NCBI GenBank assembly: GCA_021789975.1 | Contig: JAJYIT010000010.1 | Location: 55,044 to 119,043, forward strand | Length of the DNA: 64,000 nt | Origin: Bacteroidota bacterium | GTDB lineage: Bacteria > Bacteroidota > Ignavibacteria > Kryptoniales > JAKASW01 | Direction of reading: 5' to 3' | Shown: positions 1 through 64,000 of the stretch, piece by piece | Layout: each line of letters begins with the position of its first letter | Numbering within the stretch: position 1 is the stretch's first letter | Made by a program: the position numbers and the translations under genes | Notes under the pieces: model-generated | What the model was told of the DNA's origin: nothing | Databases searched by the model: none | Seen by the model: the letters and a program-made list of their open reading frames with translations, nothing else

Positions 1-130
1 ACCTGACTATCTACATAATGCCGCAGACTGCAGGAGATATCAGTGGGTTTGTGCACGTGTACACGACAAGCAAGCTGCAACCCGAGCTCCAGCTTAGGCT
101 TGTTGCGTCAGTGATTGGCAGATAGAAAGT

Positions 131-1396
131 TTAAGCAGATGCCTGTTTCCGGGTGCTAAGGAATACAGGCTTTTCCCCGGAAGTGATAACGTCTTTGGTA
201 ATGACGCACCTGCTGACCTTTGACATGGAAGGTATGCTGTACATAATATCAAGCATCTTTTCCTCCAGAATCGACCTAAGTCCGCGGGCTCCAGTTCCTC
301 TTTCGACGGCCTTTTCCACGATCGCCATGAGAGCATCGTCCTCAAACTCCAGCTCAACGTCTTCAAGTTTGAAGAGTCGCCTATATTGTTTGACAAGTGC
401 GTTTTTCGGAAGAGTCAATATATCCTTCATTGCTTCGTTGCTCAACGGATGAAGTGTCGCAACGACTGGAAGACGGCCGATAAATTCGGGGATGAGCCCA
501 AACTTCAGCAGATCATCAGGCTGAACAAGGGGCAACAGTTCGTTCACCTCTTTATAATGCACCGAGTGTAACTCGGCACCGAAGCCCATCTGATTCTTGC
601 TCACGCGGCGTGCGACGATCTTTTCAAGCCCCTCAAAGGCGCCGCCACATATAAAGAGTATGTTCTTTGTGTTTACGTTTATCAGCGGCTGTTCAGGATG
701 CTTTCTGCCTCCGCGGGGTGGAACACCGGCAGTCGTGCCTTCCAGGATTTTTAGCAGCGCTTGCTGTACCCCTTCGCCGGAAACGTCGCGGGTGATCGAT
801 GGAGTGTCGCTTTTCCTGGCTATCTTGTCGATCTCGTCGACATAAACGATACCCCTCTCCGCACGCGCAACATCGTAGTCGGTGTTCTGCAGCAGATGAA
901 CCAATATCGTTTCCACATCGTCGCCGACATACCCTGCTTCGGTAAGGGTCGTCGCATCCGCGATTGCAAATGGCACATTGAGAATTCGTGCAAGAGTTTG
1001 CGCGAGGAGTGTTTTACCCGTTCCGGTGGGGCCGATAAGAAGGACGTTGCTCTTTTCCACCTCAGTGTCGTCCTCGCTGCCGATCCCCTGAGGCAATGAA
1101 ATTCTCTTGTAGTGATTGTAGACAGCAACAGATAGGATTTTCTTGGCGTGATCTTGTCCGATCACATACTCATCAAGCGCCGATTTTATTTCGGCAGGCG
1201 TAAGTGGTGTCCTTTCGCTCTGCCCCTCAGGTCTCTCTTTATAAGCCGGTATGTTGTTCCTGAGAATTTCTACAGAGTGTTGTACACAAATATCGCAGAT
1301 GTAGACATCACCGGGTCCGGCCACCAAGCTCTTGACCTCGCTTGCCTCGCGACCGCAAAACGAACAGCGCATTTCATCCTGGTGTTGCTTGCCCAT
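131..1396 (-). CDS. clpX: ATP-dependent Clp protease ATP-binding subunit ClpX
   Basis: N-terminal C4 zinc finger (CSFCGRE...CDIC), Walker A GPTGTGKT, Walker B VYVDEIDK; next to clpP. Confidence 0.98.
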
Positions 1397-1403
1397 GTAT
1401 CTC

Positions 1404-1523
1404 TTAGAATTCCTTCTTCATAGATTTCTGTCTGCTCGCTCTCAGATCTGCGATGACTGTGGGAACTGCGACCGCAAATAAAGCGGCAAAAACCAATATA
1501 AAAACAAGTAGCAAGTCGCTCAT
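1404..1523 (-). CDS. 39-aa putative single-TM small protein between clpP and clpX ([39 protein letters not shown])
   Basis: Read by hand on the minus strand; hydrophobic helix plus basic tail; GGAGGT about 15 nt upstream; below the ORF-track length cut-off. Confidence 0.5.
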
Positions 1524-1553
1524 AAGCTTGCTGTTTTTACCTCCAAACTAGTT

Positions 1554-2165
1554 CTACTTCTTTTTCCCGTCTCTCTTTATGAGGACATTATCAATAAGAC
1601 CGTACTTGACGGCCTCTTCAGCCGACATAAAATAATCCCTGTCTGTATCTTTTTCAATTTGTTCAATTAGCTTTCCAGAATGAGTGGCCAAAATCTCATT
1701 CAATCGATGCTTTGTGCTTATTACCTCCTCAGCCTGTATGCTAATGTCTGCGGCGGTGCCTTGAAAACCTCCCCAGGGCTGGTGAATCATGATTCTGGCA
1801 TTCGGCAATGATGTGCGTTTGCCTGATGCCCCTCCCGACAGGAGAACCGCACCCATGCTGGCAGCCATGCCCACGCAAGTAGTGGCAACATCAGGTCTTA
1901 TGTACTGCATCGTATCGTAGACCGCTAATCCTGCCGGGACACTCCCTCCCGGACTATTGATATACAAGTTAATGTCCTTGTTCGGTTCCTCACTCTCGAG
2001 GAAGAGAAGTTGTGCTATGACAAGACTGGCAACTGAATCATCGATCGCTGTCCCGATAAATATGATCCTCTCCTTCAAGAGCCTTGAAAAGATGTCATAT
2101 GCTCTCTCACCGCGTCCGGTTTGTTCAATGACATAAGGAATCGTGAGTTGATTATATATCTCCAT
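1554..2165 (-). CDS. clpP: ATP-dependent Clp protease proteolytic subunit ClpP
   Basis: Catalytic Ser context [13 protein letters not shown] and His context [12 protein letters not shown]. Confidence 0.98.
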
Positions 2166-2169
2166 GTCC

Positions 2170-3456
2170 TTAATCCTCGTGTTGGTGGGTCGGAGTTTTT
2201 TCGACGATCGAAACCTCAGAGTTGTCTATTATGAAATTGAACATCTCATTAAACAGGAGTTTGGTTTTGACATCGTCAGACTTTTTGTAAAAATCGAAGA
2301 GTTTATCCCGGTCAATCATGTATTTGGCAGCTTCCCCCTCTGCGGCTTTTGCGAGGACGGTATCATCTACACCGATCTTCTCTTTTTGTATTATCGCAGA
2401 TGCAAGGAGATTCCATTTTACAGCTCTCACCGAAGCTTCTCGGTATCGCTCTTTTACCAGGTCTACATCCACTTCTTGGTCACCTGATTTTTTCTTGACC
2501 TCTTCTATGAGATCGTTCAAGTAATCATCGACCATGCTTTCCGGGACTTCGAACTCGTTCCTGGCAAGGATCCGTTGCGCTATTTCATCCCTCAATTCCT
2601 CTTCTGCCTTCTCTTCGTAATAATGTTCGAGGTCTCTTTCGATGTCTTTCTTGAGGGTTTCTACAGTTTCAATCTTCCCGCCTGATACTTTCGCAGCAAA
2701 TTCATCGGTCAATTCTGGTGTCGACACCTGTTCCAGTTTCTTTACAGCGACCCGAAAAGGCTTTTTCCCTGTGGGCTTGTTGCTTTTGTCAAACATCTCA
2801 AGTTCGATCTGGAATTCATCTCCCAATTTACTCTTCAACAGCCTACCCTGAATCTCCTCAAGTTCCGGCGCCTTGGCTCTCAAGTCGATGCGATAATTTT
2901 CTCGTCGTTGGCCAATGAGAGGCACACCTTTGTCATCCAGGACCTGTAAATCAACAGTCGCTATTCCCGCTTTATCCGGCAAGGCGTCTACCTCTTTCAT
3001 TTCCGAATTCGCTTCCCTGATGTGAAACAACTCATGGTCAACCGCTTCAGGCGTGATCCGGTACATCGCTCTTTCAAGCTTCATTCCTTTGTAATCCTCG
3101 GGAGCGACATTGGGAACAATTTCATACGTCAGGAGAAAATGCAGTGATTCGCCCGGCTTCCTCGGATCGAGATTATAGTCGATAACGCCTGCAATTCTGG
3201 TATCCTCCCTCTCGAAAATGCCTTTGACTATATCATTAACAAGATCAGGTAATGTTTCCGATTCTATTTCCTCGCCATACCTCTTCCTGACAATCTCGAT
3301 GGGGGTCTTTCCTTTCCTAAACCCAGGTATTGCGGCATTCTTCTGAAATTCAGAATAAGCCGAATTAAACTTTTCTTTCACAAGTTCATCTTGTACAGAA
3401 GCAGTTACCTCCAGTTGTTTTTTCAGGCCTCCGAGGTCAACTATTTTGTAATCCAC
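2170..3456 (-). CDS. tig: Trigger factor
   Basis: [19 protein letters not shown] ribosome-binding signature; upstream of clpP. Confidence 0.96.
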
Positions 3457-3483
3457 ATCAAATCCTTTCTCGGTTAACTATCG

Positions 3484-3565
3484 TGGGTAGAGGGGGAGTC
3501 GAACCCCCACGGGTTTCCCCACTAGCTCCTAAGGCTAGCGCGTCTGCCAATTCCGCCATCTACCC
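3484..3565 (-). tRNA. tRNA-Leu (anticodon TAG)
   Basis: Minus strand: acceptor GGGTAGA/TCTACCC, anticodon stem CTAGC/GCTAG with loop CTTAGGA, T arm GGGGGTTCGACTCCCCC, long variable region; CCA not encoded. Confidence 0.95.
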
Positions 3566-3815
3566 GATTGAGAGAAAAATCCGGAAACAGTTCCAGATGC
3601 ACCATTTCTGGCGAATCCTGATCGAAGAGTCCCCGGACGGGACAGAGTAATTGTTAATTGTTGGCTCCACGATTCAGCAAACGTAAAAATATAACTTGTC
3701 GGGTGCCAATCTTCAATGACAGAGCCGGGGATCCCTACCATCTCCTCCCGCGAGGCTCGAATTTGATTTAATTTGTGCGTTCGCTAACTTCTCCCTTAAA
3801 GGTACGGTCGTCATT

Positions 3816-4892
3816 ATGAGTCCAAATTCAGACATCAAATATACCCCAATTTCCTCGATTGGCGAGTTCGGGTTGATAGACTTGTTTCGAGACACAGCAG
3901 TTAAGTATTCAAACTCGCAAGTCGAGCATTCGATAGGTGACGATGCAGCCATTATTAAGCCTTCTGAAGGCAGACGTACTGTTGTCACAACGGACATCCA
4001 GATCCAGGGGATCCATTTTGACCTGTCGTACACCTCCATGAAACACCTCGGCCACAAATGTGCGGCAGCCAACCTGAGCGATATAGCAGCCATGTCCGCT
4101 TTACCGATTGCCGCATTCATTTCACTTGGAATTCACTCAAACGTGAGTCTTGAAATGATTCAGGATTTGTTCGGTGCCATGACCGATGAGTTCGGAAGAT
4201 TTGGCTGCGTGATTGCCGGAGGTGACACCTCCGGCTCTCCAGTGGGGCTCGTTGTCAACATCACCCTTATTGGAGAGGTTGAACCTGAGCGGGAAGTCTT
4301 GAGAGGTGGCGCAAAGAGCGGAGATGTCATTTGCGTCACTGGCGATCTTGGAAGGTCACACGCTGGCCTCAAGATACTCCAGAGGGAAAAGAATCGTTTT
4401 GTTCAGACGGGGCAATCGGCAGAATTCTCAGCCGACTTCTCAGGTTACGACGATGCATTGATGAAACACTTGCTCCCCGAGGCCAGAGTAACTCTTTCGC
4501 GTAGTATTACGGAAAAGATGAAGGTCCATTCTATGATCGATATCAGCGATGGATTGGTCTCTGACCTTCTCCATATATGCAAATCAAGCGGCGTGTGCGC
4601 AACCGTAGAAGAAGGACTCATCCCCATCGATCCGATCACCAGACGGATAGCTGACGAGAGCGACGAAAAAGCATTGGATTACGCTCTAATCGGAGGCGAG
4701 GACTACGAGATCCTTTTCACAATATCGGAAAGTGATTTTCCAAAGCTATATTCGATAGATGGTAACATCCGCGCTATCGGGAGAATCGAGAAAGGTGACC
4801 CCGGAGTCAGGGTGGCAAGAACCGACGGTTCGGCCCAGGAATTTGACAAGTACCCGTCTTACCAGCACTTCAGCAAACCAAGAGGGGTTTAG
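3816..4892 (+). CDS. thiL: Thiamine-monophosphate kinase ThiL
   Basis: IGDDAAIIKP, AAANLSDIAAMSA and MIDISDGLVSDL motifs. Confidence 0.95.
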   Translation: MSPNSDIKYTPISSIGEFGLIDLFRDTAVKYSNSQVEHSIGDDAAIIKPSEGRRTVVTTDIQIQGIHFDLSYTSMKHLGHKCAAANLSDIAAMSALPIAAFISLGIHSNVSLEMIQDLFGAMTDEFGRFGCVIAGGDTSGSPVGLVVNITLIGEVEPEREVLRGGAKSGDVICVTGDLGRSHAGLKILQREKNRFVQTGQSAEFSADFSGYDDALMKHLLPEARVTLSRSITEKMKVHSMIDISDGLVSDLLHICKSSGVCATVEEGLIPIDPITRRIADESDEKALDYALIGGEDYEILFTISESDFPKLYSIDGNIRAIGRIEKGDPGVRVARTDGSAQEFDKYPSYQHFSKPRGV

Positions 4893-5716
4893 CCCAAGAC
4901 CCTTTTTGCAATAGTCCTGACAGCAGCGGGGTTATCAGAAATCACTCCGTCGACTCCCATGCGGATCATCCTCTCAATGCGACGGGAGCCGTTGACCGTG
5001 TAAACAAAGACGATGATTCCAATATTGTGGAATCGCTCCACGGTTGAACGATTTAGGAAAAGGTGGTTAAGAACCACTGCCTGTGCACCATATCGAATCG
5101 GGAAGGATCTCGGGGTAGGATTCAAGTTGTGTCTGTACAGGGGAGCAAACTTTAATCCCGGAGACCGATAGTGCAAGATGTGAAGCGCTTCAAGATTGAA
5201 TGAGGAGAAGATAGCCTGATCCGTCATCCGGTGGCGCTCGACCGTCTTGATGCAGGCATCGACAAGGACGGAAACTCCATTACGTCGCCTGTGCTTCAAC
5301 TCTATGTTGAGCCTCGCCCTCCCCTTTGCCAGCTCAAGCACCTCATCGAGCAGGGGCACTTTCTCAGATTTGTACTCTTTTCCGAACCATGAGCCCGCAT
5401 CAAGAGAAACTATCCGGCTTGCAGGCAATCTCTTGACCAGGCCGGTACTGTTGGTTGTCCGTCCCAGCCTGTAATCATGGAACACTATTACTTGCTGATC
5501 AGCCGTCAGCATTACGTCCAATTCAATCATGTTTGCGCCGGCTTGAAGTGCCTTTTCAAATGCCGCAATAGTATTTTCCGGCGCAGATGAAGAAAATCCC
5601 CGATGAGCTACATTATAGAACTTAACCCCGTCATCAAAAAGTGTAGAAATCATGAAAGCGTTCAGCACCTGGGAGTCAACTATCGGCTTCCTGCCGAGAG
5701 TTTGACTAACCACCAT
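4889..5716 (-). CDS. Glycerophosphodiester phosphodiesterase family protein
   Basis: AHRGFSSSAPENTIAAFEKALQAGANMIELDVMLTAD and VFHDYRLGRTT (GDPD). Confidence 0.93.
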   Translation of the reverse strand: MVVSQTLGRKPIVDSQVLNAFMISTLFDDGVKFYNVAHRGFSSSAPENTIAAFEKALQAGANMIELDVMLTADQQVIVFHDYRLGRTTNSTGLVKRLPASRIVSLDAGSWFGKEYKSEKVPLLDEVLELAKGRARLNIELKHRRRNGVSVLVDACIKTVERHRMTDQAIFSSFNLEALHILHYRSPGLKFAPLYRHNLNPTPRSFPIRYGAQAVVLNHLFLNRSTVERFHNIGIIVFVYTVNGSRRIERMIRMGVDGVISDNPAAVRTIAKRVLG

Positions 5717-5795
5717 ACCGTGAAACGGGCAAGTCCCTTTGATCTACGGCGGAAAATCGGTAGTTGACTACCAAATGCTAAGCGCTCGTTGTAAG

Positions 5796-6821
5796 TCACT
5801 TCAGCTTCAGACTCGCAACGGCTGTTTGAAACGTCTGCGGGAAGTTTGCACTGTACTTATTGTTGCTTGCTTCATTCCAAGTCGAAATGACTCTTATCCA
5901 TTTGTCATTCTTCACCACGAAGTAAACACGCCTTTGAATGTTTCTTACGGGTGAATAGGATATCACATATGCCGGCAGACCATCAAGCGTTATCTTCTCG
6001 CTCTTTGAGTTTGGATAGTTCCCCTTGTTTTGAGCGAACACTTTATCAATCGGAAGCTTCTTCGCGTCCAGCACATCGACCTCTATGTTGCAGTCCTGGA
6101 AGTAACCCTGGATAAGCACTGACGTCTCTATGTCGCCGTTTTTGCCGCTTGGAGTAGCTTTGAAATTGTCGGGATATGAAATTGAAAAGTAATTGTTGCT
6201 GAAAGTTGTAACCGTCGAGGACGGGATGAGGTTGTCGGGCAGTTGTTGAGTGGCCACAATCCTCGGGATTATCCGGTACGTTGTCTCGACTGTATCGAAC
6301 ACCGGTGTATATCTTTTGAACTCTTTGTTGAATCCCTGGCACTCATACCCGTATTCGTTGCTGTCTGAAACCGCAAGTATTGCAAATCCATAAATGGTGT
6401 TCTTACTATTGATTCTTACGGCATAAGGAATTTTTGTGGCGGGTTGTCCCGCAAGCATTGTCTGCACATCGGGGTCGATCTCGGCCTGCTGCTGCCTCAA
6501 AGTGGTCTTGAACTGTTCCACTACACCTTGAAGGGTCTCGCCCCCAACGCTCTGTGCATAGACATGGATCCTGACAGCAGGCTTGGAGCTCGAGGTAGGA
6601 TCAGCAAACCTGTTCCAGGCATCCTGTGTGTTGTAAAGATTCAGTGTCCCGGGCTCGCTTGATTGCTGCCAGTCAGAAGGTATATCGATGGAAAACATGT
6701 TCAATCCATCTCGGTATGTCGCAAGGTTCGGGATCTGAACCGGTGCTGGTTTTTGACAGGCCGCAAACGCCATTGCTAGGACAATTACGACCAAGGACTC
6801 TTTCACAAATCTAGAATGCAT
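5796..6821 (-). CDS. Putative lipoprotein of unknown function
   Basis: Lipobox-like signal VIVLAMAFAACQKP. Confidence 0.6.
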   Translation of the reverse strand: MHSRFVKESLVVIVLAMAFAACQKPAPVQIPNLATYRDGLNMFSIDIPSDWQQSSEPGTLNLYNTQDAWNRFADPTSSSKPAVRIHVYAQSVGGETLQGVVEQFKTTLRQQQAEIDPDVQTMLAGQPATKIPYAVRINSKNTIYGFAILAVSDSNEYGYECQGFNKEFKRYTPVFDTVETTYRIIPRIVATQQLPDNLIPSSTVTTFSNNYFSISYPDNFKATPSGKNGDIETSVLIQGYFQDCNIEVDVLDAKKLPIDKVFAQNKGNYPNSKSEKITLDGLPAYVISYSPVRNIQRRVYFVVKNDKWIRVISTWNEASNNKYSANFPQTFQTAVASLKLK

Positions 6822-6940
6822 GTTGCGCTCCTCTAATTGATGTGCCTGACTCTTGACCTGAGGGCCCGACGAGATATTGCGGAAGGTCCTCCGGACATGG
6901 AGAATATATCAACCAGCCCTTGAAATAACAACATTTGGGG

Positions 6941-7378
6941 CTAAATCGGGTCTCGATCTGTCTTCTCACTCTGCACGGTTACAATCAGCTCTCTGACCCG
7001 CGGTTTAATATCGAGCTCAATGAGGAAGAGCTGCTGCCATGTTCCAACTGCCATCTCGCCTTCGGAAACAGAAAGCGTAACGCTTGGCCCGATCAGGGTC
7101 GCCTTCAAGTGCGAATGACCGTTGCCGTCGTGCCATGCCTGCTCGTGGCCGTAGCTCTGACTTGGTGGAATCAGGCGGTCCAGCATATCCGGCAGATCTC
7201 GCTTCAATCCAGGCTCGAATTCGACAGTGCCAATCGCTGCCGTGCTCCCGACAACCGATACGTTTTCTACCCCTGTTCTTGCCCCGGATTGAACTATGAT
7301 TGAGTCGGTCCGCGAAGTAAGACCGTGCATCTCGCCATGAGACTCAGAGGAAACCGAAAAAGTTCGTTGAAAAGTCAT
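6941..7378 (-). CDS. YjbQ/UPF0047 family protein
   Basis: GHEQAWHDGNGHSHLKATLIGPS and GTWQQLFLIELD signatures. Confidence 0.9.
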   Translation of the reverse strand: MTFQRTFSVSSESHGEMHGLTSRTDSIIVQSGARTGVENVSVVGSTAAIGTVEFEPGLKRDLPDMLDRLIPPSQSYGHEQAWHDGNGHSHLKATLIGPSVTLSVSEGEMAVGTWQQLFLIELDIKPRVRELIVTVQSEKTDRDPI

Positions 7379-7408
7379 CTAGAATTTCGTGCAGGACATT
7401 CTCGAAAA

Positions 7409-7960
7409 TCAGAAATACTCTGCTTTCTCTTCAAATCCCGGAAGCCCTCGGTCTTTCGTAGAGACAACGGGATCATCAACCTTCCAGTCGATTGCAAGTT
7501 TTCTGTCGTCGAACCTGATCCCCCGTTCGTCTTCTCTTGAATAATACTCGTCCACTTTGTACACAACTTCGGCATCATCGGAAAGCGTCGAGTACCCATG
7601 AGCGAATCCTCTCGGAATATAAAGCATCTTTTTGTTTTCGCCGGAGAGGAGTACTCCATACCACTTCCCAAAGGTATCCGATTTCTTCCGCAGGTCCACC
7701 ACAACGTCAAGGATTTCTCCCCTTATGCACCTCACGAGTTTCGATTGCTCATTCGGCTCTACCTGGAAGTGAAGACCTCTGATCACCCCCTTTGTAGATC
7801 GAGAGTGGTTGTCCTGTACAAATTCCCTTTTGATGCCGATTTTCTCGAACTCATCGCTTCGAAAAGTTTCCATGAAGAAGCCGCGTTCATCATTGAATAC
7901 ATAGGGTGTAATAATGATCAGGCCTTCCGGACTTTCTATTTCAGTAAATGTAAGAGACAT
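7409..7960 (-). CDS. rfbC: dTDP-4-dehydrorhamnose 3,5-epimerase
   Basis: FVQDNHSRSTKGVIRGLHFQ, YIPRGFAHGYSTL. Confidence 0.95.
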   Translation of the reverse strand: MSLTFTEIESPEGLIIITPYVFNDERGFFMETFRSDEFEKIGIKREFVQDNHSRSTKGVIRGLHFQVEPNEQSKLVRCIRGEILDVVVDLRKKSDTFGKWYGVLLSGENKKMLYIPRGFAHGYSTLSDDAEVVYKVDEYYSREDERGIRFDDRKLAIDWKVDDPVVSTKDRGLPGFEEKAEYF

Positions 7961-7976
7961 ACTTCCTCGATTCGAT

Positions 7977-8480
7977 TCAGTCTTTCATGTTCACAAACTG
8001 GAGGGGGATTCCGAGGTCCTGTCCCCGGAGCATTTTTATGACATCCTGAAGATCATCGATCTTCTTGCCTGAAACGCGGACCTGCTCGTCCTGGATAGAA
8101 GCCTGCACCTTCAGCTTTTGATCCTTTATTAGCTTCACGATCTTCTTTGCAGTCTCGGTCTCGATACCCTCCTGAATGACTATCTCCCGCTTCACATGAC
8201 CTTGCGAGGTGGACTCGACGGGTTTCAATTTGAGGACCTTCGGGTCGATCTTCCGTTTGATAAGGTGGGTCATCAACATGTCCACGAGAGCCGTCATGCG
8301 CATGTCGTGCTCCGCGAGCGCATGAATCTTCTTCTCCTTCTTGTCAAAGCTGACTTCCGCCGGCGATCCGCGGAAATCGTACCGTGTCGCAATTTCTTTC
8401 CTGGTGTTGTTGATGGCATTGTCGACTTCCTGCATGTCGACTCGGTTTACGATATCAAATGATGGCATGGTTGCTCCCAA
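7977..8480 (-). CDS. YajQ family nucleotide-binding protein
   Basis: MPSFDIVNRVDMQEVDNAINNTRKEIATRYDFRGS signature. Confidence 0.96.
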   Translation of the reverse strand: MGATMPSFDIVNRVDMQEVDNAINNTRKEIATRYDFRGSPAEVSFDKKEKKIHALAEHDMRMTALVDMLMTHLIKRKIDPKVLKLKPVESTSQGHVKREIVIQEGIETETAKKIVKLIKDQKLKVQASIQDEQVRVSGKKIDDLQDVIKMLRGQDLGIPLQFVNMKD

Positions 8481-8530
8481 AGCGTTGTTCGAAGATCAAA
8501 AAGAGGGGGGAACTTTCTATCTTCAACTTT

Positions 8531-11185
8531 TCACTTAATAGAAAGATAATTTTCTTCAAGTTTCGACAGGCTCAGCTTCATGGTCTGAAGCTTCACTTTT
8601 TCTTTTTGGATGATCTCGGCAGGGGCACGGTCTATAAACTGCTGGTTGTTCAGCTTTGACTCTATACCGGCGATGGAACCCTGGAGACGCACAATTTCCT
8701 TTTGCAAGCGGGTACGTTCGGCATCCGCGTTCACCAGCCCTTCAAGTGACAGGAAGATCTCCGTTCCCGTAACTACCCCACTCGCAGAAGTCTCGGGTTT
8801 ACGAAGGTCGAAACCGACGCTTAGCGAATCGACGCGGGCTAGCCTTCTTAAGTAAGATTGGTTGCCGGAAATGACTTCCAGCGTAAACTCATCTTTGGGT
8901 TTGATAACCACATTCACCATTGCGGAAGGCGGCACATTGGCTTCCTTCCTTAGCGCCCGTATCGAAGTGACAACTTCCTGAACGAGGCTCATTTCGGCTT
9001 CTATCCGGTTGTCAATCAAACGGATCTCAAACTCCGGAAAGTCCGAGATACTTATGCTTTCAAAATCGCCGCCGGACCTGACGGCGCTATATAGTTCTTC
9101 GGTTACAAATGGCATGAAGGGATGAAGCATCTGCAAGCTTGTTTCGAAAATAGAGATGGAATTCGCGAGGACGATTGCTTTAGTCATTTCATCCGACTCC
9201 TGGGTTAGCCTCTCCTTCACCATCTCCACATACCAGTCGCAGTAGTCATGCCAGATGAAATCATAGATTATCTTCGAGGCGTCGTTTATCCGGAAATTTT
9301 CAAGCGAGGAGTTCAGGTCGCGAATGGTGTGATGCATTCTTGTTACTATCCACCTGTCGGCAAAATCGAACACCAAATTATCAGGCGCAGCCGTCGTGTC
9401 GAGCTTGTCGCGGTTCATCATCAGGAACCGACCGGCGTTCCAGATCTTGTTCGCAAAGTTGCGGCCCATCTCGCACTTGCTGCTATCGAACAACACATCC
9501 TGGCCGAGCGGTGCGAGATAGAGAATCGTAAACCTGAGTGCGTCTGCTCCGTAATCGCGAATGACGTCGAGCGGGTCTGGAGAATTGCCGAGCGACTTAG
9601 ACATCTTCCTACCCTGCAAATCGCGTATGATGCTCGTGAAGTATACGTCGCGGAACGGGACATCGCCCATAAACTCAATGCCCGCCATTACCATCCTGGC
9701 TACCCAGAAGAAAATTATGTCAGGGCCAGTCACCAGAGAATCCGTCGGATAGAAAAACTTCAGGTCGGCCGTCTCCTCGGGCCAGCCGAACAGAGAAAAG
9801 GGCCAGAGCCACGAAGAGAACCATGTGTCGAGAACGTCCTCATCCTGCCGGTAGGAATTGCCGCCGCACCTGGCGCACGGCGTGCCTGGTTGATCTACAC
9901 TAACAGAAATTTCGCCGCAATTGCGACAGTACCAAACCGGGATACGGTGTCCCCACCACAGCTGACGACTTATGCACCAGTCACGTATGTTTTCCATCCA
10001 GTGTTCATACGTCTTTAGCCAGCGGTCAGGGTAGAATCTTACCTTACCTTCTCTGACGGCCTTAAGCGCCGGCTCGGCAAGCGGCTTCATCTTTACGAAC
10101 CACTGGTCGGAAAGGTACGGCTCGATGACTGTATGGCAACGGTAACACTCTCCGACGCTCATTTTGTAGTCTGAGATTTTCTCGACAAGACCTAGTGCTT
10201 CGAGGTCCTCGATAATCATTTTCCTGGCTTTGAACCTGTCGAGTCCGCGATATTTCTCAGGAGCGTTGTCGTTGATCCTGGCTGAAGTATCGAGAACCAC
10301 AACCTTTTCCAAATCGTGACGATCAGCAACCGCGAAGTCATTCGGATCGTGCGCCGGAGTTATCTTTACGGCACCGGTACCGAATTCCTTGTCTACATAA
10401 TCATCTGCTATGACCTTCATCTTTCTGCCAACAAGCGGAAGGATAAGAGTTTTTCCGATAAAATGCTTGTAGCGATCATCGGTCGGATTAACCGCGACTG
10501 CTACGTCTCCCAGCATCGTCTCCGGTCTGGTTGTCGCAACCACGATGTGGCCGCCTCCGTCTTCAAGCGGGTATCTCAGGTAATAAAGCTTTCCGTCTTT
10601 CTCCCGGTAGTCAACTTCATCATCGCTTATCGCTGTGTGATCTTTCGGGCACCAGTTGACTATGTATTTCCCCCTGTAGATCAATCCTTTATCGTATAAT
10701 CTGACGAAGACTTCTCGCACCGCCCGAGACAGTCCTTCATCCATGGTAAATCTTTCTCTCCTCCAGTCGCACGAGACACCAAGTTTCTTGAGCTGCTTGA
10801 TGATCGTACCACCATACTCCTCCCGCCACTTCCAGACAAGCTCTACGAATTTGTCCCTGCCGAGGGTGTGCCTGTCCTTCCCCTCTTTTGCAAGACTCTT
10901 CTCGACGACGTTCTGGGTGGCGATTCCGGCATGATCAGTCCCGGGAACCCAGCACGCTTCGAAACCCCGCATCCTCTTCCATCTTACGAACACATCCTGA
11001 ATTGTATTGTTCAGGACATGGCCCATTGTCAGAATGCCCGTTATGTTCGGCGGCGGGATAACGACCGTATAAGGTTTCTTGTCTCTCTTTGCGTTGGCCT
11101 CGAAAAGCTTGTGATCCAGCCAGTACTTGTACCACTTGTCTTCAATTTCAGACGGCGTATATGCTTTCGGAATTTCTTTGTTCAT
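8531..11185 (-). CDS. valS: Valyl-tRNA synthetase
   Basis: PPPNITGILTMGHVLN (HIGH-like) and KMSKSLGN; C-terminal coiled coil. Confidence 0.98.
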   Translation of the reverse strand: MNKEIPKAYTPSEIEDKWYKYWLDHKLFEANAKRDKKPYTVVIPPPNITGILTMGHVLNNTIQDVFVRWKRMRGFEACWVPGTDHAGIATQNVVEKSLAKEGKDRHTLGRDKFVELVWKWREEYGGTIIKQLKKLGVSCDWRRERFTMDEGLSRAVREVFVRLYDKGLIYRGKYIVNWCPKDHTAISDDEVDYREKDGKLYYLRYPLEDGGGHIVVATTRPETMLGDVAVAVNPTDDRYKHFIGKTLILPLVGRKMKVIADDYVDKEFGTGAVKITPAHDPNDFAVADRHDLEKVVVLDTSARINDNAPEKYRGLDRFKARKMIIEDLEALGLVEKISDYKMSVGECYRCHTVIEPYLSDQWFVKMKPLAEPALKAVREGKVRFYPDRWLKTYEHWMENIRDWCISRQLWWGHRIPVWYCRNCGEISVSVDQPGTPCARCGGNSYRQDEDVLDTWFSSWLWPFSLFGWPEETADLKFFYPTDSLVTGPDIIFFWVARMVMAGIEFMGDVPFRDVYFTSIIRDLQGRKMSKSLGNSPDPLDVIRDYGADALRFTILYLAPLGQDVLFDSSKCEMGRNFANKIWNAGRFLMMNRDKLDTTAAPDNLVFDFADRWIVTRMHHTIRDLNSSLENFRINDASKIIYDFIWHDYCDWYVEMVKERLTQESDEMTKAIVLANSISIFETSLQMLHPFMPFVTEELYSAVRSGGDFESISISDFPEFEIRLIDNRIEAEMSLVQEVVTSIRALRKEANVPPSAMVNVVIKPKDEFTLEVISGNQSYLRRLARVDSLSVGFDLRKPETSASGVVTGTEIFLSLEGLVNADAERTRLQKEIVRLQGSIAGIESKLNNQQFIDRAPAEIIQKEKVKLQTMKLSLSKLEENYLSIK

Positions 11186-12936
11186 CTTCTAAACTTCAGC
11201 ATTGAATTGACTCTAGTTATGTTGCCAGCGTTATCGCTTACAATCGCCTGGACTTTCGTCGGCACTTTGAGGATACCACGGTTGACCCGACAAATTGCCG
11301 AGTGCATATCCGCATCGTATTCACAAAGATAATCCTGCCCGCCGATTTTCAAAAAGATCCGGTCCGTATTTATCCCTGACATTCGGTCAAACACTCTGAA
11401 ATATACAAAAAGTATATTAAACTGTTTCGGCGCCACAGATTTGTAAAAAGGATTCGAGCTCGAAGTCCTCAATGGGCCTACGACCGGCGGCATGTCATCA
11501 AGCAAAAGTGCAAAAGTCCCCGTCTCGAATGTAATATGAGCGGTCAGGTTGTGACCATTATTTCTGGACGATATGTGGATCCAGCTTTTCCTTCCCTTTC
11601 GGTACAATTGCAGCTTCGGATCACTCACTTTCCAGTTTACACGGATCCCCTTTCTTATTGGCTCCTTGTCCGGGTCCACCTTAAACGAGGATGACGATAG
11701 TGGAACAACCTTGAGGTTAATATTCCTCGCGAAGCAGTCCCCGGGAAATTTCAGAGTCAACCCCGGTATGGGAGCTAATGTCTCTTCATCAAATCTCGGA
11801 ATCGGCCGGAGCTGGTCCGAATCAGCAAATCCTTTCGGAGTTTTATGACGCGGGATTTCCAGGTCGAACTTCCCGGAAACGAAAGTCGAATCACCGTTTT
11901 CGTCCTTCACGGTAAGCTCATACGAATGAATACCGTTCAGCAGATTTCCACCAACTATTCCGCTTAATGGAGCCGAGGGTGAGAAAATTGAAAACGGGAT
12001 CGCCCTGTCTACACATAGTCGGTAATAAGTCTCGTAGCCATGCGATAGTTTCACGTCCACAAGCGAACGCACATCAAGGTAATCATCGTAGCTAAACTTG
12101 GTAAGGTTGACTGAGATGAAATCCTTTTCGTCAATCCTGAGATATATGTGTTTTGGCGGTCTCTTGAACCGGCCGCGTCCGTAGGAATCGGCAGCATGGA
12201 TGATGAAGTAGAATGGCTCATCAAATCTAAACGCTCGGAGATTGTGTGCATCTCTTTTCGTTCTGCCCGGATGCCGAACGACGGTCTTGCCTGAGGAGTA
12301 TCCGCGGACGATGATTCCGAATATCTTCGGATTCCTGTATCGGGGGACATCAAGAGATTTGTAAACAAGCGGGTCTACGAAAGAGTAGTCTTTGTCGTGA
12401 ATTTCGAAATGAAGGTGGGGTCCCCCGACACCTGTTGCACCTGTTCTCGCTATTACCTCGCCACGGTTTACTGAGATTTCACCCGGACGAAGTCTCAGAT
12501 TCACATCGTAACTTGAATCAACTCGCTGGAGTGAATCGACAAGCCGTTGGATTTCAGGTGCGAATCCAGAAAGGTGTCCGTAGAGAGTGTAAGTTGAGTC
12601 GTCGTGTCTGAGAATTATCATCTTCCCGTATCCGAACGGAGACACCGAGATTCGATACACGTAACCGCTCTTTGCCGCGTAAACCGGGTAACCTATTCTG
12701 TCGTTGGTTGAGATATCGATGCCGCCGTGGAAATGCGAGGCACGATAGTCGGCGAAGCCGGAGTTAATTTGCCTTGAGGCGTTTGTCGGAAAGAGATATT
12801 TCCCGGAAGACTTTTTCCCCTGGTCGGAATTCCGCGTGGCAGCCCGGCAATCTACACTCCAACTGAAAATGAGAATTGCACTAACGAGATAGTACGGCAA
12901 GGTCTTCACTTCACCGGCGACACTTCTTTGTGACAC
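11182..12936 (-). CDS. M23 family metallopeptidase
   Basis: Signal peptide; FHGGIDIS...GNHLHFEI-like motif GVGGPHLHFEIHD. Confidence 0.9.
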   Translation of the reverse strand: MSQRSVAGEVKTLPYYLVSAILIFSWSVDCRAATRNSDQGKKSSGKYLFPTNASRQINSGFADYRASHFHGGIDISTNDRIGYPVYAAKSGYVYRISVSPFGYGKMIILRHDDSTYTLYGHLSGFAPEIQRLVDSLQRVDSSYDVNLRLRPGEISVNRGEVIARTGATGVGGPHLHFEIHDKDYSFVDPLVYKSLDVPRYRNPKIFGIIVRGYSSGKTVVRHPGRTKRDAHNLRAFRFDEPFYFIIHAADSYGRGRFKRPPKHIYLRIDEKDFISVNLTKFSYDDYLDVRSLVDVKLSHGYETYYRLCVDRAIPFSIFSPSAPLSGIVGGNLLNGIHSYELTVKDENGDSTFVSGKFDLEIPRHKTPKGFADSDQLRPIPRFDEETLAPIPGLTLKFPGDCFARNINLKVVPLSSSSFKVDPDKEPIRKGIRVNWKVSDPKLQLYRKGRKSWIHISSRNNGHNLTAHITFETGTFALLLDDMPPVVGPLRTSSSNPFYKSVAPKQFNILFVYFRVFDRMSGINTDRIFLKIGGQDYLCEYDADMHSAICRVNRGILKVPTKVQAIVSDNAGNITRVNSMLKFRR

Positions 12937-12945
12937 GATAGGTGA

Positions 12946-13599
12946 TCAGACTATCTCTACATCGAGCGACGTGTATCCCACAAGTTCCGCATGCAGCCTG
13001 TCGCCTGGATTGAGTTGCGCCACCCCTTCGGGGGTTCCGGTGAAGATTAGATCACCCCTTTCGAGGGTGAAGAGTTGAGAAATGAATTCGATTACTTCTT
13101 CGATCTTGAAGATGGTATTCCTATAACTTCCCTGCTGCCTCGGCTTGCCGTTGACGGAAAGCCTGAGTTCAAGCGAATCAAAGATTACCTCATCAGAGGG
13201 GACGGCATAGGAAATCGGGGCGGATCCGTCAAAACCCTTTGATATCAGCCATGGGTTTCCTTCGCTTTTAAGTTCGTTCTGAAGATCCCTCAACGTCAGA
13301 TCGAGCCCGATGCCCATAGCTGCAATATATGACCGCGCATCTTCCCTGCGGATGTTTCTTCCTTCTTTTCCTATGACGAAGAATATTTCAGTTTCGTGGT
13401 GCATGTCATGAGTCAACGCCGGGATTTTCACTTTCGCCCCGTCGTGGACAATGGCGTTGGAAGGTTTCATGAAAACAACCGGTCTCCTGGGGACCTCCGA
13501 CTTCATCTCCGCGGCATGTTTGGCGTAATTTTTTCCGAGACAGAATATCTTCGGGACAGTCATGTCTTCATTGGTCTTTAGAATGTGTACGGTTTTCAT
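12946..13599 (-). CDS. Fumarylacetoacetate hydrolase family protein
   Basis: GKNYAKHAAEM, HHETEIFFVIGKEGRNI, GDLIFTGTPEGVAQL. Confidence 0.94.
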   Translation of the reverse strand: MKTVHILKTNEDMTVPKIFCLGKNYAKHAAEMKSEVPRRPVVFMKPSNAIVHDGAKVKIPALTHDMHHETEIFFVIGKEGRNIRREDARSYIAAMGIGLDLTLRDLQNELKSEGNPWLISKGFDGSAPISYAVPSDEVIFDSLELRLSVNGKPRQQGSYRNTIFKIEEVIEFISQLFTLERGDLIFTGTPEGVAQLNPGDRLHAELVGYTSLDVEIV

Positions 13600-13752
13600 G
13601 CGGTGAATATAAGAGGGGTTGAAGTATTGTTCAAGAAAGGCTGGCCTGCAAATTCACATGATAAGTGAGATGATCCCGCAGATTACCGCTGTTGTTTGCG
13701 ATTGCCACCGAAGGGTACAATGTTCCTTACGGCAGTAACCGCAGAATATAAT

Positions 13753-15762
13753 CTATGTTTTTGCTCTCATCGTATCCCACAAGGCGTAACCACAAAGCAA
13801 GCAGAACATAATAAGCCCGGTCAACTCACCGTTAGCCGATTCAGCCCACGCGGCGTTAAACCACTTGCTGTAACCGAACATCCACTGCTGATCCAGAAAC
13901 TTCAGGAAAGCGTTGACAACTCCGAGCAGCGCGCCGCCTGCGATGAACCCGGAAGCAATCAAGGTGCCGCGATGCAGCCTTGCTCCTTTTAGCCTCCCGT
14001 CCTTACCGCGAGTTGAGACGAACCATGCGATCGCACCACCAACGACGAGAGGAGTATTGAGCTCCTGAGGAATGTACATTCCCAACGCAAATGCGAGCGG
14101 TGAAACGTTGAGAATAGAAAGCAGCAATGCAAGCACGGCCCCCACGATATAGAGCATCCATGGCGTGGGAGCATTGGACATAAGTGGTTTTAACACCGCG
14201 GCCATCGCATTTGCCTGAGGGGCTACAAGCGCGTTGTCGCCGGTAAATCCGTATGCCTTGTTGAGAACGAGGATAACTCCCCCGACTGTCGCCGCAGACA
14301 TCAAGACACCCAGGAATTTCCATGTCTCCTGCTTCTTTGGTGTAGTTCCGAGCCAGTATCCGATTTTTAGATCCGTGATAAATGACCCGGCAACGGAAAG
14401 CGCAGTGCATACAACTCCACCGATTATCATTGCACTGAGCATACCTGAAGTACCAGTCAGCCCTACTTTAACGAGTACAAGCGACGAGAGAATGAGAGTC
14501 ATCAGGGTCATCCCGGAAACGGGGTTTGTTCCAACGATGGCTATGGCATTTGCAGCGACAGTTGTAAACAGAAAAGAGATTATCACGACGACCAGGAGTG
14601 CGACGAATGCCTGTCCTATGGAGGGGACGACCCCAATTGCAAAGAAAGCAAAGAGGGCAAGAGCAGTTAGGATTATCAGCATAACCACCCAGAGCATTCG
14701 TATGTCTGACTGTGTCCTCATCGGGTTCTCATCTCCCCCGGTCTTCCTGTGCATAATCTCTCTGTATGCCAGTGAAAATGCACCCGCAATAATCTTGGAT
14801 GACCGGATAATTCCGATGACGCCTGCCATTGCAATTCCACCTATGCCGATCGGCCTGACATAGTTCTGGAAAATTTGTTCGGGACTCATCTGTGAAATCA
14901 ATGTAGTGACACCAGCTCCAACCGGCGTAACGAGATACCTTCCTATCTCGTGGACCAGCGGTACAAACACGAACCACGAAAGAAAGGAGCCGGTAGCAAT
15001 GATGGCGGAGTACTTCAGACCGATTATGTAGCCGAGCCCGAGCACCATCGCCGACACATCTAATTTGAATACCATTTTGAACTTATCGGAGAGTGTCTGT
15101 CCCCAGGCAAACATCCTGGTGGTAATAACTTCAGACCAGAGTCCGAATGCACTGAACGTGAAGTCGAATGCTCCCCCGATGAGCGCACTCATGACCAGTA
15201 CCATTGCCTCCTTTCCGCCCTTTTCGCCGGTGACGAGGATCTCAGTCGTTGCCGTCGCTTCGGGGAAAGGTAGTTTTCCATGCATGTCTTTGACAAAGTA
15301 TTTCCTGAATGGGATCAGAAACAGAATCCCAATGAAACCGCCGAATGCAGAAGCAATGAACATATGGAAGTAACTGGCAGGCAAGGCGAGTATGTAAAGT
15401 GCCGGGATCGTAAAGATTGCTCCAGCAACCACCGCTCCGGATGCGGATCCGATGGACTGGATTATTACATTCTGCCCGAGGCCGTTTGGCTTCTTTGCCA
15501 GGCCTGTAACACCGACAGCAAGTATCGCGATTGGTATCGCTGCTTCGAACACTTGTCCGATCTTAAGTCCCGAATACGCTGCCGCCGCCGAAAAGAGTAT
15601 TGCCATTATGAGTCCCCAGCCTACCGACCATGGAGTCACCTCGGGATAACTTCTTCCGGCCGACATTATCGGCTGGTATTCCTCGCCGTCTATCAGCTCC
15701 TTGAACGCATTTTCAGGAAGAGTTGTGAGTTCCTGCCTTGTTTGACCCTCTGACTGTGCCAT
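13753..15762 (-). CDS. OPT family oligopeptide transporter
   Basis: Polytopic 669 aa; AAYSGLKIGQVFEAAIPIAIL and PFPEATATTEIL signatures. Confidence 0.93.
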   Translation of the reverse strand: MAQSEGQTRQELTTLPENAFKELIDGEEYQPIMSAGRSYPEVTPWSVGWGLIMAILFSAAAAYSGLKIGQVFEAAIPIAILAVGVTGLAKKPNGLGQNVIIQSIGSASGAVVAGAIFTIPALYILALPASYFHMFIASAFGGFIGILFLIPFRKYFVKDMHGKLPFPEATATTEILVTGEKGGKEAMVLVMSALIGGAFDFTFSAFGLWSEVITTRMFAWGQTLSDKFKMVFKLDVSAMVLGLGYIIGLKYSAIIATGSFLSWFVFVPLVHEIGRYLVTPVGAGVTTLISQMSPEQIFQNYVRPIGIGGIAMAGVIGIIRSSKIIAGAFSLAYREIMHRKTGGDENPMRTQSDIRMLWVVMLIILTALALFAFFAIGVVPSIGQAFVALLVVVIISFLFTTVAANAIAIVGTNPVSGMTLMTLILSSLVLVKVGLTGTSGMLSAMIIGGVVCTALSVAGSFITDLKIGYWLGTTPKKQETWKFLGVLMSAATVGGVILVLNKAYGFTGDNALVAPQANAMAAVLKPLMSNAPTPWMLYIVGAVLALLLSILNVSPLAFALGMYIPQELNTPLVVGGAIAWFVSTRGKDGRLKGARLHRGTLIASGFIAGGALLGVVNAFLKFLDQQWMFGYSKWFNAAWAESANGELTGLIMFCLLCGYALWDTMRAKT

Positions 15763-15849
15763 GATAGCTCCTATAAATACTTTTGATTGCCCGGGTGCTG
15801 AAAGCCATTCAACAGCGCGACCAAATTAAGCATTGTCGCACAAAAATGA

Positions 15850-15881
15850 AATGTGTATATTCCTTACGGATTATACACATT
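15850..15881. promoter_or_regulatory. Inverted repeat, putative VapBC operator
   Basis: AATGTGTATA-N12-TATACACATT perfect 10-bp inverted repeat 12 nt upstream of the antitoxin ATG. Confidence 0.6.
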
Positions 15882-15893
15882 ATAGAGGACAAG

Positions 15894-16088
15894 ATGAGAA
15901 CAAATATTGTGATCGACGACGACTTAATAGACAAGGCGTTGAAGGTGAGTGGTTTGCGGACCAAAAAGGCGGTTATCGAACAGGCGTTGGAGATGTACGT
16001 CAAAATTAGAAACCAGGGTAAGTTGAAGCGGTTTCGTGGCAAGTTAAAATGGGAGGGTAATCTGAATGAAATGAGAGCAGCGAGGTGA
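15894..16088 (+). CDS. vapB: VapB-type antitoxin
   Basis: MRTNIVIDDDLIDKALKVSGLRTKKAVIEQALE; overlaps vapC by 4 nt; the ORF-track N-terminal extension is unlikely. Confidence 0.9.
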   Translation: MRTNIVIDDDLIDKALKVSGLRTKKAVIEQALEMYVKIRNQGKLKRFRGKLKWEGNLNEMRAAR

Positions 16089-16483
16089 TCTTTCTCGATT
16101 CCACTGTTCTCATCGATTATTTCAACGGGAAATCGACATGGCAGGTTGATTTCCTGGACGACATCCTCGGGAGTGAGCCTGTCGTAATCGGAGATATCGT
16201 AGTTGCGGAGGTTCTGCAAGGATTCAGAAATGATAAGGACTATCAAACAGCAAAGAGTTTGTTATTGGAACTACCGTGTTATGACATTTGCAATACAGAA
16301 CTTGCAGTTAAAAGCGCTGAGAACTTCCGAACGCTGCGAAAGAAGGGAATCACCGTCAGAAAAACTATCGACATGATCATAGCAACTTTTTGCATTGAAA
16401 ACGGTTTGCCTTTGCTCCACAATGATAAGGATTTCAGTTCAATCGCCGAGGGCTTAAATCTGAGAGTGGTGACAAGCCCATGA
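16085..16483 (+). CDS. vapC: VapC-type PIN-domain toxin
   Basis: Acidic PIN residues in FLDSTVLIDYF, VVAEVLQG, TIDMIIATFC and LLHNDKDF. Confidence 0.92.
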   Translation: MIFLDSTVLIDYFNGKSTWQVDFLDDILGSEPVVIGDIVVAEVLQGFRNDKDYQTAKSLLLELPCYDICNTELAVKSAENFRTLRKKGITVRKTIDMIIATFCIENGLPLLHNDKDFSSIAEGLNLRVVTSP

Positions 16484-16555
16484 CCAGCATATATCGGTGC
16501 TGCTGCGGTATGCTCACTCTCTCCCTATCACCATTCTTATCTACACCCTACTACA

Positions 16556-17803
16556 CTACCTGCTTCCCGCTGATTTCTCCGCCCAAATCTGCAGCGTGTT
16601 CAGCACCGTCTCAACAGCCTTTTCCATTCCCCAGACATTCACCCATTCCATCTTCCCGTGGAAATTCGCTCCGCCGGTAAATATGTTCGGCGTGGGGAGC
16701 CCGGCTTCGGTAAGCTTCGACCCATCTGTACCACCACGGATCGGCTTCCACTCGGGCTGCAAGCCCGCGCGTTTTGCTCCCTCAAAAAGATAATCGGCAA
16801 CCCTCGGATCCTTGTCTACGCCTTCTCGCATATTGCGGTATTGCTCTCTGACCTGCATGCTGATTTTCGCGTTCGGGAAGACCGGACGCACCTCGTTTAG
16901 TACCCGCTCGACGATTTTCTCAAGAACGCTGAGTCCCTCTGTCTTGAAATCACGGAAGAGAACTTTTACCGTAGATCTGCCGACACCACCGTCAAGAACA
17001 TACGGATGAACATAGGGCTGATACCCGTCGGTCGTTTCAGGTGAAATGTTCTTAGGCAGACGCGCAATAATCTCAGATATCACTCGAACGGAATTCACCA
17101 TCACGTTCTTAGCAGAGCCCGGATGTATATCCCGCCCCTCTACCGTTATGGTACAAAGATTTGCACTGAAGGTTTCTCTGTTCAGTTCACCTGGAGTATC
17201 TCCGTCCACGGTATACGCGAAGTCCGCGCCGAATTTTGCAATATCAAAGTATTTCGTGCCGGCACCGACTTCTTCATCCGGTGTAAAGGCAATTTTCACT
17301 TCGCCATGTTTAATACTCGAATTGCCCTGGAGTTCCTGTACAGCCGTCATGACGGCAGCTACGCCGGCTTTGTCGTCCGCGCCAAGCAATGTTGTCCCAT
17401 CGGTGGTTACTATCGTCCTTCCGATTGCAAGCTTGAGCGATGGATTTTCGGACTCTTTGATGACGATGCTCGTATCCCCGGGCAACACAATGTCGCCACC
17501 TCTGTACTCGCTGATTACATTCGGCTTCACGTTGGCTCCGGTCACCTCGGGAGAGGTGTCGACGTGCGCAATGATGCCGATAACCGGCACTTTTATGCCG
17601 ACGTTGGCGGGAATCGTGGCGATTACATAGCCATGCTCGTCCATTTCAACTTGCGATACTCCGAGTTCTCTTAGTTCCTTTGAAAGAAGTCGGAGTAGGT
17701 CCAGTTGCTTTAGCGTGCTCGGATAAGTATCCGAGTCTTCTTTTGATTGCGTGTCGATAGCAACATAACGAAGAAACTTATCGAGAACGGTCTCACTGAT
17801 CAT
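16556..17803 (-). CDS. pepT: Peptidase T
   Basis: YVAIDTQSKEDSDTYPST, GIIAHVDTSPEV, AFTPDEEVGAGTKYFD; start set at MISETVLDKF. Confidence 0.95.
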   Translation of the reverse strand: MISETVLDKFLRYVAIDTQSKEDSDTYPSTLKQLDLLRLLSKELRELGVSQVEMDEHGYVIATIPANVGIKVPVIGIIAHVDTSPEVTGANVKPNVISEYRGGDIVLPGDTSIVIKESENPSLKLAIGRTIVTTDGTTLLGADDKAGVAAVMTAVQELQGNSSIKHGEVKIAFTPDEEVGAGTKYFDIAKFGADFAYTVDGDTPGELNRETFSANLCTITVEGRDIHPGSAKNVMVNSVRVISEIIARLPKNISPETTDGYQPYVHPYVLDGGVGRSTVKVLFRDFKTEGLSVLEKIVERVLNEVRPVFPNAKISMQVREQYRNMREGVDKDPRVADYLFEGAKRAGLQPEWKPIRGGTDGSKLTEAGLPTPNIFTGGANFHGKMEWVNVWGMEKAVETVLNTLQIWAEKSAGSR

Positions 17804-18060
17804 TTGAACCTCTGTAAATTTACATAACGGGACCAACCCGGAAGGATTTTGACTAAAAAGTATCCACAGCCCTAGAAAAAGACTCCCTATCGGCACGACT
17901 CGCGGCTCTGCGTAATTTTCACTGAAAAGTTATCGCTGGGAATAGAAAGAGTCAATGAGAACGTGAGTGCAAAAAGAAGTCACGTTATCAAATCAAAATG
18001 GAAATTACGATTCTCTTCGTTTAAATTTAGTGCTGTCAAACAAAATCCAAAGAGGCTAAT

Positions 18061-20241
18061 ATGACGAACCTTCGCTTCAGCAAGATTTATTCAATTGCCA
18101 TGATCACTGCGATTACCCTCGTCAGTTGTTCAACGTACCAGGCAACGAAGTCAACTCAAGGGCTGTACTTCAACCCGGACACTGTGAAGGCCGGGAGATT
18201 CGACAACGGTAAGATGTGGACGTTCGATTACCCTCCCACAGCCTACTTCAAAGAGGCTTACAACTTCTCACCAAGCTCAGAGTGGTATGCTAAGACAAGA
18301 TTATCCGCACTGAGATTACAGGGGTGCACGGCATCATTTATTTCCGATGACGGTTTGTTCCTGACCAACCATAATTGCGCCCGCTATGCACTAGACAAAG
18401 TAAATCGCCCCGGCGAGGACTTACCGGACAGCGGTTTCTATGCTCCGACACTTGCGGACGAGAGAAGAGTCGAGGGGATGTACGCCGACCAGTTGGTGCT
18501 GATTAAAGATGTTACCCAGGAAGTCCAAAAGGCGTTTGAGACAGGGACAACCGATGAACAGAAAGTGGAGAACGGGAACGTCGAGATCAAGAAGATCGAG
18601 AAAGAGTACTGGGCAAAGTACAAGAACGAAGATCCTGCTGACTCCATGGTCTTTCAGGTGGTTACGTTCTACAATGGCGGGAAATATTCACTTTACGGTT
18701 ATCATCGTTACACCGATGTTCGGCTTGTGTTCGCACCGCAGATGGTCGTCGCCTACTTCGGAGGTGATTATGACAACTTCACATATCCGCGGTATGATCT
18801 GGATTTTTCACTGTTCAGGATCTACGGTGCCGACGGGAAGCCCATCCACTCCCCGGACTATTTCAAGTGGAGCAAGAACGGTCCTCAAGAGAATGAGCCT
18901 GTTTTTGTTATCGGAAATCCCGGACGAACCAGCCGCCTGCTCACTGTTTCTCAGCTAAAATTTATGAGGGACTACTCATACCCGTTCATCATAAACCTTC
19001 TCAACGGCCTAGACAAGATTTACTCCTCCTATGTGGCAAAACACCCGAGCGAGAAGCTGAAATATCAGACCAGGATTTTTGGAATATCTAATTCCATCAA
19101 AGCCATTACCGGCTACCTCGGTGGTCTGCGAGATCCATACCTGATGGCGCGAAAGGCCGCTTTTGAGAGAGAGTTTAGAGCCGAAGTTGAAAAGAACCCT
19201 GCACTTGAGGAAAAATACGGCAACGTATGGAGCAAAATATCGGCTCTCCAGAAAAAGAAAGCCGATTTGTTCCAGAAGGTTATGGCGTACAACACCTTCA
19301 GGTTCGGTGGGTCTGCGTATTTCACCATTGCATCGAAGCTTCTAACTTATGCAAGAGAGATGAGCCTGCCTGAAAATCAGAGGCCGAAAAATATGACAGG
19401 CGCAGAACTTGATAGCTTCAAGGTAAAGTTCTTCCCTGCGGACTTCAGCAAGAGCCTAAACCAGCAGCTGCTGACTTTTCAACTGTCGAGCATGCTGTCT
19501 GCGTTCGGCACGACAAATACGGCTCTCAACGAACTGCTCGGCGGCCGAACCCCACAGGAGGCAAGCGATTATCTGGTCAACTCGACAACGCTTGGAGACA
19601 GCGCAAAAGTCGTCGCGATGCTGAACGGAAGCCCCGAGGCAATTCTGAATTCACAGGATCCCTTCATACGCTTCCTTGTCAGCTCGGAGAAATCGAGCGG
19701 TCCTCTCCAGATGGCGTACGGTAAGCTCGAAGCACAGGAGACATCGAACAGCATCTCCCTCGGCCGCGCCCTCTTCGAAATCTACGGCACTTCGATTCCG
19801 CCCGATGCAACTTTCACTCTTAGAATCGCAGATGGTGTGGTGAAGGGTTATCCGTACAACGGGACCATTGCACCATGGCACACCACATTCTATGGGATGT
19901 ACAATCGCTATTACAGTTTTCAAAAGCAATTCCCGTGGAGTCTTCCATCCGATTGGCAGAACCCTCCGGCAGATTTCAACCTGAGCACACCTCTTGATTT
20001 CGTCGCCACAAACGACATTATTGGAGGGAACTCCGGCAGCCCGGTAATAGATGAGAACCGCCATATCGTCGGTTTGATATTCGACGGCAATATTGAGAGT
20101 TTGCCCGGTGATTTCATCTATGTCCCGAACGTCAACAGGTCAGTGGCGGTTGCTTCTGAGGCGATTCCGCAAGCTTTGAAGTATATCTATCATGCAGACC
20201 GGTTGGTGAACGAAATCGAGACGGGAAAGTTGGAACAGTAA
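18061..20241 (+). CDS. S46 family dipeptidyl-peptidase
   Basis: CTASFISDDGLFLTNHNCAR and NDIIGGNSGSPVIDENRHIVGLIFDGN; signal/lipobox LVSCST. Confidence 0.94.
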   Translation: MTNLRFSKIYSIAMITAITLVSCSTYQATKSTQGLYFNPDTVKAGRFDNGKMWTFDYPPTAYFKEAYNFSPSSEWYAKTRLSALRLQGCTASFISDDGLFLTNHNCARYALDKVNRPGEDLPDSGFYAPTLADERRVEGMYADQLVLIKDVTQEVQKAFETGTTDEQKVENGNVEIKKIEKEYWAKYKNEDPADSMVFQVVTFYNGGKYSLYGYHRYTDVRLVFAPQMVVAYFGGDYDNFTYPRYDLDFSLFRIYGADGKPIHSPDYFKWSKNGPQENEPVFVIGNPGRTSRLLTVSQLKFMRDYSYPFIINLLNGLDKIYSSYVAKHPSEKLKYQTRIFGISNSIKAITGYLGGLRDPYLMARKAAFEREFRAEVEKNPALEEKYGNVWSKISALQKKKADLFQKVMAYNTFRFGGSAYFTIASKLLTYAREMSLPENQRPKNMTGAELDSFKVKFFPADFSKSLNQQLLTFQLSSMLSAFGTTNTALNELLGGRTPQEASDYLVNSTTLGDSAKVVAMLNGSPEAILNSQDPFIRFLVSSEKSSGPLQMAYGKLEAQETSNSISLGRALFEIYGTSIPPDATFTLRIADGVVKGYPYNGTIAPWHTTFYGMYNRYYSFQKQFPWSLPSDWQNPPADFNLSTPLDFVATNDIIGGNSGSPVIDENRHIVGLIFDGNIESLPGDFIYVPNVNRSVAVASEAIPQALKYIYHADRLVNEIETGKLEQ

Positions 20242-20283
20242 GGAAGTCAGAAGCAAGCAACAGAAATTCAGAGTCATAAGAGA

Positions 20284-20312
20284 ATGGCCGTTACTGTGAT
20301 GGTGACGGCCAT
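20284..20312. terminator. Bidirectional hairpin between convergent genes
   Basis: ATGGCCGTTAC-N7-GTGACGGCCAT, 11-bp stem with one wobble. Confidence 0.5.
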
Positions 20313-20389
20313 CTTCATATCTATAGTATAGTAGAAAAGATTCGGGCATTTATTGACAGGATATCATAAGCCTTCCGCGTGGTCCCCTG

Positions 20390-20842
20390 CTAATATCCAA
20401 ATCTGGAGACGCTTTCAACATAGTAAACTCGTCCGCCTTCATCCGAACGGGCGCATATGAACCGGTATCGGTTCAACTCCAAGTTCTCGAACTCAGCGTG
20501 AATGACATAACGACAGAAACATCGGTAGAGATTCCGTGCAGTATCTGCAGATGTCACAAAAATCGTGTCTCCTCGTATTTCGTGGGTCAACGAAAATCGG
20601 TTGCTGTCGGGACAGCAGTTGCCGGTCAGACAAAACTCGACCAGGAGTGTGTCTACAAATTTGTATTTGAAACAAGAACCGCTTGGCTCGATTTCCGAGA
20701 GGACTCCCGGACTGTCCCAACCTCCCGACTGATAGAGTGTAGCTTTGACGTTCATGCTATTTGGTCCCGCGGACCTGTCTGTGCATGTGGTAAGACCTGC
20801 GGCCAACAATACCACAACCAATGCCATGACGATTTCTTTCAT
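20390..20842 (-). CDS. Putative lipoprotein, unknown function
   Basis: Signal peptide with VLLAAGLTTCTDR. Confidence 0.5.
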   Translation of the reverse strand: MKEIVMALVVVLLAAGLTTCTDRSAGPNSMNVKATLYQSGGWDSPGVLSEIEPSGSCFKYKFVDTLLVEFCLTGNCCPDSNRFSLTHEIRGDTIFVTSADTARNLYRCFCRYVIHAEFENLELNRYRFICARSDEGGRVYYVESVSRFGY

Positions 20843-20879
20843 GCGAACATACCTCCTCTCCAGGTTGAGAAGGTGCTGC

Positions 20880-22946
20880 TCAAGGCTCCCTGAGTTTTCC
20901 TGGCGCTTTATTCCATCCGGAAATTCCCGAATATTCCAGCATCTGTTTCGTCAGATCGCAGGGATACTCAATTTTCACATCGATAATTTTACCCTTTGAG
21001 TTCGTTACCGGCCGCAGGTCAGGCATCACAAACCCCGTATATGCCGACATTTTGAATTTCTTCGTTCTCTGCAGTACTTCATCGCGCCATGACGTATTTA
21101 TCTTGAATCCGTAGCTGTCCACCAGCGCTTTCCCGGCTTGAAGATCACCCTCTGCCTTTATTCGCATGATTTCTGCCAGAAGCTTGCCCAATGCTTCGTG
21201 CATCTTCGTGTAGTCGGTGATGTGGAAATAAGTCTTGTTCTTCTTCCGAAGCACCTTGATAGCGTCAGAGTTCTGCATGACAAAATTGACCACCATCTGT
21301 CGGTTCTTCATATGATCTTCTTCGAGCTGGTCCCCCGTCTCGATTCTCCGAAGCTGAAGGAAAACATTCCTGACATAAGCGTCGTACATCGACTTGCCGA
21401 CCTCATCATTTATGACGAGTCCCAGTTTCTGGAGCCTGGGATCGAAGATGTACCACAATGCAACCAGGTCCGCCCTCGCTTCTTCGAGAGTTGAGTAGTA
21501 ACCCGGAAGATGGTCGGCAGGATCGCCCGTCAACGATTCGCTTACCTTCCCGGAACCATGTCCGAGAACTTCGTGCATGGCGGTGTGCAGGTCGTCGGCT
21601 ATTTGCTGATACTTCTTTGCCCTTCTGACTTCGGCATTATCATAGCAAAACTCTTCAAGGAGACCCTTCGGCTCAGAGGCCTTGTATGCTTCCACAACGT
21701 TGTGGATCAGAATACTCTTGGAACCGTACTTTTCACGTATCCGCTGTTCGTTTGGAAGATTGATCCCAATGGCGCTTATTGGGCCAGCGTCTCCGGTCTC
21801 GACAACCACATTAACTACATTAGCGATGGGAGGGTTGACGACCTTTTTCTTGTACTCATCGATCCACGGTGCTCGCTGTTCAAAATACTCGGCGGTCCCG
21901 GCCAGTTTGCGCATCAGTTTTGTCTGCTCCTTGTTCGTGTAATACACCGCCGATTCGAATTTCCCTTTCTGCCCGCGTGAATCCATGTACACTTCGATAA
22001 AACCTGATATGAAATCAACATTCGACGAATCCTTGATCCAACTGATATTGAACCTTTCCCAGTCTTCCGGCTCCCCCGTCTTAAAGTATCTGGTTAACAG
22101 CGAAATAGTGCTCGCCTGATGCTCATCAGCGGCATACTTCGCAGCCATCTCGAGGTTGGAAATCACATCCGATAGTTCTGTAGCGTACATTCCCGCCGAA
22201 ATTTTTTCGCTTCCCGTGCGCCAGACAAGCTCCTCGATTTGTCCGTCCCTGTAAACAACCTTGGAGTTCAGTGGATACTTCTCATTCCCGGCTTTAGCCC
22301 AATCGCTCACACGGTTGCTTGTAAGCCCTTCATAATAATTGTTGGCACTCTTGTCGATAAAATCATGACCCGGCGTTTTGTCGGTCAAAACCGGCATGTA
22401 GTCGGGGTTGAAAATGGCATGTTCAACTTGCTTGAATCTTTGGAGGTAACCTGTACTACCCGGATAAAGCTTCTCATGATTACTGATTGCTGTCTCAAGG
22501 GCCTTCCGGAATTCTTGCGAAGTACAGGAGGGTAAAAACTTCCTAGCGGTCGCATAATCGTACATCCCGTTGTTGATCCAGAAAAGCTTCGTGTATTCAT
22601 GTATTGCTTTGAGAGCCGCCGGCGAGATTCCTTCGGGATGCGAAATGATTTCCTCGCATAGGTCCATGATCGCGAGCGCATGACTGTTTGTCTGGTCGAT
22701 GGCAATTTTGCGGCCTGAGATTGCAACCCTCGACAAGTAGTATGCAAAAATCTTCTCTTTCCTGGTCAGCGACCTGAAATCGTCGGCGTAAAGCTGGACG
22801 GCCCGTGCATTTTTTACTCGCTCCAGTTCATAGACGCGGGCGGGTTTTCTATTACCGTTTGTCTGTGAGAGAGTCATCCCGGTCGTAATGAGTATTGCGG
22901 CTAATGTAACTGAAACACCTCGCTGCATAAGTGCCTCCATCTGCAC
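20880..22946 (-). CDS. Peptidase M49 (dipeptidyl-peptidase III) family protein
   Basis: HEVLGHGSGKVS (HExxGH) with downstream EEARADLVALWY. Confidence 0.93.
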   Translation of the reverse strand: MQMEALMQRGVSVTLAAILITTGMTLSQTNGNRKPARVYELERVKNARAVQLYADDFRSLTRKEKIFAYYLSRVAISGRKIAIDQTNSHALAIMDLCEEIISHPEGISPAALKAIHEYTKLFWINNGMYDYATARKFLPSCTSQEFRKALETAISNHEKLYPGSTGYLQRFKQVEHAIFNPDYMPVLTDKTPGHDFIDKSANNYYEGLTSNRVSDWAKAGNEKYPLNSKVVYRDGQIEELVWRTGSEKISAGMYATELSDVISNLEMAAKYAADEHQASTISLLTRYFKTGEPEDWERFNISWIKDSSNVDFISGFIEVYMDSRGQKGKFESAVYYTNKEQTKLMRKLAGTAEYFEQRAPWIDEYKKKVVNPPIANVVNVVVETGDAGPISAIGINLPNEQRIREKYGSKSILIHNVVEAYKASEPKGLLEEFCYDNAEVRRAKKYQQIADDLHTAMHEVLGHGSGKVSESLTGDPADHLPGYYSTLEEARADLVALWYIFDPRLQKLGLVINDEVGKSMYDAYVRNVFLQLRRIETGDQLEEDHMKNRQMVVNFVMQNSDAIKVLRKKNKTYFHITDYTKMHEALGKLLAEIMRIKAEGDLQAGKALVDSYGFKINTSWRDEVLQRTKKFKMSAYTGFVMPDLRPVTNSKGKIIDVKIEYPCDLTKQMLEYSGISGWNKAPGKLREP

Positions 22947-23003
22947 CCGGTATTGCGGGAAATCATTGCGATGGGGTTACTATGCAGGATTAACAAAATG
23001 AGA

Positions 23004-23390
23004 TCAGGCTCTTGCAGTATGAATCAATCTACCTATGCTGATTACGGTAAGTACAAGCAATACCACGAACATAATCGCCAGCGGCCATTTGCCGAGCTGT
23101 ATGAAGTATCCGGCACTGTCGACGACAGAATATATGACCATGCCGGAAGCAAGCAGGTATGCTCTTCTGGCCCACTGCTTATCTTGAAGCACGCCGATAC
23201 CACTCGCTATTATCACCATCGAAGTCATAAACTCGGCCGCAAGCTGAGAAATAAATTCGAACGGTGCAGACTCCAACTCCGGGACTTGGGCCGTTCCGAG
23301 GAAGAAAGTCCATTGCGCAAGAATCACAATTCCAACCAATATCCCATATAGGCCCGCAAATCTCATTTTCTCTCCCCGCATATTGTTCAC
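23004..23390 (-). CDS. Small multi-pass membrane protein, unknown function
   Basis: About four hydrophobic segments. Confidence 0.6.
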   Translation of the reverse strand: MNNMRGEKMRFAGLYGILVGIVILAQWTFFLGTAQVPELESAPFEFISQLAAEFMTSMVIIASGIGVLQDKQWARRAYLLASGMVIYSVVDSAGYFIQLGKWPLAIMFVVLLVLTVISIGRLIHTARA

Positions 23391-23462
23391 AGCGTCAGCG
23401 TGCCGACCCTCCGCTTACACAACATAGGGAGGGTCGGTCGACGCATTAAGTGCCGCTTAAGA

Positions 23463-24923
23463 CTAAGCTACGGCTTTGACCATCTCGATGAGGAATCTGT
23501 AGAACTTGTCAACGCTTCCAACATCTACACGTTCGTCAGGTGAATGAGGTCCGATGATGGTGGGTCCGAAAGAGATGGTGTCGACCCCGCCTCCCACCCG
23601 GTCATTGATAATCCCGCATTCCAGGCCTGCATGTATCGCCTTAACTTCCGGTTCCTTGCCGTATAAAGTGCTGTACACGTCTTTGGCTTTGGCAAGGACC
23701 GAGGAGTTGACGTTCGGCTGCCAGCCGGGATAACCGTCGCTCGGTTTGATCTTTGCTCCCGCGAGTTTTCCAACCGAGGCAACAACTGATGCAATCATCT
23801 CTTTTTCAGACTCAATCGAACTGCGCTGACTTGTCACAACCGTAACGCCTGCAGCAGCGGTCTTCATGACTGCCAGGTTTGTGGAAGTCTCCACCAGGTC
23901 GGGGATGTCGCTGCTCATTCTGATAACGCCGTGAGGAATTCCGTTCAGAAAATCAAGTACGGCCGTCTTTGACTTATCGTCGAATGCCTGTTTGGCTTTT
24001 CTCCCTTTCTCAACCACAACCTTGACGTCCGGCTCGATACTGTTGAAAGCGTTCTTGAAAATCTTCTCACAGTCAGCCGCAACTTCAGTCACTTTAGCCT
24101 CTTCGGCCTGCGGAACTACGATCGTCGCTTCAGCTTCGCGCGGGATCGCGTTATGTTTGCTGCCACCTTCGAGGGAAACCAGCTTCATTTTGACTTTCCT
24201 GTCAAGCTCCAACAGCGTTCGCGTCATCAGCTTCAGTGCATTGGCACGGCCGAGGTGAATGTCGACTCCCGAATGACCTCCCTTCAAACCGCGGATCATT
24301 ATTTTCAAGCTTACGACTTTGCCTGTGACGGCCTTTCTCTTAACGGGCACCGTCATGGTTGTGTCGAGGCCGCCCGCGCATCCGATATAAAGGACGCCTT
24401 CGTCTTCAGAGTCAAGGTTCATCATAACACTTCCGGTTATGAAGCCGGGCTCGACGTGATTCGCGCCTGTGAGACCTGTTTCCTCATCGATCGTGAAAAG
24501 CCCTTCGATGGGTCCATGGACTAGTGATTTGTCCTCAAGGAGCGACAACAGTGAGGCAACGCCTATGCCGTCGTCGGATCCTAATGTCGTGCCGTCGGCC
24601 TTGAGGAAATCGCCTTCTCGATGAAACTTGATACCGTCTTTCAAGAAATCATGCCGCACTTCCCGGTTTTTCTCACAAACCATGTCAGTGTGTACCTGCA
24701 AAACCACGACTGGCGACCCCTCTTTCCCAAGACTGGCTGGTTTGAAGACTACCACGTTTCCAACTTTGTCCTGTTTGGACTTTAGTCCCATCGATGTCGC
24801 GGTCTTCTTGATATACTCAAGCACAGCCTTCTCATTCTTAGAGCCACGCGGGATCGCACTTATCTCTCTGAAAAAGTGCCAGACTCTTTCCGGTTTCAGA
24901 CCCTGAATAGCTTCTTCATTCAT
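23463..24923 (-). CDS. pepD: Aminoacyl-histidine dipeptidase (PepD-like, M20)
   Basis: VWHFFREISAIPRGSKNEKAV, LGSDDGIGVA, LFTIDEETGLTGA. Confidence 0.95.
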   Translation of the reverse strand: MNEEAIQGLKPERVWHFFREISAIPRGSKNEKAVLEYIKKTATSMGLKSKQDKVGNVVVFKPASLGKEGSPVVVLQVHTDMVCEKNREVRHDFLKDGIKFHREGDFLKADGTTLGSDDGIGVASLLSLLEDKSLVHGPIEGLFTIDEETGLTGANHVEPGFITGSVMMNLDSEDEGVLYIGCAGGLDTTMTVPVKRKAVTGKVVSLKIMIRGLKGGHSGVDIHLGRANALKLMTRTLLELDRKVKMKLVSLEGGSKHNAIPREAEATIVVPQAEEAKVTEVAADCEKIFKNAFNSIEPDVKVVVEKGRKAKQAFDDKSKTAVLDFLNGIPHGVIRMSSDIPDLVETSTNLAVMKTAAAGVTVVTSQRSSIESEKEMIASVVASVGKLAGAKIKPSDGYPGWQPNVNSSVLAKAKDVYSTLYGKEPEVKAIHAGLECGIINDRVGGGVDTISFGPTIIGPHSPDERVDVGSVDKFYRFLIEMVKAVA

Positions 24924-25279
24924 AATATCATCCCCTTCCTGGAGCGAAATGAATTGTTTTTGGAAGTTTCCGGACCCGGCCGCATGTTATGCGGTTGGAT
25001 CCCGATTGTCAAAAGTGATAGAATTTTCTCGACATGCAGAATGAATCTATGCTATGCAAGTGAGAGAAGCAACGGGATGCCAATCTGCGATGGTAATAGC
25101 CTGTTTGAGGATTTGTCTTCCAGCCGTCTTCCTTCATGCCGATTGCCCATATATGACAATGTATAATTGAACGGCATGAAAATCTTCAGGGACAAAAGCC
25201 GTGGCAAAACTGAGACGACGCCAAAGACCGACACGCTTCAGACTCCATGTCCTCCGGCCCTGGTTCTTCTCCGGCCTGG

Positions 25280-25843
25280 TCAGAACTTCGCTATCTCTTC
25301 GAGTTTCTTCATAGTCTCAAAGTTGCGGCTCGTCGTTTCAACCTTGAGTAACTTCTCGGTGACACTGCTGTTGAAGGGAGACTTTGACCATCCTTTGTGA
25401 CAGCTCACATAAATGGTGCTTCCGATTACCTTGAGGTCATCGTCGGTACTTGTGCCCTTCTTAGATAGTCTCCTTAACTCTTCTAACTCGGCCAGCTTTT
25501 CTCTGGTGGGAACTTGCAGCATCAGGGTGAAGTATGTTCTCACGCCCAACGACGAATTGCCAGGTGCGAAGGGGTTTGATGCAATCACTCCTTGTAACTC
25601 TCGCAGACTTCGGACAATAACATTGACTTCGAAACCGAATTTGTTCTTTATACCCTCGATGATCTTCTTCTCCAAAGAAGAAGTCTTCCGCTCTGTCGAT
25701 CTGAAAACCACGTTCCCACTCTGAATGTATGTCTTCACACCACCGAATCCCAGCTTCTCAAAAAGCCGTCTTAAATCAGTCATTGGAATAATCTTGTTCC
25801 CACCAACGTTGATTCCGCGTAAGAAACAGACATAAGTTTCCAT
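25280..25843 (-). CDS. DUF1697 domain-containing protein
   Basis: CFLRGINVGGNKIIPMTDLRRLFEKLGFGGVKTYIQSGNVVF. Confidence 0.93.
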   Translation of the reverse strand: METYVCFLRGINVGGNKIIPMTDLRRLFEKLGFGGVKTYIQSGNVVFRSTERKTSSLEKKIIEGIKNKFGFEVNVIVRSLRELQGVIASNPFAPGNSSLGVRTYFTLMLQVPTREKLAELEELRRLSKKGTSTDDDLKVIGSTIYVSCHKGWSKSPFNSSVTEKLLKVETTSRNFETMKKLEEIAKF

Positions 25844-25926
25844 TCAGTCTAAATTCCGTTTCAAACTTCTAACCATCCACAATTTGATTGGGTCATATGA
25901 TTCCTCAATTTGGATCAATTATTTCC

Positions 25927-26409
25927 TCAAGGTCTTCGTTTAAAAGAATCTTCCAGTCGGTCTTTTGATTTTCGAAGTTGGATGAGCATACAGACAGCAG
26001 TTGTCGGACAGTGATAAACAAACTCCGGAGACGATTTCATCGACTCGTTTTCAATTGCTTTTCTATCGACAATCCTGAAATTCTTTTTGAAGAAGAAATC
26101 CTTCGCCGTCTCGGTTAGGAGGACGACGTTTTGGACTCCCTTTGTTCTTGCCATTTCGAGCATGAAGTCGACAATCTGTGAACCAATTCCACTTTTTTGA
26201 AATCCAGGCCTGACCGCTACCGATCTGAGGAGCGCGTCATCATCATAGAACTCATAGGCAGCAACCCCTACTATGTCTTGATTATCTTCTGCTACATAGT
26301 ATATCGACTCAGCATGTCCTACGGCGTCCGTAGGCAAATGGGTCTCCCGGAGAAGTAGCCGAATGGTATTGAAATCCTTCTGGCGAGCCTCTCTCATTTG
26401 CAGTTTCAT
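25927..26409 (-). CDS. GNAT acetyltransferase, ArsN2-like
   Basis: GNAT core SVAVRPGFQKSGIGSQIVDF; LLTETAKDFFFKKNFRIVDR and CPTTAVCM; overlaps arsR by 4 nt. Confidence 0.8.
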   Translation of the reverse strand: MKLQMREARQKDFNTIRLLLRETHLPTDAVGHAESIYYVAEDNQDIVGVAAYEFYDDDALLRSVAVRPGFQKSGIGSQIVDFMLEMARTKGVQNVVLLTETAKDFFFKKNFRIVDRKAIENESMKSSPEFVYHCPTTAVCMLIQLRKSKDRLEDSFKRRP

Positions 26410-26762
26410 TTCGATTTAACCTTCGTTGAGCAAGTTGTGGAGTTGCAACCGGAAGTGATCTCTTCAAATAGCCTCCCCATCTCGCCTGCAAGTTGAGATC
26501 TTGTCTTCTTGTCAAGACTATAACAAGAAGACGGTTCCTCGACAGTCCAGGTGATGATGCCTGCGTTCTTGAGATCCTTAAGATGCTGGGACACTGTGCC
26601 TTGTGCGAGCGGAAGATGGTCGACGATCTCCGCGCAAACACACGCATCTCGCTGAGAAAGAGTCCGGGGAATCGCTATCCTGGCCGGATGGGCAAGCGCT
26701 TTTCCCCACCGGGACAGCCGTGTGTCCATCGGTTTGAGCTTCTCCATCCGCACTTTTGACAT
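26406..26762 (-). CDS. ArsR/SmtB family repressor
   Basis: Winged helix AQGTVSQHLKDLKNAGI, CVC metal-site motif; start set at MSKVRMEK (AGGA SD). Confidence 0.9.
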   Translation of the reverse strand: MSKVRMEKLKPMDTRLSRWGKALAHPARIAIPRTLSQRDACVCAEIVDHLPLAQGTVSQHLKDLKNAGIITWTVEEPSSCYSLDKKTRSQLAGEMGRLFEEITSGCNSTTCSTKVKSK

Positions 26763-26829
26763 CTCAAATCCTTTTATCGCATCTATACGACAAAAGATAT
26801 CAGGAGGATTCAACTTTGTCAAGAATCTG

Positions 26830-26966
26830 GGTAGTGGCTCAGTTTCAATTCACACGTCACCTCGAACCCTGGACTGACACGCTCCAGGTCAGGCTCGTTT
26901 CGGGGTCTAAAACCAGATGTTGAACCGAGTTCACCATGACGGAATACTTCGAAGTGAGCCAGTACC
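26830..26966. mobile_element. 137-bp non-coding mobile element, copy 1 (element A)
   Basis: GGTAGTGGCTCA...TGAGCCAGTACC TIRs; flanks AGAATCTG / AGAATTTG; about 93% identical to 40985-41121. Confidence 0.85.
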
Positions 26967-26975
26967 AGAATTTGG

Positions 26976-27145
26976 GGTGGTGTCTCAGTTTCAGTCTTGG
27001 GAAAGATTCACATGTACTTGTCTAACCGCGAGGCTCACAAAGGACGCGAGGTGTTCTCATTTATTGATTGTGCCTTTGCGGCCTTCACGTTCTTGGCGGT
27101 TAGTTTTCTATTTCTCGAAAGGATTACTCAAACTGAAACACTACC
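26976..27145. mobile_element. 170-bp related mobile element (element B)
   Basis: TIRs GGTGGTGTCTCAGTTTCAGT / GGTAGTGTTTCAGTTTGAGT; perfect 8-bp direct repeat GAATTTGG on both sides; central palindrome 27023-27102. Confidence 0.75.
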
Positions 27146-27278
27146 GAATTTGGATGATGGGAAAATCAAGATGCGATTGGGAATTCAGCATGTTCTCCCG
27201 AAGGGAGAGACGCTGGCAGCAAAAAATCGATCGTGGATGGGAATGGGCCAGGACGCCGGTTATAGGGAGAGAAGCAGC

Positions 27279-27542
27279 CTACTTTTGTCGGACTACTTTC
27301 ACGAGCATGCCTGCTACCGAATTCATAACCTCATCAGAATTATAGAATCCGCTTTGGATTTTTCCGCGTATCTCAGAAAATTTGGTCTGGTTCTGCGCGT
27401 CGTGAAGCTTCTTCGCCTCAGGAGACAGATCGACTTTGTCCGTCGGGGACTGGGATATTTTGTCTTCTGAAGCGTTCATTTTCTTGGTTACTTCCGGTGA
27501 ATTATCAATTCCGTAACTCGGGTCAATAGGAGTTATTGCCAT
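27279..27542 (-). CDS. flgM: Anti-sigma28 factor FlgM
   Basis: DKVDLSPEAKKLHDAQ, IRGKIQSGFYNSDEVMNSVAGMLV. Confidence 0.88.
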   Translation of the reverse strand: MAITPIDPSYGIDNSPEVTKKMNASEDKISQSPTDKVDLSPEAKKLHDAQNQTKFSEIRGKIQSGFYNSDEVMNSVAGMLVKVVRQK

Positions 27543-27552
27543 GTTATCCTCT

Positions 27553-27936
27553 TTAAAACCGGTTCCGACTGCCGGGATCCTGACCTGCGCCGGGTTGAAC
27601 CGACATTGCTGCGTAGGTCGCTATCCCCTTTGCCCCTCTCGTCTTTGCCAATTCCTTAAGGAGACCGGCGAGGCGGGCATTGATCATTCCGACAGATTCG
27701 GAAACGTCTTTTCCAATTTTAGCCATTGTAGTTTCCAACTCACTCCTTATATCGGAATTCGTGAACGAAACTTTAGCATCTGCAAATTCGCGAAGAGATT
27801 CGACGATTTCAACACGCTTCCCGATTAGGATACTAGAGGCATTGATATCGCCTTCTATGATCTTCTTCTTTATCTCTTCCGAGTTCACAGAAAGCAATCT
27901 GATCAGTTCAGCGACATTCTCTTGGTCACTCTTCAT
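27553..27936 (-). CDS. FlgN-like flagellar chaperone
   Basis: Helical 128-aa protein next to flgM in a flagellar operon; GGAAGGTGGGAC SD before MKSDQ. Confidence 0.55.
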   Translation of the reverse strand: MKSDQENVAELIRLLSVNSEEIKKKIIEGDINASSILIGKRVEIVESLREFADAKVSFTNSDIRSELETTMAKIGKDVSESVGMINARLAGLLKELAKTRGAKGIATYAAMSVQPGAGQDPGSRNRF

Positions 27937-27991
27937 ATGTCCCACCTTCCGGCAAAGTTACATGAAATATGTGCATTGTTCTCCGAGGAGG

Positions 27992-29482
27992 TTAGGCTAC
28001 CATTCCGCTCGACGACATTCCGCTCCAGATGTTGTTCAAATTGGTCTGGGTCTGATTGAGTTGGATCAGCATTTGTTCGTAGGAGGTGTACTTCTGTCTT
28101 ACCGCCTGTGCTTGCAGATTGATATTCGCCTGCATCGACTGGATCATATTGTTCATCGATGTTATCTGATCCTGCGAGCCGTTGATCTGTTGATCCATGG
28201 TGCCGCCGGGCTGGGTGAACTGGGTCAAAAGGTTGTTGAGCTGGACGGCGACGCCCGATGACGAATTAAAAAGATCAATGACCGATTGCGGGTTCGACGT
28301 GACCGCATTGTTGAAAGCCGATTGGTTGCTGATCGACAACGTACCGTCGCTGCCGAGTGTTATCCCGATCTGACTTAGGTTATTCGGATTGCCACTCTGT
28401 GCCGAACCAACCTGTCCCACAACCATGCTCTGCAACGATAGCTGCAGGTTCATGAAAGTCATATCTCCGGCCAACGCGCCGCGAGTCACCGTCGTATTGC
28501 CGCTCGAATCGGTGGATGTAGTATCGGCGATATCGGAATTCAACTCGGACACCGCCGAGTTATAGGCACTGATGAAATTCTGAACTGTAGATTGAACTGA
28601 ATTTGTGTCCGCACCGACCGTGAGAGTCACTGGATTGTCAGTCGCCAGTTGAGTCGAGGCAAGATTCAGCGTAACACATGTCAGTACGTCGGATACACTA
28701 TTGGAGCCCCGGACTATCTGCACGCCGTCCAACGCGAAATTCGCATCGAGCGAGCTTGTTGAGCTGTTTACGTATCCGGCCGTCGTGGAGGTCTCGGCAG
28801 TGCGCTGACTGATCACGCTGCTCGTCCATCCGGTGCTTGCAGCGAGGGTGCCGGTTACATCTGCCACGCCTATTGCATTTGCAGAGCCACTGGTCTTGCT
28901 CTGGAGAACAAGCCTGGCCGTTGAGGAGGTATCATCTACAACTGATGCGGTAACTCCGATGTTGGCTGCGTTTACTGCCGAGGCCATATTTGAAAGCACG
29001 GTAGAATTAGTATCGCCGGAGTTGACTGCAACATTTATGTTCGTGGCCGTCCCGTTAACGGTCACCGAGAAAGTATCTGTCCCTGCGCCCGTTGCGGTTG
29101 AGATATCGGTGTTGGATTGGGTGAACTCGTTGGAGACAAGAGTATCGTTTTTTGCCAGCTGCGTAACCAGTATGCTATGTGTTCCCGGCGTTGCACTCGT
29201 CTCTGCTGTTGCCGTAACGATAGATGAATTCGACGAGGCTACCGTTTCGGCCGACAGAGGGTTGAGCGTCCCGACGGCGGCCAAACTGTTCGCCTGGGAT
29301 TGAAGAGCCTGGAGTTTAGACTTAAGTGACTGGTAGACCGATACCAGAGAGTTGATCTGTGAAACTTGCGATTGCATGTTCACGACAGGCTGACTTATTG
29401 ACTGTACGTACATCGCGACTAACTGGTCAACTCCTGAAGTTGAAGATGCATTGGTGTTAAGCGACGGCATCGATAAGGACAT
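27992..29482 (-). CDS. fliD: Flagellar hook-associated protein 2 (FliD)
   Basis: SGVDQLVAMYVQSISQPVVNMQSQVSQINS N-terminus and QQKYTSYEQ-like C-terminus VRQKYTSYEQMLIQLNQTQ; followed by fliS. Confidence 0.95.
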   Translation of the reverse strand: MSLSMPSLNTNASSTSGVDQLVAMYVQSISQPVVNMQSQVSQINSLVSVYQSLKSKLQALQSQANSLAAVGTLNPLSAETVASSNSSIVTATAETSATPGTHSILVTQLAKNDTLVSNEFTQSNTDISTATGAGTDTFSVTVNGTATNINVAVNSGDTNSTVLSNMASAVNAANIGVTASVVDDTSSTARLVLQSKTSGSANAIGVADVTGTLAASTGWTSSVISQRTAETSTTAGYVNSSTSSLDANFALDGVQIVRGSNSVSDVLTCVTLNLASTQLATDNPVTLTVGADTNSVQSTVQNFISAYNSAVSELNSDIADTTSTDSSGNTTVTRGALAGDMTFMNLQLSLQSMVVGQVGSAQSGNPNNLSQIGITLGSDGTLSISNQSAFNNAVTSNPQSVIDLFNSSSGVAVQLNNLLTQFTQPGGTMDQQINGSQDQITSMNNMIQSMQANINLQAQAVRQKYTSYEQMLIQLNQTQTNLNNIWSGMSSSGMVA

Positions 29483-29496
29483 TTACATTCCTCCTG

Positions 29497-29820
29497 TCAA
29501 GACAACTTGAAAGCCTGTGCCCATGCCGAGCGAAGCTTTCCGATCAACTTCTCAACCTCTTCGAAATTTCCTTTTCGGGCCTGCGCCTGGCAATAGATAT
29601 AAAGCCTGAAGAGACCGAGCGCGACTTCTTTGTAATCGAAGTTGAGAGCTGCTATCAATTGAGTCAGTCCGGCATTGACATTCGACAAGTCGCGCCGCTT
29701 GCTGTTTACTATGATGTAATCATACAACTTCAAAATGAGCGCCACCGGGCTCAAGTTATTGATCTCGTTCTTTTTGTATCCTTTGAAGACTCTATTCTCA
29801 GAATAAGCGACCGTGTCCAT
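29497..29820 (-). CDS. fliS: Flagellar chaperone FliS
   Basis: LSPVALILKLYDYIIVNSKRRDLSNVNAGLTQLIAAL; between fliD and flagellin. Confidence 0.92.
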   Translation of the reverse strand: MDTVAYSENRVFKGYKKNEINNLSPVALILKLYDYIIVNSKRRDLSNVNAGLTQLIAALNFDYKEVALGLFRLYIYCQAQARKGNFEEVEKLIGKLRSAWAQAFKLS

Positions 29821-29881
29821 ATCTCACCTGGTTCCGAATCAATTGCTGGTAAACATCAAAAGACTTAACAACAGACGGAAA

Positions 29882-29906
29882 GCACTCCTCCAGTAGGGAG
29901 GAGTGC
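29882..29906 (-). terminator. Hairpin after flagellin gene
   Basis: GCACTCCTCC-N5-GGAGGAGTGC perfect 10-bp stem. Confidence 0.7.
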
Positions 29907-29920
29907 CTCCATCAGACTGC

Positions 29921-30748
29921 TTACGGGAACAGCTTCAGGATCGTGCTTGGCATAGAGTTAGCCTGTGCCAACTGAGCCATAGCCGTCTGCTCCAATATTT
30001 GGAGCTGTGTAGCGTTCACCTGCGCCTGAGCCACATCGGCATTCATTATCTGACTTTCCGCAGCCTGGGTGTTGGTGATTGAAGTCTGCAACACTTGCTG
30101 CTTGAAGTTCAGACGGGACTCGAGCGAACCAACATACTGCAATTCAGAAGAGACGGTGGTTATAGCGTTATCCACGCTTGTGAGCGCAGCCGCTATGTTC
30201 GCCGTATTCAAACCAGTCAAACCAAGATGACTCGAATCGACAGCAGTGGACAGTGACACCGAAAGAGTATCCCCGGCATCCGCGCCGATCTGGAAACTCT
30301 CGCCGGTGAAAGACGTGTTCAGCAGCGCCTGGCCATTGAAATTCGTCTGGTTTATGGTGTCGCCGATTTCATTCAAGTAATCGTTGACCTGAGTGACGAT
30401 TGCCCCAAGCTCATCGGAACCCAATCCGGCATTTCCGGCCTCAGTCACCAAAGTTTTTATGTTGACGAGGATGTTGTTGATCGCCTGTAGTCCGCCTTCT
30501 GCTGTTGACAGAACGCTCTGAGCGTCACCAACGTTGGTAAGAGCCTGGCTCAACCCCGCTGTACGAGCCTGAAGTTTCGTCCCGATCGTGTACCCGGCAG
30601 GATCGTCTCCCGCGCTGTTGATACGCTGGCCGGTAGCGAGTTGAAGCTCGTAAGTATTGAGATGTTGGTTAATAGTGTTGAGCGCGTTGTACGCGTTCAT
30701 AGCGCCGATGTTGGTCGCTATGCGGAACCCGCTAGTGAAGTCCGCCAT
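29921..30748 (-). CDS. Flagellin
   Basis: RIATNIGAMNAYNALNTINQHLNTYELQLATGQRINSAGDDPAGY...ADVAQAQVNATQLQILEQTAMAQLAQANSMPSTILKLF. Confidence 0.97.
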   Translation of the reverse strand: MADFTSGFRIATNIGAMNAYNALNTINQHLNTYELQLATGQRINSAGDDPAGYTIGTKLQARTAGLSQALTNVGDAQSVLSTAEGGLQAINNILVNIKTLVTEAGNAGLGSDELGAIVTQVNDYLNEIGDTINQTNFNGQALLNTSFTGESFQIGADAGDTLSVSLSTAVDSSHLGLTGLNTANIAAALTSVDNAITTVSSELQYVGSLESRLNFKQQVLQTSITNTQAAESQIMNADVAQAQVNATQLQILEQTAMAQLAQANSMPSTILKLFP

Positions 30749-30891
30749 GGTGAGTTACCTCCATGTTTTTTTTGGGCGGCGTCCTTGCCGCTCATGAGAG
30801 CCTGAAGGCTCGTAATAATCCTTCAGACAAGAGGAGTTAAGTAAACATTAGCCTGGGCAGTGCTCCTCTCGCTGCTTCGGCTTCAAATATA

Positions 30892-30918
30892 TTATCGGAA
30901 CCGGTGAAAGAAACTTTA
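30892..30918 (-). promoter_or_regulatory. Sigma28 (FliA) promoter of flagellin
   Basis: Minus strand TAAAGTTT-N11-TCCGATAA, one mismatch from TAAAGTTT-N11-GCCGATAA. Confidence 0.88.
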
Positions 30919-31929
30919 GGAGTTGGGACCCCCGAGCACCTTCTCGCATGCCGCAATCAATTCGGACAACTGCGATCTTAATCGTAAAGAATCTTTAGGA
31001 TTATCCCTGACCCGGATAAGGTATCCGTAACCCTCCGCAATTCGATTGGTTGACAGGCACGCTATGGCTGCCACATACCCGGAAATTGCATTTAGCGGGT
31101 TGCATTTAAGACTTTCTTTCGCAAATTCAACCGCCCTGCAATATTCGTTTCTCTCGAGGAAGATCTGGGACATCTTCAAGTACAGCTTGTCCAGCACAAC
31201 TGCACCGAGCTTTTCCGTATCGAGCGAAAGTGCCTTTTCAAATTCCAGCATGGCTTCCTGTCGTCTTCCGATACTCATCAACGTAGAGCCGAGTTGGTAG
31301 TGTATATATGGATCCCGAGGCGAGCTCTCCAGCGCCTTGAACAAAATCCTCAAGTTCCTGTCTGCCCGTATCGAGCCCTGCTGCACAGATATGTGCGCGT
31401 ACCCATGGTGGATAATCGTCAAATCGGAAGCAACGATCTTGCCCTTCTTTTCTTCGATTGCCGGCCTGATCTGCTCATGTATCGGCATCTGGTACCGGTA
31501 TTCTCTCCTGTTGCGGAACAACCTGATTATCCTGGTCTCTTCATAAGCCGCGACATCGGTCGAAGGGAGCTCGCTTCTTATTATCATCTCGACTCCGTCT
31601 ACTTCATCCGCCGAAATGACTTCGTGAATATTTGTCTTGGATTGTGCCGACAACTCTTCATCAGCATCGAGTACCATTATCCAATCGCCCGTCGCCGCTT
31701 CAAGCGATACATTCCTGGCATCGGAAAAATCGTCAATCCACATATGCGGGATTACTCTCGCCCCGAAGTGAGTGGCAATTTCTACCGATAAATCTGTAGA
31801 CCCCGTATCTACAACTACGACCTCGTCGACCACTCCATCAATGCTCTTCAGGCAACCTGGCAGCCATCGCTCCTCATTTCTGACAATCATGCATAGAGAG
31901 AGCTTTCTCGGCGTCGGAGGATCTATCAA
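30916..31929 (-). CDS. Family 2 glycosyltransferase with TPR-like C-terminus
   Basis: LSLCMIVRNEERWLPGCLKSIDGVVDEVVVVDTGSTDLSVEIA, DWIMVLDADEEL. Confidence 0.92.
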   Translation of the reverse strand: MIDPPTPRKLSLCMIVRNEERWLPGCLKSIDGVVDEVVVVDTGSTDLSVEIATHFGARVIPHMWIDDFSDARNVSLEAATGDWIMVLDADEELSAQSKTNIHEVISADEVDGVEMIIRSELPSTDVAAYEETRIIRLFRNRREYRYQMPIHEQIRPAIEEKKGKIVASDLTIIHHGYAHISVQQGSIRADRNLRILFKALESSPRDPYIHYQLGSTLMSIGRRQEAMLEFEKALSLDTEKLGAVVLDKLYLKMSQIFLERNEYCRAVEFAKESLKCNPLNAISGYVAAIACLSTNRIAEGYGYLIRVRDNPKDSLRLRSQLSELIAACEKVLGGPNS

Positions 31930-31947
31930 AGTTCTTGAAATCCGGAT

Positions 31948-34900
31948 CTATTTTGAAACCAGCTTACCGATCTTAGTCTCATCAAGCGGGCGTACAACAA
32001 TGCTGTCGATTCCATCAGATATTTCTTCCCCCTCATGGTTTGCCAGCAGGACAGTGATACAATTGGGCAGGACCTTTTTTAGATGAGAGCAAAGTTCTCG
32101 ACCGTTTATCGAAGGCATTTCAAGGCTGATAAACGCGATGTCAAACACTTCCGATTCGAGCATTCTAGCAACGTTTGAGGCGTCGCCCGTAACCTTCAAG
32201 TAAGCAACTTCTCTCATCAGGTTTGCTGATTCCTCGTCAACCAAGGCACCGTCGCTCTCAACCAAAAGCGCTCTCACGGGTGATCCGCTAGGGGCGACAC
32301 GAACCTGGTGAGATTCGATGAAGTACAGGCTTCTGATTTTATCGACACCGATTGAAACCATGGTTCGAGCCAGCTCGCTGCCGAGGCAATTGACTGTCAA
32401 TACTCCTCCGCCAGTCGAACTCAAGTCAGCCTCGCACACGAATCGCCCATCCGTCACTTTTTCCACCAGGTCGGTGGATGCCCGGTGGTGCTGGCCATTC
32501 TCCACAGGTTTGAGGTTCACGGTGGCCTCACTGTCGAAATGCAGCAAAGACTCTTCGAGAATTCGCGCGACTTCGTCAATCGAGTGTGACGCTGCAAGCC
32601 GCTTCAAGAATTCATTGATGGTATTCAATTCGTCAGTCGAGCGGAACGCCAACTTTGCCTTATTCTCAGCGTGCATGCGGGATTCGAGCAGATCCAGAGC
32701 AATAGAAGCAATGGCTCCCAGCTCGGAAGAGGCGGGAGGTGCTTCAACAAATTTGAAAAGCAGTACGAGCTCGCCCGACTTTGACCTCAATGCAAAGTAG
32801 AGCCCGTTTACCAGTTTAACATGATCCGGATCGAGATCCGCAGCGGGAACAAAACTGCCGAACTTGATCCTATGCGGTGAAATTGCGGAAGGTAGATCCC
32901 CTTTTATCGACATCGCTTCCAACAGACTCTCGTGCATCATGTAAGCAGCCGTGGAGTCGCAACCCAACACCTGCTTAAGAAGGTCGATTGTTCTCTTCAG
33001 AACTTCGGTGAACGCTCCCGTCTCAATCCCTGCCAATCCCACGACAGCCCTGGTGGTCCTCCACGCTTCCGCAAATTTCCTCTCGGCAGATAAGTGGAAG
33101 CTAATATTCACGGCAACTGAGGAAGCGATCTTCAAGAACTCTTCGATTTCTTCCCTATCCTTTTGGGAAGCCCCCCCGTCTGAAACCGAGACAGAAGCAA
33201 AACCAGTCAGTACGCCGGAGTGAACCGTTTGGATCAATAGTGTTTCCCCGTCAGCGGAGATGAGTTTCATAAACTCTGTGTCCGGAATCTTATCGCGAGA
33301 AAGCGACACGTTATCTCTGAGAACATTTGCGTCCCCCGATACAAATGCCAGCGATTCGGCATATTCTGTCTCTCGGGATAAAGGCTTCACATAATGGACT
33401 TCAGAAGTCCCTCTTTTCTCCTGAACCGTGCCCACGGCGAGCAACCCGAAACTATGATTATGTGAAGGTGTTGCAAGCAAATCCTGGAGTGAACGAAGGA
33501 GAGAATCGTATCCCTCTGACAGCACTAATTGACGGAAGATCTTGTGGAGAGGATCTTTCTTGGGAAGTTCGGCGGGAACCTTGACCTCTTCAGCGACTGC
33601 CCTAAACCTGTATACGACAAGAGATCCGTGATCAAGTATCTCAACTCTGTAAGTCTTTCCCATCAGCAAGAACGATTCTCCGAAATCCTTAATCCCCAGG
33701 TTTCGTGAAACATCGGAAGGAAGGAATTGCTGACCGGGATTGATAGGCAGATGGTCAACCGCTGCTGAATTAGCAAAGGTAACGACTCCGTTGCGGACGA
33801 TAATTACGGGTTCGTCGCGAAGCGAAATCAAAAGACCCGACAGATTCTCGCGCGCCTCTGTCAACTCGAGCCTGGCTGCCTCGGTATCTGAGGTATCTCT
33901 AACGAACAAGAATGACTGATCACCAACCGACACTGCACTTAAGTCGAACGTCTTCCTCAACTGACCGCTCAGCCCTGACCTCATAACAAAACCGCTTGAC
34001 CGCAGTTCGAGTTTGAACTCATCAGGGGTTTCGCCAATATGGGTCAGGAACGCGTCGATGGTGTTGCCCGATTCAATTCCCTGGCTCTTGAAGAGAAAGT
34101 CCTTGAACAGGCTCCCGAAAGCGTTGTTCCAATCGAACAGTTTGTCGTCTTTGACGATCGCCGTTGGCAGCAGACTGTTGAAAAGTTTTGCGCGCTCCAG
34201 CTCAGATTTTCTCAGATCTTCCTGCACTCTCTTCTGATCCGAGATTTCCGTAAACGTACAGAAACGGTGCTTTGTAGTGTTCCACTGAGTTACGAAAAAG
34301 GATCGACCGCGTGCGTCTATCGTTTCAAATGTCGCCTCGGTTCCCCTGAAGCCCGCAACACCGTTTTCCGAAAGGAAGTCATCAAATGCCTGACCCGTGG
34401 TCACTTCAAAAGTCTGGCTACACTTCTCGTTTGCAAACTCGACCGTACTACCTGAAACAGCAATCATTGGTTCCGGAGCATTGCGGATTATTTCCTCTGT
34501 TGCAGTTGTTGCATCCGCCGCTAATCGTTGGGCGAGACCCACTTCTGTCTTCAGCGAATCTATCGTGTGTTCCAGCTCCCGGCGCTTGTCAGCGTCGAAT
34601 TTATTCTCCGCCATCACCACGACCCAGCCGCTCCGGTCTCCCGTTGGAACGTTCTTCTCTGAAATGTACACATCAAAATGCCTTGCAGAGACTATGGCTG
34701 GAACAGGTATTGATGCATGATGTTCTTTACCGCCGATAATCTCCTCGAGCCTCTGGCCGCCGGCTTCGTCGACTAATGCCGGAAAGGATCCTCCGCGAGA
34801 TGCGGAATCCTTCCCTGCCAGTTCCCTGAGCGCGGCGTTCGATTCAACTATTGCACCGGTGGTGTCTAGAAGAGCCGCCGGCAGTTGCAGCTCATCAACC

Positions 34901-35598
34901 GCAAGAAGGTCGCGGCCTATTTGACCACCCACTTCCGCCGTCCTTGCGGCGGTCCCTTCAGGCGTTGTCGTCTCCCCGATGGCAAGTTTTCTTTTCAATG
35001 CAGAAATATATATAGCCGATTTAAGTATGTCTGAGAATTGGAGGAACTCCGTCCTGGTATCGGGATTCTTCTCGGAGATAAGCGCAATTATGGCAAACTC
35101 ATCCTTGTCGGTTTTAGTAGCGGCAGTCAGGATCCACTTAAACTTCAGCTCCCTCTGGATCCTACGGCAAGCTGCCGTCGTAACCATATCACCAACGATT
35201 TGGAATGCATCTTCCATTTCGGTATACGGTGAAGTGAAGATTTTTTCCCTCTCATCGGAAAGGGGAATCGCGTGGACATCCAGGTTCAGGCCATACCGGG
35301 TTAGCATTTCCGCCAGACGTGCCGCGTCACCTGTCGAGTGCGCCACTAATTCAATCGAATCGTACTTTCGTCTAAACACGAAGGCGTCGCCGCCGAATGC
35401 CGTCCTGACATTGGTGGCGATGGAAGAGAAGCATTTATCTATGTGGTCGGAGAATACGGCATCCGAAACAGCATTGGACAAGCCGCGCTTGAAGTTATCG
35501 AAATGATGCTCGTCTATCCCTTCGTCACCCGTAGAATCCTCAGAATCGGCGCCGCGTTTCAGCCGTGCACCGATGATGAGTGCGATCACCCCGATCAA
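31948..35598 (-). CDS. Giant multi-PAS/GAF-like sensor protein with degenerate C-terminal receiver domain
   Basis: 1216 aa; N-terminal TM; repeated PAS-like segments; C-terminal FDIAFISLEMPSINGRELC receiver-like segment; no H-box or HATPase motifs seen. Confidence 0.75.
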   Translation of the reverse strand: MIGVIALIIGARLKRGADSEDSTGDEGIDEHHFDNFKRGLSNAVSDAVFSDHIDKCFSSIATNVRTAFGGDAFVFRRKYDSIELVAHSTGDAARLAEMLTRYGLNLDVHAIPLSDEREKIFTSPYTEMEDAFQIVGDMVTTAACRRIQRELKFKWILTAATKTDKDEFAIIALISEKNPDTRTEFLQFSDILKSAIYISALKRKLAIGETTTPEGTAARTAEVGGQIGRDLLAVDELQLPAALLDTTGAIVESNAALRELAGKDSASRGGSFPALVDEAGGQRLEEIIGGKEHHASIPVPAIVSARHFDVYISEKNVPTGDRSGWVVVMAENKFDADKRRELEHTIDSLKTEVGLAQRLAADATTATEEIIRNAPEPMIAVSGSTVEFANEKCSQTFEVTTGQAFDDFLSENGVAGFRGTEATFETIDARGRSFFVTQWNTTKHRFCTFTEISDQKRVQEDLRKSELERAKLFNSLLPTAIVKDDKLFDWNNAFGSLFKDFLFKSQGIESGNTIDAFLTHIGETPDEFKLELRSSGFVMRSGLSGQLRKTFDLSAVSVGDQSFLFVRDTSDTEAARLELTEARENLSGLLISLRDEPVIIVRNGVVTFANSAAVDHLPINPGQQFLPSDVSRNLGIKDFGESFLLMGKTYRVEILDHGSLVVYRFRAVAEEVKVPAELPKKDPLHKIFRQLVLSEGYDSLLRSLQDLLATPSHNHSFGLLAVGTVQEKRGTSEVHYVKPLSRETEYAESLAFVSGDANVLRDNVSLSRDKIPDTEFMKLISADGETLLIQTVHSGVLTGFASVSVSDGGASQKDREEIEEFLKIASSVAVNISFHLSAERKFAEAWRTTRAVVGLAGIETGAFTEVLKRTIDLLKQVLGCDSTAAYMMHESLLEAMSIKGDLPSAISPHRIKFGSFVPAADLDPDHVKLVNGLYFALRSKSGELVLLFKFVEAPPASSELGAIASIALDLLESRMHAENKAKLAFRSTDELNTINEFLKRLAASHSIDEVARILEESLLHFDSEATVNLKPVENGQHHRASTDLVEKVTDGRFVCEADLSSTGGGVLTVNCLGSELARTMVSIGVDKIRSLYFIESHQVRVAPSGSPVRALLVESDGALVDEESANLMREVAYLKVTGDASNVARMLESEVFDIAFISLEMPSINGRELCSHLKKVLPNCITVLLANHEGEEISDGIDSIVVRPLDETKIGKLVSK

Positions 35599-35624
35599 TA
35601 TGACGGCGATGAGGATTGCGTCAA

Positions 35625-37262
35625 TTAATGTTTGGGAAGAGTGAAATAGAATGTTGATCCCTTTCCCTTTCCTGCGGATTCAAGCCAGACAGTTCCGCCG
35701 CTTAGTTCAACAATTTTTTTCACAAATGCGAGGCCTAGACCGCTTCCTTCCACGTTGTCGGTCTCTCTGGTTTTTATTCTCTGAAAGATAGCAAAAACTC
35801 TCTCATGAAACTCTTCAGGTATGCCCATTCCATTGTCTCGAACAAAGAAGAGAAAATGGTCGTCTTTTTCCTGCACGCCGATGAGAATCTGGGGCGCAGG
35901 TTGATCCCCCATATACTTGATCGCATTATCGATTAGGTTCGTCAAAACTCTTTCGACATAACGGGTGACGACGTAAAACTTCGGAAACGCGCCGAGTGTG
36001 GTCGCCTTGATTTTTTTCTCCGACAAGCGATATGACATTTCGCTTAAGATTCGATCTACAAGCGCGCCTACATCAGCCAGCTCCGGAGTAGCCTCTACGC
36101 TTCCAACCCTGGCCAGTTCAAGAAGATCATTAACAAGAGAATGCAGCCGTCCGGACGAAGACATGATGGCCCCCATCAGAACATCCTGGTCCATATCGAG
36201 TCTGCCGCTTCTTTTCAGCTCCTTCGCAAACCCTTCAATCACAAGGATCGGAGATTTCAAATCATGCGTAATCGCGTAAGTGAACTGCTGCAGTTCCTGG
36301 TTCTTACTCTCCAACAGTCTTGTCTTCTGCAACGTCTCCTCGTGAAGCCGTGAATTCTCAATTGCCGCCCCGATGACCGTACCTATCGCCTCAATGATTT
36401 CACGCTGTGGATCTTCCAGCGACCTCTCGATCTCGCTGAAGAGTGCCCCGACCCCTACTCCCTTTCCCTTGGATTTCAAAGGAAACACCACTATCGAGTC
36501 GAAAGGCGAATTCTTGATCAGATCAGGCATCATATGGAAATTCGCACGGCGGTTAAGCGATTCGACTATGCCGGAATTCAGAACCTTTCCAAAAACATTG
36601 GAATTTACCTGTGAGCCATGGACTTCCGACAAAAAATCTTCGTTCAGGTTGGCGCTGGCTGCGACATATATCCTGCTACCAGTCTTGTCAGGCAGAAGAA
36701 CGGCTCCGGCATCTGCGGTGAAGATGTCCATAGTCTGCCTGACCGAGTACTCAAGAACTTCCTTGAAATCGATCGTGCGGTTGAGGAGCGTAGCGATCCG
36801 GTTCACGGCGCTCAACTGGAGATTTCGCTGCGTCAGCATCTGCTCCAGCGTCCGCCGGTTAGTCACGTCGATAAGTATCCCAAGCGTTCCGGTGACATGG
36901 TGGTCTTCTCCGAAAATCGGCGATGTCGATATCTGTACATATAACTCAGTCCCGTCTTCTCGCTTGAGGAGAAATTCGCGAGAACCTATGGGCCGCTCGC
37001 TGGCAATTGCCTGTTTGAAGGGGAGATTGGCGGGGAGAACCTGAACTCTCGTGCCCGGATCGTAGAAGGTCCTCAGTAACGCAACCGAAACTTTGTTCAG
37101 GTTGCTTTCTCTGCTGATGCCGAACATTTTCTCGGACATCCTGTTCATTCCAACGATTTCTGCGAAACGGTTCGTGACGATGACTCCCTCGCCGATCTCA
37201 TCAAAGAGATGGAGAAGGTCATTAGAGATTACGATGCCACCATCCTTTAGGTCCACACTCAT
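35625..37262 (-). CDS. PAS-GAF sensor histidine kinase
   Basis: PAS, GAF, H-box YAITHDLKSPILVIEGF, N/G boxes NLIDNAIKYM, VRDNGMGIPEE, GSGLGLAFVKKIVE. Confidence 0.95.
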   Translation of the reverse strand: MSVDLKDGGIVISNDLLHLFDEIGEGVIVTNRFAEIVGMNRMSEKMFGISRESNLNKVSVALLRTFYDPGTRVQVLPANLPFKQAIASERPIGSREFLLKREDGTELYVQISTSPIFGEDHHVTGTLGILIDVTNRRTLEQMLTQRNLQLSAVNRIATLLNRTIDFKEVLEYSVRQTMDIFTADAGAVLLPDKTGSRIYVAASANLNEDFLSEVHGSQVNSNVFGKVLNSGIVESLNRRANFHMMPDLIKNSPFDSIVVFPLKSKGKGVGVGALFSEIERSLEDPQREIIEAIGTVIGAAIENSRLHEETLQKTRLLESKNQELQQFTYAITHDLKSPILVIEGFAKELKRSGRLDMDQDVLMGAIMSSSGRLHSLVNDLLELARVGSVEATPELADVGALVDRILSEMSYRLSEKKIKATTLGAFPKFYVVTRYVERVLTNLIDNAIKYMGDQPAPQILIGVQEKDDHFLFFVRDNGMGIPEEFHERVFAIFQRIKTRETDNVEGSGLGLAFVKKIVELSGGTVWLESAGKGKGSTFYFTLPKH

Positions 37263-37507
37263 CGTGCCGGGTTTTTATCCTGATGTTCAAGATAAAGAGC
37301 CAGCTTGTCACTTACAAACGAGAAAGCAGGTGGCAGGGAAGTTGAGTTTTAGTGTAACAGACTATCGGTTGAAGTTGTACTCCGATAAATCTATATTAGA
37401 AAAGATTCGTTCTTTTTCATTCTGCCGAGAGGATGTCGCAAGCGTTCCGCGAAATAGATTCTGAACTTCAGAACTGATGTCCCTCTCAACTTCGATCATT
37501 TGATCCC

Positions 37508-37580
37508 GGGGCTGTAGCTCAGCTGGGAGAGCGCGTGAATGGCATTCACGAGGTCAGGGGTTCGATCCCCCTCAGCTCCA
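37508..37580 (+). tRNA. tRNA-Ala (anticodon GGC)
   Basis: Acceptor GGGGCTG/CAGCTCC, anticodon loop ATGGCAT, T arm AGGGGTTCGATCCCCCT. Confidence 0.96.
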
Positions 37581-37600
37581 CAAAATTCCGGTCTCACGAT

Positions 37601-38119
37601 TTACTTCCTTATCATATCTATATAGAACGGATTGAGCCAGTCCGGCGCGACGAGTCCCTGAACTACGAGCAGCACACTGTCACTACTCAAGTACTGTCCG
37701 GAAAGCTTGATTAATGTCACTCCATCTGTCAGATCAAGCGACAGACTTGGATAATTCTCTTCGCCACTGAAATTAAGCGTATATGTATCGTAATACACTC
37801 CACCATAGCTGTTCCCCAACTGATAACCACCATTCCGACGCCATCCTGTAGTGTCGACAAATGTAAACGTGCCCGATCCGGAAACAGATCCATTGTCGGA
37901 GGCGAGAATCGCATCGATAGCGTAAGAGGCGGAGTCAACTACGGTCGAGTGGTGAGTCCCGAATCCATTTACTGCCGTCACGGTGAGATGCATGGTCTTA
38001 TTTTGAACTTCCTTCCAATGGCCAGTCAAATTGAGGGTAGATGTCGAAGTTGATGTCGCTGTTGGAGACTTGTATCCAGTAATCAAAACACCAAGTGCGA
38101 ACAAAGTCAATTTCCTCAT
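37601..38119 (-). CDS. Hypothetical secreted protein
   Basis: Signal-like N-terminus; T/S-rich linker. Confidence 0.5.
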   Translation of the reverse strand: MRKLTLFALGVLITGYKSPTATSTSTSTLNLTGHWKEVQNKTMHLTVTAVNGFGTHHSTVVDSASYAIDAILASDNGSVSGSGTFTFVDTTGWRRNGGYQLGNSYGGVYYDTYTLNFSGEENYPSLSLDLTDGVTLIKLSGQYLSSDSVLLVVQGLVAPDWLNPFYIDMIRK

Positions 38120-38438
38120 TTACCCTCCGAAACAAAGATCTCTATTGTGCGAGCTCTTCACCTGCGACGGGCGTTCCCTGATTATGAACGAAAGTGGGAT
38201 TATCATTCTATCGCGATCATGTCCGCGCCGCATCCCAAAAGTCAGCCTCTTTAGAGGTGCGTCCGCCGGTCGAATCCGTCAGATTCCATCGAAATCTGAC
38301 GATCAGGCTTGACGGAGTCCGAGGATTCTGTTGGAAAATTTCGGCTGTCTGTTCCAATCCTTCGGATAGAGCCCATGACTAAGTCCGGGCTTACATATGG
38401 TACAGGCAGAGAAGAAATCCGACTTCAGCAATCGAAAA

Positions 38439-38933
38439 TCACTTCCTCTTCTCCCTGTAAAACCAAATCAAATCCGTATTCACTGGCTTGTAGCCAAGCT
38501 GCCTTTGCATCGTTACAATTTGACCGCGATGGTAAGTGAAATGGTTGAACAGTTGTTCGAACGTCCATACCCTGGGCTGGGAATATCTATTGCCTTTGGA
38601 ATCCTGATATTCAAATGACGACTGCAAGTATTCGTCCGTCGCTTGTGTTAGGATTCCGGACAGCTTCCGATCGATCTCGTCCCACTTGTTCTTAATATCG
38701 TCGACTGTTTTTGTTTCAGACTCAACAAGTGGAGAAAACGATTCGCCGGTGAGCCTGCTCGCCCATATATTTTCAGCATTCACCATGTGAAGCAGAGTAC
38801 CCCGGATTCCGCCGTGACTTGAATAAAGATCCTTTTCAAAATCTTCCGGTCTCATTGTTTCCAACGAGTCCAGCAACCTTCGCTTCGCCCACTGGTTGTA
38901 TTCGAAAAGTTCACTTATGTCTGCCTTGTTCAT
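38439..38933 (-). CDS. DinB family protein
   Basis: FEYNQWAKRRLLDSL, IRGTLLHMVNAENIWASRL, LFNHFTYHRGQIVTMQRQLG. Confidence 0.93.
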   Translation of the reverse strand: MNKADISELFEYNQWAKRRLLDSLETMRPEDFEKDLYSSHGGIRGTLLHMVNAENIWASRLTGESFSPLVESETKTVDDIKNKWDEIDRKLSGILTQATDEYLQSSFEYQDSKGNRYSQPRVWTFEQLFNHFTYHRGQIVTMQRQLGYKPVNTDLIWFYREKRK

Positions 38934-39063
38934 CCCTGGTCTCCATGCAACCCGTTGACTCTCATTGTTCCACAACGTTTCCCGAAATCCATTCGTGAAT
39001 CTTCAGGATTCCTTTATCCGCCTTGAACGAGAGCCATCAAACTCCGGGTATCACCGAAGAGAA

Positions 39064-39339
39064 TTACGCCTGCTGGCCGGACGGCACCTTCAGCTTGTTC
39101 ACGAATTTTGCAAGCTCGGATTTTTGGTTGGATGCTTTGTTCCGGTGGATAAGACCCTTAGAGGCAAGTTTATCAAGGCTTGACACCGCCTCTTTAAGAG
39201 CGACTTCAGCTTTCTCTTTGTCCTTTGTGCTCCAAACCTTCTTTACGAGAGTTTTCATCTCCGACTTTGTCTCTTTGTTCTCCGACCGGCGTTTGAGGCT
39301 CTGCCTCGCTCTTTTCTCCGCCGACTTGTGCTGTGCCAT
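39064..39339 (-). CDS. rpsT: 30S ribosomal protein S20
   Basis: MAQHKSAEKRARQSLKRRSENK; KGLIHRNKASNQKSELAKFV. Confidence 0.96.
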   Translation of the reverse strand: MAQHKSAEKRARQSLKRRSENKETKSEMKTLVKKVWSTKDKEKAEVALKEAVSSLDKLASKGLIHRNKASNQKSELAKFVNKLKVPSGQQA

Positions 39340-39411
39340 TATAGTGTTCCTTTCTTGTTTGCGTTATAGAGTGATCTATGAATAATTATTTCGTTTGAGA
39401 CTACTTAGCAT

Positions 39412-40728
39412 CTATTTGAGATAATACTTCAGAGGGTTGGGCTGGAGTTTGCATTCCTCCGCGATCCTGAGATATTCGATTTTCTTGTTGTCACGCATTT
39501 TGTAAAGTGCCGGGACAATCCTGTCTCTCAGTTCTACCGGAGTCATCGGGTTGATATAGATACTGGTACCGCCCTCGAATCCGGCGGGCACGTTGATCCT
39601 CCATTTTATGAGGACTCTCCAGGGCATTTTATAGACCGAGTCGATAGGGGTGTAGTACCATTCTTCGTTGCATGAGACGCGCGGACTGGTGGCCAAATGG
39701 ATGGCGTGTACCAGATTGCTCATGCCGCGGACCTCTTCCTCCGTGTGTTCCTGCGGACGAGCGGCCTGCGATTTCGAGTAAATCTCGATCGTCGGAAAGC
39801 GGTGACCTATGCCGACAAACGCGATTGCCGTCTCGTTTTCAGCGAATACCAGGTTTCTCTGGCCCGCGAAGTTCGGCCCGTACTCGTTGAATATATTCGG
39901 ATCCTGACGCACCATCTTGGTCTGCTCAGTTATCGAGGATCCCCATTCATCCAACGCTACCAGCTGCTTGTGAAGATGATCGACAGAAGCTCCGGCAGGA
40001 CTCAACCAGTTCTGGAAAACGCTGATGTATCTTGCGTACCTGTTGGACTGGAACACATCAATCATGGAATCAATCGTGAATCTCATATACTGATAGTGCT
40101 CGTCTGGTGTAAGATCTCCTGAGGACATCAGCTGGTCATCATACTCCGCACCCGGGACGAAATGCCTTTGAGCGATAATAATTTCATGACTTCCGCCGAA
40201 GAACGAGTCTGCGAGGTGAAGTTTTAATTCGAGAGGGGATTTCTCAATCTCTTCCTCTGTCCTACCCAGACGCCCCAACTTAAAATTAATAATGTCGATT
40301 ACGTGCCGAAGACCAACGGGGTTGCCGAGGTAGGCTTCTCTCCATTGCACCTGTCTTTGGGTAAGCTTATAGCCGTAATTCTTCCTCCAGTAATCCAGAG
40401 TCACAATTTCAAAAAGATTCGGTACACGCCGAAAAGTTGGAGCGGTCTCATAGTACTTGTCCGCTGGCAGCGTGTCGATTCTTGTATAAGCATCCCCCTG
40501 TCTTACCAGCCTCGACTTCTCAGGGGGAGTTTCGAAATACCTCTTTTCACAGAAGCTGCAGTAATCTTCCTTGTCCGACGGCTGGATTTTTTTCGCAGCG
40601 GCAGCATATGCATTCAGATTTGGCTTGCCGCTTCTTCCAGGCACAGCCCAAACTTCAGTCTCGGTGAAGGGGCTAATCTGCTTGGTCGTGCCGTCCGGCA
40701 TTATGTAGTAGTAGCTTTCGTAATCCAA
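39412..40728 (-). CDS. DUF4921-like, galactose-1-phosphate uridylyltransferase-related protein
   Basis: CSFCEKRYFETPPEKSRLV, HLHKQLVALDEW; GalT/HIT-like layout. Confidence 0.7.
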   Translation of the reverse strand: MDYESYYYIMPDGTTKQISPFTETEVWAVPGRSGKPNLNAYAAAAKKIQPSDKEDYCSFCEKRYFETPPEKSRLVRQGDAYTRIDTLPADKYYETAPTFRRVPNLFEIVTLDYWRKNYGYKLTQRQVQWREAYLGNPVGLRHVIDIINFKLGRLGRTEEEIEKSPLELKLHLADSFFGGSHEIIIAQRHFVPGAEYDDQLMSSGDLTPDEHYQYMRFTIDSMIDVFQSNRYARYISVFQNWLSPAGASVDHLHKQLVALDEWGSSITEQTKMVRQDPNIFNEYGPNFAGQRNLVFAENETAIAFVGIGHRFPTIEIYSKSQAARPQEHTEEEVRGMSNLVHAIHLATSPRVSCNEEWYYTPIDSVYKMPWRVLIKWRINVPAGFEGGTSIYINPMTPVELRDRIVPALYKMRDNKKIEYLRIAEECKLQPNPLKYYLK

Positions 40729-40984
40729 TTGGGGGTCAATCCAAGATTATCTTGAGAAATTCCTTGAAAATTTAACGCACATCGGGAGAATATACAAAGC
40801 ACCGAAAGCGCCGGTCATACGAGTCCGGTCTCAACCAGAGACTCACTCTTTTCCTTGTCGCATCCGTTCGATAGAATCTTTCGGATTCCCTTAGAATCTG
40901 ATTAGTCTGCCCACCCCCTCTTCTTATGGAAAAACCGGAGGGGCAGTAGCGGTTTACGACTCCGCCGAGTCGATCAACGTCACC

Positions 40985-41121
40985 GGTAGTGGCTCAATTT
41001 CAATTCACACGTCACCCCGAACCCTGGACTGATACGCTCCAGGTCAGGCTTGTTTCGGGGTCTAAAACCAGATGTTGAACCGAGTTCAACAAGACGGAAT
41101 ACTACAGAGTGAGCCAGTACT
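40985..41121. mobile_element. 137-bp non-coding mobile element, copy 2 (element A)
   Basis: GGTAGTGGCTCA...TGAGCCAGTACT; perfect 8-bp target duplication ACGTCACC at 40977-40984 and 41122-41129. Confidence 0.88.
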
Positions 41122-41232
41122 ACGTCACCGACCGGTTTGATTCTCAGGCATACGGGTCTTAATTTTTTCAATCTCGCAGAACCCGGAGAGATCCTTCGGA
41201 CTCCACGCGAGGCAACCCTAACAGAGAGACTA

Positions 41233-42243
41233 ATGTCCTACGTTATTACACTCATTCCGGGAGATGGAATCGGGCCGGAAATCACAAGAGCAGCAACAAA
41301 AGTCATAGCAGCTGCCGGCGTAAAGGTAGACTGGGATATCCAGTTGGCTGGATTGACGGCGATTGAGAAATTCAAGGATCCGCTCCCACGAGGAGTTATC
41401 GATTCGATCTCAACAAACAAGATCGCCCTCAAAGGGCCGCTGACAACTCCTGTTGGAAGCGGATTCAGAAGTGTGAACGTCGCGCTGAGAAAAGAATTCG
41501 AACTGTACTCAAATCTCCGCCCGGCGAAGTCATTCGAAGGAGTAAAGTCACGATACGATAAAGTAGATCTCGTAATCGTTCGTGAGAACACAGAGGAGTT
41601 CTATAGCGGGATCGAACATTACGTCGACTCCCGCAAGAGTGCTGCTGAGACGATCGGGATAGTTACGCGCACCGGCTCCGAACGAATCATAAGATTTGCA
41701 TTCGACTATGCTGTAAACCACGGTCGCAAGAAAGTTACTATTGTCCACAAGGCAAACATACTTAAATATACAAGCGGACTGTTCCTTGAGATCGGACGGA
41801 ACATGGCCAAAAATTACCCGCAGCTGGAAGTTAATGATAAGATTATCGACAACATGGCCATGCAAATGGTGATAAACCCGAACCAGTTCGACGTAATCGT
41901 CACGACAAATCTTTTTGGAGACATACTATCCGACCTTGCATCCGGACTCGTCGGCGGTCTAGGAGTTGCGCCGGGTGCAAATATTGGATACGACACTGCG
42001 ATCTTCGAAGCTGTACACGGTAGTGCGCCCGATATAGCAGGAAAGAATATTGCAAACCCTGCGGCAGTGATCCTCGCATCGGCGATGATGCTGAGGCATA
42101 TGGGCGAATCATCGGCTGCATCAAGGATTGAAAACGCGGTCGCGGGTGTTATAAAAGAAGGCAGAAAGGTGACTACGGATCTTAATCCGGCATCTCCCGT
42201 CACCACAGACGAGATGGCCGAAGCAATAATTGAGAAACTGTAA
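41233..42243 (+). CDS. Isocitrate/isopropylmalate dehydrogenase family protein (probable NAD-dependent isocitrate dehydrogenase)
   Basis: ITLIPGDGIGPEITRA, VIVRENTEEFYSGIEH, NLFGDILSDLASGLVGGLGVAPGANIG; start set at MSYVITL. Confidence 0.92.
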   Translation: MSYVITLIPGDGIGPEITRAATKVIAAAGVKVDWDIQLAGLTAIEKFKDPLPRGVIDSISTNKIALKGPLTTPVGSGFRSVNVALRKEFELYSNLRPAKSFEGVKSRYDKVDLVIVRENTEEFYSGIEHYVDSRKSAAETIGIVTRTGSERIIRFAFDYAVNHGRKKVTIVHKANILKYTSGLFLEIGRNMAKNYPQLEVNDKIIDNMAMQMVINPNQFDVIVTTNLFGDILSDLASGLVGGLGVAPGANIGYDTAIFEAVHGSAPDIAGKNIANPAAVILASAMMLRHMGESSAASRIENAVAGVIKEGRKVTTDLNPASPVTTDEMAEAIIEKL

Positions 42244-42267
42244 GGTCACCGTTCACATATTCTGAAC

Positions 42268-42318
42268 CGTCCGCCCGAAACGTGCGCAAATTAAGTTGAT
42301 AATTGAATTGGGCGGACG
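42268..42318. terminator. Stem-loop after the dehydrogenase gene
   Basis: CGTCCGCCC-N33-GGGCGGACG, 9-bp perfect stem. Confidence 0.35.
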
Positions 42319-42461
42319 ACTATGCCACCTTTCGAGGTGCACGTCATCTAATTGGAAGAGCGTATTCGGGATGGCAAGAGCTACGTTCGATTTCTTAGGA
42401 TTCAGGATCGACTTCATTTTGAATCCGAGATTTGTCGCATAACAATCACAATGGAGGAAAA

Positions 42462-43202
42462 ATGGCGAACAGCACATCGACATCCGGAAATCTGAAGGAC
42501 GGCTTACAGCTCCAATGGCTCGGGCACGCTTCATTCAAAGTGAACTCTCCTAACGGAAAGGTAATTTACATCGATCCCTGGCTGGACAATCCCAAGGCAC
42601 CCCCCGATGCCAAGCCGGTAAAAAACGTGGACATTGTTGTTTTGACTCACGGCCACTTTGACCATATCGGGAGTGCTGTAGAGATCGCTTCCGACACTAA
42701 CGCAAAAGTGATCTGCAATTTTGAAATATCCCTCTACATGAAGTCGAAAGGGATCCCGGAATCAAACATAATCGGCATCAATGAATCCGGTTCAATCTCG
42801 GTGGACAACATCCTTTTTACCATGGTGCACGCCGAGCACAGCAGTGGAATAACCGACGGTGATCGCGTAATCGACGGCGGGACAGCTGCGGGAATAGTCA
42901 TCAAGTTTGATGACGGTTATACAATTTACCACACAGGTGACACCGGCTTGTTCAGTGACATGAAGCTGATCGCCAGCTTGTACAAACCGGATCTGGTCAT
43001 GATGTGCATCGGCGGATACTACACTATGAGCCCGAAAGAAGCAGCCGAGGCAGTCAAGCTGATTAAACCGAAATACCTCCTCCCGATGCATTACGGTACC
43101 TTCCCTGCCCTGAGCGGAAATCCTGATGAACTCAGCAAGCTCATCCCCAAGACGGTTAAGACAAGAGTGATACCGCTCAAGCCCGGAGAAATATTTTCAT
43201 AA
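42462..43202 (+). CDS. Metal-dependent hydrolase, MBL fold (UPF0173-like)
   Basis: LTHGHFDHIGSAVEIA, GDTGLFSDMKLIA; GGAGG before MANST. Confidence 0.93.
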   Translation: MANSTSTSGNLKDGLQLQWLGHASFKVNSPNGKVIYIDPWLDNPKAPPDAKPVKNVDIVVLTHGHFDHIGSAVEIASDTNAKVICNFEISLYMKSKGIPESNIIGINESGSISVDNILFTMVHAEHSSGITDGDRVIDGGTAAGIVIKFDDGYTIYHTGDTGLFSDMKLIASLYKPDLVMMCIGGYYTMSPKEAAEAVKLIKPKYLLPMHYGTFPALSGNPDELSKLIPKTVKTRVIPLKPGEIFS

Positions 43203-43366
43203 AAAAACCACTCACTTGCGTCCCCTTAACTAAAGGGGTCAAATCCTGGAGTGCGGAACCCGACGGATATCAACAGGCCGTTGCGGGGTTAACTCTTTTG
43301 ATAAGTAAGGACATAAATGAATAATAGGGCAGAGATGCGTTCATCTCAACGGAAAGCGGCAAACCA

Positions 43367-44614
43367 ATGAAGCGTGCTCCCATCTATCTGGTCATACTCA
43401 CTGTTTTCGTGGACCTCCTCGGATTCGGGATAGTAATTCCGCTTCTCCCATTTTATGCCGAACATTTTGGAGCCACACCGACGGTCATCGGTCTACTTAC
43501 CTCATCATATTCATTCATGCAATTCCTATTCGTTCCGCTCTGGGGAAGGATTTCGGACAGATTCGGAAGACGACCGATTATACTGATGAGCGTATTCGGT
43601 TCTTTCATATCGTATTTGATCTTCGGATTCGCCGGTTCGCTGGCAGTCCTGTTCATCTCTCGCATGCTTGCCGGGCTCATGGGTGCAAACATCTCGACTG
43701 CATACGCATATATAGCCGACACGACTTCATTTGACAGCAGAGCAAAATATATGGGACTTATCGGCGCGTCTTTCGGTGTCGGCTTCATGTTAGGACCGTT
43801 CGTGGGAGGTGTCATGAGCAAGATCAGTTACGGTGCGCCCGGTTTCCTGGCAGCAGGGCTCTCACTGGTCAACGTTGTCCTTGCTTATTTCATGCTTCCG
43901 GAATCACTCAGAAAGAAAGCCCCCGGCAAGCAGAAGGCTGAAGCGTCGAGGAGACGCAGCATACTGAACATTGCCGCCATGCGAGAGGCATTTAGAAAAC
44001 CAGGGATCAACAACCTGGTAATGGTGACTTTCTTCTACACGTTTGCCTTTTCAACGCTCTATGTGGCTTTCCCTTTGTTCACGGGAAACGCGTTTGGATA
44101 TGGTGCCGAGAAGAACGGTTATCTGTTCGCATACATAGGTCTTATCGCAATTGTAATTCAGGGCGGTGCTATTGGAAGGCTCGTGAAACGCTTCGGAGAG
44201 AGAGGATTGTTGCTTACAGGTCTGATATTACTTCTGGTCGGTTTAACGTTCGTGCCGAGCGCCCACTCCCTTTCCTTTCTTCTATTCCTTATAACTCTCC
44301 TTGCAATCGGAAGCGCTCTCGTCACGCCGCCGATGACCAGCCTCATCTCGAAATATGCCGGTGAGTCCGAGCATGGAACTGTACTCGGAGTGTCCCAGTC
44401 GTTTTCAAGTCTTGCACGAGTACTAGGACCTTTTTGGGGAGGGTTGATACTTGGGGTTGCAGGACTGGCATGGCCGTTCTACACTGGAAGTTTCATGCTG
44501 TTGATCGCGCTGTACTTTGGCTTGAAAGTACCCCGAAAAACTCCTGAGACTGCAGCTGCTCCATCTCCTGCTGAAGTAGAGATGCCAACCGATATCCCTG
44601 AGAGGAACGAGTAA
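43367..44614 (+). CDS. MFS transporter, TetA-like
   Basis: WGRISDRFGRRPIILMSVFGSFISYLIFGFA; 12 TM layout. Confidence 0.93.
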   Translation: MKRAPIYLVILTVFVDLLGFGIVIPLLPFYAEHFGATPTVIGLLTSSYSFMQFLFVPLWGRISDRFGRRPIILMSVFGSFISYLIFGFAGSLAVLFISRMLAGLMGANISTAYAYIADTTSFDSRAKYMGLIGASFGVGFMLGPFVGGVMSKISYGAPGFLAAGLSLVNVVLAYFMLPESLRKKAPGKQKAEASRRRSILNIAAMREAFRKPGINNLVMVTFFYTFAFSTLYVAFPLFTGNAFGYGAEKNGYLFAYIGLIAIVIQGGAIGRLVKRFGERGLLLTGLILLLVGLTFVPSAHSLSFLLFLITLLAIGSALVTPPMTSLISKYAGESEHGTVLGVSQSFSSLARVLGPFWGGLILGVAGLAWPFYTGSFMLLIALYFGLKVPRKTPETAAAPSPAEVEMPTDIPERNE

Positions 44615-44812
44615 CTTGTTGCCGTTGGAGCGGCCTTCGCTTCTGCATCTGATCCACGGGCTTTTCCGCTCCAGATCATTCTACTCATGTATCTCGATAT
44701 CAGTGAACAGGAATACTCGTAGTGCCGGTTCACCATCCCTGTAACTAACGCACTGCAACAGATTCCGAAAAATAGATTGCTTTTTGTGTTTTCTTTTTGA
44801 AATTTTAGGCGT

Positions 44813-45412
44813 ATGAAGCAAAACAAAAGGCGTTCATCGAAACCGACGGTAGAAAAGGGCTCCCACCACGCCGCCGAAAAACACTCCTCGAAGAAGTTAA
44901 ATCAAAAGGCTGTCGACATGCAGCAGCTCTCCTTCGAAGTCGAGGTGGGAATCTTCGAGGTCGACAAGATATTTGAAGGTCAGGGAGACAAACTGAGCGA
45001 CAGCTACGTTGCGGATTCACTGGAGAGTTTCGTAAAAGTGATTAAGGAGAATACTTACGGCGGGTATTCCGAGAGGTTGAAGGAAGGGTCCGATGACGAA
45101 TCGGACATGCTTCACATCAACATCGTTAACCGTGTGAGTGCTGCTATCGAGGAGTTGGAGCTGGAAGTCAGCGATGCTGAAATAATAGAGGTAATTAAGA
45201 CTGTTCAGCAGAGTGTGAAAAAGGCAAAGTCGGCAAAATCATCCCGCGCATACCTCGATCCGCTCGCGAAGAGATTGAAGGAAATGGGATTCAAATCGGA
45301 TTTCTTAACCGAAGCCGACGTTGATGGAGAGACTCTTCATCTCGAAGACATCGACGACATTGACGATCTGGGTCTCGATGAAGACGACGGGATGGATGAT
45401 TTCAGACCGTAA
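44813..45412 (+). CDS. Hypothetical protein with acidic C-terminus
   Basis: Open frame with charged helical content; tail EDIDDIDDLGLDEDDGMDD. Confidence 0.65.
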   Translation: MKQNKRRSSKPTVEKGSHHAAEKHSSKKLNQKAVDMQQLSFEVEVGIFEVDKIFEGQGDKLSDSYVADSLESFVKVIKENTYGGYSERLKEGSDDESDMLHINIVNRVSAAIEELELEVSDAEIIEVIKTVQQSVKKAKSAKSSRAYLDPLAKRLKEMGFKSDFLTEADVDGETLHLEDIDDIDDLGLDEDDGMDDFRP

Positions 45413-45418
45413 ACTTAG

Positions 45419-45556
45419 AAGCAAGCTCCAAATCTCAAACACCAAGCTCCAGATAAATTCCAATAATCAAAAAGCAAAATTGAGTTTTGTGATTCCAAGT
45501 TTTGATTTTGGCTCTTGGTCTTTGTTTGGAGCTTGTATTTTGGAGCTTGGAGCTTA
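45419..45556. repeat. AAGCTCCAA-type imperfect palindromic repeat
   Basis: CAAGCTCCAAATCTCAAACACCAAGCTCC... opposed to ...TTTGGAGCTTGTATTTTGGAGCTTGGAGCTTA. Confidence 0.75.
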
Positions 45557-45563
45557 ATTCGAG

Positions 45564-46661
45564 ATGGGTTTTAACTGCGGAATTATTGGCTTACCTAACG
45601 TCGGCAAATCGACAATCTTCAACGCCCTGACTTCAGCGGCAGTGTCTGCCGAGAATTATCCGTTTTGCACGATCGAGCCGAACGTCGGAATCGTGCCGGT
45701 GCCGGATATCAGACTTAACAAGCTTGCGGCACTATACGAGACACAGAAAATCATTCCAACAACAATCGAGTTTGTCGACATCGCGGGACTCGTCCGTGGA
45801 GCGAGCAAAGGCGAGGGACTCGGCAACCAGTTCCTCGGCCATATCCGCGAAGTTGATGCCGTGGCGCATGTGGTCCGCTGTTTCGACGATTCGAACGTGG
45901 TACACGTGGACGGAACGGTCGACCCAAAAAGAGACATCGAAGTCATCGAGGCGGAATTGATAATCAAAGACCTCGATACTGTCCAGAGGAAACTGAAAGA
46001 GACCGAGGGAAAAGCAAGGTCGGGTGACAAGAAGCTCAAGGAAGAGTATGATGTGTATGTGAAACTCTCCGACCATCTCGGCTCCGGAAGACTTGCAAGA
46101 TATGTCAGCTATGACGACGAAAGGCACCGTGAGTTCGTTTACTCGCTTCACCTTCTGACGGACAAGCCAGTCATGTACATAGCGAACGTGGATGAAGCAC
46201 ATGTAAAGACAGGAAATGAATATGTAGAGGCAGTCAGAGAAGTGGCGTCGCGCGAGGGAGCAAGAGTGGTCGTCGTATCCGGGAAAATCGAAGCGGAACT
46301 CTCGCAGCTCCAGAACGAAGAGAAGGCACTTTTCCTCTCGGACCTTGGGCTGGAAGCTTCGGGCCTCGAACGGGTAATAAGGGAAGGTTATTCCCTCTTG
46401 AATCTCGTCACGTTCTTCACCGCCGGACCGAAGGAGGTCCACGCCTGGACCGTCGAGGCTAATTCCACCGCACCGAGTGCGGCTGGGAAGATCCATTCGG
46501 ATTTCGAAAAAGGATTCATCCGGATGGAAGTTATTAAATACGATGACTTGATCCGGCTCGGTTCTGAACAGTCTGTTAAGGATGCCGGGCTGCTTCATGT
46601 GGAAGGAAGAGACTATCTCGTGCAGGACGGGGATATAGTTGTGGTACGTTTCAGCGTCTAA
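45564..46661 (+). CDS. ychF: Redox-regulated ATPase YchF
   Basis: CGIIGLPNVGKSTIFNALT, DIAGLVRGASKGEGLGNQFL, NVDE. Confidence 0.97.
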   Translation: MGFNCGIIGLPNVGKSTIFNALTSAAVSAENYPFCTIEPNVGIVPVPDIRLNKLAALYETQKIIPTTIEFVDIAGLVRGASKGEGLGNQFLGHIREVDAVAHVVRCFDDSNVVHVDGTVDPKRDIEVIEAELIIKDLDTVQRKLKETEGKARSGDKKLKEEYDVYVKLSDHLGSGRLARYVSYDDERHREFVYSLHLLTDKPVMYIANVDEAHVKTGNEYVEAVREVASREGARVVVVSGKIEAELSQLQNEEKALFLSDLGLEASGLERVIREGYSLLNLVTFFTAGPKEVHAWTVEANSTAPSAAGKIHSDFEKGFIRMEVIKYDDLIRLGSEQSVKDAGLLHVEGRDYLVQDGDIVVVRFSV

Positions 46662-46722
46662 GTGAATACGGAACAAAGGGATGATGGAATGTTGGAATGA
46701 TTCAATGATGGAGTATCGGAAA

Positions 46723-47601
46723 ATGAAACGCTTCGGTTTACTTGCTGCACTTGCACTAATCACTTTTACTTCGCTTGTCTTTGCTCAGCCTCGCGTCAGA
46801 AGCCTGAGTTTCTATTCACCGAGCGTCCATGGAACAATGCGGATGGTCATACTGCTGCCCGAACATTATGATGAGTCAATTAGATACCCCGTTCTTTATC
46901 TCCTGCACGGATATGATGGAAGTGAAACCAACTGGGTATCCATGACGGACATCACCTACTACACACAGCGTCTTGCGCTGATTGTAGTTATGCCGGAGGC
47001 CAAGAATTCCTGGTACGTCAATTCACAAACTGACAAAGGTGAGCGGTACGAAGACTACATGATGATCGATCTGCCGAAGTTCATCGACAGCAAGTTTTCA
47101 GTTGACACGACCAGGCAGGCGATAGCCGGGCTGTCGATGGGCGGTTACGGCGCATTGATGCTTGCGCTACGGTATCCGGGACGTTTCTTATTTGCCGGAG
47201 ACCTCAGCGGTGCGATTACTGTTCCGGGAGTCATCGATTCGGTACTGGCACGCCCGAACGCCCCGATTCCCGGAGGTCAGGGACCGATTTACCCGAGCAT
47301 CGTCAAGGCATTCGGCACAAAGGACAAGTCGTTCAGAGACAGCCACAATGTCTTTGTACTCGCGAAAAGGGACAGCACCGACAAGCTTCCATATATCTTC
47401 TGCGCGGTCGGCGTGCAAGACGGATTCACAGATTTTCTACCCGCTCACAGGGAATTCACAGAGATACTCCGTAAGTATGGCAAACTCTACGAGTATCATG
47501 AGATGCCGGGTGTCCACAGCTGGACTTTCTGGGATGAGGAAATACAGCCATTGTTGAGTAGGCTGGTAAGCGTGTTGAGGGTTGTAAAGTATCCTCATTG
47601 A
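46723..47601 (+). CDS. Secreted esterase family protein
   Basis: Signal peptide; LLHGYDGSETNWV, AGLSMGGYGALMLALRYP; start set at MKRFGL. Confidence 0.9.
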   Translation: MKRFGLLAALALITFTSLVFAQPRVRSLSFYSPSVHGTMRMVILLPEHYDESIRYPVLYLLHGYDGSETNWVSMTDITYYTQRLALIVVMPEAKNSWYVNSQTDKGERYEDYMMIDLPKFIDSKFSVDTTRQAIAGLSMGGYGALMLALRYPGRFLFAGDLSGAITVPGVIDSVLARPNAPIPGGQGPIYPSIVKAFGTKDKSFRDSHNVFVLAKRDSTDKLPYIFCAVGVQDGFTDFLPAHREFTEILRKYGKLYEYHEMPGVHSWTFWDEEIQPLLSRLVSVLRVVKYPH

Positions 47602-48061
47602 GGAGAAGCAAACTACAGGAAGTAATCAGCAAAATGAAAGCTCGTAATCTCGCTTCGTCTTTCCAAAAATGACCCGACTTAAGAGTAGCCCCCTGTACCA
47701 TCTTAAGAGGATTCCCCTGGCACTGAGAGCAGGAGCTAATCACTAGTTCCCCATGTACCCAGGCGATTCGTGGCATTGTCCAGCCGCGTTGCGATGCTCC
47801 GTAGCGACTAATTGTGAAGTTTTCATCCAAACCCACAGCCGGGGAATCTACGACAGGCCTCTGGTTATCGATTGCGAAAAGATTGACAGAGCTTCTTCAA
47901 GGGAAAATCTGGTGCGAATCGATCAAAGGCGAAGGATCATCGTTCTTTGTGAAATTGCCGGTCTAGAGCGGTTTCAGATCTGAGGAAAAAGAAGCAAGAT
48001 GCCATAATGAGAGACATCGACCTGTCCTTGCTTCCAGCATCCGAATTATCTTCTTTCAACG

Positions 48062-48775
48062 ATGACCAATACTAACGGTAATCACCTGTACCAGCTTAAC
48101 CGGAGAGTTATCTCCTGCCGCAAATGTCCGCGACTCGTCGAATGGCGCGAGAGAGTGGCACGCGAGAAGGTGGCGAGATTTTCCGATTGCACATACTGGG
48201 GAAAACCTTTGCCGGGATTCGGCGACCCGGACGCCGGAGTTCTAATTGTCGGACTGGCACCGGCAGCGCATGGTGGAAACCGCACAGGGCGGATGTTCAC
48301 TGGCGACAGAAGTGGCGACTGGCTTTTCAGCACATTGCACAAATTTGGATTTGCGAGCCAGCCGACATCGGTTTCCCTCGATGACGGCTTGAGGTTAAAG
48401 GACTGCTATATAACGGCCGTGGTACAATGTGCGCCCCCACAGAACAAACCGTTGAAGGAAGAAATCGAAAACTGTCAGCCGTATCTGTTGGAGGAATTGC
48501 GAGTCCTAATGAATGTGACCGTGATCGTCGCACTCGGAAAACTCGCGTTTGACAGGACCATCATATCACTTGAAGCAATCGGCAAATGTCACTTCGACCG
48601 GAAGCAGAAGTTTGCTCACGGAGCAGAGTACGATATAGCTAACGGACTAACACTAATTTCCTCCTACCATCCGAGCCAACAGAACACATTCACCGGCAAA
48701 CTTACAAAACCGATGTTCGAAAGCATATTCAGAAAAGCACGCCATTTGATCGGCCGCATTGGACCTGCCGACTAA
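48062..48775 (+). CDS. Uracil-DNA glycosylase family 5 (UDGb-like)
   Basis: CRKCPRLVEWRERVA, YWGKPLPGFGDPDAGVLIVGLAPAAHGGNRTGRMFTGDRSGDWL. Confidence 0.92.
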   Translation: MTNTNGNHLYQLNRRVISCRKCPRLVEWRERVAREKVARFSDCTYWGKPLPGFGDPDAGVLIVGLAPAAHGGNRTGRMFTGDRSGDWLFSTLHKFGFASQPTSVSLDDGLRLKDCYITAVVQCAPPQNKPLKEEIENCQPYLLEELRVLMNVTVIVALGKLAFDRTIISLEAIGKCHFDRKQKFAHGAEYDIANGLTLISSYHPSQQNTFTGKLTKPMFESIFRKARHLIGRIGPAD

Positions 48776-48857
48776 TCCAAATCTGTTTTCTTCCGATAAT
48801 AATCCAAAGGACACCCAGGAAGGGTGATCACTAAACGCACTAAAACGAAAGAAAGTC

Positions 48858-49061
48858 ATGGACGACGACAAGAGCGGCGCATCCTCCCGCCATGCGTCAC
48901 GCAAGGAGGAGGAAGACCTGTTTTCTGCGATCATCGCCGGCTATCTAAGAGACAAAATAGACCTTAAGATTTATCCGAACGGCATTTCCATTAAAGAAAT
49001 CTCCAATCCGAATGCAAAGGAAATGTTCTTCCCGTTTGAGGATGAAGAGGAATTCGGATGA
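48858..49061 (+). CDS. Small hypothetical protein (67 aa)
   Basis: Charged open frame between genes. Confidence 0.4.
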   Translation: MDDDKSGASSRHASRKEEEDLFSAIIAGYLRDKIDLKIYPNGISIKEISNPNAKEMFFPFEDEEEFG

Positions 49062-49285
49062 TTCTCACCTGTGTCAAGAGGTGTTCGAACGAGCAAGCCG
49101 GAGAATCTATAAGCTCTGAATCCTTTCGAAGGCAATCCTTCAGAAGAAACTCCAATCGAAATCAAAACTGGAATCTCGATTTCTCCAGGGATCCAGGCCG
49201 GAGTTTGCCAGCTTAGAGCCTTAAGAGTTGGGCACTCGACTTTGTTTGGAGCTTCAAATTTAGAGTCTATCTTCGAGCATACCGG

Positions 49286-50290
49286 TCAGGGCTTAATCAC
49301 CGGAAATGGTGTCGCCCGGTCCGTGAAGTCCGGCTTGTAGTAATCCTTGCTCTCGAAATTCTGCATCCATCCATTTTCAAACCCGAACTCATCGAGCATA
49401 TCGAGCACCCGATTATACTCGCTTTCGCGGATGTGCCTGCTCAGCAGCATAATCGACTCCGCCTTGTTGGTCGGATAATACTGGGACATGACCGAGAGTG
49501 CGACATCGTTGCCGAGTTCGCTTGCGATCCAACCGAGGGTCTCCCTGCTTCCGGCAATATCGTTCGGTAGTACTAGGTGCCTGATCACCAGACCGCGCTT
49601 CAATAGCCCGTCATCTCCGAAAACGAGTCCACTGCCGGTCTGCCTGTGCATCTCTTTGAGTGCCGCTCTCGCCGACTGCGGGTACTCCTTCACCTTCGAA
49701 TAGGCGTAGCCATCGGACTCGTAACTGTACTTAAGGTCGGGCAGGTAAATATCGACGATCCCGTCGAGCAGTTTAAGAACTTCGACAGAATCATAAGCAT
49801 TTGTATTATAAACCAGCGGCACCCTGAGTCCTCGTCCGACGGCTATGACCAGCGATTTGACTATTTGTGGAACAAAGTGCGTCGGGGAAACCATGCCGAT
49901 ATTATGACAGCCCTTGTTCTGCAGCTCGAGCATTATCTCAGCGAGCCTCTCAAAACTTATCTCGTTTTTCAGCTCGACTTTATAGTTCTGGCTGATCTGG
50001 TAATTCTGGCAGTAGACACAGCGGAGGTTGCAGTTCCCGAAGAAAATATTCCCAGCACCGTTCGTTCCGACAAGCGGCGGCTCTTCGCCGAAATGCGGAC
50101 AGTAGGAACTGACTACGGGAAGGCACCGCGAATAGCACCTGGCGATCTTGCCCTCCTTGCGGTCTACCCGGCAATCGAGCGGACAGATGTCGCAGGATGA
50201 AAGCATCTCGTCGAGGATTTCAGCCCGTCGCTGAAGCTCTCCGGATTCAAACAAATCTATATATGATGGTATAAATCTACTCACGGTCAA
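49286..50290 (-). CDS. Radical SAM protein, PflA-like
   Basis: GNCNLRCVYCQNYQIS (CxxxCxxC-type) and CDICPLDCRVDR. Confidence 0.9.
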   Translation of the reverse strand: MTVSRFIPSYIDLFESGELQRRAEILDEMLSSCDICPLDCRVDRKEGKIARCYSRCLPVVSSYCPHFGEEPPLVGTNGAGNIFFGNCNLRCVYCQNYQISQNYKVELKNEISFERLAEIMLELQNKGCHNIGMVSPTHFVPQIVKSLVIAVGRGLRVPLVYNTNAYDSVEVLKLLDGIVDIYLPDLKYSYESDGYAYSKVKEYPQSARAALKEMHRQTGSGLVFGDDGLLKRGLVIRHLVLPNDIAGSRETLGWIASELGNDVALSVMSQYYPTNKAESIMLLSRHIRESEYNRVLDMLDEFGFENGWMQNFESKDYYKPDFTDRATPFPVIKP

Positions 50291-50466
50291 AAGTCAAAGG
50301 TAAAAAATCGACACAGAACCAGCCAAGCTTAAACAGTCAATTCAAAACTTGAAAACCAAAACGAAAAGAATTCGAGACAGCAAGTGAAAACACTAACACC
50401 GGTGTGCAGTATTCCGTTTCAACCTGTCTTTCCCCTGTTCTCCAGGTTTCCACTTTTGAGTATTTG

Positions 50467-51231
50467 CTACGGGTTTGTCGCCCACAGCTCCACTTCTCTC
50501 ACGAGTGCCCGTGGCGGAAGCTTTATTGCCTGTACCACTATGTCTGCAACGTCCTCCCCGCGCAGTCTGGCGCCTCTGCCTCCTTTGAGAATTTGCCGGG
50601 TATCTCTCTCGCTGGAATCAACGGAACTAGGCGTTACAACTATGACGCGTATGTTATAGTCTCTGACTTCTCTTAGAAGTGCCTCGGAAAATCCCTCGAT
50701 ACCGAATTTCGACGCAGAATATGCGGTCGAGTTTGCCTTCGCGCGCTTGCCGGAGGTCGACGAGATCATGACTATCGTCCCGTCCATTTTCTCTATCATT
50801 TCCGGAAGTACTGCCCGGGAAAGAAGGAAAGGTCCGGTCAGGTTGGTTCCGATAACGTTGTCCCACTCACTTATCGACATGTCGGTAATCGATTTCTCCA
50901 TGAACTGTCCCGCGTTGTTTACCAGGATGTCGATCGTGCCAAACTCCGTCAGTGTCTTACTCAGAAGCCGGTGGACACTCTTCTCGTTTGACACATCGGT
51001 CTGAACGGAGATAATCCGACCACCCTGAGACTCTATTTCGTCGGCAGCTACTCTAAGATCTGCGGCTGTTCGTCCTGCGATTACCACCGAGGCTCCTTCC
51101 AGTGCAAGCCTCCTGGCAATGAACTTGCCTATGCCCCGAGAGCCGCCCGTTACGATCGCAACTTTTCCGGCCAGAGATCCGGCCGATTGAGAGACAGTTT
51201 TCGGATTGGTTTTGGATTTTGCATTCTTCAT
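50467..51231 (-). CDS. SDR family oxidoreductase
   Basis: VAIVTGGSRGIGKFIARRLA, NNAGQF, YSASKFGIEGFSEAL. Confidence 0.94.
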   Translation of the reverse strand: MKNAKSKTNPKTVSQSAGSLAGKVAIVTGGSRGIGKFIARRLALEGASVVIAGRTAADLRVAADEIESQGGRIISVQTDVSNEKSVHRLLSKTLTEFGTIDILVNNAGQFMEKSITDMSISEWDNVIGTNLTGPFLLSRAVLPEMIEKMDGTIVMISSTSGKRAKANSTAYSASKFGIEGFSEALLREVRDYNIRVIVVTPSSVDSSERDTRQILKGGRGARLRGEDVADIVVQAIKLPPRALVREVELWATNP

Positions 51232-51241
51232 TTTCGACCCC

Positions 51242-52258
51242 CTATTCGAAGTCCCGTTCGAAATACCGGCTTGCACCGGTACTTTCTTTCTTTTTCTTCT
51301 TTATCGCTTCTTGAATCTTCTGGTTGAATACTTCCGCGGCGTCGTAATCGTATGATCTCAGCAGATGATTCAGAGAGATTACTTCCGCGATGACGGTGAT
51401 ATTTTTCCCAGGCAGGATCGGCAACTTTACAAGCGGGATCTCAACACTCAGGATCGACACAAATTCATGATCGAGCCCTGTGCGTGTATATTCCTGGGAT
51501 GAATCCCATTCCTCCAGTTCGACAACGACCTCGATGCGCTTACGCTTCCTCACGGACCTTATGCCGAACACGCTTCGAACATCGATGATTCCGAGTCCGC
51601 GGACTTCCATGAAATGCTGAGCTATCTTCGAGCTCTTTCCGATGAGGAGATCCTCACCCTGCCTCGAAACGCTGACTGCATCGTCCGCGACAATCCGGTG
51701 TCCGCGCTCAACAAGATCCAGTGCAATTTCACTTTTGCCGATCCCGCTTCTTCCGACAAAGAGCAGCCCAATTCCGTAAACATCTACGAGCGAACCGTGT
51801 ATGACGGTGTTGGGAGCGAACACCTCGTCAAGATATTCACCGAGGAAATAAACAAGACGGGTCGTTTCGAACGTGCTTCTGAAGACTGATACTCCATGAT
51901 CGGTAATCAGGTCTATCAGTTCCTGTTCGATCTCGTTGCTGTTTGCTATCACGATACAAGGAATGTCGAACTGCAGTATAGTTTCGAGTGCGCGCCGACG
52001 GTCTTCAATCTTCAGCGAACTCAGGTAGCGCACCTCAGTGTTGCCGAAGAGCTGCACGCGGTTAAAGGAAAAGAGCTCGACATAGCCGGCGAGAGCGAGG
52101 CCCGGCCGGTGGACGTTCTTGTCGGTAATGAGCTTGGCGAAGCCGACATCGCCGTTGATCGGCTGCAGCTTTGTCTTCTCGCGCATTGCCTTGTAAAACT
52201 CGCCGACGCTGACGTCTTTGCGTCTTATTTCCTTCGTATCCCATATGCGTGAGGCCAT
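51242..52258 (-). CDS. hprK: HPr kinase/phosphorylase
   Basis: GIGLLFVGRSGIGKSEIALDLVERGHRIVADD; EVRGLGIIDVRSVFG. Confidence 0.96.
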   Translation of the reverse strand: MASRIWDTKEIRRKDVSVGEFYKAMREKTKLQPINGDVGFAKLITDKNVHRPGLALAGYVELFSFNRVQLFGNTEVRYLSSLKIEDRRRALETILQFDIPCIVIANSNEIEQELIDLITDHGVSVFRSTFETTRLVYFLGEYLDEVFAPNTVIHGSLVDVYGIGLLFVGRSGIGKSEIALDLVERGHRIVADDAVSVSRQGEDLLIGKSSKIAQHFMEVRGLGIIDVRSVFGIRSVRKRKRIEVVVELEEWDSSQEYTRTGLDHEFVSILSVEIPLVKLPILPGKNITVIAEVISLNHLLRSYDYDAAEVFNQKIQEAIKKKKKESTGASRYFERDFE

Positions 52259-52529
52259 GACAATGAAAATATATGAACAAAAAGGGGGAAAAACACCCTA
52301 GTTCAGAGTCAAAGAATGCGTAAAGATAATACGAATCGATACCGACTTGCCTGAAGGGAGGAAGGTCCTCGTCCGTTCGTCGAAACGGACCAGAATCTCA
52401 ACTGGAAGTCGGACTGCTTTCCATTTCAAAATTCTTTCCATTCATGGGAATCCATTTTTTCAGTGGAAATTCGTCCGCTGGCTTTTCGCCTTTACTACAG
52501 AAGATTAACCTCTCTCTCCCCTTTCACCA

Positions 52530-52557
52530 AGAAGCCCCGCATCTCTGCGGGGCTTCT
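52530..52557 (-). terminator. Rho-independent terminator after hpf
   Basis: AGAAGCCCCGCA-TCTC-TGCGGGGCTTCT, 12-bp perfect stem. Confidence 0.85.
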
Positions 52558-52566
52558 CGAATAACT

Positions 52567-52911
52567 TCACTGCGCTGTTTTCGCCAGTGCAGCCTCCTGA
52601 GGGGTTCTACCCTCATGCTTTATCTTCTGCTTGAATTTTACGAGCTGCGCCTCCAGCTTGTCTATCGCCTTGTCGACTGCCTTGAAGTAATCGTCGGTAG
52701 TCTCCGCAGCTTTTAAGATCTTGTTATGTACGAAAAGTTTTATCTCAACCATCTTATCTGTACCGTTAGGTTTGGAGTGCTCGTTCAGGAATACCACGTC
52801 GCAGTGCACGACTCCATCGAAGAATCTGTTTAACTTCGTGACCTTTTGCTCTGCGTAAGTTCTCAGAGCCGGGTCTGCCTTGAAATGGCGGGAAGTGATG
52901 CTGATGTTCAT
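52567..52911 (-). CDS. hpf: Ribosome hibernation-promoting factor (short HPF/RaiA family)
   Basis: MNISITSRHFKADPALRTYAEQKVTKLNRFFDGV; start set at MNISIT. Confidence 0.93.
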   Translation of the reverse strand: MNISITSRHFKADPALRTYAEQKVTKLNRFFDGVVHCDVVFLNEHSKPNGTDKMVEIKLFVHNKILKAAETTDDYFKAVDKAIDKLEAQLVKFKQKIKHEGRTPQEAALAKTAQ

Positions 52912-52972
52912 AAGATTCCTCCTAGTTTTTAGTTTTTGGACACGCGTCCGGACGGCAAAATCATCGGTCGGC

Positions 52973-53932
52973 TCACCTTGGCTCCGACTGAGGCTTCGTC
53001 GCACGTGTTTGCATATTTTCTCTCGGATGAGCATTCCTATATACCTTCTTCAGTTGTTCAATTGAAAGGTGAGTGTAAATCTGGGTTGTCGAAAGGCTCT
53101 CGTGACCGAGAAGTTGGCGAACCGCCTCGAGGTCTGCACCATGGTTCAGCAGGTGTGTAGCGAAAGAATGCCTCAACGTGTGAGGACCTTTCCGCTCGAC
53201 ATCCGAGACTTTCGCGATCCTCCTCGACACAACCCTGTAAACGGAAGCGGTAATCATCCTCTTTCCGTTAGACGCCAGGAAAAGTGCCGGAGTCTCGACA
53301 TTTTCAGGCAATAGCTCATCTCTGACTTTCAGGTATTCTCTTACTGCAGTTGTAGACCCGGCAGTCATCGGTACTATTCTCTCCTTCCTCCTTTTTCCAA
53401 GCACTCTGACCAGCCGGTTGTCATAATCGAGATCGGTGATGTTCAGCCCGCACAACTCGCTCACGCGCATACCGGTCCCGTAAAGTAGTTCCATTATCGC
53501 ATTGTCGCGAAAATCTTTTGCACCGGAAGTCGGAAGGCGCAGTATCTTCTCAACCGATTCCTCTTCCACGAACACGGGGATCGGTTTCTTCGCCTTCGGC
53601 GTTCCGACGAAACCAGTAAAATCGCGGGCTGTATACTCAAACTTTGCAAGATATTTTGAAAACGATCTGACGGCGGACAGCTTCTTCCGGACGGTCTGCC
53701 TGTCGTTCCCCCGTTTGTCAAGCTCGACAAGAAACGCGCGGACTCCGTCCTCTCCCAACGACTCTAATTTACCTGCATCTATCGCTGTACCATCATAATA
53801 TTCCGCCAGGAAAGCCTGGAATTCCCTTAATGATTGCTCGTAAGTTGAGATTGTTTTTGCAGATGCCCCCCTTTCCTTTCTCAAATAGTCAAGGAAAGAA
53901 ACCACCATATCTACTGCGGAGAGTCCTCCCAT
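52973..53932 (-). CDS. Tyrosine recombinase XerC/XerD-like
   Basis: LLYGTGMRVSELCGL, HTLRHSFATHLLNHGADLEAVRQLLGHESLSTTQIYTH. Confidence 0.94.
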   Translation of the reverse strand: MGGLSAVDMVVSFLDYLRKERGASAKTISTYEQSLREFQAFLAEYYDGTAIDAGKLESLGEDGVRAFLVELDKRGNDRQTVRKKLSAVRSFSKYLAKFEYTARDFTGFVGTPKAKKPIPVFVEEESVEKILRLPTSGAKDFRDNAIMELLYGTGMRVSELCGLNITDLDYDNRLVRVLGKRRKERIVPMTAGSTTAVREYLKVRDELLPENVETPALFLASNGKRMITASVYRVVSRRIAKVSDVERKGPHTLRHSFATHLLNHGADLEAVRQLLGHESLSTTQIYTHLSIEQLKKVYRNAHPRENMQTRATKPQSEPR

Positions 53933-54016
53933 CTCCTCACATTTCCCTTCCTGCGGACTCAACCCTAACAGTCCTCTTATTTTCTTAATTTCTTACGTTG
54001 TCAACTTATTCTATTT

Positions 54017-56410
54017 TCACTTCGCAGCGACTTCGACGTTGCCGCTTCCTCCACCCGAAGAGTCGGTCTTGCTTTCAGCCGAGACCTCCTGGGGGGAGAA
54101 CTCGCTCTCACACTTCGGACACTTGTAATAATTTCCCTTCGCCTTCGAGTATTTTTGAAGCAGGAAGGGCGAATCACCGAGCGGACACGGCAAGTTAACC
54201 GGCTTATCCCAAGTGGCAAATTTACAGTTGGGGTAGTTCGTGCAGCCGTAGAAAATTCTCTTCTTCCGGGTGAATCGCTGTGCAAGCTCACCTTTGTCAC
54301 ACTCGGGACACTTGACGCCTGTGGTTATGCTCTTTGTGTATTTGCAGTTGGGATAATTCGAGCAGCCTATAAATTTTCCAAATCTGCTGTTCTTATAGAT
54401 GAGATCGTTGCCGCACTCCGGGCACTTGTCTCCCGTCGGCTTGTTGTTGTCATCGTGTGCGTCGATCGGTTTGGTGTTCTTGCATTCCGGGTATTTGCTG
54501 CATGCCAGGAATCTTCCCCTGCGACTCCACTTAATCACCATCGGTGCACTGCAGACATCGCAGTTCACCTGCTGGCCATCGACGTTCGATTTTATCTCTT
54601 CGATTTTTCCTTCCACCCGCTGGACCGCGATATTGAAAGGATCGTAGAACTCATTCATTACATCGAGGTATTTTTTGTGTCCGCTCGCGATTTCATCGAG
54701 CTCAGTTTCCATGCCTGCAGTGAATTCGACATTGAAGAACTCTGGCAGGTTCGAAGCGAGAAGTTTATTGACGTTCATGCCGAGGTCGGTCGCATAAAGT
54801 CTTCGTTCTTTCAACTCGACGTAGCCTCTGTCCTCGATTGTGGAGACGATTGAAGAGTAAGTGCTCGGCCTTCCGATTCCGAGCGATTCAAGTTCTTTCA
54901 CGAGGCTGCTTTCCGAATAACGCGCAGGAGGCTTTGTTGAGTGCTGTCGCGTCAGGATGTCTTCAAGTCCAAGGTGCTCGCCTTCTTTAAGAGACGGCGG
55001 CAATTTGAATTTTTCCAGTTCGTCGCTGTCTTCGTCAGTTTTGGAAAGATCGGCGTCCTCAGCGGTAATATCGTACACCTGGAGAAAGCCCGGAAACTTA
55101 ACGTGAGAGTCGGACGCCCTGAAAACAAAGTGCCCGTCCGGATTTTCTACACCGTCGTTGTTCTGCCTCCCATCTATCGAAACGGTGATCTGGTCATACA
55201 CTGCCGGATTCATCTGGGATGCAATGAATCTCTTCCATATAAGATCGTACAGCAAGAACATTTCTCGTTGGAGATGCTTCTTGACTTCCTGAGGCTGGTA
55301 TTCGAGGTGAGTCGGACGGATTGCTTCGTGGGCGTCCTGAGAGGCCTTCCCCTTCTTGAAGTGACGTGCCTCTTTCGGAAGAAACTCGTTCCCGAATTCG
55401 CTTTTGATATAATTTCTCGCGGCGGCTATCGCTTCTTCGCTTATTCGCGTGGAATCTGTACGCATATAAGTGATAAGACCGACTCTTCCTTCCGGTCCGA
55501 GGTCCACGCCTTCGTAAAGCTGCTGAGCGAGGATCATCGTTCGTTTTGGAGAAAAGCCCAGCCTGGTTGACGCGGCCTGCTGCAAAGTGCTCGTTATGAA
55601 CGGAGGTGACGGGTTTCTTTTCTGCTCCTTCCTTGTAATGGAAGATACGGCGTACGCGGCAGATCGTATGTCCGCAGCAAGCTTCTCTGCCTGTTCCTGC
55701 TTCTCTATGAAGAATTCCCGTCCTTCGGCTTTGCCGTTTGCGCTCCCCTCGGGATCCTTAAGTGTCTTGTCTCCAATTGAATAGAGTTTGGCCTCAAATT
55801 GCTCATCGCGGTCCGTCTTGAAAAGTCCGAGCACGGACCAGTATTCAATCGGTGCAAAATTCTTAATTTCCTCTTCTCTTTCACATACCAGCTTGAGGGC
55901 GACCGACTGAACTCTCCCGGCTGAGAGCCCCGGGTAGACAGCCTTCCAAATCAACGGGCTCACCTTGTAGCCGACCAGCCTGTCCATAACGCGTCGTGCC
56001 TGTTGTGCGTAGACAAGGTGCGAGTCGATCTTCAGCGGTTTCTCCATGGCCTTTGAGACACCGGACTGCGTTATCTCGTTGAAGAGTACTCGGTACACTT
56101 TGCCGCTGTCCTGCTTCAGCTCTTCTGCGATGTGTTCCGCAATGGCCTCACCCTCGCGATCAGGGTCGGTCGCGATATATACTTCCTGTGCCTTCCCGGA
56201 GAGGTCCTTCAACCTTTTGATGACTTCGCTCTTTCCCCGGATGGTCTTGTATTCGGGCACAAAACCGTGCTCGACATCGACGCCTAATTTGCTCTTAGGC
56301 AAATCTTTTATATGTCCAACGGAGGCTTCCACAACGAAATCACTACCGAGGTATCGGTTTATTGTCTTTGCCTTTGCAGGCGATTCTACGATTACTAGTT
56401 TTTTTGACAT
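54017..56410 (-). CDS. topA: DNA topoisomerase I
   Basis: TOPRIM KLVIVESPAKAKTINRYLG, GLITYMRTDSTRIS; four C4 zinc-finger-like repeats. Confidence 0.98.
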   Translation of the reverse strand: MSKKLVIVESPAKAKTINRYLGSDFVVEASVGHIKDLPKSKLGVDVEHGFVPEYKTIRGKSEVIKRLKDLSGKAQEVYIATDPDREGEAIAEHIAEELKQDSGKVYRVLFNEITQSGVSKAMEKPLKIDSHLVYAQQARRVMDRLVGYKVSPLIWKAVYPGLSAGRVQSVALKLVCEREEEIKNFAPIEYWSVLGLFKTDRDEQFEAKLYSIGDKTLKDPEGSANGKAEGREFFIEKQEQAEKLAADIRSAAYAVSSITRKEQKRNPSPPFITSTLQQAASTRLGFSPKRTMILAQQLYEGVDLGPEGRVGLITYMRTDSTRISEEAIAAARNYIKSEFGNEFLPKEARHFKKGKASQDAHEAIRPTHLEYQPQEVKKHLQREMFLLYDLIWKRFIASQMNPAVYDQITVSIDGRQNNDGVENPDGHFVFRASDSHVKFPGFLQVYDITAEDADLSKTDEDSDELEKFKLPPSLKEGEHLGLEDILTRQHSTKPPARYSESSLVKELESLGIGRPSTYSSIVSTIEDRGYVELKERRLYATDLGMNVNKLLASNLPEFFNVEFTAGMETELDEIASGHKKYLDVMNEFYDPFNIAVQRVEGKIEEIKSNVDGQQVNCDVCSAPMVIKWSRRGRFLACSKYPECKNTKPIDAHDDNNKPTGDKCPECGNDLIYKNSRFGKFIGCSNYPNCKYTKSITTGVKCPECDKGELAQRFTRKKRIFYGCTNYPNCKFATWDKPVNLPCPLGDSPFLLQKYSKAKGNYYKCPKCESEFSPQEVSAESKTDSSGGGSGNVEVAAK

Positions 56411-56446
56411 CTCAACTTATTTCAGTTTATGCAGGGGGACCTTTTC

Positions 56447-56562
56447 AAACACTAATATCACGAATGACTCCAATCTTCCCAATGGTACGTATCAAAGTTG
56501 CGATTCCTGACCATTCGGACTGAATATTGACAAGATATTTGTGATTCGTGTTCAAATTTTTC
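56447..56562. repeat. CACGAAT-type imperfect palindromic repeat
   Basis: AAACACTAATATCACGAATGA opposed to ATATTTGTGATTCGTGTTCAAAT. Confidence 0.55.
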
Positions 56563-56579
56563 TCTAAACGGTCCACCGC

Positions 56580-57035
56580 TCAATTTATCGTGTCGGAACT
56601 GTTGAGCATCACACGACTGCCTGGTTTTCCGGGCGAGTTATACTCAAACAGAACGCTTGCGACTATGGATTTCACCTCATTGCGGTCGATGACATTGAGG
56701 CCAGACATGAGGGAGCGCTCGATAATGTTCTCCATGTCAAGCTGGTCGATCAAACCGAGTTCGTACATCTCCGTTAAAAAGCCTCTGGCGTCTTTCGTAA
56801 TAATCTGTCTTTCGGCCTCATGAAATATCCGATAGGATTTTACACGACGCCGTTTGAAGCGCTTCAACGGTTCACGCAAGTTCATCTTGTCGTAAATCCA
56901 GCTGAGGGCGGTAGAGATCTCCGATTGGCTATAGCCGCTTTCTGCCAGTTTCGACACGTCGACCTTCGATATGTCTCGCGTCTGCCTGATCTCTTTCATC
57001 AGGAATACTATCAGTTCGACGATTTTTTCCTGCAT
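56580..57035 (-). CDS. DUF494 (Smg-like) family protein
   Basis: MQEKIVELIVFLMKEI; SEISTALSWI; downstream of ybeY and upstream of topA in operon orientation. Confidence 0.8.
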   Translation of the reverse strand: MQEKIVELIVFLMKEIRQTRDISKVDVSKLAESGYSQSEISTALSWIYDKMNLREPLKRFKRRRVKSYRIFHEAERQIITKDARGFLTEMYELGLIDQLDMENIIERSLMSGLNVIDRNEVKSIVASVLFEYNSPGKPGSRVMLNSSDTIN

Positions 57036-57085
57036 ATCTTTATAGTCCTTAAAACAAATATAGGTTTAAAAATTCCAAAGTCAAG

Positions 57086-57514
57086 TTACCGACTGCTCCG
57101 CCTGGAATAAAACCGTTCAATAAACTCGTTTTCGCGCCTTCTCATACGGAGTTTTTGGGAGCGAGTCCCGTCCTCCCACCCTGCCAAGTGAAGGACTCCG
57201 TGGATAATGAGTCGTAACAACTCTCTCTGGAGTGTGGTTTTATAACGTCTTGCCTGAACCCTTGCGCGATCGAGACTAACGTAAACCTCACCTTCAATCG
57301 TTCCATTCTCACCGAGGTCGAAAGAGATTACGTCAGTCCTGTAATTGTGTTTTAGAAACCTCTTGTTGACTTCCAGAAGATAAGCATCGTTAACGAGGAC
57401 AAGATCGATCGATTCCGCGTTCCTGCTTTCATCGCTCAGTATCCCTCTCACCAGCGACGCAACGCCCGTCAGCCTGGGTGCGTTCTTCAAAATTGTATAT
57501 GCTCTAACCTTCAC
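57086..57514 (-). CDS. ybeY: Endoribonuclease YbeY
   Basis: LNKRFLKHNYRTDVISFDLGE and HGVLHLAGWED (H-x3-H-type metal site). Confidence 0.93.
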   Translation of the reverse strand: MKVRAYTILKNAPRLTGVASLVRGILSDESRNAESIDLVLVNDAYLLEVNKRFLKHNYRTDVISFDLGENGTIEGEVYVSLDRARVQARRYKTTLQRELLRLIIHGVLHLAGWEDGTRSQKLRMRRRENEFIERFYSRRSSR

Positions 57515-57996
57515 TTCCGGCCAGTCCGGACAGATGTCCTGGCTGTTCCTGTCTTCTCCCTCTTTGGTGAAAGCTTCGTCTCTGCCAGAGAAAGTGCGAT
57601 GCTACTCAACATCACTTCGGGTCCGAACCTTGTGAAGTCACCCGAGAGAACGCTCTTATCAACGTTCGCATACAAGGAACAGCCTGCCTCGCGCTCGACG
57701 ATCAAACCGCTGATCTTGCCGTCTGCTTCAGAATAGAAAGTGACTTCGCCAAGCATCTCCGATGCAAGATATCCTGTACACTGATGAAGCTGAAGATGAG
57801 AGTTGATGGTGTAGACCGAGACGAGAGTCCCTTTCTGCTTTCCGGTTCTAAGCGAAGGATAAATTTCCAGAGAAAGTTTCCTTTTCGACTTCTCATCGTA
57901 TAGGTCGAAGCGGTAAAAATTCCCGCGTTTCGCCGCTTTCGCTTTCAGCACGCTGCCGATATTGTCGATGTCTTTGGTCCTAAATTCAAAACTCAT
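57511..57996 (-). CDS. Hypothetical protein
   Basis: Open frame overlapping ybeY start by 4 nt. Confidence 0.6.
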   Translation of the reverse strand: MSFEFRTKDIDNIGSVLKAKAAKRGNFYRFDLYDEKSKRKLSLEIYPSLRTGKQKGTLVSVYTINSHLQLHQCTGYLASEMLGEVTFYSEADGKISGLIVEREAGCSLYANVDKSVLSGDFTRFGPEVMLSSIALSLAETKLSPKREKTGTARTSVRTGRK

Positions 57997-58024
57997 CTTG
58001 GTTCCTAAAAAGTATCGAAAAAGA

Positions 58025-58063
58025 GAAACCCGATGTTTCTCATCAACGCTGACATCGGGTTTC
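58025..58063 (-). terminator. Hairpin after the cold-shock gene
   Basis: GAAACCCGATGT-N15-ACATCGGGTTTC, 12-bp perfect stem. Confidence 0.75.
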
Positions 58064-58095
58064 CCAAAGTACTCACCGTGAGAAATTTCTCAATC

Positions 58096-58299
58096 TTACT
58101 TCACGGTAACGTTGACGGCCTTAAGGCCCCTTGATCCTTCCACTATCTCAAATTCGACCTCGACTCCTTTATCAAGGGTCTTATATTGCTTGTCGGACTT
58201 GATATCGCTATAGTGGACAAACACATCCTCACCATTATCCTGTTCAATGAAGCCGAAACCTTTTTTCCCATCGAACCACTTCACTTTACCATTTGGCAT
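58096..58299 (-). CDS. Cold-shock protein
   Basis: [30 protein letters not shown]. Confidence 0.97.
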
Positions 58300-58872
58300 A
58301 AATACCTCCTCCTAAGGTGTAGCTGTTCCGGCGATCGGGTTTTGGACGGACCACTCATATCTATCGACAATTTCCAGATCGCCATCGCCGCTTGGTGTCC
58401 GCCCAAATCTAGACTCCTGTGGGTTCGGCACAATTCCCGCAAAAAAACAGCCGCTTGTGCCGGTCATGGTTAGGAAAGTCATGGAAGAATCCCAAATACC
58501 CCCGTCAGACAATATGTACGCACATTTTTATGCAAATTTCACGTTAATTTAGTCTGAGCGGAGGTGAATGTCAAGAAAAGGAATGCGCGAGTAGTGGGCT
58601 ACTTTGGCTTAGGAAAGAACTTACCACTGAGCCGTTGGCTCATCAGCCTCTGGCTGAGAATCGGACAAATTCTGTTTTCGCAATTCGAACCTGTCTACCC
58701 GGCAGGCAGGCAGGTCACACGAATCGTATCTCCAACACCTGTCTGCCGGGCATGCCCGCTCAAGCGCGATTGCTCCTATTGGAGTCCGGCAATGCCGCCA
58801 CAGTGTATTCTCTACGCTTGCATTTCCTACAGCCCCTCAATAATTTCATACCAATAACCGTTAGGGTATGTA

Positions 58873-61797
58873 GTGGAACAAGCACACAAAGCTGTAAAGA
58901 AACTGGCAGAAGATTTCAGGGTTCATGAGCCGGATTAACTTTCTCCGAATTACCAGGAGTCTCACGTCCGCCAGGACTTCATAGATAAATTCTTCGCCGC
59001 GCTCGGCTGGGACGTAACCCACGAACGCCAGAAGAATCCTCATGAATACGAAGTCCGGATCGAGAACAAAGTCGTCGGCGGTAAGACTCAGCAGCGAGCC
59101 GACTACGCCTTCTTCCTCGCACCGAACTTCCGCGATCCGAAATTCTTCGTCGAAGCGAAGAAGCCTGCACGCCAGCTGAGGAACGCCGACTTCTTTTACC
59201 AGACGATTCGCTACGGATGGAACGGGAATACGCCGCTCGCCATCCTCACAGACTTTGAAGAGTTCTACGTAATCGATTGCCGCCTGAAGCCAAATATAAA
59301 GGATGCACTCGACAGAGAAATAAAGTCGTTCCACTATACCGATTACGCCGACGAGGAGAAATTCAAATGGATATACTGGCTCTTCTCGCACGAGGCGGTT
59401 GCTGCCGGGTCGATAGACAAATTCGTTGCCGACAGACTTTCCAAACCTAAAGGGAAGGCCGTTCGAGGCGCAACGAAGTCGCAGCCTGTCGATGAAGTCT
59501 TTCTTGCTGAGCTTGACGGCTACCGTGAAAGCCTCGCGAAGGGTTTCAAGAAATCGAACCAGGAATTGCAGGGCGAAGAGCTGACGGAGGCGGTCCAGCG
59601 AACCATCGACAGACTCGTGTTCATCAGGTTCCTTGAAGATAAGCTGATCGAAGAGAAGGAAATCGCGAACTTCATAGACAGGCAGATGGCGTGGGATCTC
59701 TTCGCCTCTTACTGCAAGAAACTTGAGCCCCGGTATAACGGACTGATCTTCAAGCCCCATCCGGTCATTGACAGCGAGAAGTTCAATGCGCCTGACGAAA
59801 AAATCTTTCGCGAGATTTGCGAAGGACTCGCCGGGCGGGAGTCGCCGTACAACTTCGACCAGATTCCGATTTCGATATTAGGAAGCATCTACGAGCGGTT
59901 CCTCGGCAAAGTGGTACACGCGACGGCGAAACAGGCGAAGGTCGAAGACAAGCCTGAGGTGAGGAAGGCGGGAGGAGTCTATTACACGCCCGACTACATC
60001 GTCAGGTACATTGTAAAGGAGACCGTCGGAAAGCTCATCGAGGGTAGGAGTCCCGAAGAGATTTCCAAGATGGCATTTGCCGACATTGCCTGCGGCTCAG
60101 GCTCGTTCCTCATCGAAGTATATGATACGCTCCTGAAGTATCACGAGCGGTATTACGCCGAGCATCCTGACAAAACGAAGAAGGGCGACACAGACCAGCG
60201 CGACGGGCGAAAAGTTTTGTCTCTGAAAAAGCGGCAGGAGATATTAGTCAACAATATTTACGGAGTTGACATCGACTACCAGGCAACGGAGGTCACGCAG
60301 CTTTCGCTTTACCTGAAGCTCCTCGAAGACGTCACGACGAACGAGGCGTTCCAGTTCTCGCTCCTGAAGGAAAAGATACTTCCGAACTTGAACAGGAACA
60401 TCGTCTGTGGGGATTCGCTCATAGGCACGGCCATCGTGGATGGCGACCTCTTCGCCAGCGTTGACGAAAGCAAGTTGAAGCCGATGAACTTCGAGGATGC
60501 GTTCCCCGAAGTGATGAAGCCCCGCCAGAAAGATGGCGGGCGGGGTGGTGGGTTCGATGCGGTGGTGGGGAATCCACCTTGGATAGATATAAAAGGGATA
60601 GATCCTAAAATCGTTGACTACTATTTCAAGGTCTACTCCACTGTTAAAAATAGAATGAATGTGTACGCCGTGTTTTTGCAGAGAGGGCTTTCGTTATTGA
60701 GACGTAGTGGAAAGATGGGCTATATCACACCAAGTTCATATACCACCCAGTCCTCTTATGCGAAACTAAGAAGGCTGATTCTGAAAGAACACAATGTTCT
60801 CGATTTAGTGCGACTTCCAGATTATGTATTCAAAGGTGTCGTTGCCGAAACGATCGTCTCAATTATGGAGGGAGAGAAGTCTCAAGAGAACCAAGTAAGG
60901 GTTTCGGTTTATGAGGCTACTGCGAAAATTGATAGGGTAGATTCAGGTTTGTTGCACACGACCATGTTAATACCACAGTCATCTTGGGAAGCCGATTCGG
61001 ACTGCAAGATGAACCTCTTTGCTGACGAGAACAGTCGGAAGCTTATTGAGAACATCGCGGAAGGAAGGAACAAGCTGATTGAGCTATGTGACTTTTCTCT
61101 TGGGCTCACCCCATACGACAAATACAAAGGGCATACAAAAAGACAAATTGAAGATAGAGTGTTCCATTCGATGTCGAAGAAAAACAGCACGTTCAAACCT
61201 CTTCTTTCAGGCGAGAATATAACGCGCTACTATGTCAAGTGGGATGGTAAGGAGTGGATTAGCTACGGAGACTGGCTCGGTGCACCAAGGGAACAACGCT
61301 TCTTCACCGACGAAAGGATCTTGGTTCGGCAAATTGTGAGTGGTACACCGCTCAAGATATATGCGGGATATACCAAAGAGGAACTATATAATACTCAAAT
61401 AGCCTTTAACATACTTTTGCGTAAAGGCACTAATTTGTCTATCAAGTATATCCTGGCTATTCTGAATTCATCGTTAATGAACTTCTATCACAGGAGCCGC
61501 TATCTGGATCAGAGTAAGAATGTCTTTCAAAAGATTCTAATTGAGAACGCTAAGCAATTCCCGATTGCGTATGTTGACAAAACTTGCCACGACCACATTG
61601 TCCAACTTGTCGAGAGGATGTTGGCGGCGAAGGAGGAGTTGAGCAAAGCCAAAACGGAAGCGGAGATGACTCGTCTTGAGTGCGAGTGCGAAGCTCTGGA
61701 CCGTCAGATCGATCAGTGCGTGTACCAGCTTGCAGTTTATCCCGCCCATGGCGGTAGGCTGACAGAGGAGGAGATAAAAGTGGTGGAAAAGGTCTGA
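58873..61797 (+). pseudogene. Type IIG-like restriction-methylation enzyme with in-frame TAA at 58936-58938 (possibly pseudogene; ORF track starts only at 59566)
   Basis: Continuous frame on both sides of the stop: VEQAHKAVKKLAEDFRVHEPD*LSPNYQESHVRQDFIDKFFAALGWDVTHERQKNPHEYEV...ADYAFFLAPNFRDPKFFVEAKKP; MTase motifs IACGSGSFLIEVYD and GNPPW. Confidence 0.85.
60520..60552 (+). repeat. GC-rich palindromic repeat inside the R-M coding frame
   Basis: CCCCGCCAGAAAGATGGCGGGCGGGG in frame, encoding PRQKDGGRGGG before FDAVVGNPPW. Confidence 0.6.
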
Positions 61798-61918
61798 ACC
61801 ATGATTCGTAGGATTAAAGGATGACGTGATTAGAACAGCCATCATGGGAATCGTTAAATCAGGAAAATCATGGTTTGAACAATGGAGGAGATGAAGGTGG
61901 TGGAGCGGAAATTAAGAG

Positions 61919-62659
61919 ATGCTTGAGAATATTGTCAATTTACTCTTGGGATCTAGCGGACGATTTAAGCAACTGACGGAGAGCGCGCTCAAAGCGTTAT
62001 TCATTCTAACAATCCCAGTTTGGTCTTTGCCCGGTAGTAATGCAAGGAGCCTTGAGCACCTACTCATTGAACCGAGTTCTCTATCTTTGTTTCGTCTAAT
62101 TCCAGATATCTTGCTGATACTGATCTTCTATTTCTTTTACTGGTATCTTTCTTTTGTGTTTCTGCCCTCCATTGAGACCGGTTTTATGGTTCGGATGATA
62201 ACAAAGGGGTTTAAGCCATCGCAAACATCGAACGCTCCCCAGCAGGGAATCTCATTCAGCGGCGGCCGAGCAGAGAGATTAGTTCGATCCGCATTCGCGT
62301 ACTTCGGGATTTTTACTCCGAACGACCAACCCATTGGATTGGGCCCCATTGGGCTGCTCATGCTTCCAGACCTCGTCCGAGAAACCGTATCGGGAGAGAC
62401 CGCGTCTCTTCTGTCCGAAATAACTTCTCCCTTCGTGGTAATAGAGATGGTGATAGTGTACATGCTCCATCTCCGAAGCTCATTGAGCGTACCACCCATC
62501 TGGACCATAGTCCTAGTTTCTTTCGGCATACTGGTCGTCATGGTCTTATTCACAATAGACCTATTCCGGTTTTTCATCCGTTTATTCCAGAAACAAATGG
62601 CGCCGTTCCTTCAGCAGCTTGCTAGTGCTAGCAACCCAAGGCATGAAACTAAGCCCTGA
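61919..62659 (+). CDS. Membrane protein of unknown function (about 4 TM)
   Basis: Hydrophobic segments ILLILIFYFFYWYLSFVFL, IEMVIVYMLHL, IWTIVLVSFGILVVMVLFTI. Confidence 0.7.
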   Translation: MLENIVNLLLGSSGRFKQLTESALKALFILTIPVWSLPGSNARSLEHLLIEPSSLSLFRLIPDILLILIFYFFYWYLSFVFLPSIETGFMVRMITKGFKPSQTSNAPQQGISFSGGRAERLVRSAFAYFGIFTPNDQPIGLGPIGLLMLPDLVRETVSGETASLLSEITSPFVVIEMVIVYMLHLRSSLSVPPIWTIVLVSFGILVVMVLFTIDLFRFFIRLFQKQMAPFLQQLASASNPRHETKP

Positions 62660-62695
62660 GTTGGATCCATTTAATCGATCATAGCAAAATCCTTT

Positions 62696-63436
62696 TTGCG
62701 CAATAACTGGCGGACCACGTACGTGTTATGTATTTATTGTAGAAGCGATACTACGGAATCGACTGGTGCTGAGCACGTTATACCTGCGGCACTCGCCTGC
62801 AAAGATACTCTAGAACCAGGCTACGTTTGCGACAAATGTAATGATTACTTTGCAAAGATGGATTACAACTTCATGCTAAATCGGTACATCGCCTTGTTTG
62901 TTGGAGCCCAGCAAATCCCAAATAGAAACGGTAGGATCCGAACTCAGATCGGCCACAAACTGAACTTTCCCGAATTTGGGTCTTTTTTGTTTCAACTTTG
63001 CCCAGACCAGAAGGAGAGCACTGATCGAAAATGGGTTTACGGTGCAAAGCAAGATGAGAATTTTGACGAACTGTTGTTCGCACGAGGCGTGCACAAATTG
63101 GCATTCAACACATTTGCATATGGGAGGGGCGGGCGGGAGGCCATGCATGGAAGGTTTGACAATTTAAGGCGCTATATCCGACGTCCTGATCGCGGCGAAA
63201 TTTGGCCCTATGCAGTCGGGGGTGCGCCCTACGACGGCACATACTATGCGTCCCTTCATCACGACAGCGCTTTTACTGAAGTGAGTGTCAGCCTGCACGT
63301 CCTGTGTCTGAATTTCTTTGTATTCTTAAGCGGTTCCTGCTACGACCTCGCAGCCAAGGCGACTGGGCAGGAAGTGTACGTGGTATCAAGAAAAGGACAG
63401 TGGCAGGGATCGAGCATTCTTGGCCTGACGAGGTAA
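62696..63436 (+). CDS. HNH-endonuclease-like protein (start uncertain: TTG 62696 or GTG 62726)
   Basis: CIYCRSDTTESTGAEHVIPAALACKDTLEPGYVCDKCNDYFAKMD: CxxC, EHVIP, CDKCN. Confidence 0.75.
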   Translation: MRNNWRTTYVLCIYCRSDTTESTGAEHVIPAALACKDTLEPGYVCDKCNDYFAKMDYNFMLNRYIALFVGAQQIPNRNGRIRTQIGHKLNFPEFGSFLFQLCPDQKESTDRKWVYGAKQDENFDELLFARGVHKLAFNTFAYGRGGREAMHGRFDNLRRYIRRPDRGEIWPYAVGGAPYDGTYYASLHHDSAFTEVSVSLHVLCLNFFVFLSGSCYDLAAKATGQEVYVVSRKGQWQGSSILGLTR

Positions 63437-63698
63437 TACGGGTGGATGAAAAGCATGCAACTGTGGAAACTGTCTGTACCACCTTCCGTCGGTTTAAAGA
63501 ATTGCCATTCGCAAGAATAGACGGCTCCCAAAGATCGATAAACCCCTCCGGGGTTTCACGCTCTTTGCGAGGCGTCCGCCTTCGGCGGATGCCGATGGAA
63601 AACATTTGATAAACTCGCAATCGCCATCTGTTGAAACCTTTATCCCTTCGGGCCGCCCTCTACGCTGGCTCGTCCCTCGACTCTCCACCTTCGGTGGG

Positions 63699-63757
63699 TC
63701 GCTCAGGATGACTACCACTAATGTTTGTCCCACACCCGCGACAGTCACCCTGAGCGA
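63699..63757. repeat. CTCAGGGTGAC-type palindromic repeat
   Basis: TCGCTCAGGATGACT opposed to AGTCACCCTGAGCGA, 14/15 match. Confidence 0.6.
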
Positions 63758-63950
63758 GGAACTTTAGTTCCGAGTCAAAGGGCGCTCATGAAGGATATTC
63801 GCGACAATAATTGAAGAGGATTTTGTATCTCCATCAATAAGCTCGTCAAAAAGAAGCAAGTACAGAAAAAAGAGATTGGACGGGACCCCTTGCGTGAGAC
63901 AGTAAAAAAGGTTAATAAGGTGGAAGTTAATTCGAGAGGAGAACTTCACC

Positions 63951-64000
63951 ATGCGAGAAGGACGCAGGAAATACACACGAGAGTTCAAAGTGAATGTAGC
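63951..64000 (+). mobile_element. Start of IS3-type transposase OrfA, truncated by window end
   Basis: GAGGAGA SD, then ATG: MREGRRKYTREFKVNVA, typical HTH transposase N-terminus. Confidence 0.7.

Follow-up and report, generated by a model that had tools for sequence, protein, structure and literature searches.

A 137-bp MITE family with IS1-type ends and a cargo of CGTC-tagged palindromes in a member of the Ignavibacteria

The locus and its element

The window analyzed here is a 64,000-nucleotide stretch of contig JAJYIT010000010.1 from a Bacteroidota bacterium of the Ignavibacteria (assembly GCA_021789975.1). Between a minus-strand gene (39412-40728) and a plus-strand isocitrate dehydrogenase-like gene (ATG at about 41233) lies an intergenic element of 137 bp (40985-41121, plus strand), which ends ~112 bp before the isocitrate dehydrogenase ATG. 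An earlier note, made from the sequence alone, had read it as a non-coding mobile element between perfect 8-bp duplications, and this description holds: ACGTCACC stands at 40977-40984 and again at 41122-41129, and the element is crossed only by short incidental reading frames. The same octamer recurs inside the element, at 41009-41016, where the CGTC palindrome described below begins; this is probably a coincidence.

The ends of the element are inverted as claimed, with the left one reading GGTAGTGGCTCA and the right one, as its reverse complement, AGTACTGGCTCA (10 of 12 positions identical). The claim that these terminal inverted repeats (TIRs) are near perfect needs one qualification, in that the right end of this copy starts AGTACT, not GG, and is thus imperfect at its outermost base. 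In longer form, the left TIR is GGTAGTGGCTCAATTT (40985-41000, plus strand), an IS1-type end, and the right TIR (41106-41121, minus strand) reads AGTACTGGCTCACTCT as its reverse complement, for which the family consensus is AGTACTGGCTCACTTT.

The interior is strongly structured. The predicted RNA fold reaches -50 kcal/mol (z -4.2) and the DNA fold a z of -4.1, and in neither case did any shuffle do as well. All three nested stems named in the earlier note are present in the DNA fold; of these, the outer two persist in the RNA fold, where the inner one has other pairing partners. What the nested-stem description missed is that, judged by sequence comparison, the interior is a pair of CGTC-tagged palindromes with the tags facing outward, carried as cargo and common to other families of miniature inverted-repeat transposable elements (MITEs). 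The pair (41010-41096, plus strand), which corresponds to the CGTC superfamily described in PMC3733652, runs CGTC-ACCCCGAA..TTCGGGGT-CT, followed by the inverted partner CGTC-TTGTTGAAC..GTTCAACA-TCT. Hairpin 1 (41014-41061, plus strand) is formed by the stem ACCCCGAA/TTCGGGGT and holds in its loop a 27-nt structured insert (CCTGGA..TCCAGG, 41023-41049, plus strand); hairpin 2 (41073-41091, plus strand) is predicted by the fold as TGTTGAAC-CGA-GTTCAACA.

A recent burst and IS1-type elements in relatives

The window's own genome (4.7 Mb, 85 contigs, 98% complete) was searched with the element sequence and holds at least 14 full-length copies, 92-100% identical, whose boundaries coincide with the TIRs in all 14; we refer to them as family A. 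Each of the 14 is flanked by an 8-bp direct repeat, perfect in 10 cases, with 106 of 112 positions matching overall. The duplication is 8 bp and not 9, given that matching falls to background level on both sides of the eight positions, and the duplicated octamers are unlike one another and have no obvious consensus. Each copy is 1 to 8 substitutions away from the family consensus, and of 54 distinct changes, 49 are private to one copy; such a star-like pattern points to a transposition burst. No clear interruption of a long reading frame was seen among the family A copies examined. Together with the absence of a transposase gene from the element, these observations bear out the reading of the element as a MITE.

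A second family A copy lies in the window at 26830-26966 (plus strand; target-site duplication AGAATCTG/AGAATTTG). Next to it stands an element of another family, D (26976-27145, plus strand, 170 bp), which has IS1-type ends (GGTGGTGTCTCAGTTT/GGTAGTGTTTCAGTTT), an 8/8 duplication (GAATTTGG), and other cargo; across 26830-27153, the family D insertion overlaps the right duplication of the adjoining family A copy.

Sites lacking the element can be seen in relatives. The isocitrate dehydrogenase gene and the gene upstream of it are found together in genome G005 and in several other members of the genus, and the element is missing from the orthologous locus in G005 and in the other relatives with a readable upstream region. 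The G005 intergenic interval is ~143 bp shorter, close to the length of the element plus one duplication, and the alignment resumes at the right-side duplication; the left flank is too diverged for the left boundary to be placed, such that the exact boundary is visible on the right side only. None of the refuting outcomes named in the earlier note was seen, whether a lack of further copies, boundaries at odds with the TIRs, or relatives that carry the sequence at the same site.

Which transposase could have moved family A? Members of the IS1 family follow the rule of GGnnnTG ends with 8- to 9-bp duplications, and the earlier note had pointed to this likeness. When the genus was searched for paired GGTAGTGTCTCAGTTT ends, an element of 2943 bp came to light (G012:C88, L065:1509-4451), with an exact 8-bp duplication (AAAGTGCC) and TIRs matching at 19 of 20 bases. 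In all, relatives hold four IS1-family-like elements of 2.8 to 3.5 kb and a 1.56-kb remnant, which resemble family A in their ends and are flanked by exact 8-bp duplications, and some of which contain passenger genes: besides the 2943-bp element, these are G008:C15 (3539 bp), G011:C86 (2774 bp), G004:C4 (3059 bp, with a frameshifted gene), and the remnant G012:C87 (L089:259-1818, 1560 bp). IS1-like transposase genes in four same-genus genomes thus sit within GGTAGTG-type ends, and the IS1 likeness stands, with duplications of 8 bp.

The ends that best match those of family A belong to the frameshifted G004:C4 element and to the remnant, whose ends (GGTACTGGCTCA and GGTAGTGGCTCA, within an exact duplication, CACACCCT) closely match the family A end pair; the left TIR of the element in the window agrees at 15 of 16 positions with the right end of the remnant, and the right TIR can be compared with its GGTACTGGCTCAATTA. 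The remnant's ends also contain a doubled GTGGCTCA motif, with the copies ~20 bp apart.

The 276-aa transposase of G012:C88 scores above the Pfam DDE_Tnp_IS1 cut-off and reaches 63.6 bits against the NCBIfam IS1 equivalog NF033558, for which the cut-off is 100. The same holds in kind for all four partner transposases, which exceed the Pfam PF03400 cut-off, fall below that of NF033558, and have the motifs DE, TD, and ERQNLTM in common. The likeness to the IS1 family lies in the DDE_Tnp_IS1 match and the ERQNL...FSK motifs of the transposases and, as in its single-ORF, passenger-carrying members, in the GGnnnTG-type ends (GGTAGTG) and 8-bp duplications that family A displays. In contrast, the family A element is geneless, and the partner transposases, which turned up in related genomes only, lie far from the IS1 equivalog model.

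The earlier note had seen no partner transposase, which is true of the window and, by a single-protein search and a profile search, of the whole genome that contains it; an autonomous element sharing the ends is present in same-genus genomes, not in this one by those searches. Mobilization in trans is accordingly a proposal that draws on the relatives: their IS1-family-like elements identify the partner type, which would act on family A ends.

Two candidates for such a partner were set aside. An 821-bp end pair (G008:C25) that might have been a small autonomous insertion sequence encodes no transposase and has no duplication. A weak IS1 HMM match in the window's own genome (G000:C49) comes from a different protein, and similar weak matches occur in several members of the genus. 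This 430-aa protein (G000:C49:81508-82005) has an InsA-type zinc ribbon and a weak Mutator transposase match and may be a domesticated transposase.

The passengers of the partner elements are varied. G012:C88 carries a gene for an aspartyl-protease-like (retropepsin-fold) protein and another ORF, and in the remnant G012:C87, what is left of the transposase is accompanied by a DUF6941 protein and a toxin-antitoxin pair of HicA/HicB-like type. In two IS1-type elements of different species, apparently related passenger proteins of ~220 aa that start with TKYPPAL are encoded upstream of the transposase (L085:579-1232 and L087:567-1265).

CGTC-tagged palindromes as cargo

Palindromic repeats with a CGTC tag, stems of 8 to 9 bp, loops of 4 to 5 nt, and a 3-nt tail were described by Di Nocera et al. 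in 2013 (PMC3733652). They occur in several phyla, including Bacteroidetes, mostly as inverted dimers and often as heterodimers, unassociated with transposase genes and without a dedicated transposase; how they spread was left open, with the suggestion that they may be “mobilized by a broad spectrum of transposases,” and some dimers lying inside palindromes were interpreted as targets (PMC3733652).

The family A pair shares with these repeats a tag outside an 8-bp stem, a first A-T pair, the inverted heterodimer arrangement, and an intergenic position, and its type has, in unexpanded form, the 5-nt loop (CTTGT) and does not stand beside Y1 transposases. It departs from the published repeats in lying inside MITEs with exact target duplications, in the 27-nt structured insert in the hairpin 1 loop, and in having a C-G second stem pair and a tail of CTA or similar, versus the reported AT and CCA.

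The module is not restricted to family A. Elements bearing other ends also contain segment 26-90, at 92-95% identity, and the shared unit is an inverted hairpin pair, GTCA-stem-GAAC..GTTTC-stem-TCT, with the tags outward. The listed cores are inverted heterodimers, that is, two different stems in inverted order; they have the CGTC tag and the 8-bp stem, and the loop is 5 nt in unexpanded cores and 27 nt longer in families A, B, and C. The insert is nearly letter-identical in families B and C, and one family C copy (G005:C144) lacks it. Across ten cores, compensatory changes are seen in the hairpin 1 stem, with 15 cells changed on both sides, a count that 0 of 500 shuffles reached, although shared ancestry or hairpin-templated repair can yield the same pattern.

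Family B has ends of GGTAGTGTCTCAGTTTTA, exact 8-bp duplications, and the same module. Family C has ends (GAGGCTGTCCCAAAA) unrelated to the IS1 type and is represented by 3 copies in the window's own genome, ~18 in G005, and one in G003; related ends with the cargo occur also in G002, G007, and G049. By eye, family C duplications vary, with lengths of 11-14 bp (GTAATACCCGT at L036, ACAATGGATCTATG at L151), and some copies sit in inverted repeats (L031, L175). We also note that G011 has 67 matches to GAGGCTGTCCCAAAA (at most 1 mismatch), which point to a large family with GAGGTTGTCCCAAAA ends and are mostly single ends by this pattern. In G005, L021 and L027 appear to be chimeras of a family C end, a core, and a family A end; given a fragmented metagenome-assembled genome with contig coverage near 1x, these may be assembly errors, and we do not rely on them as proof of swapping.

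Nor are IS1-type MITEs tied to one palindrome pair. CGTC pairs within IS1-type MITEs with 8-bp duplications also occur in G006, G008, G002, and G243. In G006 and in G243, the latter from another family of the class, the cargo is a different, classical-looking pair (each sequence read from its tag: CGTCATTCCGGC..GCCGGAATCCAG and TGTCATGCCAGC..GCTGGCATCCAG) that does match the reported CGTC form (ATTCC..GGAATCCA), and most copies have exact or nearly exact 8-bp duplications (in G243, 4 of 6 perfect and one 7/8). The G008 MITE has a third type of pair. Among 396 genomes of the phylum, an IS1-type end followed within 8 to 38 bases by GTCAYNCC gave 21 matches, versus 1 for a reversed control, and these fall in three genomes of the genus and one other. 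Quite different cargo is found in other IS1-type MITEs, namely, family D in the window and elements of G009 and G011.

All 19 cores detected in the window's own genome lie in MITEs (R1 model, 150 of 579 candidates scored; for building the model, a plain loop took the place of the 27-nt insert in those cores that have it, namely those of families A, B, and C and of G003). Elsewhere, CGTC pairs occur without recognizable TIRs (a tandem array in G002:C73 and pairs in G011:C77, G004:C29, and G008:C8), such that transport as cargo is not the sole arrangement of these pairs; the automatic TIR test around cores is only partly sensitive, and degenerate ends score no better than shuffles. Taken together, the presence of the same cassette in MITEs with unrelated ends suggests that CGTC palindromes move as cargo and that more than one kind of transposase is involved, and the palindromes in these genomes appear to have spread by riding MITEs, without an enzyme of their own.

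Bacterial MITEs as such are well known: Correia/NEMIS, RUP, Nezha, and others are short, non-coding elements with TIRs that are moved in trans. By their descriptions (general knowledge and the text of PMC3733652), they are set apart from family A by different ends and different cargo. The closest parallel is QMITE2 of Coxiella burnetii, a MITE of 150 to 190 bp with 7- to 11-nt duplications that, like family A, encloses a palindromic repeat; its repeat, a REP with a GTAG tag, is used as a target by IS1111, and the available part of the report describes no exchange of REPs between MITE families (PMC5896051). Literature searches, which mostly did not extend to subscription papers, returned no report of CGTC pairs being carried by MITEs of more than one end type that are bounded by TIRs and flanked by duplications, and nothing relevant for strings of the element sequence. 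Family A is a new MITE family of a familiar kind; MITEs, IS1-type elements, CGTC palindromes, and a MITE with a GTAG-type REP were each already known. In units flanked as a whole by exact duplications, CGTC pairs can be seen to travel within IS1-type MITEs, which bears on the question that the 2013 survey left open. The recent burst also offers enough copies to study, in an uncultured lineage, how old MITE insertions are and what becomes of them.

How the elements and their cargo may have spread

The observations outlined above are best explained, and in our judgment very probably explained, by a mechanism in which an IS1-type transposase mobilized family A in trans in one burst and in which the palindromes are MITE cargo that is exchanged between families. 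In this model, a transposase from an IS1-family-like element would bind the GGTAGTGnCTCA ends, and the whole 137-bp unit would be moved into cuts staggered by 8 bp, leaving the 8-bp duplications; the resulting structure is seen directly, and the catalytic step is surmised from it. Family A would have reached its 14 or more sites, most of them intergenic, in a single burst; the transposase that moved it would since have been lost from this genome or would never have resided there. Exchange of cargo between MITEs with unrelated ends would most likely have proceeded by recombination in the shared hairpins. MITE ends would have captured CGTC pairs on several occasions, although free palindromes may instead have been shed from MITEs. 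Speaking against the model are the failure of both searches to find such a transposase in the window's own genome, the remnant or frameshifted state of the elements whose ends match best, the G012:C88 score below the equivalog cut-off, the palindrome pairs outside recognizable TIRs in some relatives, and the diverged left flank in G005.

Could the palindromes instead be the native interior of the element? Family A would then derive from one IS1-type element by internal deletion and decay, as the match of its ends to IS1-type elements might suggest. We consider this improbable: cores occur in MITEs of two or more unrelated end types, IS1-type MITEs hold other cargo (family D, G009, G011), and no core was noticed beside the partner transposase genes, in full elements that lie outside the covariance-model scan.

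It is also conceivable that the copies are retained for a role as regulatory RNA or as terminators, with their hairpins under selection at the sites of insertion. The strong fold, a terminator-like hairpin on the minus strand of the element, and the intergenic position shortly upstream of isocitrate dehydrogenase are all compatible with such a role. Nonetheless, stem positions vary as often as others within the 14 copies (17/700 versus 11/490), and 12 of the 18 changed stem pairs within family A are broken, which argues against selection on the structure after insertion; in addition, the element has no Rfam match, and the same gene stands without it in relatives. We therefore regard a function of this kind as quite improbable.

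The least probable account, and in our view a very improbable one, is that the palindrome pair moves by itself, as a REP/REPIN-like unit under a Y1 RAYT transposase, and was inserted into preexisting TIR-like palindromes: the TIR-free pairs of certain relatives (tandem in G002), the many Y1 transposases encoded in the genus, and the reading of palindrome-enclosed CGTC dimers as targets (PMC3733652) would fit, but the duplications lie outside the TIRs in all 14 family A copies, indicating that the whole unit moved, no strict hairpin motif was found within ~1.5 kb of the Y1 transposase at any of the 30 loci fetched from the genus, and no core of the window's own genome was detected outside a MITE. 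We accordingly rejected a RAYT origin of the core, the 30 Y1_Tnp loci being without it by the strict motif, as well as REPIN/RAYT membership, the tag here being CGTC rather than of the GTAG type and no repeat standing at the Y1 loci.

Returning to trans-mobilized MITEs with exchangeable cargo, can this account be extended to CGTC palindromes at large? They would then be enzyme-less hitchhikers that come to lie between the ends of several unrelated types of transposon, multiply as MITE cargo, and pass from one MITE family to another by hairpin recombination. The CGTC dimers found inside palindromes elsewhere (e.g., in Halothiobacillus neapolitanus) would be further cases of this. We hold this generalization to be an evenly balanced conjecture.

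Some observations on the palindromes stand apart from these arguments. At L178:799-1829 (G002:C73), at least 5 CGTC pairs without TIRs are arranged in two short tandem arrays of 143-bp units. Structured loop inserts are present in other CGTC pairs (L157, L164, L177, L212, L216, and L224), with stems that are changed yet complementary, and in G006 and G243 the loop insert looks like a CGTC-type hairpin in its own right.
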